Positions 1 to 43,085 of a stretch of DNA of 43,085 nucleotides are shown one piece after another. The first letter of the stretch is position 1; the number at the start of each line of letters is the position of its first letter. The stretch is from assembly GCA_003136655.1 (NCBI GenBank), contig PLFC01000082.1:1-43085 (forward strand). Reading direction: 5' to 3'. This stretch comes from Vulcanimicrobiota bacterium (lineage in GTDB: Bacteria > Vulcanimicrobiota > Vulcanimicrobiia > Vulcanimicrobiales > Vulcanimicrobiaceae). The position numbers and the translations under genes are program-made. The notes under the pieces are model-generated. The model worked only from the letters and a program-made list of their open reading frames with translations. It had not been told where the DNA came from and made no database searches.

Positions 1-74
1 ATTCGTGCGACTTCAGTTCATTCGTCGCCGACCGCGCTCCGACGGGAGTGGCGGTTACGATCGAACCGCTGTAG
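1..74 (+). CDS. Possible 3' end of a gene cut by the window edge
   Basis: An open frame runs from the left edge (first whole codon at 3) to a TAG at 72-74, giving a short tail that ends VTIEPL. Codon third positions are mostly G or C, as in the true genes here. With only about 23 codons the family cannot be named, and chance is a real alternative. If real, the gene converges on the minus-strand gene ending at 136. Confidence 0.3.
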   Translation, partial: SCDFSSFVADRAPTGVAVTIEPL

Positions 75-135
75 CGGCCGACGTCCCGCTGCCACGAAGA
101 TGCGGGTTCAAGATGTCGCTTGCTCTCTCGCAGAC

Positions 136-771
136 TCAAAATGGGGGATGTGTTACGGGCACGGCTGGAGTGTGTGCCAGTTCGAAGTAAAGGGTATTCT
201 GAGTAAGGTCGAAGCCGTTCTCCATGGGACTGGCCATTGACAGCTGACCATTGACGGGGAAGCCTACGTCGACTGTCTCTAACAGGTCAAATCCATAACA
301 GCCACCTCTACATTCGCCTTCATATACAAAGATAGTGTAAGAAGTGAATGGATCAACGTGTGCTCCTGATATAGTTAGGAACAGGCTTGCAGGATCGAAA
401 GTAATATTCTGAACATACGTTTGCAGTGCAATAATGCCGAGCCAATCTAAGGTCATAGACGGTGGTGGCGGCGGGGGACCATCTGAGGGGGGAATCTGAA
501 TAACAGTGGTCAGTATGGTGCGTATTTTCTGGTTGCCAAGAGAGTTCGGGGCGTATCCTAACGTTGCGGCCCACTGCAGCTTGCCGTCGTACGAAAGGTT
601 CGGCAACGTGAATGTCCCACCGGTCCCCAGTAGCTGCTTAACGTCCAATCGGTCCGGTCTGATGGACGAGACACCGTGCGTGCGCTGCTCAGCTGAGGCC
701 GGAGCTACAAGCATGGTGCTTGCACCAAGCGCAAGAAACGTGATGAAGGCGGTCGTTACCCAGATTCGCAC
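136..771 (-). CDS. Hypothetical secreted protein with proline-rich linker
   Basis: I do not recognise this 211-residue protein. It has a classical Sec signal peptide (hydrophobic residues about 7-22, cleavage near ASA-EQ at 27-28), so it should be exported. A proline run (PPSDGPPPPPP) around residues 93-103 separates an N-terminal segment from a C-terminal part rich in Thr, Phe and Leu that reads like beta-structure. It holds two cysteines close together (ECRGGC), which could form a disulfide outside the cytoplasm. The GTG start at 771 is fixed by a perfect AAGGAGG ribosome-binding site 4 bases upstream. The reading frame is clearly richer in A/T than its neighbours, which hints at recent acquisition. 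It stands alone and its function is unknown. Confidence 0.75.
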   Translation of the reverse strand: MRIWVTTAFITFLALGASTMLVAPASAEQRTHGVSSIRPDRLDVKQLLGTGGTFTLPNLSYDGKLQWAATLGYAPNSLGNQKIRTILTTVIQIPPSDGPPPPPPSMTLDWLGIIALQTYVQNITFDPASLFLTISGAHVDPFTSYTIFVYEGECRGGCYGFDLLETVDVGFPVNGQLSMASPMENGFDLTQNTLYFELAHTPAVPVTHPPF

Positions 772-994
772 GAAACCTCCTTGGATGAGGTGTGAGTAGT
801 ATCGACGACCATTCCCAGGAACGGATCGGCAGCAGCAGAGCTTGGTTCGCCGCGGCCGCCTTTTACAGCCTGCCTTTTTTGTAGCGGCAGGGCTGATACG
901 CCAAAACGACCTCGGGCGACATGTGCGGCCGGAACCTTGCCACGATGACCGCTCCCAGCGTTAGATGCGATCGCGCCCCGGCCGCCCAACCCGC

Positions 995-3900
995 CTAGCG
1001 GCCGTGCTCGCCCGCAGACTCTTGCGTGCCGTAGGTTTTGCCGTCGGGGTAGACGCTGAGGCGCCAGCCGCTAAGCGCGCGGATCGCATCGTCGCCTGTT
1101 CCGCCGCCCGGGGTCTCGTCGTCCTCGCTGACGGCGGCGGGCGGGATGCCCGAACTCTTGGAGAGCGCGGCGAAGCGCTTGGCGACGGCGTCGAGTTGAG
1201 CGCTCAGGACGTCGATCCGTTTCACCTGATAGGCTGCGGGCGCGCCCTCCCAGGAGGCGATCGAGCCGTAGAGATCGTCGGTGTATTCGCGCAGGCGCTC
1301 CTCGCCGGTGATCGCGCCGCCTTCCTTAGTTGCGACGATCTCTTTGCGGAGCGCCTCGGCCTTGGCCGCGACGTCGGGCAGATGCTTCGCGTCCGCCGCG
1401 TCGCGCAGCGCGTTGATCTGGTCGACGAGGTTCGTCATCCGGCCGAAGAGCGCGCTGACCCGTTCGGCTGCGGCGAAGTTCGCCGCGCGGTCGGCGGCGC
1501 TAAACGTCGCGCGGCGATCGCGCACGATGACGAGTGTGGTCGTGTAGACCTTCCCGGCTTTGGTCATGCGCACGGTGTAGGTGCCGGGCAGCAAGCGCGG
1601 CCCTTGCGAGGAATTGAACGCGACCTGCGCGGCCGGCGGCACGCGGGGCGGCGCCGCGCGCATCGACCAGTAGACGCGATTGATGCCCGGACGCTTCGAA
1701 GCCGGCAGCGTGTCGACCACGTGCCCCTTGGCGTCGAGCACTTCGAGTTTCAACTTGCCGAAGATCGCGCGCGTGGGCTGATAATACGTGATGACCGCGC
1801 CGTCCTTGGGATTCTCGCCCACGAACTTCGCGTCGCCTCCGGGCCAACCGCCGCCGGCCTGAATGCGCTGCTGGATGGGGCGTCCGCCCAGGAAGACGAA
1901 CTCACTGGCCAGCACGCTCGCGCTGAGCTTGCGTAGGGGCGTGATGTCGTCGACGATCCAGATGCCTCGTCCGTGCGTGGCCAGCACGAGGTCGGAGTCG
2001 CGCGGTTGGATGGTCAAGTCGTCGACGGGCACGCTCGGGAAATCGCCGCCCTTGAAGGCCGCCCAGCGGCGCCCGCCGTCGACGGAGATCCATAGGCCGA
2101 ACTCGGTGCCCGCGAAGAGCAACCGCGGCTGCTGCGTATCTTCTTTGATCACGTGCGCAAAGCCGCGCACGCCTTGGCTTGGGCCCACGATGCGCGCCCA
2201 CGTTTTGCCGAAGTCGGTCGTGCGATAGATGTAGGGATCGAAGTCGCCGAACGTGTGCCTGTCGAATGCGGCGTATGCCGTGCCCGCCGAAAAGCGGCTC
2301 GCCTCGACCCACGAAACCCACGAATTGCGCGGCAGGCCCGGCACGTTCTTGATCGTGTTGGTCCAGGTCTTGCCGCCGTCGCGCGTGATCTGCAGATTGC
2401 CGTCGTCGGTGCCGGCCCAAATCTCGCCCGTCGCCACGGGCGATTCGCTGATCGTAAAGATCGTGGTGTGCGTTTCGGCCGCAGAGTTGTCGATGGTGAT
2501 GCCGCCCGACTCTTCTTGTAATTGCTTCTGCGGGTCGTTGGTCGTGAGATCGGGCGAGATGCGCTGCCAGGTTTGGCCGTGGTCGCGCGAGCGGAACAGA
2601 TACTGGCTGCCGATGTAGATCGTGCCCTTCTCGTGCGGGCTCGTGGTCAGCGGCGTGTTCCAATTGAAGCGCAGCTTCTCGGTCGTGTCGGATTTGGGCT
2701 GGATGTCGCGCGACTCGAGCGTGTGCCGGTTGATGCGCGCCACCGAGCCGCCCTGCGTTTCGGCATACATGTAATTTTCCGGATCGGCAGGGTCGGGAAA
2801 GGCGAAGAAGCCGTCTCCGCCGAGCACGCTCTCCCAGCGGCTGTAGCTGACGCCGCCCGGATAGGCGCTGTCGCCCACCCAGTTGGTGTTGTCTTGCAGG
2901 CCGCCGTAGACTTGGTACGGGTCCTTCGCGTCGACGGCGACGTGGTAGAACTGGCCGATCGGCAAGTTGTCGCCCTTGACCCAGGTATTCGCGCCGTCGT
3001 AACTGATCCATAGGCCGCCGTCGTCGCCGGTCACCACGTGCTGCGTATCGCTCGGATCGATCCAGACGTCGTGATGGTCGCCGTGCGTGCCGCCGCTCGC
3101 GCTCGAGAAACTCTTGCCGCCGTCGTCGCTCGTGATGAGACCGAGGTCGGGTTTGAAGAGCCGGTTGGGATTCTTCGGGTCGACGATGATGTTGGCGAAG
3201 TAGAACGGACGCCAGACCATCAGCGTGCTGCGGTCGCGCTCCGACCAGGTCTTGCCGCCGTCATCCGAACGGAACAGCGCGCTGCGCGGGCTCTCGATGA
3301 AGGCGTAGACGATCTTGGAATCCGACGGCGCGATCGCGACTGCGATGCGGCCGTAGGGTCCGGCCGGCAAGCCGCTCGCGTTCGTCGCGTCGAGCTTCGT
3401 CCAGGTTGCGCCCGCGTCGCTCGTCGTATAAAGGCCGCTACCCGAGGGCGCCGTCGCGCTGTCCCCGCCGGAGCGGAACGTCCAGCCCTTGCGCCGGAAA
3501 TCCCACAGGCCGGCGAAGAGCCGATCGGGATTGGCCGCATCGAGTGCGAGCGACGAACAGCCCGTCGAGAGATTCGGACCCTTGAGGATCAGCGTCCAGG
3601 TCGAGCCGCCGTCGGTGGTCTTGTACACGCCGCGATCGGGCGAGTCGCTCCACAGCCGTCCCGTCGCGCAGGCGTAGACGACGTTGGAATTGCGCGGGTC
3701 GACGATGATCTTCGCGATGCGCTCGCTATTCGGCAAACCGGCATCGGTCCACGAATCGCCGCCGTCGGTCGTCTTGTAGATGCCGTCGCCGACGGAGACC
3801 GAGTTGCGCGTCCACGATTCGCCCGTGCCGGCCCAATACGTGTCGGGGTGATTGGGATCGAAGGCCAGCGCCCCGATCGACTGCACCGGCTCCTTATCGA

Positions 3901-4168
3901 AGATGGGCCGGAAGGTCGTGCCGCCGTCGGTCGATTTCCACACGCCACCCGAAGCCGCACCGACGAGCAGCGTCGTCTTGCCCGAGGCTTCGTGACGGCC
4001 GACGATCGCAGCGATGCGGCCCGAGACCACGGCCGGGCCGATGTTGCGCGCGCCGAGGCCGGAGATCGTGCCGGAATCGTAGCGCGGTTCGTCGGCGGCG
4101 GCCGCGCCGCAGGCGAGCAGCACGGCGGCGAGGGCGAGCGACGTGGTGAGCGAGCGCGTGCGCGACAT
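995..4168 (-). CDS. Secreted BNR/Asp-box beta-propeller protein (VPS10/sortilin-like, glycosyl hydrolase-type)
   Basis: A 1057-residue exported protein built of BNR/Asp-box repeats. I count about eleven Asp-boxes of the type S/T-x-D-x-G-x-T-W/F (for example STDGGTTF, TTDGGDSW, SDDGGKTW, TRDGGKTW, TTDFGKTW), spread over roughly residues 50-750. This is the pattern of the VPS10/sortilin-like 'glycosyl hydrolase' propellers common in soil bacteria. The last 250 or so residues lack Asp-boxes and are partly helical. The N-terminus is a Sec signal (MSRTRSLTTSLALAAVLLACG), and the VLLAC could instead be a lipobox. The frame stays open further upstream to 4624, but that part overlaps the lolA-like gene and looks like its shadow. 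The ATG at 4168 lies 2 bases after that gene's stop, so the two form an operon. No catalytic residues can be assigned. Confidence 0.85.
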   Translation of the reverse strand: MSRTRSLTTSLALAAVLLACGAAAADEPRYDSGTISGLGARNIGPAVVSGRIAAIVGRHEASGKTTLLVGAASGGVWKSTDGGTTFRPIFDKEPVQSIGALAFDPNHPDTYWAGTGESWTRNSVSVGDGIYKTTDGGDSWTDAGLPNSERIAKIIVDPRNSNVVYACATGRLWSDSPDRGVYKTTDGGSTWTLILKGPNLSTGCSSLALDAANPDRLFAGLWDFRRKGWTFRSGGDSATAPSGSGLYTTSDAGATWTKLDATNASGLPAGPYGRIAVAIAPSDSKIVYAFIESPRSALFRSDDGGKTWSERDRSTLMVWRPFYFANIIVDPKNPNRLFKPDLGLITSDDGGKSFSSASGGTHGDHHDVWIDPSDTQHVVTGDDGGLWISYDGANTWVKGDNLPIGQFYHVAVDAKDPYQVYGGLQDNTNWVGDSAYPGGVSYSRWESVLGGDGFFAFPDPADPENYMYAETQGGSVARINRHTLESRDIQPKSDTTEKLRFNWNTPLTTSPHEKGTIYIGSQYLFRSRDHGQTWQRISPDLTTNDPQKQLQEESGGITIDNSAAETHTTIFTISESPVATGEIWAGTDDGNLQITRDGGKTWTNTIKNVPGLPRNSWVSWVEASRFSAGTAYAAFDRHTFGDFDPYIYRTTDFGKTWARIVGPSQGVRGFAHVIKEDTQQPRLLFAGTEFGLWISVDGGRRWAAFKGGDFPSVPVDDLTIQPRDSDLVLATHGRGIWIVDDITPLRKLSASVLASEFVFLGGRPIQQRIQAGGGWPGGDAKFVGENPKDGAVITYYQPTRAIFGKLKLEVLDAKGHVVDTLPASKRPGINRVYWSMRAAPPRVPPAAQVAFNSSQGPRLLPGTYTVRMTKAGKVYTTTLVIVRDRRATFSAADRAANFAAAERVSALFGRMTNLVDQINALRDAADAKHLPDVAAKAEALRKEIVATKEGGAITGEERLREYTDDLYGSIASWEGAPAAYQVKRIDVLSAQLDAVAKRFAALSKSSGIPPAAVSEDDETPGGGTGDDAIRALSGWRLSVYPDGKTYGTQESAGEHGR

Positions 4169-4170
4169 GG

Positions 4171-4914
4171 CTACTTTCCTTGCGGGAAGGCGAAGAGTGA
4201 GGCCGCCACCGGGCCGTTGACCACGACGGAGTCGAAGGTGATCAGCGTTCGCGCCGACGAGCCCTTGGGTCCCGAGGACAACTCGAACGGAAACCACACC
4301 CCCGCGACCTTCTCGTAATCGCCGAGGTCGGTGACGCTCTGCGATTCCGCGCCGCGTACGAATTGTTTGGTCACGATGCGAATCGTCAGCATCGCGTCGG
4401 GATCGAGGTAATAGAGCTGCTCGTCGCCGTTCTTCAGTTTGGCGCGCAGTACGAGCGCCGGCGCGCCGTCGACGTCTTCGGTGCCGATGAAGTCGACCGC
4501 GTTGCCCTTGGCTTTGTAATCGACCAGCGCATCCTCGAAGTCGGCGCTCTCTTCGATCGACTTCGCGTCGTCGGCGCCGATCTTCTCGGGATCCTTGCGG
4601 CCTTGGAAGGGTTGGATCTGCCAACCCGTCGCGCCGTCGAAGGCCTGCACCGCGGTAAGGCCTTGCAGCGTTACCTCGATGCGCGCGTTATCCGGCCGCG
4701 CGGAGTACTGCTTGTAGGCGAGCACCGCGTCCAAGCCGGGAACGCGCATTCTGCCCGTCGCGGTCACCGTGTTGATCGCGCGCAGTGCCGTGAGGCCCCC
4801 GCGCGCGGCCACGTGTTTGGCCACCAAGTCGTCGACGCTCTGGGCCGAAGCCGCGAGCGGAGCGAAGAAGCACAATGCAAGCGCGGAGGCGATCCGTGAC
4901 GCGCGAAGTCTCAT
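4171..4914 (-). CDS. LolA/LppX-like periplasmic outer-membrane lipoprotein-sorting protein
   Basis: A 247-residue protein with a Sec signal peptide (cleavage near ASA-QS, residues 24-25). It then has the layout of the LolA-like fold: a start of the type VDDLVAKHVAARGG, a central FDGATGWQIQP strand, and late strands containing YYLDPDAML and YEKVAGVWFPFEL. Such periplasmic half-barrels bind lipid or lipoprotein acyl chains. This version resembles the 'outer membrane lipoprotein-sorting protein' group rather than true LolA. It is the first gene of a two-gene unit with the BNR propeller gene 2 bases downstream. No lolCDE or lolB lies nearby, so a role other than classical lipoprotein sorting is likely. 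A short inverted repeat sits against its ATG (see 4916-4933). Confidence 0.75.
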   Translation of the reverse strand: MRLRASRIASALALCFFAPLAASAQSVDDLVAKHVAARGGLTALRAINTVTATGRMRVPGLDAVLAYKQYSARPDNARIEVTLQGLTAVQAFDGATGWQIQPFQGRKDPEKIGADDAKSIEESADFEDALVDYKAKGNAVDFIGTEDVDGAPALVLRAKLKNGDEQLYYLDPDAMLTIRIVTKQFVRGAESQSVTDLGDYEKVAGVWFPFELSSGPKGSSARTLITFDSVVVNGPVAASLFAFPQGK

Positions 4915-4915
4915 G

Positions 4916-4933
4916 CGTTCCGGTTACGGAACG
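4916..4933. promoter_or_regulatory. Inverted repeat directly before the lolA-like start
   Basis: CGTTCCG (4916-4922) and CGGAACG (4927-4933) are perfect complements around a 4-base centre. The repeat begins 2 bases before the ATG at 4914 and takes the place where a ribosome-binding site would sit. No good Shine-Dalgarno is visible there. It could be an operator or an mRNA hairpin limiting translation. This is a sequence observation only. Confidence 0.35.
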
Positions 4934-5112
4934 CGGCCGAACGCTTCCTCGGGACCGAGATTAAGAAGCGCCGGGCCGGGCGCGCACGGCAAGCCAGGCC
5001 TCCGGACCGATCCGGCGGGCCGCCTCGACGGACGGAAGCGCGACCTTCTTCTTCATGGCGGGTGTATCAACGCACGCCGGCTTGGATTGGTTCCGTCGCC
5101 GCCCAGGGCGAC

Positions 5113-6996
5113 GTGAGACGGAGAACCGAACTCAATCTCGCCTTGCGAACAGTGTTTCTTGTCGTTCTCGCCGCGATCCTGACGCTGCGCGCGCTCGGCC
5201 CCGTCGCGCCGTCTCGCGCAGACGGCGACGTCACCGCGCGCGCGCCTGTCGACGCGGCGCGGCTTTCCATATTGCCCTGGCCGCGTTCCGTTCGTCGCCT
5301 GCCGGGCGCGCTGTCGCTGCCCTCTCCGGTCGTGATTCGCTCCGATGCGCCCGACGCGCATCGGGCTGCGCTGTCGCTCGCCGCGGACTTGCGGCACCAG
5401 GGTGCGAGCGTCTCGGTCGATCCGCCCGGCGATGCGCCGACGACGATCGCGTTCGCGCTGCATCCGCACGTGCGCAAAATCGGCAACGAGGGCTACCGCC
5501 TCGACGTCGATGACTCCGGCGCGACCATCGCGGCAAATAGCGGTGCGGGACTCTACTACGGCGCGCTGACGTTCGCGCAATTAGTCACGACCGCGCCCCG
5601 CGGCGCGCGCGTCGTGCCGGCGGTACAGATCGTCGATTGGCCCGAGTTCGCTTGGCGCGGACTGCATCTCGACGTCAGCCGTCACTTCTTTCCGGTCCCG
5701 GTCGTCGAGCAGTACATCGACACCGCGGCGCGCTTCAAGCTCAATACGTTTCACTGGCACTTGACCGACGACCAATCGTGGCGCATCGAGATTCCCGGGT
5801 ATCCGTTGTTGGTGTCCGTCGGCGGTTGTCGCGACGGGACGGCGCTGAAGCCGTGCGCGCACTACTCGGCGCGCGACGTTCGTGAAGTGGTGGCGTACGC
5901 AACAGCGCGCCACGTGCAGATCGTACCCGAGATCGAAGGCCCCGGTCATTCGGCCGGGGCGCTGAGGGCGTACGACTATCTGGCCTGCGCGGGTTCTGCC
6001 GACGACGCGATGTGCCCGACGCCGAAGACCTTCGCCTTTTACGACGGCGTCTTTCGCGAACTGGCGAAGCTCTTTCCGGGGCCGTTCGTGCACGTCGGCG
6101 GCGACGAAGTGGACTACATCGCCTGGCGCAAATCGAGCGACGTGCAGGCTCTGATGCGCCGCGCGCATCTGACCGACTACGCGCAAGTACAGGGCTACTT
6201 CACGCGGCGCATCGAGCGCATCGCCAATCGCCACGGGCGGCGTATCGTGGGGTGGGACGAAATCGATAAGGTCGGCGCCTCGAAGACGGCGGTCGTGATG
6301 GCCTGGACCGGCGCGGGCGCGGGCGCGACGGCGATCGCGCACGGTCACGAGGTGGTGATGAGTCCAGGTCCGCCGCTCTATTTCGACGCGTACCAAGGAC
6401 CGCCCGAAGGAGAGCCGCGCGCCATCGGCGGCTTCACCACGCTGCGCGCGGTCTACGCGTACGATCCGTTGGAGGGCATTCCGCTCGGTGCCCGGCATCG
6501 CGTGCTCGGCGCGCAAGGCAACGTGTGGGCCGAATACATCGCGACGCCCGAACATCTCTGGTACATGGCTTATCCGCGCGCGCTCGCGCTCGCCGAACTC
6601 ACCTGGACGCCGCGCTCGCGCATGCATTGGCCGAGCTTCGAGCAGCGTGCCGGCCTGGCGTTGCAGCATCTCGAAAGCGCGGGCATCACCTTTCGCATCC
6701 CCGAGGTCGGCTATCGCCTAAACTCGCCGGCTGCAACGCCTTTCGAAGTGCGGCCCAACGTGTATCGCGTGGTGTTGCCCGCGCGCACGGCGAATGCGAC
6801 CGTCGTGCTCGAGCCCTTCGTGCCGAACGCAGCGGTGCGCTACACCCTCGACGGGAGCGTGCCGACGGTATCGTCGCCGCTCTACGCGCACCCCTTGCAA
6901 CTTCGTCTGCGCGGCGGCGTCCGCATCGGCGCGATCGCCTCGCTGAAAGGGTATCGTGCGTCGGCTCCCTCATTTCTGACGCTCGTCGTTCGCTGA
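5113..6996 (+). CDS. Beta-N-acetylhexosaminidase, glycoside hydrolase family 20
   Basis: Releases terminal GlcNAc/GalNAc from chitin-, glycan- or peptidoglycan-derived oligosaccharides, using the substrate's own acetamido group. The protein (627 residues from the GTG at 5113) starts with a basic signal peptide (RRR followed by VFLVVLAAILTL). It then has a GH20 N-terminal alpha/beta domain and the catalytic barrel. The hallmark HVGGDEV is present, with the Asp-Glu pair at about residues 331/332. Other family segments are FAWRGLHLDVSRHFF, FHWHLTDDQSWRIEI and GAQGNVWAEY. The last 80 residues contain YTLDGSVPT, typical of the chitobiase C-terminal Ig-like domain. A GTG at 5062 would add 17 residues, but the signal peptide fits 5113 better. 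It begins a run with the genes at 7019 and 8442. It is divergent from the lolA-like gene. Confidence 0.93.
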   Translation: MRRRTELNLALRTVFLVVLAAILTLRALGPVAPSRADGDVTARAPVDAARLSILPWPRSVRRLPGALSLPSPVVIRSDAPDAHRAALSLAADLRHQGASVSVDPPGDAPTTIAFALHPHVRKIGNEGYRLDVDDSGATIAANSGAGLYYGALTFAQLVTTAPRGARVVPAVQIVDWPEFAWRGLHLDVSRHFFPVPVVEQYIDTAARFKLNTFHWHLTDDQSWRIEIPGYPLLVSVGGCRDGTALKPCAHYSARDVREVVAYATARHVQIVPEIEGPGHSAGALRAYDYLACAGSADDAMCPTPKTFAFYDGVFRELAKLFPGPFVHVGGDEVDYIAWRKSSDVQALMRRAHLTDYAQVQGYFTRRIERIANRHGRRIVGWDEIDKVGASKTAVVMAWTGAGAGATAIAHGHEVVMSPGPPLYFDAYQGPPEGEPRAIGGFTTLRAVYAYDPLEGIPLGARHRVLGAQGNVWAEYIATPEHLWYMAYPRALALAELTWTPRSRMHWPSFEQRAGLALQHLESAGITFRIPEVGYRLNSPAATPFEVRPNVYRVVLPARTANATVVLEPFVPNAAVRYTLDGSVPTVSSPLYAHPLQLRLRGGVRIGAIASLKGYRASAPSFLTLVVR

Positions 6997-7018
6997 AGAG
7001 AAACGGAGCTTGCTCGGG

Positions 7019-8467
7019 TTGATCGTGCCCTGTCCGCCTGCCGGGCCTGCGCTCGCGCCGATACCGATCGTGTGGAGTGCCGCGCCCGCGCGCTCGATGC
7101 GCTTGGAGACGTTGCCGGGCGGCGTGGATCCCGACGGCCGGGCACGCTGGATCGTGCGCGTGCGCTTTGCCGATGCCGAGGGCAAGCCGACCAAACTCGT
7201 GCAGGCCGGCGACATCGAGTTTGCCGCGTCGCACGGCGAGACGCAGTGGCAAACGCGTTCGCGCTTCGGCGGCCCGGCCGCGATCGTGACGACCACGCAA
7301 GACGGTCCGCTCTCGGTGCGCGCGATTGCATCGGCACAGATGGGTTTGCCCGACGCGCGTGCCGAGACCGATACGCGCACCTGGAGCGTCGCGCGGGTGG
7401 TGGCCCGACCGCTCGGTCCGCACTTGGTGCAGATCGGCTGGTTCCCCGCGGCGACGCAACCGGTCAGCGTGGTGCGCACCGGTGAAGGCGCGACGCGCAC
7501 CGTCTGCACGACGGCGCCGCCCGCGTCGACCTGCCGCGATGCGCACGTGCGTCCCGGCGCGTCGTATCGATACAGCATCGAGCGTGGAGCGACCGCGGCG
7601 ACGACGGTCGACGTCGCCGTTCCCGCCGACGTTGCGCGCCAACCGCTCGACGCAATTCGCGGCAAGGGTATGTGGCTGCGCTATTCACCCGACGCCGCCG
7701 ACAGCGATTCGTTCGCGCACCTCGATGCCTCGGCGATCGTCGCCCGCGCCAAGCGCGCGGGCATTCGTTACATAGAACTGCGCATGGCCTACGGCGAGTT
7801 TTCGGAAGTGACGCCCGCGGCCAAACCCTCCGTCGACGCACTCATCGACGCGGCGGCCGATGCGAACATCGGCGTGATCGCTTGGACCGTGCCGCGCGCG
7901 GCCACCTCTTTCGACCTGCTGCGCACGACCGAAGCCGCGACGTATCGCACGCCGCGCGGCACGCCCGTCGCGGGGCTGGCCATCGACCTCGAACGGGGCG
8001 GCGAATACCTGGGCGACGGCGCGGTAGCGCGCACGGCGCTCGCGGCATATCCGCGGCTCGTGCGCGAAGCGCTGGGTCCGAATGCGCTGATCGTCAGCAC
8101 CGTCGAAGATCCGTACCTGACCGGGCTTACGGATCGCGAGTTTCCCTATGCGGCGGTGGCGCGCTACTCCGACGCGCTGCAGCCGATGGCGTACTGGCGC
8201 ATGTTCCGCAAAGGTCGCGGCGACGAAGCGGGCGCAGCGGTGGTGCGCGCCTCGGTGGCCGCGCTGCGTCGCGAGGCCGGACGCACGATCGCGATCAACG
8301 TCGGTGGCCAGACCGCGCCGGTGGGCTCGTGCGGTGCGCCCGAGAGCGCCGAGCTGTTGGGCTCGCTCGGCGAGAGCAAGCGCAGCGGCGCGATCGGCGA
8401 AACGTTCTTCGATTGGTTCGGCACGCTGGAGGGACAGTGGGATGCGCTCGGTTCGTTTAGCTGGTGA
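7019..8467 (+). CDS. Uncharacterised protein with an FN3-like segment and a putative TIM-barrel hydrolase-like domain
   Basis: I cannot place this 482-residue protein in a named family. The first 100 residues are beta-rich. A following segment with two nearby cysteines (VCTTAPPASTC) and ASYRYSI looks like a fibronectin type III module. From about residue 215 the pattern resembles a TIM barrel of the glycosidase type: GKGMWLRY, GIRYIELRMAYGEF, IGVIAWTVP, GLAIDLE (Asp 323, Glu 325), LIVSTVEDP, LQPMAYWRMF. Acidic residues at strand ends such as D323/E325 would be the catalytic candidates. The TTG at 7019 has GGAG 10 bases upstream; TTG 7010 and GTG 7025 are alternatives. It follows the GH20 gene by 22 bases and overlaps the GGT gene by 26, so it probably acts in the same pathway. 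No clear signal peptide is seen. Confidence 0.75.
   Translation: MIVPCPPAGPALAPIPIVWSAAPARSMRLETLPGGVDPDGRARWIVRVRFADAEGKPTKLVQAGDIEFAASHGETQWQTRSRFGGPAAIVTTTQDGPLSVRAIASAQMGLPDARAETDTRTWSVARVVARPLGPHLVQIGWFPAATQPVSVVRTGEGATRTVCTTAPPASTCRDAHVRPGASYRYSIERGATAATTVDVAVPADVARQPLDAIRGKGMWLRYSPDAADSDSFAHLDASAIVARAKRAGIRYIELRMAYGEFSEVTPAAKPSVDALIDAAADANIGVIAWTVPRAATSFDLLRTTEAATYRTPRGTPVAGLAIDLERGGEYLGDGAVARTALAAYPRLVREALGPNALIVSTVEDPYLTGLTDREFPYAAVARYSDALQPMAYWRMFRKGRGDEAGAAVVRASVAALRREAGRTIAINVGGQTAPVGSCGAPESAELLGSLGESKRSGAIGETFFDWFGTLEGQWDALGSFSW
8428..8433 (+). promoter_or_regulatory. Ribosome-binding site fixing the start of the GGT gene
   Basis: GGAGGG lies 8 bases before the ATG at 8442, inside the end of the preceding gene. 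It selects this ATG over the long in-frame extension upstream, which overlaps the preceding gene and does not resemble the family. Confidence 0.6.
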
Positions 8468-10142
8468 CGCGCGCGCGCGCAGTGCGTCCGCGGTGGTGCT
8501 CGCGTGCGCGTTGCTCGGAGCCGATCATCCCAACACCGCGCGGGGCAATGCCGGAGCCGTCGCTACGGATCAGCATCTCGCGACGCTGACCGGCGAGCGC
8601 GTGCTGCAAGACGGCGGCAACGCCGTCGATGCCGCAATCGCGATCGGCTATGCGCTGGCCGCGACGTATCCGGCAGCCGGCAATCTCGGCGGCGGCGGCT
8701 TCATGCTCGTTCGCTTGGCCGACGGCACCACACACTTCATCGACTTCCGCGAAGAGGCGCCCGCCGCCGCTACCGCCGACATGTACCTCGATGCGAAGGG
8801 CAACGCCGACCCCGAGCGCAGCACCGTCGGCGCGCTCTCGGCCGGCGTTCCCGGCACGGTCGCCGGCCTGGAATACGCGCGCGAACGTTTTGCGACGCGC
8901 TCGCGTGCCGCGTTGCTCGCGCCCGCCATTGCCTACGCCGACGGCTTCGTGCTCGACGCCGCCGACGTTCGCGAAATCGACGGCGGCGCGGGTCTGCTCG
9001 CGCGCTTTCCATCGAGCGCGGCGATCTATCTGCGCGACGGCAAAGCGCCGCACGCGGGCGAGCGCTTTGCCCAACCCGACTTGGCCCGCACGTTGCGCGC
9101 CATCTCCGAACGCGGCGCCGACGGATTTTACAAGGGCGATGTGGCAAGAGCGCTCGTCGCTTCGGTGGAGGCCGCCGGCGGCATCATCAGCCTCGCCGAC
9201 CTGGCCGCCTATCGTGCGGTCGAGCGCGCCCCCGTGACCTGCACGTATGCGGGCGCGACCATCGTCTCGGCGCCGCCGCCGAGTTCGGGCGGCGTTACGC
9301 TCTGCGAGACGCTGGGCATCCTCGGCGCGCCCTCGGGAGCCGCGTTGCGCAGTCTCGCGGGCGCGCACCTCGAACTCGAAGCGGAACGCCGCGCCTTCGC
9401 CGACCGTAACAGCGCGCTCGGCGATCCCGACTTCGTCGCCTCTCCCGTGGCGCGTTTGCTCGCACCCGCGTATCTCGCCCGAGAGCGCGCCTCGATCGAG
9501 CCCGATCGCGCCACGCCCTCAACGATGCTACCCGCCATCGAGTCGCACGAAGGCCACAACACGACGAATTACAGCGTGATCGACGCCGCGGGCAATGCCG
9601 TCGACGTGACTTACACCCTCAACAATAGCTTCGGCAGTGGCTTTACCGCCGCAGGCACGGGCGTGCTGCTCAACGACGAGATGGACGACTTCACGAGCAA
9701 GCCCGGCGCACCCAACATGTTCGGCTTGGTCCAGGGTGCGGCCAACGCGATCGCGCCGCAGAAACGGCCGCTCTCGTCGATGTCGCCCACGATCGTCGTG
9801 GATGCGTCGGGGCGCGTCGAGTTGGTCGCGGGTGCTGCGGGCGGCCCGCGCATCATCACTGCGGTGCTCGACATCGTGCGCGGCGTCGTCGAGTTTCAGC
9901 AAAGCGTCGCCGAAGCAGTGGCCCAGCCGCGCGTGCACATGCAGTGCCTGCCCGACGTCGTGTACGCCGAGCAGGGCGCGTTCGCCGGCTCCGTTACGGC
10001 GGGACTTGCCGCGATGGGCTACAGCATCAAACCGTTACGCGGCGGCGGCTCGATCGCCAACGCCGTCGGCGTCGCACCCGACGGCACGCTGAGCGCCGCG
10101 CACGATCCGCGTAATGCGACCGGCTCGGCGCTCGCGTTCTAG
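8442..10142 (+). CDS. ggt: Gamma-glutamyltransferase (glutathione hydrolase)
   Basis: Cleaves the gamma-glutamyl bond of glutathione and other gamma-glutamyl compounds, or transfers the group to amino acids and peptides; bacterial enzymes are periplasmic or secreted. The protein has 566 residues, the usual size. The precursor self-cleaves before a conserved Thr, here the first Thr of NTTNYSVID (T374), followed by YTLNNSFGSGF. The oxyanion and substrate segments RPLSSMSPTIV and AAGGPRI are present. The N-terminal part carries the family pattern DGGNAVDAAIA ... GNLGGGGFM. The N-terminus is a short export signal; V-L-A-C at residues 19-22 might be a lipobox. It ends one base before the convergent sulfatase stop. 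Third in the run with GH20 and the barrel-like protein. Confidence 0.95.
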   Translation: MRSVRLAGDARARSASAVVLACALLGADHPNTARGNAGAVATDQHLATLTGERVLQDGGNAVDAAIAIGYALAATYPAAGNLGGGGFMLVRLADGTTHFIDFREEAPAAATADMYLDAKGNADPERSTVGALSAGVPGTVAGLEYARERFATRSRAALLAPAIAYADGFVLDAADVREIDGGAGLLARFPSSAAIYLRDGKAPHAGERFAQPDLARTLRAISERGADGFYKGDVARALVASVEAAGGIISLADLAAYRAVERAPVTCTYAGATIVSAPPPSSGGVTLCETLGILGAPSGAALRSLAGAHLELEAERRAFADRNSALGDPDFVASPVARLLAPAYLARERASIEPDRATPSTMLPAIESHEGHNTTNYSVIDAAGNAVDVTYTLNNSFGSGFTAAGTGVLLNDEMDDFTSKPGAPNMFGLVQGAANAIAPQKRPLSSMSPTIVVDASGRVELVAGAAGGPRIITAVLDIVRGVVEFQQSVAEAVAQPRVHMQCLPDVVYAEQGAFAGSVTAGLAAMGYSIKPLRGGGSIANAVGVAPDGTLSAAHDPRNATGSALAF

Positions 10143-10143
10143 G

Positions 10144-11604
10144 TCACGAGACGGCCACCGCGGCCGGATATTTGAACTGCGCGGGTGCCGGCGAATAAGC
10201 GAACTTATCGCCGAGCGCCTCGACCGCCGCCGCGCCGCCGGCCGCTTCGAGCAGCTCTCCCTGATGTGCCTTGGCCTGCCGGTCGATCGCGTCGGGGTCG
10301 CCGATGTCGCGCAGCTTCGCCTCGCAACGCGCGAGAATAGCTGCGTACGCCGGCTCGCGCGCGAGGTCGTGCAGTTCGCCCGGATCGGCGGCGAGGTCGA
10401 ACAACTGCGGCGCGTAGCCCGCGTAATAGACGAACTTGTACGGGCCGTCTCTCAGCATGAACATGCCCGTGATCGAACCCATCGCGTGGTATTCGCCGAA
10501 GATCGGGCGCACGTCGGCGCGCTTGCCGCGTGCGAAAGGCAGCAACGACGCGCCGCGCAGATCCGCTTCGTCGGGCGCGGCGGGTAGCTGCAGGGCGTCG
10601 GTGATCGTGGGATACACGTCGACGAGCGACACGGGTGCGTCGACCACCGCGCCCGCGGGCACGCCCGGGCCGGCCAGGATCAGCGGAACGGCCGCCGAGC
10701 CTTCGTACATCGTGTACTTCCACCACAGGCCGTGCTCGCCGATCTGGTCGCCGTGATCGCTCGTATACAGGATCAGCGTATCGTCCGCGCAGCCGCTCGC
10801 CTCGAGCGCGTCCAGCACCATGCCGATGCGGTCGTCCATGAAGGTGCACAATGCATAGTATGCGCCGATGGCGCGGCGCAGCGTCGCCTCGTCGAACTCG
10901 TCGGCCACGTCGAAGGCGACGCGCAACGCGTCGAGCACGGGATGATGCGGCCGTTCGCCGAGCGCGTACTGTTTGGGCAAGATCACGCTCTCCGGCGGAT
11001 ACATGTCGATGTAGCGCTGCGGTGCGATCAACGGAAAGTGCGGCGCCACGAACGAGACGAAGGCGACCCAGGGCTGCGAGCCGGGCGCCTCGTCGCGCAG
11101 GAACGCCACGGCCTCATCGGCGATCGCGTTGTCGTAGCGGTTGTATTCGCTCTCGCCCGCTCCGACGTCGATCAGCTTCGTTCGCGCGATGCGGCGCAGC
11201 GGCTGCGGTTCGCGCAAGAGGTTGCCGCGCAGGTCGCCCACGCCGTCGACGACGTGCATCGGAATGCGCCGCTCGGCGAAGCCCGTGTCGTCCTCTTCCG
11301 CGCGATAGTGCAGCTTCCCGATCGAGAGCGTGCGGTAGCCGGCCTCGCTCGCGCGGTGCGCCCAACTGCGCGGCGTGCCGAGATACGGCGAGGTGTTGTC
11401 CCACGAGCCGATATCGTGCGGGTAGCGGCCGGCGGCGAAGCTCGAGCGCGAGGGCACGCAGATCGGCGACGCGCAGTAGGCATTGGTGAAGCGCGTGCCG
11501 CGTGCGGCCAGCGCGTCGAGGTGCGGCGTGCGCACGACGGGATGGCCGTAGGCGCCCATCGCGTCGCGGGCGTGTTCGTCGGCCATCAAAACGAGAACGT
11601 TCAT
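10144..11604 (-). CDS. Sulfatase (alkaline phosphatase superfamily, Cys-type formylglycine)
   Basis: Hydrolyses an organic sulfate ester. The 486-residue protein opens directly with NVLVLMADEHARDAMGAYG, so it has no signal peptide and should be cytoplasmic. The formylglycine signature C-x-P-S-R is CVPSR with Cys at residue 49, and a second motif GR follows. Metal-binding acidic residues are at the N-terminus (D9) and in YTSDHGDQIGEHG. Overall it resembles choline-sulfatase-like and related small-molecule sulfatases more than exported glycan sulfatases. The frame stays open upstream to 11910 across the dctP gene, but homology begins at the ATG at 11604. It is the last gene of a GntR-dctP-sulfatase unit (8-base gap). 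The formylglycine-generating enzyme is not in this window. The substrate is unknown. Confidence 0.9.
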   Translation of the reverse strand: MNVLVLMADEHARDAMGAYGHPVVRTPHLDALAARGTRFTNAYCASPICVPSRSSFAAGRYPHDIGSWDNTSPYLGTPRSWAHRASEAGYRTLSIGKLHYRAEEDDTGFAERRIPMHVVDGVGDLRGNLLREPQPLRRIARTKLIDVGAGESEYNRYDNAIADEAVAFLRDEAPGSQPWVAFVSFVAPHFPLIAPQRYIDMYPPESVILPKQYALGERPHHPVLDALRVAFDVADEFDEATLRRAIGAYYALCTFMDDRIGMVLDALEASGCADDTLILYTSDHGDQIGEHGLWWKYTMYEGSAAVPLILAGPGVPAGAVVDAPVSLVDVYPTITDALQLPAAPDEADLRGASLLPFARGKRADVRPIFGEYHAMGSITGMFMLRDGPYKFVYYAGYAPQLFDLAADPGELHDLAREPAYAAILARCEAKLRDIGDPDAIDRQAKAHQGELLEAAGGAAAVEALGDKFAYSPAPAQFKYPAAVAVS

Positions 11605-11612
11605 CGTTGCGT

Positions 11613-12629
11613 CTACCCCAGTGTTCCGGTGTATTTTTCGAGTGCCCGCCAGCCCGCGTCGCCGAACGTCTTGCGCCACTGCGCGTAGAATCCGGCCTCC
11701 TCGAGCTTTTTGCGGAAGGGCGCGTGGTCGGGTTTGTTGACGACCATGCCGTGAGCGATGAGCCGGGCCGGCGCCGCGGCTTCGACCTTGGCCACGTCGT
11801 CGCGTTGCTTCGCGGCGCACTCCGCGCCGAGGCGGATCACCGTATCGCGCACCTTCTTGTCCAAGCCGTTCCAGGCGTCGGGGTTGATCACGATCCAGTA
11901 GCCGCCCCACATTTGGTTGGTGAGCGACGCATACTTCTGCACTTCGTAGAACTTTTCGTATTCGACCACGGCGAGCGGATCGGTCACGCCGTCGACGAGT
12001 TTGGTTTGCAGCGCCGTGTAGGTTTCGTTGAGGTTGATCGGCGTCGGCGAAGCGCCCAGCGACTGAAACGTCGAGACGAAGATCGGGCTCGCCGACGTGC
12101 GGATCTTCAAGCCGGCGAAATCACCGGGCGCGTCGATCGGCCGCGCGTTGTTGTAGACCTGGTTGAACCCGTTGTTCCAGATCGCGGGCAAGGGTATGAG
12201 TCCGGCGTGCTCGATGCCCGCGCGAATGAACGCCCCGACCTCGCCGTCGAGCGCGCGCCAAACCGTCTTGTAGTCGTGAAAGGCGTATCCGACGTAGGTG
12301 ATCGAGGCCTGCGGTGCGACCGTCGCCAGGATGCCGCCCGGGCCGGCGTACATCTGGATTGCGTTGGAGCGCACCTGCGTGATCATCTGCGTATCGCCGC
12401 CGAGCGCGCTCGACGGGAAGACGGTGATGTCGAGCGCACCGCCGGTTTCGCGGCGCACGGCGTCGGCGAATTCGCGCAGGCGCACGTGCAGCGGGTGCTC
12501 GGGATAGAGGTCGTGGCCGAACTTGAACGTCGTCGCTGCGGCGCGAACGCCGCGCGGCAGAATCGCGATCGAAGCGAACGTTGCGGCTGAAGCGGCGATG
12601 AGCGAGCGCCGCGATGAAATGCTGGACAC
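11613..12629 (-). CDS. TRAP transporter solute-binding protein (DctP family)
   Basis: Periplasmic receptor that captures an organic anion for a TRAP transporter. The 338-residue protein starts with SSRRSLIAASAA, a Tat-like signal. DctP features follow: FKFGHDLYPEHPLHV, a middle PGDFAGLKIRTSASP (the family's G-x-K-I-R segment, whose Arg binds the carboxylate), and ETYTALQTKLVDGVTDPL. GTG start at 12629 with AGGAG 7 bases upstream. It lies between a GntR regulator (10-base gap) and a sulfatase (8-base gap), which suggests that the ligand is a sulfated or related acid. The membrane subunits DctQ and DctM are not adjacent or anywhere in the window, so the transporter must be completed from elsewhere. 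Confidence 0.92.
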   Translation of the reverse strand: MSSISSRRSLIAASAATFASIAILPRGVRAAATTFKFGHDLYPEHPLHVRLREFADAVRRETGGALDITVFPSSALGGDTQMITQVRSNAIQMYAGPGGILATVAPQASITYVGYAFHDYKTVWRALDGEVGAFIRAGIEHAGLIPLPAIWNNGFNQVYNNARPIDAPGDFAGLKIRTSASPIFVSTFQSLGASPTPINLNETYTALQTKLVDGVTDPLAVVEYEKFYEVQKYASLTNQMWGGYWIVINPDAWNGLDKKVRDTVIRLGAECAAKQRDDVAKVEAAAPARLIAHGMVVNKPDHAPFRKKLEEAGFYAQWRKTFGDAGWRALEKYTGTLG

Positions 12630-12639
12630 GGTGAAGCTC

Positions 12640-13437
12640 CTACTGCGTCCGGTGCGCAGGCGGCAGGTGATGAAAGCCGTCGCTCAGTTCGAACGGTCCG
12701 TGCATGCGCATCCCGAATTCGTATACGTCGGGACGCAGATACCACGAAGTGAATTCTAACCCGCAGCCGTCGGCCGCGGCGCTGGTGCGTTCGAACACGA
12801 GGATCGGTTCCGGTTCGAGCAGGTCCAAATAACGGGCGTGCTCGCCGGCGGTTTCCGCACGGAGTCTGACGTCGACGTTTTCGATGCGCCGTTTGACGAA
12901 GCGCTCGATCAACTGGACCGCCGTCGTTTGCTCCGCTTCGAGACGGGTCGCACGAACGGCGTCGGGATGGAGGTACGCGCGCGTCAACGCGACGGGGCGG
13001 CCGTCGAGCCGGAATTGACGCACGAGCAAGACGGCGGTTTCGTGACCGAGCCGAGCCGCCGCGGCGGGGTCGGGGGTCATCGTTCGAAACTCGAGCAGCC
13101 GCGGTTCGGGCCGCAGACCTTGATCGATCATCGCTTCGTAGAATGCGCCCAGCCGCGAAGGATCTTGGCGCACGCGCGGCCCGGCGACGAAGGTGCCGAC
13201 GCCGCGCCGCCGGAGCAGCAGACCGCGCCGTTCGAGCACGGCGATTGCGGCCCGCACCGTATCCCGGCTCACCCCGAACTGCCGCGCGAGCGCGGGCTCG
13301 GAGAGCAGCCGCTGCTGCGGCTCCAGCACGCGGTCGCGAATCTGCCGCGTCAGTTCGTCGGCGAGCTGGTGATAGCGCGCGTCGGTACCCTCAAAGAGCA
13401 CGGTACCGGCCCGGAAGCGGCGACATTCCCGGACCAT
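12640..13437 (-). CDS. GntR-family transcriptional regulator (HutC/FarR type with UTRA domain)
   Basis: A 265-residue one-component repressor or activator. The winged helix-turn-helix occupies about residues 20-90 (RYHQLADELTRQI, LLSEPALARQFGVSRDTVRAAI, GLLLRRRGVGTFV). A UTRA effector-binding domain fills residues about 105-255, with the typical start RLGAFYEAMIDQG and late LEFTSWYLRPDVYEF. It heads the unit with dctP and the sulfatase, so it probably senses their substrate. The ATG at 13437 has no obvious ribosome-binding site; an in-frame GTG about 12 codons in (before LFEGTD) is a credible alternative. A 19-base palindrome lies 26-44 bases upstream and is its best candidate operator. Confidence 0.92.
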   Translation of the reverse strand: MVRECRRFRAGTVLFEGTDARYHQLADELTRQIRDRVLEPQQRLLSEPALARQFGVSRDTVRAAIAVLERRGLLLRRRGVGTFVAGPRVRQDPSRLGAFYEAMIDQGLRPEPRLLEFRTMTPDPAAAARLGHETAVLLVRQFRLDGRPVALTRAYLHPDAVRATRLEAEQTTAVQLIERFVKRRIENVDVRLRAETAGEHARYLDLLEPEPILVFERTSAAADGCGLEFTSWYLRPDVYEFGMRMHGPFELSDGFHHLPPAHRTQ

Positions 13438-13462
13438 ACAAGATCAGACAACTCAAGTTCAA

Positions 13463-13481
13463 TAGGTGCGTTTCGCACCTA
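13463..13481. promoter_or_regulatory. 19-base palindrome upstream of the GntR gene, candidate operator
   Basis: TAGGTGCG and CGCACCTA are perfect 8-base complements around a 3-base centre, between the PPOX-like stop (13486) and the GntR start (13437). On the minus strand it is followed at once by TTGAAC (13462-13457) and, 18 bases later, by TATGGT (13438-13433), a weak -35/-10 pair. That placement suits an operator for autoregulation. It has no U-tract after the stem, so it is a poor intrinsic terminator. Confidence 0.45.
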
Positions 13482-13485
13482 CAGG

Positions 13486-14100
13486 CTACCGCGGTTTGAA
13501 GGCTTCGGGCGGCAACGACGACAGCGCCGGCGGCGCCGGGAATTCGTAGCGGGCGTAGCCCGGATCGATGCCGCTCGCGCCGAACTGGCCGTCGGCCAGC
13601 ACGCGCTTCTTGGCGCTCAGCGACACGATCTCGGCGCGACAGGCCACGATCGCGCGTGTGGCGCGCTCGCGATCGATCGGCAGATAGTCGCGCTCCGGCC
13701 GGTATTTCTCGAGCGCGTCGTATTGTTGCGCCTCGATCTCGAGATCGAGCAACGTGAGCTTCGCAACGCAGCGCGCGATCACGCTCCGATATTCCATGCT
13801 CGTATTCTGCGCCGCCGGCGCTTTGAGCAAGCTGATCGCTTGCGACACTTCGATCGTCACGTGCGGATCGATGGCGAGCAGCTTGGCGAGCGTCCCGTTG
13901 CGTGAGAAGTGCACGAGAAACGCGCCCGACTCGAAACGATACGACAGCGCCGCCACATAGGGTGACGGCGCATCCACCGCGGCCAGCCGGCACACCGCTT
14001 GATCCTCGAGGAACGCGCAGACGCCGGTCCAGTCGTTCCACGCGAGGTCTCTGCGGCGGATCGCGGCGTTGTCGAAAAACGCCGGCGCTGCGTCAGCCAC
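13486..14100 (-). CDS. Pyridoxamine 5'-phosphate oxidase-like / FMN split-barrel protein
   Basis: A 204-residue protein resembling the PPOX/NimA-like flavin split-barrel group. Segments such as AVCRLAAVDAPSPYVAALSYRFESGAFLVHFSRNGTLAKLL and HVTIEVSQ match the barrel core, in which FMN and the substrate bind at a dimer interface. The C-terminal 80 residues are helical and then proline-rich, an extension not needed for the barrel. Cys residues in the core are few. It starts at a GTG (14100) that overlaps the VOC gene's stop by 8 bases, so translation is probably coupled. With kamA and kdd upstream it may belong to the same transcript. Substrate and reaction are unknown. Confidence 0.7.
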   Translation of the reverse strand: MADAAPAFFDNAAIRRRDLAWNDWTGVCAFLEDQAVCRLAAVDAPSPYVAALSYRFESGAFLVHFSRNGTLAKLLAIDPHVTIEVSQAISLLKAPAAQNTSMEYRSVIARCVAKLTLLDLEIEAQQYDALEKYRPERDYLPIDRERATRAIVACRAEIVSLSAKKRVLADGQFGASGIDPGYARYEFPAPPALSSLPPEAFKPR

Positions 14101-14509
14101 CCGCGCCGTCGATCGCCATGCCGATCTCTTGGCCGAACGAGATTTCGAGCGTGTGTCCGTCGGGGTCGCCGAGTAACGCCCAGTAACCGACCGGATAGCC
14201 GCTTTCGACCGGGCCCCGTTTGAGGTGGCCCTCTTCGCGAGCCAGCGCGCAACGCTCGTCGACCGCCTCGCGACTGGGCAAGCCGACTCCGAGGTGTGCC
14301 CAGGGCCCGAGCGGTTCGCGCACGGGTTCCCGCGACTCGATCAGCACGAGCGCGAAGGGCCGCGTCCGGTCGCTCAGCCACACGATGCGCTTGCCGTCGT
14401 CACCCTTGCGGCTGTGCACGATGCCCATGCGCGCGTAGCGCGCGTAGAAGTCGATGCTCGCGTCGAGATCGTGCGCGTAGAGCGCCACGTGGGTCCAGCC
14501 GACGTCCAT
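14093..14509 (-). CDS. VOC-family (glyoxalase/dioxygenase fold) protein
   Basis: A single vicinal-oxygen-chelate domain protein of about 138 residues from the ATG at 14509. It opens with GWTHVALYAHDLDASIDFY, the typical first beta-alpha unit with a metal-ligand His, and ends with a GYWALLGDPDGHTLEISFG segment in which the Glu is the usual last metal ligand; a middle AHLGVGL supplies another His. Such proteins act as glyoxalases, dioxygenases or resistance proteins, and this sequence does not decide which. An in-frame GTG at 14551 has GGAG 4 bases upstream and would add a 14-residue low-complexity start. It lies 132 bases after kamA and overlaps the split-barrel gene by 8 bases. Confidence 0.85.
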   Translation of the reverse strand: MDVGWTHVALYAHDLDASIDFYARYARMGIVHSRKGDDGKRIVWLSDRTRPFALVLIESREPVREPLGPWAHLGVGLPSREAVDERCALAREEGHLKRGPVESGYPVGYWALLGDPDGHTLEISFGQEIGMAIDGAGG

Positions 14510-14641
14510 TCCGGTCGCGGTCGAGTATGTCGGGCTCGGGCTAGCTTTCACGGTACTCCAGGCGTCGGCAAGGGGGCACGAATACATAACGCACGAGAGC
14601 CGTTTTGGTTCTTCCCGGCAGCGTCTTTCGCCGCCGGAACG

Positions 14642-16021
14642 CTACGCCGGAACGTAGCTCCGCGGACCGCCCGCCTTCTCGATCGCTTCGCCGATCATCG
14701 CCTCGGCCGTGGCCGGGTGCCGCCAGCGCGCCTGGGCCTCGGGCGAGAGCGTGTCGATGGGATCGAAGTACACGAAGTGCTTCCCCGGTTTGACGCTCGG
14801 GGCCGAGTAGACCGCGATGCCGTTCTCGCGGTCGTAGTGATCGAAGCTGTGGATGTCGCGTTTGCCGCCGCCGCCCGGGGCGTCGCAGATGAAGAGCGGC
14901 GTGTTGAAGCCGGCCGTCGAGCCGCGCACGAACTTCTCGATGTCGATCGAGGTCTGGATCGGCGTGCGCAACTCCTCGACGCCCTTGACCAAGTCGTGCA
15001 TGTACACGTAGTAGGGATGCACGTTGAGATAGCTGAGGCGTCTGACTAAGAGCTGCATCACTTCGGGATCGTCGTTGACGCCGCGGATCAAGACCGATTG
15101 ATTGCGCACGGTGATGCCCCGCTCGAAGAGCAGGTTCATCGCCTTCTCGGTGATCCAACTGATTTCGTTGGGATTGTTGAAGTGGGTGTGGATCACCACT
15201 TCCTTGTTGAGCTTGCGGCCCTTCTCGACGATCGCCGAGATCGCGTCGAGCCACGGCGTATCGGTCAAGATCTTCATGGGCATGACCGCCGGACCTTTGG
15301 TCGCAAAACGCATCCGCCGGATGTGCGGGATCGCCAGCAGCGCCTCGCCGATCGTGGCGATCGACTTTGCGGCCAATTGATACGCGTCGCCGCCGGAGAT
15401 CACGATGTCTTCGAGTTCGGGGCGGCTCGCGAAGTACTCGAAGGCGTCGTGCCACTGCTTGGGCGTCTTGGCCAGCGGCACTTTGTCGACCGTGTCGGTG
15501 TCGGCGCCGATCGCATACGAGCGCGTGCAGAAGCGGCAGTAGACCGGGCACACGTTGAGCGGCAAGAACAGCGCTTTGTCGAAATAGCGGTGCGTCACGC
15601 CGGGCACGGGCGAGTCTTCGAGTTCGTGCAGCGAGTCGAGCGTGAGCCGCGGATGGTCGGGCAAGAGCCGCGACGCCAGCGGAATGAATTGCGTGCGGAT
15701 CGGGTCTCGGTAGGGATCGGTCCAGTCGATCGAGGCGATCAGGTAGGGCGACACGCGCACGGCCATCGGCGCGCGGTGAAAGCCGTCGCGCACGTCGTCG
15801 AAGAACGACGGCTCCACGAGATCCTTGACCGTCTCGAGCAATTCTTCCGGCGACTTGATCGAGTTCTGCCCTTGCCAGATGTGGTCGAGGAACGTCGCTT
15901 CGTCGATGTCGCGGTATTTCGGAATCGCACGCCAGAATTCGCCGCGGCGCACGTCGCGGTGCGCGAGGGTCTCGGGCGGAGCCGGCGGTTTGAAGTGCCG
16001 CTCGTGAACGATCGCTTCCAT
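14642..16021 (-). CDS. kamA: Lysine 2,3-aminomutase (KamA family radical SAM enzyme)
   Basis: Converts L-lysine to L-beta-lysine using S-adenosylmethionine, a [4Fe-4S] cluster and PLP. The 459-residue protein has the cluster motif C-x3-C-x2-C as CPVYCRFC (C158, C162, C165). The PLP-binding lysine is in PGGGGK (K387). Two aspartates that hold the substrate amino group in clostridial lysine aminomutase appear at the same spacing: D343 in MHDLVKG and D380 in CDAPGGGGK. This favours lysine over glutamate as substrate. The start at 16021 is 3 bases after kdd. The next enzymes, beta-lysine 5,6-aminomutase (kamDE) and the cleavage enzyme (kce), are not in the window. An EpmB-type role is unlikely, because the protein is long and sits next to kdd. 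Confidence 0.94.
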   Translation of the reverse strand: MEAIVHERHFKPPAPPETLAHRDVRRGEFWRAIPKYRDIDEATFLDHIWQGQNSIKSPEELLETVKDLVEPSFFDDVRDGFHRAPMAVRVSPYLIASIDWTDPYRDPIRTQFIPLASRLLPDHPRLTLDSLHELEDSPVPGVTHRYFDKALFLPLNVCPVYCRFCTRSYAIGADTDTVDKVPLAKTPKQWHDAFEYFASRPELEDIVISGGDAYQLAAKSIATIGEALLAIPHIRRMRFATKGPAVMPMKILTDTPWLDAISAIVEKGRKLNKEVVIHTHFNNPNEISWITEKAMNLLFERGITVRNQSVLIRGVNDDPEVMQLLVRRLSYLNVHPYYVYMHDLVKGVEELRTPIQTSIDIEKFVRGSTAGFNTPLFICDAPGGGGKRDIHSFDHYDRENGIAVYSAPSVKPGKHFVYFDPIDTLSPEAQARWRHPATAEAMIGEAIEKAGGPRSYVPA

Positions 16022-16024
16022 GGA

Positions 16025-17098
16025 CTACCTCGCCGGCACTGAGCCGAAGCGTGCGCTGAAATACTCGCGAATGGGCGGATGGTCGCGCAGGGTCTGCAGC
16101 GCGATGACCGCGTGCCCCTTGGCGTAGCCGTTGCCGACGATCATGGTCACGTCCTTGCCCACGCCTTCGGCGCCGAGGGCCGCGGCCGTGAACGAGGTGC
16201 TCATCGAGAAGAAATAGACCGTTCCCTCGTCGCGCGTGCACAGGATCGAACTCAGCTCGGTGCCGGGCACGTTCACGCAGTTGATCGTCACGTCGGCGAG
16301 CATGGGCAGCGCGTCGGGGATCGCGGCCAGCACGTCGAGCGTGTTGCGCGCGTCGGCGACTACGAAGTGATCCACGTATCCATGATCGATCAAGAGTCGC
16401 GCGCCGGGCGTTTGGTCGCTGGGTGCGATGCCCACCACGTGCCCATTCGGGCCCACGGCCGCTCTGGCTTCCGCGCAGGCCAGGATGCCGGACTTTCCGT
16501 CCGCGCCGAGCACCGCCACCGTCTGTCCGGTGGAAGCGAGACGGCGCACTTGCGCGGGCGCGCCCGCAACGTCGAGCACGGCGAGCGCGACGTCGTCGGG
16601 GATGTCGTCGGGTAGCACGGCGTAGTGACCCGATTCGAAGAGCACGGCCGTGCCGCGCACCCAGATGCGACCGGTGGCCATGTCGATGCGCAGCACTTCG
16701 TCGATGCGCAGCGGCGTCAGGGTCAGCGAGACGAGCGACGCGATGCGGTCGCCTTCGCGCAGTTCGCTGCGTTCGCGTATGGCCGCGCCGATGGCGCGCA
16801 CGCGCCCCACGAACATGCCGCCGCTGCCGGTGACGGGATTGTGCTGCTTGCCGCGCTCGCGCACGATGCTCTCGACGTGCGCGGCGACGCGCCGCTCGTC
16901 GTGCTCGCACGCCGCGGCGATTTGGTGGAACGATGCCGAGTCGACGTTGAGCGCGTCGACGTCGCAGAGAATTTCGTTTGCGTAGGCAATCGCCGTGGCG
17001 TCGAGCTTCCAGGCCGCCTGCGGCAAGGCGCCCGCGGGCTCGAGCACGCGATGCGTGCCCAAACGGCAAGGTTTGGCCGGAGCGTCCACGACCGTCAT
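16025..17098 (-). CDS. kdd: L-erythro-3,5-diaminohexanoate dehydrogenase
   Basis: NAD-dependent oxidative deamination of 3,5-diaminohexanoate to 5-amino-3-oxohexanoate in lysine fermentation. The 357-residue sequence carries the well-conserved family segments: GTHRVLEPAGALPQ, NEILCDVDALNVDSASF, NPVTGSGGMFVG, SLTLTPLRIDEV, AVLFESGHYAVLP and ALAVLDVAGAPAQV. A Rossmann region (VAVLGADGKSG) follows. The ATG at 17098 overlaps the asnC stop as ATGA, and kamA follows 3 bases after the kdd stop, so the three genes are one operon. The frame runs on upstream of 17098 across asnC, but that part is its shadow. The presence of kdd is the strongest sign that the neighbouring kamA serves lysine catabolism. 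Confidence 0.94.
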   Translation of the reverse strand: MTVVDAPAKPCRLGTHRVLEPAGALPQAAWKLDATAIAYANEILCDVDALNVDSASFHQIAAACEHDERRVAAHVESIVRERGKQHNPVTGSGGMFVGRVRAIGAAIRERSELREGDRIASLVSLTLTPLRIDEVLRIDMATGRIWVRGTAVLFESGHYAVLPDDIPDDVALAVLDVAGAPAQVRRLASTGQTVAVLGADGKSGILACAEARAAVGPNGHVVGIAPSDQTPGARLLIDHGYVDHFVVADARNTLDVLAAIPDALPMLADVTINCVNVPGTELSSILCTRDEGTVYFFSMSTSFTAAALGAEGVGKDVTMIVGNGYAKGHAVIALQTLRDHPPIREYFSARFGSVPAR

Positions 17099-17607
17099 CG
17101 CGCGCCGACGGCGCGCAGGGCGGGCGCGCGCTCGCCGACGAGTTCGTCGAGCGCGATGCCGTTGCGTTCGAACGGCGTCGAAAGCACGATCGTCGTCTTG
17201 CTCCGCGCGATGCCGGCGATCGACTTCAAGCGCGTGAGAAAATCGTCGAGGTGCGCGGTCGAGCGCGTCGAGACTTTCAAGAGAAACGATTCCTCGCCCG
17301 CGACGCTGTAGACTTCGCTCACTTCGGGCAAAGCCGCGATCGTGCTGTGGAACGCGTCGTACTGCACGTCGTACTGCGTGTAGACGCTGACGAATGCGAC
17401 CAATTCGATGCCGAGGCGCTGCGCGTCGAGACGGGCGCCGTAGCCTTTGACGTAACCACGCTGTTCGAGGCGCTTGACGCGTTCGTGAACCGCCGACGAA
17501 CCCAGGCCTACGATCGCCGCCATCTCGGCATAGGTCGAGCGCGCGTTGCGTTGCAGCGCGTCGAGCAGTCGGATATCGAGTTCGTCGATTTCGGGTGGCG
17601 CAAACAT
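17095..17607 (-). CDS. Lrp/AsnC-family transcriptional regulator
   Basis: A 170-residue amino-acid-responsive regulator. The helix-turn-helix is at about residues 7-55 (LDIRLLDALQRNARSTYAEMA followed by GLGSSAVHERVKRLEQRGYV), then a linker and a RAM ligand-binding domain with VYSVAGEESFLLKV at about residues 98-111. Lrp/AsnC proteins form dimers to octamers and respond to amino acids. As first gene of the kdd-kamA unit (ATGA overlap with kdd), it most likely senses lysine or an intermediate and controls its own operon. The start at 17607 has a GGGAG site about 9 bases upstream. A strong promoter-like sequence lies at 17656-17683. Confidence 0.93.
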   Translation of the reverse strand: MFAPPEIDELDIRLLDALQRNARSTYAEMAAIVGLGSSAVHERVKRLEQRGYVKGYGARLDAQRLGIELVAFVSVYTQYDVQYDAFHSTIAALPEVSEVYSVAGEESFLLKVSTRSTAHLDDFLTRLKSIAGIARSKTTIVLSTPFERNGIALDELVGERAPALRAVGAR

Positions 17608-17655
17608 TCGCCGGCATCTCCCTCAGGGCAATTTCGGTTCGTTGGAATGCCAAAG

Positions 17656-17683
17656 AGTATACCATTTCATCCGGCGATTACAA
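17656..17683 (-). promoter_or_regulatory. Sigma-70-type promoter of the asnC-kdd-kamA operon
   Basis: Read on the minus strand: a -35 TTGTAA (17683-17678), a 16-base spacer ending in TGG, and a -10 TATACT (17661-17656), giving an extended -10 (TGn before the hexamer). A transcript would start near 17649 and give a leader of about 42 bases before the asnC ATG. The element lies in the 170-base divergent gap facing the solute-binding protein gene. It is predicted from consensus only. Confidence 0.6.
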
Positions 17684-17777
17684 GATGAATACGGAGAAAA
17701 TCCGGGGATTTGCCGGCGGGCGGCCGAGCTTTGTTCCGTCCGGGGGGCGCCGTCCGCGGCCGTGCGAAGGGGTGGCG

Positions 17778-19373
17778 GTGCGCCCGGCTTTCGCCCTCAT
17801 CGCCCTGCTCCTCGCGCTCGGCCTCCGCGGACCCGCCCCGGCAGCGGGGCCGCCGCCCCTGCGTTTTAACGTTGCGGCCGACCCGGGCACGCTCGATCCC
17901 CTGTTCGCCCACGCCGACGCGGCCAACGTCGAGCAGCAGTTGGCCCACCTGGTCTTCGAGCCGTTCTTCGACCTCGATCCGAGCGGCCGGCCCGTGCCCG
18001 AACTGCTGGCGACGATCCCGACCGCAGCCAACGGCGGCATCTCGCCCGACGGCCGGACGATCGTCTACCACCTCCGGCGTGGCGTGCGCTGGAGCGACGG
18101 CGTGCCCCTGACCGCGCGCGACGTGCTCTTCACGCTGCACGCCATCCTCGATCCGGCCAATCCCGTCGGCTCGCGTGAGGGCTACGAGCTGATCGATGCG
18201 GCGACCGCGCCCGATCCACTGACCGTGCGCGTGCATCTCAAACGAGCCTGGGCGCCCGCCGTTGCGACGTTTTTCGCGTACGGCACCTCGCCGCAGTACG
18301 TGCTGCCCGAACACGTGCTGGCGCACCAGGGCCCGCTCGACCGGGCGGCCTTCGGCGCGGCGCCGAGCGTCGGCGACGGGCCCTTCGCGTTCGTCGAGTG
18401 GCGCCGCGGCGACCGCCTGACCTATCGCGCGAATCCGCTCTATTGGCGCGGGCGACCCAAAGTGGAGCGGCTCGAGATCGGGATCGTGCCCGATCCGCAA
18501 ACCAATCTGACGCTCTTGCGTTCGGACAGCCTCGACTTCAACCTGATCGCGCCGTCGCAGCAGGCCGTGCTCGCGGGCGTCGACGGCATCGCCTTCACCA
18601 GCGTTGCGACCGCGTTGATCGCGGGCCTTGCGCTCAATACCACGCACCCGCCGTTCGACGATCCGCGCGTGCGCCGGGCGCTCGCCGCATCGCTCGATCG
18701 CGGCGGCATCAGCGCCAAGATAACGCTGGGCAAATATCCGGTGGCCGATTCCGACCGGCCACGTTTCTCCTGGGCTTACGATGCGAGCATCCTGCAGCCG
18801 CCCTTCGATCCGCGCGCGGCCGATGCGGCCTTCGATGCGGCGGGCTGGCGGCGCGGCCCCGACGGCAAGCGCCGTAAGGACGGCCGCAGCCTCGCACTCA
18901 CCTACGTGCAGTTTCCCGAAACGACGACCGGCGTGCGCGTGGCGACCGTTGCGCAACGCGAGTTGGAAGAGCGCGGCGTCGACGTCACGCTCAAGTCGAT
19001 CTCGAACGCGCAGCTCTTCCTGCCCCAAACCGGCGTGCTGGCGAGCGGCGCCTTCGATGTGGCTTACGTGCCTTGGTCGATGGGCGCCGATCCCGACGAT
19101 CGCTTTCTCTACGGTTGCTCGGCGGCCGCGAAGAACTACATGCGCTACTGCGATCCGCGCGTCGAGCGCTTGGAGTCGGCGGCCATTGCCGCAACCGGCC
19201 GCGACGCGCGGCGTGCGGCCTATCGCGCGATCGACCGGATCGTCGCGCACGACGTGCCCATCATCTATTTGTTCAATCCCAGCTACGTCTACGCGTACCG
19301 CAAGCGTTTGCACGGCTTCGCACCGAACGCGTTCTCACCGACGTGGAACGCCTACGACTGGAGTCTCCGATGA
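17778..19373 (+). CDS. ABC transporter solute-binding protein, family 5 (oligopeptide/nickel type)
   Basis: A 531-residue periplasmic receptor of the DppA/OppA fold. The N-terminus from the GTG at 17778 is a clean Sec signal (VRPAFALIALLLALGL, cleavage near APAAG). Family 5 segments follow: LDPLFAHADAANVEQQLAHLV, the ISPDGRTIVYHLRRGVRWSDG signature at about residues 85-110, GDGPFAFVEWRRGDRLTYRANP, and FDDPRVRRALAASLDR. The GTG at 17778 is preceded by AAGGGG 5 bases upstream; an in-frame ATG at 17685 is less likely. No permease or ATPase of the transporter is adjacent. Instead an aldehyde dehydrogenase starts inside its stop codon (ATGA). The ligand may be a peptide, opine or other substrate. 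Confidence 0.88.
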   Translation: MRPAFALIALLLALGLRGPAPAAGPPPLRFNVAADPGTLDPLFAHADAANVEQQLAHLVFEPFFDLDPSGRPVPELLATIPTAANGGISPDGRTIVYHLRRGVRWSDGVPLTARDVLFTLHAILDPANPVGSREGYELIDAATAPDPLTVRVHLKRAWAPAVATFFAYGTSPQYVLPEHVLAHQGPLDRAAFGAAPSVGDGPFAFVEWRRGDRLTYRANPLYWRGRPKVERLEIGIVPDPQTNLTLLRSDSLDFNLIAPSQQAVLAGVDGIAFTSVATALIAGLALNTTHPPFDDPRVRRALAASLDRGGISAKITLGKYPVADSDRPRFSWAYDASILQPPFDPRAADAAFDAAGWRRGPDGKRRKDGRSLALTYVQFPETTTGVRVATVAQRELEERGVDVTLKSISNAQLFLPQTGVLASGAFDVAYVPWSMGADPDDRFLYGCSAAAKNYMRYCDPRVERLESAAIAATGRDARRAAYRAIDRIVAHDVPIIYLFNPSYVYAYRKRLHGFAPNAFSPTWNAYDWSLR

Positions 19374-20800
19374 TCTCGGCGCCGATGGCCAACCCTTCCA
19401 GCGACGAACTGCGCGCCGCCTTCGAAGCGCAGCGCAGGCGCTACCGGGCTCAGCCCTACCCGCCGCTCGCCGGCCGGCGCGCGCGGCTCGACGCGCTCGA
19501 ACGCGCCATCCGCAAGCACCGGAAGGACATCGTCGCGGCGCTCGCCGGCGACTTCGGCAAAGCGCCCGAGGAAACCGAACTGACCGAGATCGGTCCGGCG
19601 CTCGCCGAACTGCGTTACGCGCGGCGCTCGCTCTCGGCCTGGGCGCGTCCCGAAAAGGTGCCGACCCCGCTCAAACTCGCCGGCGCGCGCAGCGAGGTGC
19701 GGTACGAGCCCAAGGGCGTCGCGCTGATCTTGGCGCCCTGGAACTACCCGTTTTATTTGGCCATCGTGCCGCTGGTCGCCGCGCTCGCCGCAGGGAATCG
19801 CGTGATCCTGCGACCCTCGGAGAAGACGCCGCGCACGGCGGCCGCGATCGAAACGATCGTGCACGAGGCGTTTGCGGCGGAAGACGTGGCCTTCGCCGGC
19901 GGCGACATCGACACGGCCGAACGGCTCCTGACCTTTCCCTTCGATCACATCTTCTTTACCGGCAGCACGCGCGTGGGCAAGATCGTGATGCGCGCCGCGG
20001 CCGAGCATCTGGCCAGCGTCACGCTCGAACTCGGCGGTAAATCGCCCGCATTCGTAACCGAACACGCCGATCCCGCGATTGCGGGCGAGCGCATCGCGTG
20101 GGGCAAGTTCATCAACGCGGGCCAAACCTGCGTCGCGCCGGATTACGTGCTCGTGCACGAGATGCTGGCCGAGCGGTTTCTGGCCGAAACGATCGCCGCG
20201 GTCGAGCGCATGTACGGCAAGACCGAATCGGCGCGCAGCATCAATCCCGATCTGTGCCGGATCGTCGACGACGCCGCGTTCGAGCGCATCGTCAACCTGC
20301 TCGATGCGAGCGTGGCTGCCGGCGCGCGCATCGTGCTCGGGGGCCAACGCGATCGCGAGCGTCGCTACATCGCGCCGACGATCGTGACCGGCGCGGGCTT
20401 CGACGCGCCGATCATGTCGGAGGAGATCTTCGGACCGGTGCTGCCGGTGTTGACCTACCGCTCGATCGACGACGCGATCGCCAAGGTCAACCTGCGGCCC
20501 AAACCGCTGGCGCTTTACGCCTTCGGTCCGTCGGCGGAAACCGAACCGATCGTCGAGGCGACGTCGTCGGGCGGCGTCGCACTCGACGATGTGGTGATCC
20601 AGCTAGCCAACGAGCATCTGCCTTTCGGCGGCGTGGGCGAGAGCGGCGCGGGCAATTACCACGGGGTCTTCGGGTTCCGCGCCTTCTCGCACGAGCGCGC
20701 GGTCTTCCGTCAGGCGAAGCGCAGCGCGCTGTCGCTCTTGTATCCGCCGTACGGGCCCAAAGCGCGGCTGCTGCTCAAAGCCCTCGACCGTCTGCCGTGA
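19370..20800 (+). CDS. Aldehyde dehydrogenase (ALDH3 / coniferyl-aldehyde dehydrogenase-like)
   Basis: NAD(P)-dependent oxidation of an aldehyde to the acid. The 476-residue length is that of the ALDH3-like group, which lacks the longer N-terminus of other ALDHs. The catalytic Cys lies in NAGQTCVAPDYV (C254) and the general base in LELGGKSP (E220), with the 34-residue spacing typical of ALDH3. The NAD-binding segments ILAPWNYPF and FFTGSTRVGK are present, and the C-terminal PFGGVGESG motif is intact. The ATG at 19370 overlaps the binding-protein stop (ATGA) and has GGAG 6 bases upstream; the CPBP gene begins inside its stop (GTGA). It probably works on the compound imported through the upstream binding protein, but that is inference. 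Confidence 0.93.
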   Translation: MISAPMANPSSDELRAAFEAQRRRYRAQPYPPLAGRRARLDALERAIRKHRKDIVAALAGDFGKAPEETELTEIGPALAELRYARRSLSAWARPEKVPTPLKLAGARSEVRYEPKGVALILAPWNYPFYLAIVPLVAALAAGNRVILRPSEKTPRTAAAIETIVHEAFAAEDVAFAGGDIDTAERLLTFPFDHIFFTGSTRVGKIVMRAAAEHLASVTLELGGKSPAFVTEHADPAIAGERIAWGKFINAGQTCVAPDYVLVHEMLAERFLAETIAAVERMYGKTESARSINPDLCRIVDDAAFERIVNLLDASVAAGARIVLGGQRDRERRYIAPTIVTGAGFDAPIMSEEIFGPVLPVLTYRSIDDAIAKVNLRPKPLALYAFGPSAETEPIVEATSSGGVALDDVVIQLANEHLPFGGVGESGAGNYHGVFGFRAFSHERAVFRQAKRSALSLLYPPYGPKARLLLKALDRLP

Positions 20801-21612
20801 GCGTCGCCGCGAGCGGCGCGGGCGAACGCGTCCTGCGTTTCTTCGCGGCGGCGCTCGGTCCGGTGTCGGTCGTTATCGTGGCCGTCGTCGTGCAGACCGT
20901 CATGCACGGTCTGCCGCCGCTCGTCGTCGCGCTCTGCGTGGCGCTCGGGGCGGGCGGGGTGTACTGGCTGCACACGCGTTATCTCGAACGCCGCCTGCCC
21001 GTCGAACTCGCGCCCGCCGGTCTGCCCTGGTTCGCGGGCGGGGTGCTCGGCGGCATCGCGCTGATCGCGCTCGTCATGTTCTCGCTCGCGCTGCTCGGCG
21101 CGTACCATCTGCAAGGCCCGTCCCCGGTGCCCGTCGACCTCGCCGCCGCTGCGGCGGGCGCGCTCGCGACCGCGGTCGTCGAGGAAGTGCTCTTCCGCGG
21201 CTATCTCTTTCGCTGGATCGCGGGCTGGAACGCGTGGGCTGCGATCGGTATCACCTCGCTCGTTTTCGGCTTCGCGCACGCGGCCAATCCGCACGCCACG
21301 CCCTTCAGTTCGGCCGCGATCGCTGCTGAAGCCGGCCTCCTACTGGGCGCCGCGTTTTGGCTGAGCGGAAACCTGTGGTTTCCGATCGGCATTCATCTGG
21401 GCTGGAATTTCGCCGAGGGCACGATCTTCAGCACGCCCGTCTCGGGCTCGGCGGCGCCCGGCCTCATCCTCGGCACGCTGAGCGGACCGGTCGCGCTGAC
21501 CGGCGGCGCTTTCGGCCTCGAAGCCTCGGTGGTCGCGCTCGGCACGTGTACGACGGCGGGCATCGTCTTGCTCGTGGCCTGCGCCGTGCGTCACGTAACG
21601 CCCGTGCGCTGA
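20797..21612 (+). CDS. CPBP-family intramembrane glutamic/metalloprotease
   Basis: A 271-residue polytopic membrane protein of the CAAX protease/bacteriocin-processing (Abi) family. The three motifs are intact: EEVLFRG (E129-E130, R134), F157-x3-H161 in FGFAHAAN, and H200-x3-N204 in HLGWN. I see about seven hydrophobic segments, with the motifs on the central ones. Family members cleave prenylated or other membrane-associated proteins, or protect against bacteriocins; the target here is unknown. The start is a GTG overlapping the aldehyde dehydrogenase stop (GTGA), so translation is coupled. It ends 21 bases before the convergent phospholipase D-like gene. Confidence 0.9.
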   Translation: MSVAASGAGERVLRFFAAALGPVSVVIVAVVVQTVMHGLPPLVVALCVALGAGGVYWLHTRYLERRLPVELAPAGLPWFAGGVLGGIALIALVMFSLALLGAYHLQGPSPVPVDLAAAAAGALATAVVEEVLFRGYLFRWIAGWNAWAAIGITSLVFGFAHAANPHATPFSSAAIAAEAGLLLGAAFWLSGNLWFPIGIHLGWNFAEGTIFSTPVSGSAAPGLILGTLSGPVALTGGAFGLEASVVALGTCTTAGIVLLVACAVRHVTPVR

Positions 21613-21633
21613 GGCCGCCAACCCTACGGAGTC

Positions 21634-22617
21634 CTAAGAGCTCGGCAGGAGCCCTTCGACGACGTCTTGCCGGTCCTTGAGGTCGGCGAGCAGTCCCGCA
21701 TCGGAGAGGTCGAGCGGGTGCGAGTTGGCCCAGTCGGCGCGGGCCACGTCGTGAAGCCGCTCGACCACCGCGTCGTCGCGCACCTCGATCGCCAGCTCGC
21801 GCCTGCCGTCGAAGCTGCCCGGTGCGAGGTTGATCGAGCCGACCACGCCCGCCACGCCGTCGGCCAGAAACATCTTGCCGTGCAGCTTTAGGTGCTTGAG
21901 CTTGTGGATTTTGACGCCCACGTCGTCGAGGATGCGTAGTCCGCCGACGCCTTCGATCAACTTGTCGGCCTTGAGCGTGTGCGGCGCGCGCGCCATCACG
22001 TGCACCTTCACGCCGCGTTCGGCGGCGCGCACCAAGCGTTCGATCACGAGCGCGTCTTGATAGCGTTCGTTCTGCACGAAGAGCGTCTTGTGCGCGTTGT
22101 CGATGAAGTCGCCGATGCGCGCGCGTCCGTTGTCGGGACACCACACCAGGCCGGCATCCGCTCCGGGCGTGAAATCTTGGCGATGCCAGTCGGCCTCGAA
22201 ACACGCACCGATCTCGGCGACCTCGCGCGGATGGTCGGTGACGATCGCGTAGTCGCGCGTCTCGGTGAGGTTTTTCGTCTCCCAATTGAGCGATTTGACG
22301 AAGGCGACCGTGTCGTCGACGACCATCGATTTCTCGTGGGTCAAATCGAAGCGCGGGTTGGCGTCCTGCACGTTCACGCCGGCCGCGAGCAGAGCCGCGC
22401 GTGCGGCAACGTTGTCGTCCCGGCCGTCGCGCCGCGCCGGGTTGAGCATCACGCGCACAGCGAGCCCGCGCCGCTTGGCGGCGATCACGGCCTCGAGCAA
22501 GTCCGGATCGGAGAAGACGAACATCTTAACCCGCAGCGAGTGCCGCGCCCGGCCGATCGCGTCGAGAATCTCGCGCGGCGAGTCGTCGGGCAGCACGATG
22601 AGCGAACGCGTGGGCAT
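21634..22617 (-). CDS. Phospholipase D-like (HKD) protein, cardiolipin synthase-like
   Basis: A 327-residue protein with two HxKx4D motifs: H94-K96-D101 in HEKSMVVDD and H246-K248-D253 in HGKMFLADG, the second followed by the usual GSINL. The two half-sites form one active centre acting on phosphodiesters through a phosphohistidine. The protein lacks the N-terminal membrane helices of typical cardiolipin synthases and has no signal peptide, so it may be soluble or peripheral: a phospholipid synthase, phospholipase or nuclease. The ATG at 22617 follows the ABC exporter stop by 5 bases. It has AGGAG only 2 bases upstream, which is closer than usual. Frame extensions upstream to 22734 overlap the exporter and look spurious. 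Confidence 0.9.
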   Translation of the reverse strand: MPTRSLIVLPDDSPREILDAIGRARHSLRVKMFVFSDPDLLEAVIAAKRRGLAVRVMLNPARRDGRDDNVAARAALLAAGVNVQDANPRFDLTHEKSMVVDDTVAFVKSLNWETKNLTETRDYAIVTDHPREVAEIGACFEADWHRQDFTPGADAGLVWCPDNGRARIGDFIDNAHKTLFVQNERYQDALVIERLVRAAERGVKVHVMARAPHTLKADKLIEGVGGLRILDDVGVKIHKLKHLKLHGKMFLADGVAGVVGSINLAPGSFDGRRELAIEVRDDAVVERLHDVARADWANSHPLDLSDAGLLADLKDRQDVVEGLLPSS

Positions 22618-22622
22618 GGCTC

Positions 22623-24470
22623 CTAGGCCGGCGCGCCGGCGGCGGGGGTGGCAGCGCTCTCGAATTGGATGCGATGCAACTCCGCGTATGTGCCGTCCAA
22701 GGCGAGCAATTCCTCGTGCGTGCCCTGTTCGCACACCACGCCGTCCTTGATCACGATGATTTTGTCGGCGTCGCGAATCGTGCTCAGGCGGTGCGCGATC
22801 GTCATTACCGTGCGTCCCTTCATGAGGCGCTCCGTCGCCTCGATGACCAGCTTCTCCGATTCGGTGTCCAGCGCCGCCGTCGGTTCGTCCAGGAGCAGGA
22901 TGGGCGCGTCGCGCACGATCGCCCGCGCGATGCCGATGCGCTGGCGCTGGCCGCCTGAAAGGGTGAGGCCGCGCTCGCCGACCGGCGTGTCGTAACCGTG
23001 CGGCATCGCCATGATGAAGTCGTGCGCGTTGGCGATCTTCGCGGCCGCCACGATTTCGGCGTCGGTCGCATCGGCTTTGCCGTAGGCGATGTTTTCACGA
23101 ATCGACCCGCGGAACAAGACCGTATCCTGGAGCACGAAGGCGATCTGATCGCGCAGCGCCTGGAGCGAGTAGTCGCGAACGTCGACGCCGTCGAGCAGCA
23201 CCCGACCCGAGACCGCGTCGTAGAAGCGTGGCAGGAGGCTCATGATGGTCGATTTGCCGCCGCCCGTTGCGCCGACGATGCCGACGAGTTGTCCCGGCTC
23301 GACCGAGAAGCAGACGTCCTTGAGCACCGGCACGTCGGGATCGTAGCCGAAGGCGACGTTCTCGAAGGTGATCGCGCCGCGCACCTTGGTGGGCACGAGC
23401 GCATCCGGCCGCTCCGCGATGATTGCGTCGACGTCGAGCAGGCTCCGGATACGTTCGACGCCCACCGTCGTCTGCGCGATCGCGTTGGTCATCTTTGCGA
23501 GGTCTTGCACCGGCTTGAAAAACTTAGTCAGGTAGGCCAGAAACACGGTCAGCGCGCCGACCGTCATCGCGCCGGCGAGAATCAGGTTGGCGCCGCGCCA
23601 GAGCACGAAGGCCGTGCAGGCCGCCACCACCACCGCGATCACGGGCGAGAGCAACGCTTTGATGCGCCGCGCCGAGAGCGCCGCTTCGACGCTCGCCTTT
23701 CCGGCGGCGGCCAAGCGCTGCTGCTCGAGGTCTTGGCGGCCGAAGGCCTTCACGGAACGCATCGACTCGAAAACCTCTTGCAACACGGCCACGATGTCGC
23801 TCTGCCGGTTGCGCACCTCGTGCACGGCGGCCTTCACCGCGCCCTTGAAGCGCGCGACGAAGAGCAGCAGGAACGGCGTCACGGCGATCGCGGTCAACGC
23901 GAAGTCGAAGTTGAGCCAAAACATGATGCCGACCATACCGACGATGGTCAATAAGTCGACGAGTATGCCCAGCGTCGAGGAGGACGCGAAGTTTTGAATC
24001 GTCAGTACGTCATCCGTCAGGGTGCTGAGCAACTTGCCCGTCTGATGCGAGTCGTAATAGGAAAGTGAGAGTCGCTCCAAGTGTGCGAAGACTTTGAGCC
24101 GCAGGTCGCTCGCCACGAACTGCCCTACGCTTTCGGTGTAATAGTTTTCGACGTAACCGGCCAGCGCTCCGAGTGCCGCGATGCCGACGAAGGCCAGCGC
24201 CGCCGCGACCGCGATATCCGTCCGGCCGTGGCCGAGCGTGGTTCCGAACGTGCGCCCGAGCCAGGCGGGCAGCGGGTGGTGGCCGACGACGTTGTCTAGG
24301 ATCACTTTGAGCGGCCACGGACCCGCGAGCGTCGCCGCGGTCTCCACGAGCATCGCCGCGAGCACGACCGCAAGCGTACCCCGGTACGGGATCAGCAGGC
24401 CGCCTACGAATGCGCCCAGCCCGCGGCGCGAGGCGCCGGGGGCTGCCTTACGTGCCATCCGGGGGGGCAT
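22623..24470 (-). CDS. ABC exporter, fused permease-ATPase (MsbA/lipid-exporter type)
   Basis: A 615-residue half-transporter that should act as a homodimer. Residues about 20-320 form the six-helix exporter domain (hydrophobic segments near residues 27-47, 70-92, 145-190, 255-305). The ATPase domain is complete: Walker A GATGGGKST (K406), signature LSGGQ (504-508), Walker B ILLLDE (D528-E529) and H-loop IAHRLST. The family exports lipids, lipid-linked molecules, peptides or drugs. The coupled phospholipase D-like gene just downstream points to a lipid connection. It starts 24 bases before the end of the TonB receptor gene on the same strand, so the genes from 27963 down to 21634 could be one long transcript. 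Confidence 0.93.
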   Translation of the reverse strand: MPPRMARKAAPGASRRGLGAFVGGLLIPYRGTLAVVLAAMLVETAATLAGPWPLKVILDNVVGHHPLPAWLGRTFGTTLGHGRTDIAVAAALAFVGIAALGALAGYVENYYTESVGQFVASDLRLKVFAHLERLSLSYYDSHQTGKLLSTLTDDVLTIQNFASSSTLGILVDLLTIVGMVGIMFWLNFDFALTAIAVTPFLLLFVARFKGAVKAAVHEVRNRQSDIVAVLQEVFESMRSVKAFGRQDLEQQRLAAAGKASVEAALSARRIKALLSPVIAVVVAACTAFVLWRGANLILAGAMTVGALTVFLAYLTKFFKPVQDLAKMTNAIAQTTVGVERIRSLLDVDAIIAERPDALVPTKVRGAITFENVAFGYDPDVPVLKDVCFSVEPGQLVGIVGATGGGKSTIMSLLPRFYDAVSGRVLLDGVDVRDYSLQALRDQIAFVLQDTVLFRGSIRENIAYGKADATDAEIVAAAKIANAHDFIMAMPHGYDTPVGERGLTLSGGQRQRIGIARAIVRDAPILLLDEPTAALDTESEKLVIEATERLMKGRTVMTIAHRLSTIRDADKIIVIKDGVVCEQGTHEELLALDGTYAELHRIQFESAATPAAGAPA

Positions 24471-24494
24471 TTGCGGCCGCCCCTCGCTTGCCTC

Positions 24495-27242
24495 TCACAT
24501 TCTGTACTGAAATTTTAGCCGAAGCGTGCGCGCATTGGGGTAACCCTGGGGCACGTAGCCCGCGCGGCCGTAGCTCCAGGGCACCGCTTGGTGCACGCCG
24601 TCGTTGGTGGGCACGCCGTTACCCAGGGTGTACGGCGCGTTGTAGCCGCCCGCGGCCTGGTAAGCGATCGCATAGAGCGGGTTGCCGCCCGCATATCCGG
24701 GCGGCCCGATCAGATACGGATTCACCTGATACGCGCTGGGCGTGGCGTTGCCGAACAGGTTGTTCACGTCGAACGATGCGCTGACGCGCCGCGATAGCGC
24801 GCTCTCGAGATGCACGTTGACGAGGAGCAGCGGCGGCGAGCGCAACGTGTTCGGATCGTTGCCCTCCGGCGTGCCCAGGTTTCCGATGTAAGGGTTACTG
24901 ACGGGATTGTACGGATTCGACGGATTCTGCAAGAAATAATAGTTTTCCCCGGGGTTGACGTAGTTGTCGTTGGGCACGAGTTGCGGTTTGTTGGTCTGAG
25001 GGTTAAAGATGTAGACCATCTTGCCGTTGCCGTAGGGATAGCCGGTAGCGTACGACACCGCCGGCGTCAAGCGCACGCGACCGCCGGCCAGCGGCACCTC
25101 GTACGAGAGCGTCGTCGTGAAGTCGGGCACGTAGCCCAGCGGGAAGAGATGGTTCGCCGCGACCGCCGGCGCGTTGAGATCGTTGTAGGCGAACTGCGAA
25201 GCACTCGACGAGGAGCCGCGAATCAGGTTGGAGTCGAGCGTGAAGCCGTCGCGTTTGAGCCAGAGTTCGAAGCCGTGCGCCTGGAGTTTGCCGATGTTGG
25301 TGGGCACGCCCACGCCGTCGGGATTGAGGCCGCCCGCGACCGCGCTGCGGAAATTGTACGGGAGCACGTCGATGCGGTTGTTTTCGTATTCGGCGAAATA
25401 GGTCGCGCGGAATTGGGTGCGGCTGCCGCCTTCGAAGGAATAGGTGAAGTCGTCGCCCTTCTCTGGCGCGAGCGGCACGAACGGCGCGGGCGAACCCGTC
25501 GGCGTTACGTTGGTCGAGTCTGTGCGGTCGGCCTCGAGCGGCTTCGGTGCTACCGTGTTGTGGTCGAAGGTCGCGCGCAACGTGTAGTTCGAGCCGAGCT
25601 CGTACGAACTCGCGACGTGCGGATCGATCGCGCCGACGTTGTAGCTGAAGCCGTCGCTGGGCACGATGTGCGTGTTGGTCAGTCGCGCCGCGCCGGTCAC
25701 GTCGAGCCGGCGCGAGACGCTCCAGGTATCGCCCACGTACGCGAGCGCCGAATACAACGTGGGGTTGGACGCGATCACCTCGTCGGCGGTCGGCACGATC
25801 TCGTTCAAGAACGAATTGTCGATCCGGTACTCCGCGCCGAAGCGCAGATGGTGACGCTCGCCGAGCACGTCCTCGCCGTCGTATCCCAGGCCTTCCTCGC
25901 GCCCGCCCTGTTGCGAGGCCAGCGAAATGCTGCCGTCGGGGAAGCCGTTCTCGTCCCAAAACGGGCCGCCGGCCTGCGAGCCGAATTGCGTCTGATAGAG
26001 TTGCACGCGCGAGAGCGAGTGCGCGCCCGAATGCAGCCATTGGAGTTTGAGAATGTCGTACGTGCCGCGCACGCCCGAGGCGTAATCGACGGGTGCATTC
26101 GGGTTGGTCGAGCCTGGATATACCGTCGTTTGGCCGTTGAACGCGCCGACCGTTTCGCCCGCATAGGGCGAGCCGTATTGATCGTACGTCGCTTGGCCCG
26201 CGAGCGCGACGAACGAGAGGTCGTCGCTCGGCGAGAGCCGGTCGTGCACGTTGCCCGTGATCGAAAACTGTCCGCGACTCTGCAACGCGAGGCCGTACGT
26301 GCCCGCTTCCGAGGGATAGAACGTGCGCCCGTCGCCGTAACCGAAGTACTCGCTGCCCGCGTACGCGGCGAGCGCGTAGCGCCACTTGAGATCGGGTGAC
26401 GCGCCGAGAATTTCCAGATCGCTCGTCTGAAAGAGGCCGCCCGCCAGACCGTCGGCGAGGGAGATGCGCACGCTGCCGGGGTTCGTGCCGACGGCCGGGA
26501 TCTGATCGATCACACCCCCGAGCGCGTTGTCGCCCTGCGTCTCGTATCCCGCGAGCGTGACGGTCGTCGAACCGATGCCCGTGGTCGGCAATTGCGCGCC
26601 GACCACGTTGCCGCCCGGCTCCGCGACCAAGCCTTGCGGCACCGGCACCGAATCGAAGGTGAAAACCGCATCGTCGATCTTGCCGCCGCGCAGAATCGCG
26701 TTGCCGAACGCGTCGAAATCGACGCCGGGCACCGAGGCGATCGACCCTTGCACCGTTCCCGCGCCGTAGTTGCCCAAACCCGACGACGTCGCCGGCGGCG
26801 CGAGTGCGCGCGCCGCATCGCCGTTGACCGTAAACGAGTCGCTCGTGGCGCCATGCGTGAACGCACTGCTCTTGGCTTGCACGGTGCCCACGGTGCGTAG
26901 CGTGCCCGCGAGGCGAACGGCGAGCACCGCATTCTGTCCCGGCAAGACCAACACGCCGGACTCGACCAGCGGCTCGAAGCCGACGGCTTCGACCGTGACG
27001 GTATACGAGTCGGGCGTGACGCCGAGGAGCGTGAAACGCCCGCGTTCGTCGCTGACCGCGGCATACCGGCCCGAGGGCGACGCGGCCGCAACGCGCGCGC
27101 CGGCAACGGTGACGCCGTGCGCGTCGACGACCGTTCCGCTGACGATTCCGGTCGTGGCTTCGGCGGCATTGCCCGCGGCCATTACGGCTACGGCGATGCA
27201 TGCCGCGATCAGCAGCGCCGCGAGGGCGCGCATCTGTTTCAC
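24495..27242 (-). CDS. TonB-dependent receptor with carboxypeptidase-regulatory-like N-terminal domain
   Basis: A 915-residue outer-membrane gated channel. A Sec signal (LAALLIAACIAVAVMAAG) is followed at about residues 32-110 by a CarboxypepD_reg-like beta-sandwich (GIVSGTVVDAHGVTVAGARV ... GRFTLLGVTPDSYTVTVEAVGF). Next comes a plug domain rich in Gly/Val (GVDFDAFGNAILRGGKIDDA) and a long beta-barrel with many aromatic residues. The chain ends LRLKFQYRM; the aromatic residues of the barrel-end signature are there, but the final residue is Met. No TonB box is obvious. Such receptors import carbohydrates, siderophores or other large nutrients; no partner here names the ligand. It implies an outer membrane. 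Confidence 0.9.
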   Translation of the reverse strand: MKQMRALAALLIAACIAVAVMAAGNAAEATTGIVSGTVVDAHGVTVAGARVAAASPSGRYAAVSDERGRFTLLGVTPDSYTVTVEAVGFEPLVESGVLVLPGQNAVLAVRLAGTLRTVGTVQAKSSAFTHGATSDSFTVNGDAARALAPPATSSGLGNYGAGTVQGSIASVPGVDFDAFGNAILRGGKIDDAVFTFDSVPVPQGLVAEPGGNVVGAQLPTTGIGSTTVTLAGYETQGDNALGGVIDQIPAVGTNPGSVRISLADGLAGGLFQTSDLEILGASPDLKWRYALAAYAGSEYFGYGDGRTFYPSEAGTYGLALQSRGQFSITGNVHDRLSPSDDLSFVALAGQATYDQYGSPYAGETVGAFNGQTTVYPGSTNPNAPVDYASGVRGTYDILKLQWLHSGAHSLSRVQLYQTQFGSQAGGPFWDENGFPDGSISLASQQGGREEGLGYDGEDVLGERHHLRFGAEYRIDNSFLNEIVPTADEVIASNPTLYSALAYVGDTWSVSRRLDVTGAARLTNTHIVPSDGFSYNVGAIDPHVASSYELGSNYTLRATFDHNTVAPKPLEADRTDSTNVTPTGSPAPFVPLAPEKGDDFTYSFEGGSRTQFRATYFAEYENNRIDVLPYNFRSAVAGGLNPDGVGVPTNIGKLQAHGFELWLKRDGFTLDSNLIRGSSSSASQFAYNDLNAPAVAANHLFPLGYVPDFTTTLSYEVPLAGGRVRLTPAVSYATGYPYGNGKMVYIFNPQTNKPQLVPNDNYVNPGENYYFLQNPSNPYNPVSNPYIGNLGTPEGNDPNTLRSPPLLLVNVHLESALSRRVSASFDVNNLFGNATPSAYQVNPYLIGPPGYAGGNPLYAIAYQAAGGYNAPYTLGNGVPTNDGVHQAVPWSYGRAGYVPQGYPNARTLRLKFQYRM

Positions 27243-27291
27243 GTCGAGTGCTCCTCCGCCGGGCGCGTACGCCCGGCTCCCGTTCCTGTGG

Positions 27292-27963
27292 TTAGGTCGA
27301 GGCGCAGGAGCGAAGCGGCGGTGCGCGGTCCCTGATGCGGCGGGAATGCGGCGCCTGAGCCCAGTGCCGGGGCCGTTCGTCGCGACGGGCGGTGCGAATG
27401 CACGACGCGCTGCGCGCGGCGGCGATGAGAACGTACGCGAGATAGTCCAGTGCGTCGCGCACGAACGTCGCGACCGCGCCCGGAACCCTGCGCACGAACC
27501 AGCGCAGCAGCAGCATGCAGCCTGCCCCCAAAGTAGCGTGCGCGATCAGGCTAAAGGCGATCGGGCCGCCGAGCCACGCCGTGCCGCCGAGCAGCTTGCC
27601 GCCGAAGGCCACTTGTTCGGCGCTTTCCATCACGAACAACAGCGCGAATTGCAGCGTCAACACGAGCGGAAGATCGCGCAGCGGAGAGACGTCGCGGTAG
27701 CGGCGCATGAGGGCGAGGGTCTGGTCGGCTTCCGCGCGGCGTTCGCCGCGACGCAGCAGGGCGCAGCAGCGCCGCCGCGCCGCTTCTAGGGCGGCAATGA
27801 CGCCGAGCAAGAACGCCGGGAGCACGCTCGCATGGTTGTCGTCGGCGTAGCCCGCCCCGACCAGCCCGCTGTTGGAGACCGTCTCCACGAACGCATCGCC
27901 CAGCGCCGCGGCTACCAGCGCCACGGCGAGGAGAAACGGCAAGCGCGAAAGGGGGCCGAACAC
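27292..27963 (-). CDS. Hypothetical integral membrane protein
   Basis: A 223-residue protein not recognised as a family. It has hydrophobic segments near residues 8-24, 47-60, 100-115 and 131-155, a cluster of basic residues and cysteines after the second segment (ARRRCCALLRRGERR), and a strongly basic, Arg-rich C-terminus that may be disordered. The GTG start at 27963 faces the FAH-family gene. No convincing ribosome-binding site is seen, so the true start may lie slightly downstream. It lies 49 bases upstream of the TonB receptor on the same strand and may be co-transcribed with it. Confidence 0.55.
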   Translation of the reverse strand: MFGPLSRLPFLLAVALVAAALGDAFVETVSNSGLVGAGYADDNHASVLPAFLLGVIAALEAARRRCCALLRRGERRAEADQTLALMRRYRDVSPLRDLPLVLTLQFALLFVMESAEQVAFGGKLLGGTAWLGGPIAFSLIAHATLGAGCMLLLRWFVRRVPGAVATFVRDALDYLAYVLIAAARSASCIRTARRDERPRHWAQAPHSRRIRDRAPPLRSCAST

Positions 27964-28021
27964 GGTGACGCGCGCTTTTCGGCCGACGGAGATTGGTCAC
28001 CCGCTGCCAAACTCGTCGAGC

Positions 28022-29008
28022 GTGACACCTTCACGCAGCGCCTTCCTCGCCGGCACGGCCGCCGCGACGGTGGCGGCGACAGCATCCGCACCCACCGCGG
28101 CCGAGGCCGGCGAGGCGCCGCGCAGCCTGACCTACACCACCCTGCGCGACGGCGCGCGCGATCACTTGGGACTGCGCACGTCGCGCGGCATAATCGACGT
28201 GGGTCGAGCCGCGGCGGCGCTCGGACTGGCCGGCGTGCCGCAAACGGTCGACGACGTCGTCGCCGGCCGCGGCGACGTGAGCGTCTTGGCGCGCATCGCG
28301 CTGCACGCGCCCGCCTCGGCGGTGCGCGCCGAGAACGCGGTCGAATACGGGCCGCTGGTCTCGCGTCCACCCAAGATCGTCTGCGTCGGCCTGAATTATC
28401 GCGCGCACCTGGCCGAGACCGGTGAGAAATTGCCGCCGTTTCCGGATCTGTTCAACAAGTACAATACCTCGCTCAACCGCCACAACGGCACGATCGACGT
28501 CTCTTCGCTGCCCTTCAAGAATTTCGATTACGAGTCCGAGTTGGTGATGATCGTCGGCAAGCGGGCGCGCAACGTGCCCGAGAGCGAAGCGCTCGCGTAC
28601 GTCTTCGGGTATGCCGCGGGCCACGACTTCAGCGCGCGCGACGCGCAGTTGCGCGTTTCGCAGTGGATGTCGGGAAAGACGCCCGATGAGTTCGCGCCGC
28701 TCGGCCCGTGGCTCGTCGGCGCGGAGCGCGTTCCCGATCCACAGTCGCTGCAAATCCAAACCTTCGTCAACGACGAGACGACGCCGCGGCAAGACATGAA
28801 CACCTCGCAGATGATCTTCTCGTGCGCGCACATCGTCAGTTATACGTCGAGTTTCATCACGCTGGAGCCCGGCGACGTGATCTTCACGGGCACGCCGAGC
28901 GGCGTGATCTTGGGCTATCCTAAGGAGAAGCAGGTGTGGCTCAAGCCCGGCGATCGCATTCGCACGGTCATCTCCGGGGTCGGCGAACTGCGTTTTTCGC
29001 TGGTGTGA
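28022..29008 (+). CDS. Fumarylacetoacetate hydrolase (FAH) family protein with an export-like N-terminus
   Basis: A 328-residue member of the FAH/2-keto-4-pentenoate hydratase-type superfamily, which hydrolyses or decarboxylates beta-dicarbonyl compounds with a divalent metal. The metal ligands are present: E171 and E173 in YESELVMIVG and D202 in HDFSARD. Other segments are VGLNYRAHLAETG at the start of the core and LEPGDVIFTGTPSGV near the end. Unusually, the N-terminus (SRSAFLAGTAAATVAATASA, then TAAEAG) looks like an export signal, with a partial Tat-like SRSAFL. A GTG at 27965, preceded by AAGGGGG, is an alternative start and would add 19 residues. It is followed 64 bases later by the first NHL-SGNH gene. 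Confidence 0.85.
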   Translation: MTPSRSAFLAGTAAATVAATASAPTAAEAGEAPRSLTYTTLRDGARDHLGLRTSRGIIDVGRAAAALGLAGVPQTVDDVVAGRGDVSVLARIALHAPASAVRAENAVEYGPLVSRPPKIVCVGLNYRAHLAETGEKLPPFPDLFNKYNTSLNRHNGTIDVSSLPFKNFDYESELVMIVGKRARNVPESEALAYVFGYAAGHDFSARDAQLRVSQWMSGKTPDEFAPLGPWLVGAERVPDPQSLQIQTFVNDETTPRQDMNTSQMIFSCAHIVSYTSSFITLEPGDVIFTGTPSGVILGYPKEKQVWLKPGDRIRTVISGVGELRFSLV

Positions 29009-29072
29009 GACGCGGGCGGTCGCACGGCCACGCCGCGAGGTGTATCGGCCGCGCGACGGCAAACCAGCGAGC

Positions 29073-30881
29073 ATGAGTGCGGTTTCCGGGTTCGCTGCGC
29101 GCGGGTTGTGCGCGGTTTTGGTTTTCTCCGCGTGTGCCTCGTCCGGGCCGCCGGCGACTGCGGCGGTGGCGAGCGATCAACAAGTTCGCACCATCGCGGG
29201 TTCGGGGCGTCCGGGCTTTACCGACGGGCCGGCGCTGAGCGCCACGTTTCTCTTGCCGACCGCCATCGTGCGGGCCGCCGACGGCACGCTCTACGTGGCC
29301 GACGAGGCCGCGCAGCGCATTCGTGAAGTACGCCCCGACGGCTCGGTCACGACGATCGCGGGCTCCGGCGCGCTCGCGCCCGACGGCCTCTCGGTAAAGG
29401 GCGGCTTCGCCAACGGCAGCGCGCTCTCGGCCAAGTTCAGCCGTCCCAACGGCTTGGCCATCGGTCCCGGCGGTTCGCTGTATATCTCCGAACGTCTCAA
29501 CGCGTGCATCCGCAAACTCGACCACGGCGTCGTTTCCACGTTCGTGGGAAAGTGCGACGAGCGCGGAACCGCGGATGGTGCGCAGGCCGTGGCTCGCTTC
29601 AAGGATCCGCGCGCGCTCGTTTTCGACCGCGCGGGCGTGCTCTACGTCGCCGATTACGGCGTCGGCGTTCGCGTCGTTACGCCCGCCGGTGCGGTCTCGA
29701 CGCTCAAATTCAGATCGAGCGGCGCTCAGGAAGCGTGGGGCCTGACCATCGGCGGCGAACCCGCGGACCCCACGCTCGTCGTCTCGACCCCGCGCGAGAT
29801 CGACATCATGCATCTGCTGACGCACCAAGACCAGGTGATCGGCACGACGACCGGAGCCGAGGGCGACCGTATCTTCGGCAACGTCAATCAGCTCGTCGCG
29901 CTCGACCATCGCGAGTTTCTCTTCACCGACATCAAGGCGAGCAACATCCGCTATCTGCGCCTGCCGGTCGAACCGTTCGCCACGACCGTGTACACGCAAA
30001 CGATCGCCGGCGGCGAGGCCGAGCGCAACATCGACAATGCGGGCTATGCCAACGGCAGCCGAACGTCGGCGCGCTTCTTCGTGCCGCGCGGCATCGCCGA
30101 AGCGAACGGCAACGCGTACATCGCCGATGCCGGCAACCGGCGCATCCGCGAAGTGTCGCTGCCCCACTTCCGCGTGCCGGAGTCGGGCTTTGCCGACACC
30201 ACGCCCTACGATACCTCGCACTATCAGATCCTGTACATCGGCGCCTCGTGGGTCTTCTGGGACGCTCTCGGCGACGACTCGATCTGCGGGCGCCTCGAAT
30301 CCGAACTCGATGCCGCGCATCGCTTCGCCAAACCGGTGCGCTGCCACACCGTGCGCATGGACGCGGCGAGCCTGGGGCAGATGGAAGACTATCTCGACAA
30401 CTATCTACAAGGACACGTCGATCTGGTCGTCGTCAACGTAAATCTCTCGGAAGCGCGCTCGCTTTTCCCCAACAGCAATCCGCCTTCGAATGCGGCGGCA
30501 ATCGAGAAATTTCACGACAACATCGCCGCGCTGAAGCAGAAGTTGGCCAAGTCCGGCATCAAGTTGGTCCTCTTGTGGAATAACGCAGCCGACGACGTGT
30601 CGTCGTCGGAAAACTATTGGGAGCGCGAAGAGGGCGCGGGCAAGGTGGACTTGCCCGTCGATCTGAGCGACAGTTACACGCTGGCCACCCGGCCCATGAT
30701 CGAGTCGGTCGCAGCCCTGCCGGTTTTTGAAGTCGACACCTATCCCGATTTCCAACGTGCCGAGCGCGAACGAGACCCGGCCGTGCTCTTCGGTACCGGC
30801 GATAGCCACATGTCGCCCCGCGGCTCGGCCTACATCGCGCAGCTCCTGGCGCGCTACATCATCGGCGAGAAGAGTATCTAG
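29073..30881 (+). CDS. NHL-repeat beta-propeller fused to an SGNH-hydrolase-like domain (paralogue 1)
   Basis: A 602-residue secreted protein. The signal ends in VFSAC, a possible lipobox. About residues 30-375 hold NHL repeats of the type 'xDG-x-ALxA-F-P-L-G-LYVAD-NxxIR' (for example GTLYVADEAAQRIREV, GSLYISERLNACIRKL, NAYIADAGNRRIREV). From about residue 382 an SGNH-like domain begins: IGASWVFW (Ser 392, with Ala where GDS usually has Asp), LDLVVVNVNL-type strands, and a C-terminal D577-S-H579 in GDSHMSPRGSAY. That Ser/Asp/His set fits a hydrolase or acyl-transfer triad. The start at 29073 is chosen for the signal peptide; GTG 29040 is possible. It is the most diverged of the three tandem paralogues. 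Confidence 0.8.
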   Translation: MSAVSGFAARGLCAVLVFSACASSGPPATAAVASDQQVRTIAGSGRPGFTDGPALSATFLLPTAIVRAADGTLYVADEAAQRIREVRPDGSVTTIAGSGALAPDGLSVKGGFANGSALSAKFSRPNGLAIGPGGSLYISERLNACIRKLDHGVVSTFVGKCDERGTADGAQAVARFKDPRALVFDRAGVLYVADYGVGVRVVTPAGAVSTLKFRSSGAQEAWGLTIGGEPADPTLVVSTPREIDIMHLLTHQDQVIGTTTGAEGDRIFGNVNQLVALDHREFLFTDIKASNIRYLRLPVEPFATTVYTQTIAGGEAERNIDNAGYANGSRTSARFFVPRGIAEANGNAYIADAGNRRIREVSLPHFRVPESGFADTTPYDTSHYQILYIGASWVFWDALGDDSICGRLESELDAAHRFAKPVRCHTVRMDAASLGQMEDYLDNYLQGHVDLVVVNVNLSEARSLFPNSNPPSNAAAIEKFHDNIAALKQKLAKSGIKLVLLWNNAADDVSSSENYWEREEGAGKVDLPVDLSDSYTLATRPMIESVAALPVFEVDTYPDFQRAERERDPAVLFGTGDSHMSPRGSAYIAQLLARYIIGEKSI

Positions 30882-30921
30882 TGCCGCCTGCCGAATCGCC
30901 CTCCGGCTGAGTGCGACCCTT

Positions 30922-30926
30922 GGAGG
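30922..30926 (+). promoter_or_regulatory. Ribosome-binding site pointing to a non-standard ATC start
   Basis: GGAGG lies 7 bases before ATC at 30934, in the short gap between two NHL-SGNH genes. No ATG, GTG or TTG start in the correct frame follows before the lipoprotein signal, so this site supports ATC as the initiation codon. Confidence 0.5.
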
Positions 30927-30933
30927 CCCGTCG

Positions 30934-32760
30934 ATCAAAAATCTAGCTCCCGCGCTCCTTCTGTCGTTACTGACGGCCTGTTCGCACACGTCGAGCGCGC
31001 CCAACCCGGCGGATTCGCCCGGGGTGAGCGACGTGCCGGAGCCAATCGTCGCCACGCTCGCCGGCAACGGTCGCATGCGCGCCGACGACGGCGACGCTCT
31101 CGGCGCTGCATTTCTGTTTCCCTACGGTGTGGCCGTTGCGCCGGACGGCAGCGTCTACGTCAGCGACGCCGGCGCGCAAGCGATTCGACGCATCGCCGAC
31201 GGCAAGGTGACCTTCGTCGCCGGCAACGCGCCTTTGGGTGTTACGCCGCAGGCGCGTAAGGGCGGATACGTCGACGGCCCGGCGATGGCCGCAAGGTTCG
31301 TGTGGCCCACCGGCCTCGCGCTCGCGAAGGACGGCAGCCTCTTTATCGCCGACACGGGCAATCATTGCATCCGCCGCCTGCAGAACGGCGTCGTGACGAC
31401 GTACGCAGGCGCGCGCACGCCGGGCAACGCCGACGGCGAACGGCTCGAGGCGCGCTTTGCTTTGCCGCAAGGGCTGGCCCTCGACGACGACGGCAACCTC
31501 TACGTGGCCGACTTCGGTAACGGCATTCGCCGGATTACGCCCGCGGGCGTGGTCAGCACGCTCAAGCAGCTTCGGACCAAGCAAGGCCGCGTGCTCGGGA
31601 TCGACGCGAAGGGCGCGGGCCCGACGCTGCAGATTGCGTATACGGAGGACGACGCGCTGCACCTGTGGACGCCGGCCGGCGCGCAAGTCGTTCTCGCAAG
31701 CGCGAAGATCGAACCGGTCGAAGACGATCTGCACGCGGCGGGCAGCTTCTACGGCGTTACTATTTTAGGCCCAAAGGCCGTCGCCGTCACCGACGTGCTG
31801 CACAACGTCGTGCGCTTTATCCGGTTCGGCAGTAAGCCGTTTACGACTTGGCCCAATTCGCGCATCATCGCGGGCGCCGCACGTGAGGGCAACGGGGCTC
31901 CCGGCGGCTACGCCGACGGGCCGCCGCCGGCATCGCTGGTCGACATTCCCTTGGGCATCGCGCGCATGCCCGACGGCAATTTGGTGTTCACCGACGCCGG
32001 CAATCGTCGCGTTCGGACGATCTCCAACGTCGATCCGCGCGGTCCGGTCGGTCCCGACCTCAAAGGGTTATACGGACCTAAGGACGCCTATCGCATCACC
32101 GTAATCGGTGACTCTTTCACCTTTGCCAACGTGCTTTGGCAAGAATCGATCGCGGGCCGCATCGAAACGGCGCTCAAGGCCGCCAACGCCGCCGGCAAAC
32201 CGATCTTCGTCAGCACCGTCCGGCTCGACGGCGTGCCCATTTCCGGTCAGGCGAGTTTCATCAGCGAGCACCTGGGCGACGGGCAAACCGACTTGGTCGT
32301 CATGCTCATCGACGACATCACGCAGGCCCACGAGATGAATCGCCAGGATCTGAGAAACGGACGCTGGCGGACCGTGACGCCGGGACGATTGTTGGCGCTG
32401 CAACGCAGCCTCGACCAACGCGGCACGCACTTCATGATCGTCGTGATTCCGGCTGCGCGTTCGGTATCGCTGAACGAAGTGCCCGAGATCGGGGCGTTCA
32501 ACGACGGCCAGGTCACCGCAGTCTCGTTCGAACAGGACAACGACCGGGCGCGACAGATCGCCGACTTCTACCAGCGCGCCGGCGTGCATGCGCTGGTGCT
32601 CCTCGATTCCATGGAGAAGTTCGAGGCGACCGCGGGTCGCATCTCGCTCTACAACATGCGCGACATTCACCTCTCGCCGCAGGGGTCGTCGTTCGTCGGC
32701 GACCGCATCGCCGAGGAGATCGAGCGCTGGCAGCCCTGGTCGCCGAACGCGCTGCCATGA
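30934..32760 (+). CDS. NHL-repeat beta-propeller fused to an SGNH-hydrolase domain, lipoprotein (paralogue 2)
   Basis: A 608-residue predicted lipoprotein: KNLAPALLLSLLTACSH gives a lipobox LTAC, so it should be anchored at the cell envelope. Residues about 45-375 are NHL repeats (GSVYVSDAGAQAIRRI, GSLFIADTGNHCIRRL, GNLYVADFGNGIRRI, GNLVFTDAGNRRVRTI). The C-terminal domain is a recognisable SGNH hydrolase: VIGDSFTF with Ser 394, and D577-I-H579 in DIHLSPQG. No ATG/GTG/TTG is in frame near the signal peptide; the best start is ATC at 30934, exactly where the next paralogue has ATG. Earlier in-frame starts lie inside the preceding gene and give an unlikely N-terminus. The stop overlaps the next gene (ATGA). 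Confidence 0.85.
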   Translation: MKNLAPALLLSLLTACSHTSSAPNPADSPGVSDVPEPIVATLAGNGRMRADDGDALGAAFLFPYGVAVAPDGSVYVSDAGAQAIRRIADGKVTFVAGNAPLGVTPQARKGGYVDGPAMAARFVWPTGLALAKDGSLFIADTGNHCIRRLQNGVVTTYAGARTPGNADGERLEARFALPQGLALDDDGNLYVADFGNGIRRITPAGVVSTLKQLRTKQGRVLGIDAKGAGPTLQIAYTEDDALHLWTPAGAQVVLASAKIEPVEDDLHAAGSFYGVTILGPKAVAVTDVLHNVVRFIRFGSKPFTTWPNSRIIAGAAREGNGAPGGYADGPPPASLVDIPLGIARMPDGNLVFTDAGNRRVRTISNVDPRGPVGPDLKGLYGPKDAYRITVIGDSFTFANVLWQESIAGRIETALKAANAAGKPIFVSTVRLDGVPISGQASFISEHLGDGQTDLVVMLIDDITQAHEMNRQDLRNGRWRTVTPGRLLALQRSLDQRGTHFMIVVIPAARSVSLNEVPEIGAFNDGQVTAVSFEQDNDRARQIADFYQRAGVHALVLLDSMEKFEATAGRISLYNMRDIHLSPQGSSFVGDRIAEEIERWQPWSPNALP

Positions 32761-34607
32761 CGACGAATCTGCGCGCGCTTCTTCTCGCGCTGCTGCCGGC
32801 GGCGCTCGCCGCGTGTTCGCATGGGGCCGCACCGGCGCCCGATGCGAGCGCCTCGCGGGACATCGCGAACGTGCCCGAACCGTTCGTTGCGACCCTGGCG
32901 GGCAACGGTCGCATGCGCGCCGACGACGGCGACTATCCGGCTGCCGCGTTTCTTTTTCCGTACGGCGTTGCGGTCGCACCCGACGGCACGATCTACGTCA
33001 GTGACGCGGGCGCGCAGGCGATTCGGCGCTTGAAGAACGGCAAGGTCACGTTCGTGGCCGGCAACGCGCCGCTCGGCGTCACCGAACAGGCCCGGCACGG
33101 TGGTTATCTCGACGGGCCGGCGATGGGCGCGAGCTTCATCTGGCCCACCGGCTTGGCGCTGGCCAAAGACGGCAGCCTCTTCATCGCCGACACCGGCAAT
33201 CATTGCATACGCAAACTGCAAAACGGCTATGTGACGACCTTCGCGGGCTCCGACACGCCGGGCAGCCGCGACGGCGACCGCGGGGATGCGTCGTTTCTCT
33301 CGCCGCAAGGCCTGGCCTTCGACGCCGACGGCAACTTGTACGTGGCCGACTTCGGCAACGGCGTACGGCGCATCACACCGAAGGGCGCCGTTAGCACGCT
33401 GAAGTTTCTCCCCGCCAGACGGGGTCGCGTGCTCGCCATCGACGTCAAGGGAGCGGGGCGCGGGCTGACCATCGCCTATACCGAGGACGGCGCACTGCAT
33501 CTCTGGTCCGCGAACGGCGGACTGCAGACGATCGCCGCCGGCGATCCCATCGAACCGGTCGAAGACGGCCTCAACGCCGCGGGCAGTTTCTACGGCGTTG
33601 CGCTGCTCGGGCCGCACGCCGTCGCGGTGACCGACGTGCTGCACGACGTGGTACGCTTCGTACGCTTCAAGGATGGGCCCTATAGCAATTACATCACCTC
33701 GCGCATCATCGCCGGGCGTTCGCGCGAAGGCGACGGCGCGGTCGGCGGATTCGCCGACGGCTTCACGCCCGCGTCGCGCGTCAATATTCCGCTCGGCATC
33801 GCGCGCATGGCCGACGGCACGCTGATCTTCACCGACGCGGGCAACCGTCGCGTGCGCACGATCGCCGGCGTCGACCCGCGCGGACCGGTCGGGCCCGACC
33901 TCGCAGGTCTGAGCGGGCCGAAGGACACGTATCGCGTTGCGGTCGTCGGCGACTCGTTCGATTTTTGGGGCGTGCTCTGGCCCGAGTCGATCGCCGGCCG
34001 GATCGAAGCGGGGCTCAAAGCCGCGCGCTCGACGGTCGGCCGCGCGCCGTACGTGAGCACCGTGCGGCTCGACGGCACTTCCATCTCGCAGCAGTTGAGC
34101 TTCGTGCACGAAAATCTCGGCGACGGCCAGACAGATCTCGTCGTGCTCCTGATCGACGACATCACGCTCACCCACGAGTGGGGCGCCTCGGGCGGCGGCG
34201 ATTGGCAGAAGGTCGCCGCGCAACGCTTACGCGTTCTACAAAGCGATCTCGCCAAGCGCGGAACGCGCCTGCTCGTCGTGCTGATTCCGCCCGCGCGCGC
34301 GGTGTCGCTCAACGAAGTTCCGGAGATCGGAGCGTTCAACGACGGCCAGGTGACCGCGCTGGCCTTCGAACAGGACAACGATCGCGCGCACCAGGTCGTC
34401 AAGCAGTTTTCTGCGATCGGCGTGCCGGTGTTCGCGTTGCAACAACCGATGGAAGAGTTCGAGGCGTCGGCGAGCCGCGTGCCGCTCTACAACATGCGCG
34501 ACATCCACCTCTCGCCGCAGGGCGCGACCTTCGTGGGCGATGCGGTTGCGGGCGAGATCCTGCGTCGCAGGCTCTGGACGGCGAGCGGCGGTGCCTCGGG
34601 CTCATAG
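32757..34607 (+). CDS. NHL-repeat beta-propeller fused to an SGNH-hydrolase domain, lipoprotein (paralogue 3)
   Basis: A 616-residue predicted lipoprotein (MTTNLRALLLALLPAALAAC, lipobox LAAC). It is closely similar to the preceding gene along its whole length, including shared stretches such as LAGNGRMRADDGD, DTGNHCIR, SLNEVPEIGAFNDGQV and YNMRDIHLSPQG. The NHL propeller occupies about residues 45-385. The SGNH domain carries VVGDSFDF (Ser 400) and D582-I-H584. The ATG at 32757 overlaps the previous stop as ATGA, so the two are translationally coupled products of a recent duplication. Its substrate is unknown; SGNH enzymes deacylate or acylate sugars and lipids. It converges on pntB, with 84 bases between them showing no clear terminator. 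Confidence 0.9.
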   Translation: MTTNLRALLLALLPAALAACSHGAAPAPDASASRDIANVPEPFVATLAGNGRMRADDGDYPAAAFLFPYGVAVAPDGTIYVSDAGAQAIRRLKNGKVTFVAGNAPLGVTEQARHGGYLDGPAMGASFIWPTGLALAKDGSLFIADTGNHCIRKLQNGYVTTFAGSDTPGSRDGDRGDASFLSPQGLAFDADGNLYVADFGNGVRRITPKGAVSTLKFLPARRGRVLAIDVKGAGRGLTIAYTEDGALHLWSANGGLQTIAAGDPIEPVEDGLNAAGSFYGVALLGPHAVAVTDVLHDVVRFVRFKDGPYSNYITSRIIAGRSREGDGAVGGFADGFTPASRVNIPLGIARMADGTLIFTDAGNRRVRTIAGVDPRGPVGPDLAGLSGPKDTYRVAVVGDSFDFWGVLWPESIAGRIEAGLKAARSTVGRAPYVSTVRLDGTSISQQLSFVHENLGDGQTDLVVLLIDDITLTHEWGASGGGDWQKVAAQRLRVLQSDLAKRGTRLLVVLIPPARAVSLNEVPEIGAFNDGQVTALAFEQDNDRAHQVVKQFSAIGVPVFALQQPMEEFEASASRVPLYNMRDIHLSPQGATFVGDAVAGEILRRRLWTASGGASGS

Positions 34608-34691
34608 CGGCTTCGGCGCGCGCTCGGTGTCGAGCAGCGTTCGTTTGCGCGCGAGGCCCCAACGGTATCCGGCCGCTGACCGATAGTTGCG

Positions 34692-36107
34692 CTACAGCGC
34701 CTTGACCGCGCCGACGAGCTTGTCGATCGACGATTTGGCGTCGCCGAAGAGCATCATCGTGTTGGGCAGCTCGTAGAGCGGGTTGTCGATGCCCGCGAAG
34801 CCGGGCTTCATCGAGCGCTTGAGCACGACGACGTTGTGCGACTTGTCGACGTCGAGGATGGGCATGCCGTAGATCGGGCTCGAAGGCACGTTGCGCGCGG
34901 CGGGATTGGTCACGTCGTTGGCGCCGATGATCAGCGCCACGTCGGTGCGCGGGAATTCGGGATTGATGTCTTCCATGTCGTACAGCGCGGGATACGGGAC
35001 GTTGGCTTCGGCGAGGAGCACGTTCATGTGACCCGGCATGCGGCCCGCGACCGGGTGGATCGCGTACTTGACCGTCACGCCGTGCTTCTCCAACTGATCG
35101 GCGAGTTCGCGCACGCTGTGCTGCGCCTGCGCCACGGCCATGCCGTAGCCCGGCACCACCACCACTTGCTTCGCGTAGGCGAGCATCGTGGCGACGTCGT
35201 CGACGGTGGCCTCGCGCACGGTGCCGCTGCCGCCCGTGCCGCCTTCGCCCGCGGTGCTCGATTGCACGCTGCCGAAGGCGCCGAAGAGCACGTTGGTGAT
35301 GGAGCGGTTCATGGCTTTGCCCATCAGCGTGGTCAGCAGCGTGCCCGACGCGCCGACGAGCGCGCCGCTGATGATCAAGACGTTGTTGCCCAGCACGAAG
35401 CCGGTCATGGCCGCCGCGAGTCCGGTGAACGAATTGAGCAGCGAGATGATGACCGGCATGTCGGCGCCGCCGATCGGCAGCACGAAGAGCACGCCGAGGA
35501 GCGCCGCCGCGCCGAGCGCCACGAAGTACGCGGGCAGCGCGTCGTAGTTGGCGATCACCAGGCCCGCGCCGACGACGATCGCGAGCGCGATCAGCGCGTT
35601 GACGACTTGCTGGCCCGGATACGTGATCGGACGGCCGGTCATCAACTCCTGAAGTTTCAAGAACGCGACGATGCTGCCGGTGAAGCTGATCGCGCCGATC
35701 ACGCTCGAGAGCACCGTGGCCAGCGTGAAGTCCCAGGTGAGCCGCGACGGATCGTCGAGCGCGCCGAGATATTCGGCCGTTGCGACCATCGCCGCGGCGC
35801 CGCCGCCTGCGCCGTTGAAGAGCGCGACCATCTGCGGCATCGCGGTCATCTTCACCGCGCGTGCGGAGTAGATGCCGACCGCCGCGCCCACGCCCGCGCC
35901 GACGAGCAAGATCCACCACGCGGCCGTAAAGTCGAGGTTGAAGCCCGTGGCGATCAGCGCGATCGCCATGCCCGCCATCGAGATCGTGTTCCCCAGGCGC
36001 GCCGTCTTCGGGTTGCTCAGATAGCGCAAGCCCAGAATGAAGCAGACCCCGGTCACGAGATAGGCGAAGTCGATCGCGAGTTGCTGGCTCGAAACCGCGT
36101 CGGGCAT
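34692..36107 (-). CDS. pntB: NAD(P) transhydrogenase subunit beta
   Basis: Membrane and NADP(H)-binding subunit of the proton-translocating transhydrogenase, which uses the proton gradient to make NADPH from NADH. The 471-residue protein has around eight or nine hydrophobic segments over residues 1-270. The soluble domain III follows, with the NADP-binding VVVPGYGMAVAQAQHSV, then HPVAGRMPGHMNVLLAEA, and IIGANDVTNPAAR near the C-terminus. It is complete and of normal length. Its ATG overlaps the pntAB stop as ATGA. It is the last gene of the pntAA-pntAB-pntB operon. Confidence 0.97.
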   Translation of the reverse strand: MPDAVSSQQLAIDFAYLVTGVCFILGLRYLSNPKTARLGNTISMAGMAIALIATGFNLDFTAAWWILLVGAGVGAAVGIYSARAVKMTAMPQMVALFNGAGGGAAAMVATAEYLGALDDPSRLTWDFTLATVLSSVIGAISFTGSIVAFLKLQELMTGRPITYPGQQVVNALIALAIVVGAGLVIANYDALPAYFVALGAAALLGVLFVLPIGGADMPVIISLLNSFTGLAAAMTGFVLGNNVLIISGALVGASGTLLTTLMGKAMNRSITNVLFGAFGSVQSSTAGEGGTGGSGTVREATVDDVATMLAYAKQVVVVPGYGMAVAQAQHSVRELADQLEKHGVTVKYAIHPVAGRMPGHMNVLLAEANVPYPALYDMEDINPEFPRTDVALIIGANDVTNPAARNVPSSPIYGMPILDVDKSHNVVVLKRSMKPGFAGIDNPLYELPNTMMLFGDAKSSIDKLVGAVKAL

Positions 36108-36421
36108 CAGCGCTTGCTCCCGTCGCCCGGTGCGGGCGTCGCGCGCGGTTTGAACATGGCGAGCATGCGCTGCGTCACGACGTAACCCCCGAAGACGTTG
36201 AGCGATGCCAGGAAGACGACGATCACCGAAAGCACCGGACCGAGCTTCGGTTCGGCCACGATCGCCACGAGCAACGCACCGACGAGCACGATGCCGTGGA
36301 TCGCGTTCGTGGCCGACATCAAGGGCGTGTGCAAGGTGGTCGGCACCTTCGAGATCACCTCGAAGCCGACGAACACCGCCAACACGAAGACGGTCAGTTC
36401 CGAAAGGAGATGGGCGTTCAC
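36107..36421 (-). CDS. pntAB: NAD(P) transhydrogenase subunit alpha, part 2 (membrane)
   Basis: A 104-residue membrane piece of the split alpha subunit, as in Rhodospirillum-type enzymes. It holds three hydrophobic helices (about residues 8-22, 38-56, 60-82). The family segments VISKVPTTLHTPLMSATNAIHGI and LNVFGGYVVTQRML are present. The start is a GTG (36421) overlapping the pntAA stop (GTGA), and the stop overlaps pntB (ATGA). All three subunits are thus tightly coupled, suiting a fixed stoichiometry. Confidence 0.95.
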   Translation of the reverse strand: MNAHLLSELTVFVLAVFVGFEVISKVPTTLHTPLMSATNAIHGIVLVGALLVAIVAEPKLGPVLSVIVVFLASLNVFGGYVVTQRMLAMFKPRATPAPGDGSKR

Positions 36422-37557
36422 GCGTTGCTCCCGGAGAGGGCTGCGAGGGTGGGTTGATGCACGATCGCGCCGTCCTTGGTCAACGTCGTGCCTTTGACGA
36501 TCTCGTCGTTCATGTCGAGGTTCAAGGCGCCGTCCTTGACGAGCAGTTGCAACAGCGTGTAGACGTTGCGCGAATAGAGTTGGCTCGCGTGGTAAGGCAT
36601 CGTCGAAGGCAAGTTGGTCGTGCCGACGATCGAGACGCCGTTCTCCACGACCACTTCGCCGGCTTTGGTCAACTCGCAGTTGCCGCCCGTTTCCGCTGCG
36701 AGGTCGACGATCACCGAGCCCGGCTTCATGCCGTGCACCGCCGCGGCGTTGATCAGCAACGGCGCGCGTCTGCCGGGCACGGCAGCCGTCGAGACGACCA
36801 CGTCGAAGCCCGCGATCTTCTCGGCCAATAAGCCGCGCTGCTTCTCTTCTTGTTCGGGAGTGAGCGCCTTGGCGTAGCCGCCCGCGCCTTCGCCGTCGAC
36901 GCCGAGGTCGAGTTCGAGGAAGCTCGCGCCCAAGCTCTGGACCTGTTCTTTCACGACGGCGCGCGTATCGAAGCCGGTGACCACCGCGCCCAAGCGCCGG
37001 GCCGTCGCGATCGCCTGTAAGCCTGCGACGCCGACGCCCAGGATCAGCACCTTCGCGGGCGGGATCGTGCCTGCGGCGGTGGTCAGCATCGGGAAGAAAC
37101 GCGGCAACAGGTCCGCCGCGATCAACACGGCCTTGTATCCGGCGATGTTCGCTTGCGAGGAGAGCGCGTCCATGCTCTGCGCGCGCGTGATGCGCGGAAT
37201 CGCATCCATCGAGAGCGCGGTCAGATTGCGCGCCTTGAGCTTCTCGACGTAGCCCGGATCGCCGAGCGGCGAGAGAAAGGCCAACAGCGTCTGCCCCGGC
37301 TCGAGCAATTCCAACTCGGCATCGTTGGGGCGCTGCACCTTGACGATGAAGTCGGCGCCGGCGTAGAGCGCGGCGGCGTCGGGCACGAGCACCGCGCCCG
37401 CCTCTTCGTAGGCGGCGTCGAGGAAGGCCGCGGGCAACCCCGCGCCGCGCTGGACGTGGATCTGGAGGCCGGCTTTCGTCAGCCGCGCCACCGTCTCGGG
37501 GACGAGCGCGACGCGACGTTCGTTGGGCGCCGTCTCTGCGGGGACGCCGATGACCAT
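36418..37557 (-). CDS. pntAA: NAD(P) transhydrogenase subunit alpha, part 1 (NAD-binding)
   Basis: A 379-residue soluble NAD(H)-binding subunit (domain I). It is related to alanine dehydrogenase, as shown by the opening VIGVPAETAPNERRVALVPETV. The mid-chain catalytic region SMDALSSQANIAGYKAVL is followed by the Rossmann dinucleotide motif LGVGVAGLQAIATARRLGA. The later STAAVPGRRAPLLI and VIVDLAAETGGNCE also match. The subunit is complete and carries no membrane helices, which are in pntAB. The ATG at 37557 begins the operon. The 91-base gap to the DUF4267 gene upstream on the same strand shows no clear promoter. Confidence 0.96.
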   Translation of the reverse strand: MVIGVPAETAPNERRVALVPETVARLTKAGLQIHVQRGAGLPAAFLDAAYEEAGAVLVPDAAALYAGADFIVKVQRPNDAELELLEPGQTLLAFLSPLGDPGYVEKLKARNLTALSMDAIPRITRAQSMDALSSQANIAGYKAVLIAADLLPRFFPMLTTAAGTIPPAKVLILGVGVAGLQAIATARRLGAVVTGFDTRAVVKEQVQSLGASFLELDLGVDGEGAGGYAKALTPEQEEKQRGLLAEKIAGFDVVVSTAAVPGRRAPLLINAAAVHGMKPGSVIVDLAAETGGNCELTKAGEVVVENGVSIVGTTNLPSTMPYHASQLYSRNVYTLLQLLVKDGALNLDMNDEIVKGTTLTKDGAIVHQPTLAALSGSNA

Positions 37558-37648
37558 GGAAAGGGGGCTCCTAGCTCAAGATCGCGGGAGTGGGCTGCTG
37601 TGAGGCTCGTACCGCCCGCACGTGCGGCGGTCCTGGAAGGGCTCGCGT

Positions 37649-38002
37649 CTACCGTCCGGAGCGCAAGATCGCCCAGAGGACGAGCAAACCGGCGATTCCG
37701 GCGCCGTGCACTTTGAGCGCGGTCCGCGCCTCCGGAGTTTCACTCTGTGCGACGAGCGAAAAGTCGGCGGCCGCCACCAGCGTGGTGGCCGCGATCGTCG
37801 CGCTCAAGCCCGGGCGCGACTCCGGCTTGGCCAGCGCGCCCACGATGAGGCCCAGCACGAGATCGCGCGCGCCCATCGCGCGGATGAAGGTCAGCGCCGT
37901 CGGGTCGCTGCTGGGCAAGCCGTAGCCACGCGCCGAGGGTCGCGGCGCAACCATCGCGCCCACGCCGAGCGCGCAGAGCGCCAAAGCGACGAGCCGAGCC
38001 AA
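37649..38002 (-). CDS. DUF4267 small membrane protein
   Basis: A 117-residue protein with four hydrophobic segments (about residues 3-18, 40-56, 68-82, 97-112) and the family pattern ARGYGLP ... RAMGARDLVLGL. Function is unknown. The only standard start is a TTG at 38002 without a fitting ribosome-binding site. Four codons further upstream, an in-frame ATC at 38014 is preceded by AGAAGG 9 bases away and would give a fuller N-terminus (see findings). It lies upstream of pntAA on the same strand. Confidence 0.75.
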   Translation of the reverse strand: MARLVALALCALGVGAMVAPRPSARGYGLPSSDPTALTFIRAMGARDLVLGLIVGALAKPESRPGLSATIAATTLVAAADFSLVAQSETPEARTALKVHGAGIAGLLVLWAILRSGR

Positions 38003-38053
38003 AACGATGCCGATGTCAGTAACCCTTCTCTGCGTGCATGCTGCTTTGACGCC

Positions 38054-39028
38054 TCAGAAGCGGGCGACGAGGCGGCGCTCGTCGAGGGGCGTCTTGTACG
38101 TCAGGATGCCTTGGTCGAGGAACTCGCGTTGCATGTCCAGCAGCGTCGCTTGATCGACGCGCAGGTCTTTGGCGAAATCGTAGCGTCCGCTGCGGCGCAG
38201 CACGTCGACCGGCTGCTGCGTGTATTGCGCGAACGTCGCCAGATTGCGCGCGTCGAAATAGCCCTTGCCCGCGATGTCGGCGGCGCCGTGCCGGATGGCG
38301 TCGAGCAACGCGCCCGCGGTCTTGGGATCGCCGAGCAGCGAGGGTCCGAAGAAGATGCCCGTGCCCGCGATGCCCGGGGGTGGGCCGGCCAGTATGCTCG
38401 CGAGCTTCTGCTCTGCGAACGCTTGCGTCGAGGGCGCGGACGTGAACGCGGCGTCGATCGCCTTGCGCTCGAAGGCGACGCCCTGATCGGGCACGTTGAT
38501 GTTGAGCGTCTCGACGTCGCGCAGATGCAGGCCGGCCGTGCGTAGGATGCGCGCGACGTAGTACGCCGACGTCGCGCCGGCGCCGCCGTTGAAGGCGATC
38601 TTCTTGCCGCGCAGGTCGCGCACGGCACGCAGGCCGCCGTCGTAGAGATCGCGCCGCACCATCAACGCCGAGGGGTGCCCGGTACGCGGCTGATAGCCGG
38701 TCGATGCGACCAGCCGCACCTCGAGACCGCGCTCGACGCCGTTGAAAAAGGCCGCGGAGAGCCCGGCCGCGATGAAGTCGAGCCGCCCGGTGGCGAGCAG
38801 GGCCAGCGCGTCTTGACCGGCCACGATCGGGGTCAGCGTCGTCGCCGCGCCGGCCGCGCTCAGATAGCCGCGATCTTGGGCCACGAAGAGCGGCGCGAAC
38901 AGGGTGGAGGGCACGAAGCCCGCGCCGAGCGTCCGGCCCGCGGCCAGAGCCGCCGCGAACGGGCTGCGCGCGGCGAGCGCCGCGCCCACGCCGAGCACGA
39001 AGCCGCGCCTATGCGTGGTCACGTTCAC
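38054..39028 (-). CDS. NitT/TauT-type ABC transporter substrate-binding protein
   Basis: A 324-residue periplasmic binding protein of the SsuA/THI5/nitrate-taurine group. A Tat-like signal THRRGFVLGVGAALAA starts the chain. Family segments are LFAPLFVAQDRGYLSAAGAATTL, GQDALALLATGRLDFIAAG, DLRGKKIAFNGGAGATSAYYVARIL, and QGVAFERKAIDAAFTSAP. The GTG at 39028 (or the next GTG at 39022) begins the signal; frame beyond it to 39133 looks like leader shadow. A permease and ATPase of the same transporter class lie at 41376-42930 on the same strand, separated by three plus-strand genes, and may be its partners. The ligand is unknown. Confidence 0.88.
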   Translation of the reverse strand: MNVTTHRRGFVLGVGAALAARSPFAAALAAGRTLGAGFVPSTLFAPLFVAQDRGYLSAAGAATTLTPIVAGQDALALLATGRLDFIAAGLSAAFFNGVERGLEVRLVASTGYQPRTGHPSALMVRRDLYDGGLRAVRDLRGKKIAFNGGAGATSAYYVARILRTAGLHLRDVETLNINVPDQGVAFERKAIDAAFTSAPSTQAFAEQKLASILAGPPPGIAGTGIFFGPSLLGDPKTAGALLDAIRHGAADIAGKGYFDARNLATFAQYTQQPVDVLRRSGRYDFAKDLRVDQATLLDMQREFLDQGILTYKTPLDERRLVARF

Positions 39029-39135
39029 GCGTTGCGCACTCGGACCGCTAAGGAATGCTCGCTCACGCTGAGAACCTTTCCGCAGACGGCGCCCTTGCGC
39101 CGCCCAGCACTTGCCATTCCATGAAGGGAACACCG

Positions 39136-39399
39136 ATGCGAATCGATTCTCGTCGCCTGATCTCCCCCGCCCTCTTCCTGGCCGGCCTCGTTGCCGGTTC
39201 GATCTTCAACGTTCCGGCTTTGGCGCAGACCTACCAGCCGCGCATGCAAAACGCGCTCAACGCGCTCTACACCGCGCGCAACGAACTCAACGCGGCCAGC
39301 GCCGACAAGGGCGGCTACCGTCAGCGCGCGCTCGACGACGTGGCCGACGCAATCCGCAACACGCACCTCGGCATCCGCTACGCCAACCAGCACCGCTAA
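39136..39399 (+). CDS. Small secreted helical protein (DKGG-x-R family), copy 1
   Basis: An 87-residue protein with a Sec signal peptide (RRLISPALFLAGLVAGSIF, cleavage near ALAQ-T). The mature part of about 50 residues is an amphipathic helical hairpin: ALNALYTARNELNAA, then the turn SADKGGYRQRA, then LDDVADAIRNTHLGIRY. Small proteins of this kind are widespread in Gram-negative bacteria and have no known function. The ATG at 39136 has AAGGGA 6 bases upstream; an ATG five codons earlier is less likely. A strong terminator follows its stop. A second, related mini-protein comes next. Confidence 0.8.
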   Translation: MRIDSRRLISPALFLAGLVAGSIFNVPALAQTYQPRMQNALNALYTARNELNAASADKGGYRQRALDDVADAIRNTHLGIRYANQHR

Positions 39400-39427
39400 G
39401 GAAACGCCGCCGCTCCAGAGAACGACA

Positions 39428-39467
39428 CGCTGCGCCGCCGTCAGGGCGGCGCAGCGTTACTTTTTCT
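39428..39467 (+). terminator. Rho-independent terminator
   Basis: A 12-base perfect GC-rich stem (39428-39439 with 39445-39456) encloses a 5-base loop and is followed by a T-rich run (TTACTTTTTCT). It ends the transcript of the small secreted protein before the next gene starts at 39491. Confidence 0.88.
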
Positions 39468-39490
39468 CCGTGCGGAGGACTCTTAGCACA

Positions 39491-39676
39491 ATGCAGGCCC
39501 TTACCCGTCGTCTTCTCGCTCCCGCCCTCACGGCGCTGACCAAGGCGCAAAGCGCGCTGCAAGCGGCCGAAGCCGACAAGGCGGGACATCGCGATAAGGC
39601 GATCGGCCTCACCAAGGAAGCCATCGACGAAGTGAATCTCGGCATCGCCGCGGGCAACGAGAAGCCCAAGATGTGA
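39491..39676 (+). CDS. Small helical protein (DKGG-x-R-like), copy 2, without signal peptide
   Basis: A 61-residue protein whose core matches copy 1: LTALTKAQSALQAAEADKAGHRDKAI followed by an AIDEVNLGIAAGNE-type helix. It lacks a clear export signal, since the first 15 residues are only weakly hydrophobic (LTRRLLAPAL), so it is probably cytoplasmic. The ATG at 39491 has GGAGG 12 bases upstream, a long spacing. Its stop overlaps the potassium channel start (GTGA), so the two are translationally coupled. That suggests it could be a partner or regulator of the channel; this is inference only. Confidence 0.7.
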   Translation: MQALTRRLLAPALTALTKAQSALQAAEADKAGHRDKAIGLTKEAIDEVNLGIAAGNEKPKM

Positions 39677-41439
39677 TCGACGCAACCGGGGACGCCGGGC
39701 CGGCCGCCGTCCCCAACGTCATCATCGTCGGCGGCGACGCGCTCGCACTGCGCGTGTGCGAGGAATTGAGCCGCGTCCGGTCGCGAACGGTCACGCTGCT
39801 TTGGACGTACGACGCGGCGTTGGCCGCGCGCGTCGCGCGCTGCGGCGCTTCGTTCGTGGTTCGCACGGGCGACGACGACGAGTCCTTGCGCAGTGCGGGG
39901 GTATTGCAGGCAGGCTCGATCGTCGCGCTCACTTCCGACGATCATCTCAATCTGCAAATCGCGCTGCGCGCACGCGACCTCAATCCCGCGATCCGTTTAG
40001 TGCTGCGGCAGTACAATAGAACGCTCGGGCGCAAGATCGAGCAGAATCTCGAGGATACCTCCGCCGTCTCGCTTTCCTCGCACGCCGCCGCCACCTACGC
40101 CGGCGCCGCGGTCGACGGCAATTGCTTCTACGCGGTGCAGTTTCCCGACATCGACGGGCCGCTCGCCGGTTTCGCGCGACGCTCCGCGGCCGATGCCGGC
40201 GTCGCCGGCATGACCGTGACGCAGGCGGAACGCGCGCTCGACGAACGGATCCTCGCGGCCGGACCAACGGTCGCGCCGCCCGCCGAGCTGCGCCTGGAGC
40301 GAGGCGACGTCCTCGTCACCTTCGGCTGCGTGCGCGCCTCGACGCCGCCGCAACGCATCTCGGCACTGTCGCGCCGACGGACGAGTTGGCGCGATGCGAG
40401 CTGGGCGGTCGATCGGGTCTTTCGCCAACTCGATCCGATCGCGCGCGCCGCGCTCGTCGTCGCGATCGCCGTCTTCGTACTCGGGTCGGTGCTGTTCGCG
40501 TTCTTGCTCAAAGTCAGTCCGCTGACCGCCATGTACTTCGTGATCAGTACCATGACCACGACCGGATACGGCGACATCACGCCGCGCAGCGCCGGGCCGC
40601 TCGGCGAAGTCGCCGCCATGCTGCTGATGCTCGCCGGGATAACCATCTCCGGCATCTTCGTGGCAATCTTGGCTTCGAAGTTCGCGCAAGCGCAGTTCAT
40701 TGCGGTGCAGGGTTTGCGGCAAGTGCGCAGGCGCGGGCACGTCATCGTCTGCGGCGCGGGCAACGTGGGTTCGCGGGTCATCGATTTTCTGCTCAAGCTG
40801 GAGCGCCAGGTGGTGGTGATCGAACTCGAGCCCAGAGCGGAGATCGTCGAGCGATCGCGCGAGCGCCAATTCGACCTGCTCACGGGCGACGCGTCGCGCG
40901 ACGCGACGCTCGACCTCTGCAACATCGAGGAGGCCGAGGCGCTGATCGCTCTGACCAATAGCGACACGATGAACCTGGAGGTCGCGCTCGGCGCGCGTGC
41001 GCGCAACGCTTCCCTACCGATCGTGATGCGGTGTCAGGAAGCGGCCTTTGCCGAGTCGATCACGCGCCACTTCGGCATCGACCATACGTACGGCACGGCG
41101 GGCCTGATGTCGCCGGTGCTTTCGGCACTCGCCGCCGCCGGCGGCGCGCGCGGCCGCGTCGAGATCGATTCCCGGCCCTATGGCATCTTCGAACAGCGGC
41201 ACGACGAGGCCGTCAAACCGCCTCCCGCCGCGGGCTGCATCCCGCTCTGCGTGTGGAGAGACGATGCCTTCGTGCTCGTGCGGGCGCTCGACGAGATTCG
41301 GCCGCACGACCTGGCGCTGATGCTCTTTCCGGTGTGGCAGTTCTTACGCGACGTGACCGAAGAGGAAGTGCAGTACTATCGGCCGCGCCAAGGCAGCGCG
41401 ACCCGTTCGAGCGCGTCGCCCGCGAGCGAAAGCCCGTAA
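39673..41439 (+). CDS. Potassium channel with RCK/TrkA-N domains on both sides of a two-helix pore
   Basis: A 588-residue ion channel subunit. Residues about 13-230 form a first RCK-like unit: a Rossmann domain (NVIIVGGDALALRVCEEL) and a TrkA-C-like part with ELRLERGDVLVTFG. The pore follows: helix at about 255-282, selectivity filter TTGYGD (T297-D301), second helix about 310-335. A second Rossmann RCK domain starts at HVIVCGAGNVGSRV (G361-x-G-x2-G366) and is followed by a further ligand-binding region. RCK domains gate K+ flow in response to nucleotides or ions. GTG start overlaps the upstream small gene. The last 20 residues (ATRSSASPASESP) are low-complexity and lie antisense to the permease end: the two genes overlap tail to tail by 64 bases. 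Confidence 0.92.
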   Translation: MIDATGDAGPAAVPNVIIVGGDALALRVCEELSRVRSRTVTLLWTYDAALAARVARCGASFVVRTGDDDESLRSAGVLQAGSIVALTSDDHLNLQIALRARDLNPAIRLVLRQYNRTLGRKIEQNLEDTSAVSLSSHAAATYAGAAVDGNCFYAVQFPDIDGPLAGFARRSAADAGVAGMTVTQAERALDERILAAGPTVAPPAELRLERGDVLVTFGCVRASTPPQRISALSRRRTSWRDASWAVDRVFRQLDPIARAALVVAIAVFVLGSVLFAFLLKVSPLTAMYFVISTMTTTGYGDITPRSAGPLGEVAAMLLMLAGITISGIFVAILASKFAQAQFIAVQGLRQVRRRGHVIVCGAGNVGSRVIDFLLKLERQVVVIELEPRAEIVERSRERQFDLLTGDASRDATLDLCNIEEAEALIALTNSDTMNLEVALGARARNASLPIVMRCQEAAFAESITRHFGIDHTYGTAGLMSPVLSALAAAGGARGRVEIDSRPYGIFEQRHDEAVKPPPAAGCIPLCVWRDDAFVLVRALDEIRPHDLALMLFPVWQFLRDVTEEEVQYYRPRQGSATRSSASPASESP

Positions 41440-42161
41440 CCCAGAAGCGACACCACGACGAGCGCGGCGTACATGCGCTCGACTTGCAACGTCTCCCACG
41501 CATTCCAGATCACGAAGCCGAGCCCCGAATTTGCGGCGCGGAGTTCGGCGGCCACCGCGAGCACGATCGCGATGCCGATCGAGAGCTTCAGGCCCGCGAA
41601 GATGTTGGGCAGTGCGGCCGGCAAGAGCACTTTGGCGTACAGCGTGCCCGCGCGCAAGCGGAAGGCCCGCGCCGCTTCGAGCAACTCGGGCGCGATTTGG
41701 CGCACGCCGGCTTCGGTGTTGATGGCCATCACGAAAAACACGCCGATCGCGATCAACGCGTACTTGCCGGCTTCGCCCAGGCCGAAGATCAAGAGCACGA
41801 GCGGAATCAAGGCGATCTTCGGAATCGGATAGAGCAGCGCGATCAGCGGCTCGAAGAAGGCGCGCGCCCAGCGATTGACGCCGATCAGCAGGCCGAGCGC
41901 GACGCCCGGAATGCCGCCGAGCGCGAGGCCCGCCGCGATGCGCTCGAGCGTGATGCCGAGATTTGCGGCGAGGGCACCGCTCGCCGCAAAGTCGACGAAG
42001 TTCGCGGCGATGGCGCTGGGCGCGGGAAAGAAGCGCGCGTCGAGCAGGTGCACGCGCACCGCCAGCTCCCACAATGCGACGAGCGCGAGCGGCGAGAGCA
42101 CGCGCAGCGCGCGTTCCACGCCCGCCGCCGGCTCGTTGGCCCGGCGCACCTCAGCGCCCAC
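41376..42161 (-). CDS. ABC transporter permease (SsuC/TauC/NitT type)
   Basis: A 261-residue inner-membrane subunit with about six helices. The EAA loop that contacts the ATPase is visible near residues 150-185 (ELLEAARAFRLRAGTLYAKVLLPAALPNIFAGL). The GTG at 42161 overlaps the end of the ATPase gene by 11 bases; a second GTG at 42149 is possible. No good ribosome-binding site is seen, consistent with coupling to the ATPase gene. It probably works with the ATPase and with the binding protein at 38054-39028. The 3' end overlaps the potassium channel gene on the other strand. Confidence 0.9.
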   Translation of the reverse strand: MGAEVRRANEPAAGVERALRVLSPLALVALWELAVRVHLLDARFFPAPSAIAANFVDFAASGALAANLGITLERIAAGLALGGIPGVALGLLIGVNRWARAFFEPLIALLYPIPKIALIPLVLLIFGLGEAGKYALIAIGVFFVMAINTEAGVRQIAPELLEAARAFRLRAGTLYAKVLLPAALPNIFAGLKLSIGIAIVLAVAAELRAANSGLGFVIWNAWETLQVERMYAALVVVSLLGYGLSLAGDALERVALPWRGR

Positions 42162-42930
42162 GCAAGGTGGGTCGCAGCGCTTCCCAAATCGTGCCGGCGA
42201 GCGCGCCGAACTCGGGCCGCGCGCGCAATGCGACCACGTCTCGCGGGCGGGCAAACGGCACCTCGACGATGCGCTCGATGCGCGCGGGCCGTTCGCTGAG
42301 CACGACGACCCGGTCGGCGAGCGCGAGCGCCTCTTCGATGCCGTGCGTCACGAAGAGCACGGTCTTGCGCGAACTCTCCCAGATGCGTGCGAGTTCGGCG
42401 CCCAGCGCCACGCGCGTCTGCTCGTCGAGCGCGCCGAAGGGTTCGTCGAGGAACAGAATCTCCGGGTCCACCGCGAAGGCCCGCGCGACCGCGACGCGTT
42501 GCTGCATGCCCCCGGAGAGTTCGTGCGGAAACGCGCCGGCAAACTCTTCGAGCCCCACGCGCGCGAGTTGTTCGTCGGCGCGGCGGCGCGCTTCGGCGCG
42601 ATCGAGCCCGAGCCGGTCGAGCGCGACCGTCACGTTGTCGCGCACCCGCAGCCACGGAAACAGCGACGCGCCTTGGAAGACGATCGCGGAGGCCAAGCCG
42701 CCGGGCCGGTCTGCCGCGCGCACGAGCACGCTGCCCTCGCTCGCGCTTTCGAGCCCCGCCACGATCCGCAAGAGCGTCGTCTTACCGCAGCCGCTCGGCC
42801 CGACGATCGCTACGAACTCGCCGTCGGCGATGTCGAGATCGATGCCGTCGAGCGCGGCCGTTCCGGTGGCGAAGCGCTTGCGCAGTCCGCGCAGGACGAC
42901 GCGTGCTTCGCCGTTTGCGGCGTTGCTTAT
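42151..42930 (-). CDS. ABC transporter ATP-binding protein (SsuB/TauB/NitT type), apparent ATA start
   Basis: A 259-residue ATPase. Walker A is GPSGCGKTT, with Q-loop VFQGASLF, signature LSGGMQQR, Walker [13 protein letters not shown] and H-loop VTHGIEEAL. The first standard start codon in this frame is a TTG at 42771, inside the protein after Walker A, and it cannot be the true start. Upstream the frame stays open with family-like sequence ([20 protein letters not shown]) to ATA at 42930, which overlaps the preceding FAH stop as ATAA, just like the ATGA couplings elsewhere here. I therefore start it at ATA; a frameshift or sequence error is the alternative. Confidence 0.85.
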
Positions 42931-43085
42931 GCGGGCGCCGTCACCGGCGCGCCGACGGCGATCGCGTTGCGCAACACGCCGATGCCGGAAATGTCGACCT
43001 CGACCGTGTCGCCGTCGCGCAGAAATTCGGGCGGCGTGCGCGCGAAGCCGACGCCGTCGGGCGTGCCCGTGGCGATGATGTCGCC
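42927..43085 (-). CDS. C-terminal end of an FAH-family protein, cut by the window edge
   Basis: The last 52 codons of a fumarylacetoacetate hydrolase-family gene enter from the right edge and end at TAA (42927-42929). The peptide begins [22 protein letters not shown] and continues with [15 protein letters not shown], the highly conserved end of this superfamily. It lies upstream of, and overlaps, the ABC ATPase gene, so the transporter may import the substrate of this enzyme. A second FAH-family gene is at 28022-29008. Confidence 0.88.

Follow-up and report, generated by a model that had tools for sequence, protein, structure and literature searches.

The window, a contig of 43,085 nucleotides from a Vulcanimicrobiota genome, harbors three adjacent genes on the plus strand, here called A, B, and C, each predicted to encode an exported protein in which an NHL propeller is followed by an SGNH-hydrolase-type domain (Table 1). 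A first, sequence-only reading had proposed three such fusions at 29073–34607, with export signals in all three, a clear lipobox in two, and a C-terminal Ser and D-x-H in each. The open reading frames, Pfam matches, and predicted structures bear out this description, the clear lipoboxes being those of B and C. Lipidation does not hold as a trait of the family, most of whose members carry a plain signal peptide. The ATG of gene C runs into the stop codon of gene B in an ATGA overlap. Gene B has no ATG, GTG, or TTG start codon; its probable start is an ATC behind a GGAGG or, failing that, the CTG at 30907.

Table 1. Positions of the NHL–SGNH genes and of their mapped features in the window
Feature	Position	Strand	Description
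Gene A	29073..30881	+	602 aa; exported NHL propeller and SGNH domain; weak lipobox (FSAC)
Gene A putative catalytic residues	Ser392 30246..30248; Asp577 at 30801; His579 at 30807	+	Ser in GAS
Gene B	about 30934..32760	+	about 608 aa; lipoprotein signal (LLTAC); NHL propeller and SGNH domain
Gene B putative catalytic residues	Ser394 32113..32115; Asp577 at 32662; His579 at 32668	+	Ser in GDS
Gene C	32757..34607	+	616 aa; lipoprotein signal (LAAC); NHL propeller and SGNH domain
Gene C six-bladed propeller	32883..33866	+	residues about 43–370
Gene C AlgX-like SGNH domain	33912..34604	+	residues 386–616
Gene C putative catalytic residues	Ser400 33954..33956; Asp582 at 34500; His584 at 34506	+	Ser in GDS

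Pfam matched NHL repeats in A (1.4e-11), B (4.1e-22), and C (2.5e-21). The ALGX SGNH domain (PF16822) was matched above the curated cut-off in C (2e-9) and B (2.8e-6) and under it in A (0.0036), the match in C spanning only positions 29–134 of the 268 in the profile. Partial ScyD/ScyE-type propeller matches were returned by NCBIfam for the window proteins, all under NCBIfam cut-offs.

AlphaFold2 models made from family alignments (33 family sequences) reached a pLDDT of 89.6 and a pTM of 0.88 for A and a pLDDT of 86.7 and a pTM of 0.87 for C. The strand lists of both models describe a six-bladed propeller closed by its first strand and then an alternating beta/alpha domain, in which the Ser lies at the end of the first strand and the DxH just ahead of the last helix. 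Four to six NHL repeats had initially been counted; the strand list sets the number of blades at six. Foldseek matched this part to the NHL propeller of teneurin, the lumenal domain of SOQ1, and TRIM71. Teneurin, SOQ1, Vgb, and ScyD/ScyE share NHL propellers with the window proteins and are the best structural matches, but they lack an SGNH domain. No SGNH domain was among the best 50 Foldseek matches, and the PDB and viral libraries gave almost only propellers. Because the fold-search matches are almost all propellers, the C-terminal domain is assigned here from sequence profiles, from secondary structure, and from the conserved residues. The predicted order of strands and helices in A and C fits an SGNH domain placed after the propeller, and the sequence profile, with AlgX and AlgJ as its best PDB matches, agrees with the SGNH fold proposed at the outset. 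The modeled domain thus appears to have the features of the SGNH hydrolase superfamily, namely a Block I Gly-x-Ser, a Block V Asp/His, and a strand/helix order that fits a three-layer fold.

Catalytic residues and relation to AlgX and AlgJ

Of 49 distinct family members, 42 have the Ser as well as the His and the other seven have lost the two together; in none is one of them found alone. On a maximum-likelihood tree the seven represent four independent losses (three if only strongly supported branches are counted), which indicates repeated joint loss of Ser and His rather than a single event. These sequence data support joint selection on the pair, and the members without Ser and His are probably scaffolds or binders.

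In each of the 1176 pairs of members, identity is higher over the NHL part than over the SGNH part (means 40% versus 24%), and between B and C the figures are 75% and 60%. Such conservation, together with the seven members that have lost Ser and His, could mean that the propeller is the working part, in binding, adhesion, or signaling, and that the SGNH domain persists only as a scaffold. However, the pair is kept in 42 of the 49 despite the low mean identity of the domain around it, and where it is lost it is lost as a pair, so we consider this explanation very unlikely. The contrast between the two parts suggests a constant propeller partner with changing enzyme acceptors. In the first reading the propeller was proposed to present a polymer or partner to the enzyme; its greater conservation would be explained no less well by one shared partner than by a ligand that varies.

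The Block I Gly is kept in 46 of the 49 members and a Glu (Glu520 in C) in 45. The middle residue of the G-x-S varies freely, GNS being the commonest form in the family. The change from GDS to GAS in gene A had been taken as a sign of divergence and possibly of altered activity. Neither idea survives the comparison: GAS is not a degenerate form, since it preserves both Gly and Ser and differs only at a position where the family most often has the Asn of GNS, and the GAS and GPS relatives of gene A retain Gly, Ser, and His. That GAS marks an inactive copy was considered as well and rejected on the residue table over the 49 members.

A profile built from 28 SGNH domains of the family retrieved AlgX (4knc, 2e-8; 7ula, 1e-6) and AlgJ (4o8v, 4e-6) as its first PDB matches, followed by GDSL hydrolases, and matched PatB weakly (E 0.48). 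The alignment to AlgX and AlgJ covers the DxH motif, and PF16822 in turn matches 19 of the 28 member domains (E<=0.05). Like AlgX and AlgJ, the family combines an SGNH domain bearing a DxH Block V motif with a predicted periplasmic location and a probable MBOAT partner. As in AlgX, the domain is joined to a binding domain, which is a CBM in AlgX and an NHL propeller here. AlgX and AlgJ are circularly permuted, with H-S-G-N order and the DxH before the Ser (PMC9487903), whereas the Ser lies ahead of the DxH, in the canonical, unpermuted order, in all intact members of the family. At Block III the commonest residue is Asn (30 of 49; Asp in B and C), which is the residue of ordinary SGNH hydrolases; AlgX has a Tyr there. 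Both the order and the Asn count against an AlgX-like function. In further contrast to the alginate system, no alginate operon was seen, and paralogs are many. The Ser-first order places these proteins formally outside the AlgX family, although they probably work like AlgX.

The same two features favor the alternative that these proteins are not acyltransferases but surface esterases, which remove acyl groups placed by the MBOAT or trim acylated polymers; a further point in its favor is that the core operon described below already has a separate DUF1574-like SGNH protein. The best PDB matches are nevertheless acyltransferases. Moreover, AlgX and AlgJ themselves act also as acetylesterases in vitro (PMC9487903), so that sequence features do not separate a transferase from an esterase. 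We regard an exclusively esterase role as a possibility, though a tentative one.

Distribution of the family and history of the array

Among 149 genomes from the phylum (Candidatus Eremiobacterota/Vulcanimicrobiota), 20 encode the SGNH domain of the family, a count that leaves out two weak matches (G064 and G137). When 84,980 species genomes were scanned, the best 80 matches included the full NHL–SGNH fusion only in Candidatus Eremiobacterota/Vulcanimicrobiota records, plus one UBP12 record and REEB354, while the matches from other phyla have NHL only, without the SGNH domain of this family. As the scan was seeded with one NHL motif, it would not detect fusions whose propeller differs in sequence. 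REEB354 matches genome G105, which belongs to the same taxonomic family as the window.

The window's genome, which is 76% complete, contains ten copies of the family. Besides the array there are three in tandem on contig C10 and single copies on C57, C73, C118, and C137. Genes B and C are mutual nearest relatives (69% identity), and on the tree the nearest relative of gene A is the paralog on C57 (57% identity), followed by those on C118 and C73. The array is thus a close-duplicate pair (B and C) joined by a member of another subclade, and not the triplication that had been suggested. Triplication of one gene was rejected on the placement of A with the C57 paralog.

In agreement with the claim that no system of this layout has been described, our literature search found no paper pairing an NHL repeat with an SGNH hydrolase, nor one combining NHL repeat, SGNH, and MBOAT.

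MBOAT-linked loci and a DltX-like microprotein

Clustering of the genes that neighbor family members gave MBOAT as the commonest group, followed by a secreted protein of about 150 aa and an anchored SGNH protein of about 335 aa with a weak match to DUF1574. The 20 carrier genomes have 33 MBOAT genes, of which 19, spread over 16 genomes, are no more than 8 kb away from a family member, where 0.59 would be expected from genome size (Poisson 2e-22). This linkage supports the earlier idea of a role near surface-polymer acylation. MBOAT is present in 19 of 20 carriers and in 47 of 129 other genomes (p 5e-7), and the 150-aa protein in 20 of 20 carriers and 2 of 129 others (Fisher 7e-23), counts that treat related genomes as independent. 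The latter protein had no Pfam or PDB match; assignment to a known family was rejected on these grounds, and it is referred to here as the orphan protein.

The typical operon consists of a DltX-like microprotein gene (product ending in FIYTDF), a DUF1574-like SGNH gene, an MBOAT gene, an orphan protein gene, and NHL–SGNH genes, of which those from the DUF1574-like gene onward are overlapping or closely spaced on the same strand. For example, locus L074 of genome G013 has the order microprotein, SGNH, MBOAT, orphan protein, NHL–SGNH, NHL–SGNH, and from the SGNH gene onward successive genes are spaced by -4 to +34 bases. Sugar-nucleotide and glycosyltransferase genes are found at some loci. It is conceivable from these genes, and from the neighbors of the window array, which are unrelated to acylation, that the proteins serve nutrition as ordinary secreted lipases or esterases and come near MBOAT genes only because both occur in polysaccharide gene clusters. 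This is unlikely given genes that overlap in one order in several genomes, the 19 MBOAT neighbors against 0.59 expected, and the co-occurrence of the orphan protein with the family in all 20 carriers.

In characterized MBOAT–SGNH systems the acyl group is carried by the Tyr of a C-terminal FXYXXF motif, located on the MBOAT tail or, in Dlt, in the microprotein DltX; MBOAT pathways besides Dlt are stated to be without a DltX-like microprotein (PMC12148441). Many of the MBOATs associated with the family have no such motif on their tail, and others end in the variants ..VVYRAF or ..FVYFKF. Six-frame translation of nine loci yielded six open reading frames with a relaxed terminal motif, each directly upstream of an SGNH–MBOAT pair and each encoding one hydrophobic helix that is followed at the end by FIYTDF or FFYGNF. 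With 17 further regions added to the nine loci, a microprotein was present beside the MBOAT at 13 of 13 distinct tail-less loci with upstream DNA and at 0 of 13 loci with a motif tail, a tally that excludes the contig-edge tail-less MBOATs L064/L144, L076/L155, and L148. A DNA pattern for FIYTDF followed by a stop codon gave ten hits in the 149 genomes, all at MBOAT loci, against none for the reversed control, and the ten vary by synonymous codons as coding sequence would. Every locus that is not truncated at a contig end has an FXYXXF motif, either on the MBOAT tail or on a microprotein next to the MBOAT. The loci appear, then, to have a DltX-like microprotein, at odds with the published statement on MBOAT pathways other than Dlt.

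The set of an MBOAT without a tail motif, a one-helix FXYXXF microprotein, and an anchored SGNH protein resembles Dlt (DltB, DltX, and DltD, respectively). Dlt, however, belongs to Gram-positive bacteria and this set to Eremiobacterota, where no DltA was seen beside the loci, the SGNH partner matches DUF1574, and the NHL–SGNH and orphan proteins are additional. PatA/PatB is likewise an MBOAT–SGNH pair, and the second type of locus has a tyrosine motif on the MBOAT tail as PatA does, but PatB has no propeller and is a single transferase rather than an array.

Within the window's genome, the core set (microprotein, SGNH, MBOAT, and two orphan proteins) is found on C34, a 9-kb contig, flanked on both sides by sugar-nucleotide-type genes, which were identified by eye from their sequences. 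The two orphan proteins on C34 are the only members of the orphan family in the genome. A second MBOAT, on C84, is fused to an SGNH-like part and ends in FVYFKF. No MBOAT, orphan protein, or microprotein was found on the 43-kb contig of the window, so that an MBOAT machine adjoining the array was checked for and rejected, and none of the ten family members is on C34. This separation counts against a shared function. The array is tied to C34 by family and co-occurrence, not adjacency, and a working link between the two is one that we infer.

Proposed role in envelope acylation

Many bacteria use MBOAT–SGNH systems to modify polymers of the cell wall and capsule. As the family usually lies beside a membrane machine that passes acyl groups to polymers at the cell surface, its members probably do the outermost work in a version of such a system that has not been described before. 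The sequences show the domains and their export signals, the joint loss of Ser and His, the gene neighborhood, the co-occurrence, and the microprotein motif. This evidence is best read as placing the NHL–SGNH proteins at the end of MBOAT–SGNH envelope acylation, as terminal acyltransferases or esterases that carry a propeller. We consider it likely that they are exported proteins acting, in the manner of AlgX, at the outer end of a polymer O-acylation system of this kind.

The acyl flow, the order of its steps, the substrate, and the propeller partner are those that we infer from this evidence. The MBOAT would accept an activated acyl group on the cytoplasmic side and load it onto a Tyr near the outer face of the membrane, situated in the microprotein (FIYTDF or FFYGNF) or in the C-terminal tail of the MBOAT. 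The membrane-anchored DUF1574-like SGNH protein would then pick up the group from the Tyr, and the NHL–SGNH protein would use its Ser/Asp/His to transfer it to a surface polysaccharide or adjust it there. The propeller may bind either the polymer or a common partner, for which the orphan protein is a candidate, and the several paralogs per genome could serve several acceptors or sites. Functionally, the MBOAT would parallel AlgI, the DUF1574-like SGNH protein AlgJ, and the NHL–SGNH protein AlgX; a possible analogy for the orphan protein is an AlgF-like accessory. Each complete core locus has its own SGNH protein, so the NHL–SGNH proteins may be dispensable or may be esterases.

A broader proposal, whose chances we judge to be evenly balanced, is that Eremiobacterota have an acylation system of their own. 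It would consist of an MBOAT, a DltX-type microprotein outside Dlt, a DUF1574-like SGNH protein, the orphan protein, and an expanded set of propeller–SGNH enzymes, ten of them in the window's genome, that distribute acyl groups among several acceptors; the family includes catalytically dead members. MBOAT–SGNH systems as such are known, but the literature searched appears to contain no description of the fusion architecture, of the orphan partner, or of a DltX-like microprotein that is not part of Dlt. A new enzyme architecture, an orphan partner, and natural dead variants would thus come together in one phylum, the first cultivated member of which was reported in 2022 (PMC9758169). The proposal gives a candidate function to proteins otherwise annotated only as "NHL repeat-containing" and opens the system to experimental testing.

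Some of the loci whose MBOAT has a motif tail also contain an acyl carrier protein and an FkbH-like gene, with no DltA seen there. To judge by these gene families, the acyl group at such loci may conceivably be a glyceroyl or similar unit.

Possible partners of the SGNH and MBOAT genes

In the window's own genome, the SGNH and MBOAT (membrane O-acyltransferase) genes of region L140 lie directly downstream of a gene encoding a DltX-like microprotein, and a similar microprotein is found at 12 further loci of the phylum. Across the 149 phylum genomes, FIYTDF followed by a stop is confined to SGNH-MBOAT loci with such a microprotein. A secreted orphan family, without match in Pfam or PDB, is present in 22 of these genomes and accompanies the NHL-SGNH family in all carriers (20/20).

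At L011 (contig C84), an SGNH-like part is fused N-terminal to the MBOAT, the product ending in FVYFKF. Many genomes of the family have one similarly long MBOAT open frame (about 800–1080 aa), usually distant from the NHL-SGNH genes. FkbH-like and/or acyl carrier protein genes lie close to the MBOAT and NHL-SGNH genes at L052, L069, L070 and L072, the third with a glyoxalase-fold protein nearby too; a carrier-bound acyl donor is possible.

Features in the window and in phylum regions (L numbers)
Feature	Location	Strand	Remark
DltX-like microprotein, about 57–67 aa	L140:7783-7986 (contig C34, window's genome)	-	C-terminus FIYTDF
Secreted orphan family, ~150 aa	L140:4482-5757		motif GDALxxWDATP
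NHL-SGNH member, Ser and His both lost	L048:4608-6548		tandem with intact member
same	L070:9311-11122		same
same	L077:7672-9396		same
same	L024:9128-11392		same
same	L078:5674-7755		same
Large protein, Sortilin/Vps10 and BNR repeats	window 995-4168	-	propeller-type
Sulfatase, DctP solute-binding protein, GntR regulator	window 10144-13437	-	consecutive

NHL-SGNH and other window genes

Family members lacking both catalytic residues adjoin intact members in tandem. Genes A and B are the first two NHL-SGNH genes of the window; in the stretch from where gene A ends to the signal peptide of gene B there is no ATG, GTG or TTG start for gene B. An ATC at 30934, preceded by GGAGG, is a candidate start, and a CTG lies upstream at 30907; gene B either uses a rare start codon or contains an error in the sequence. 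The Sortilin/Vps10 product is a further propeller-type protein besides those of genes A, B and C.
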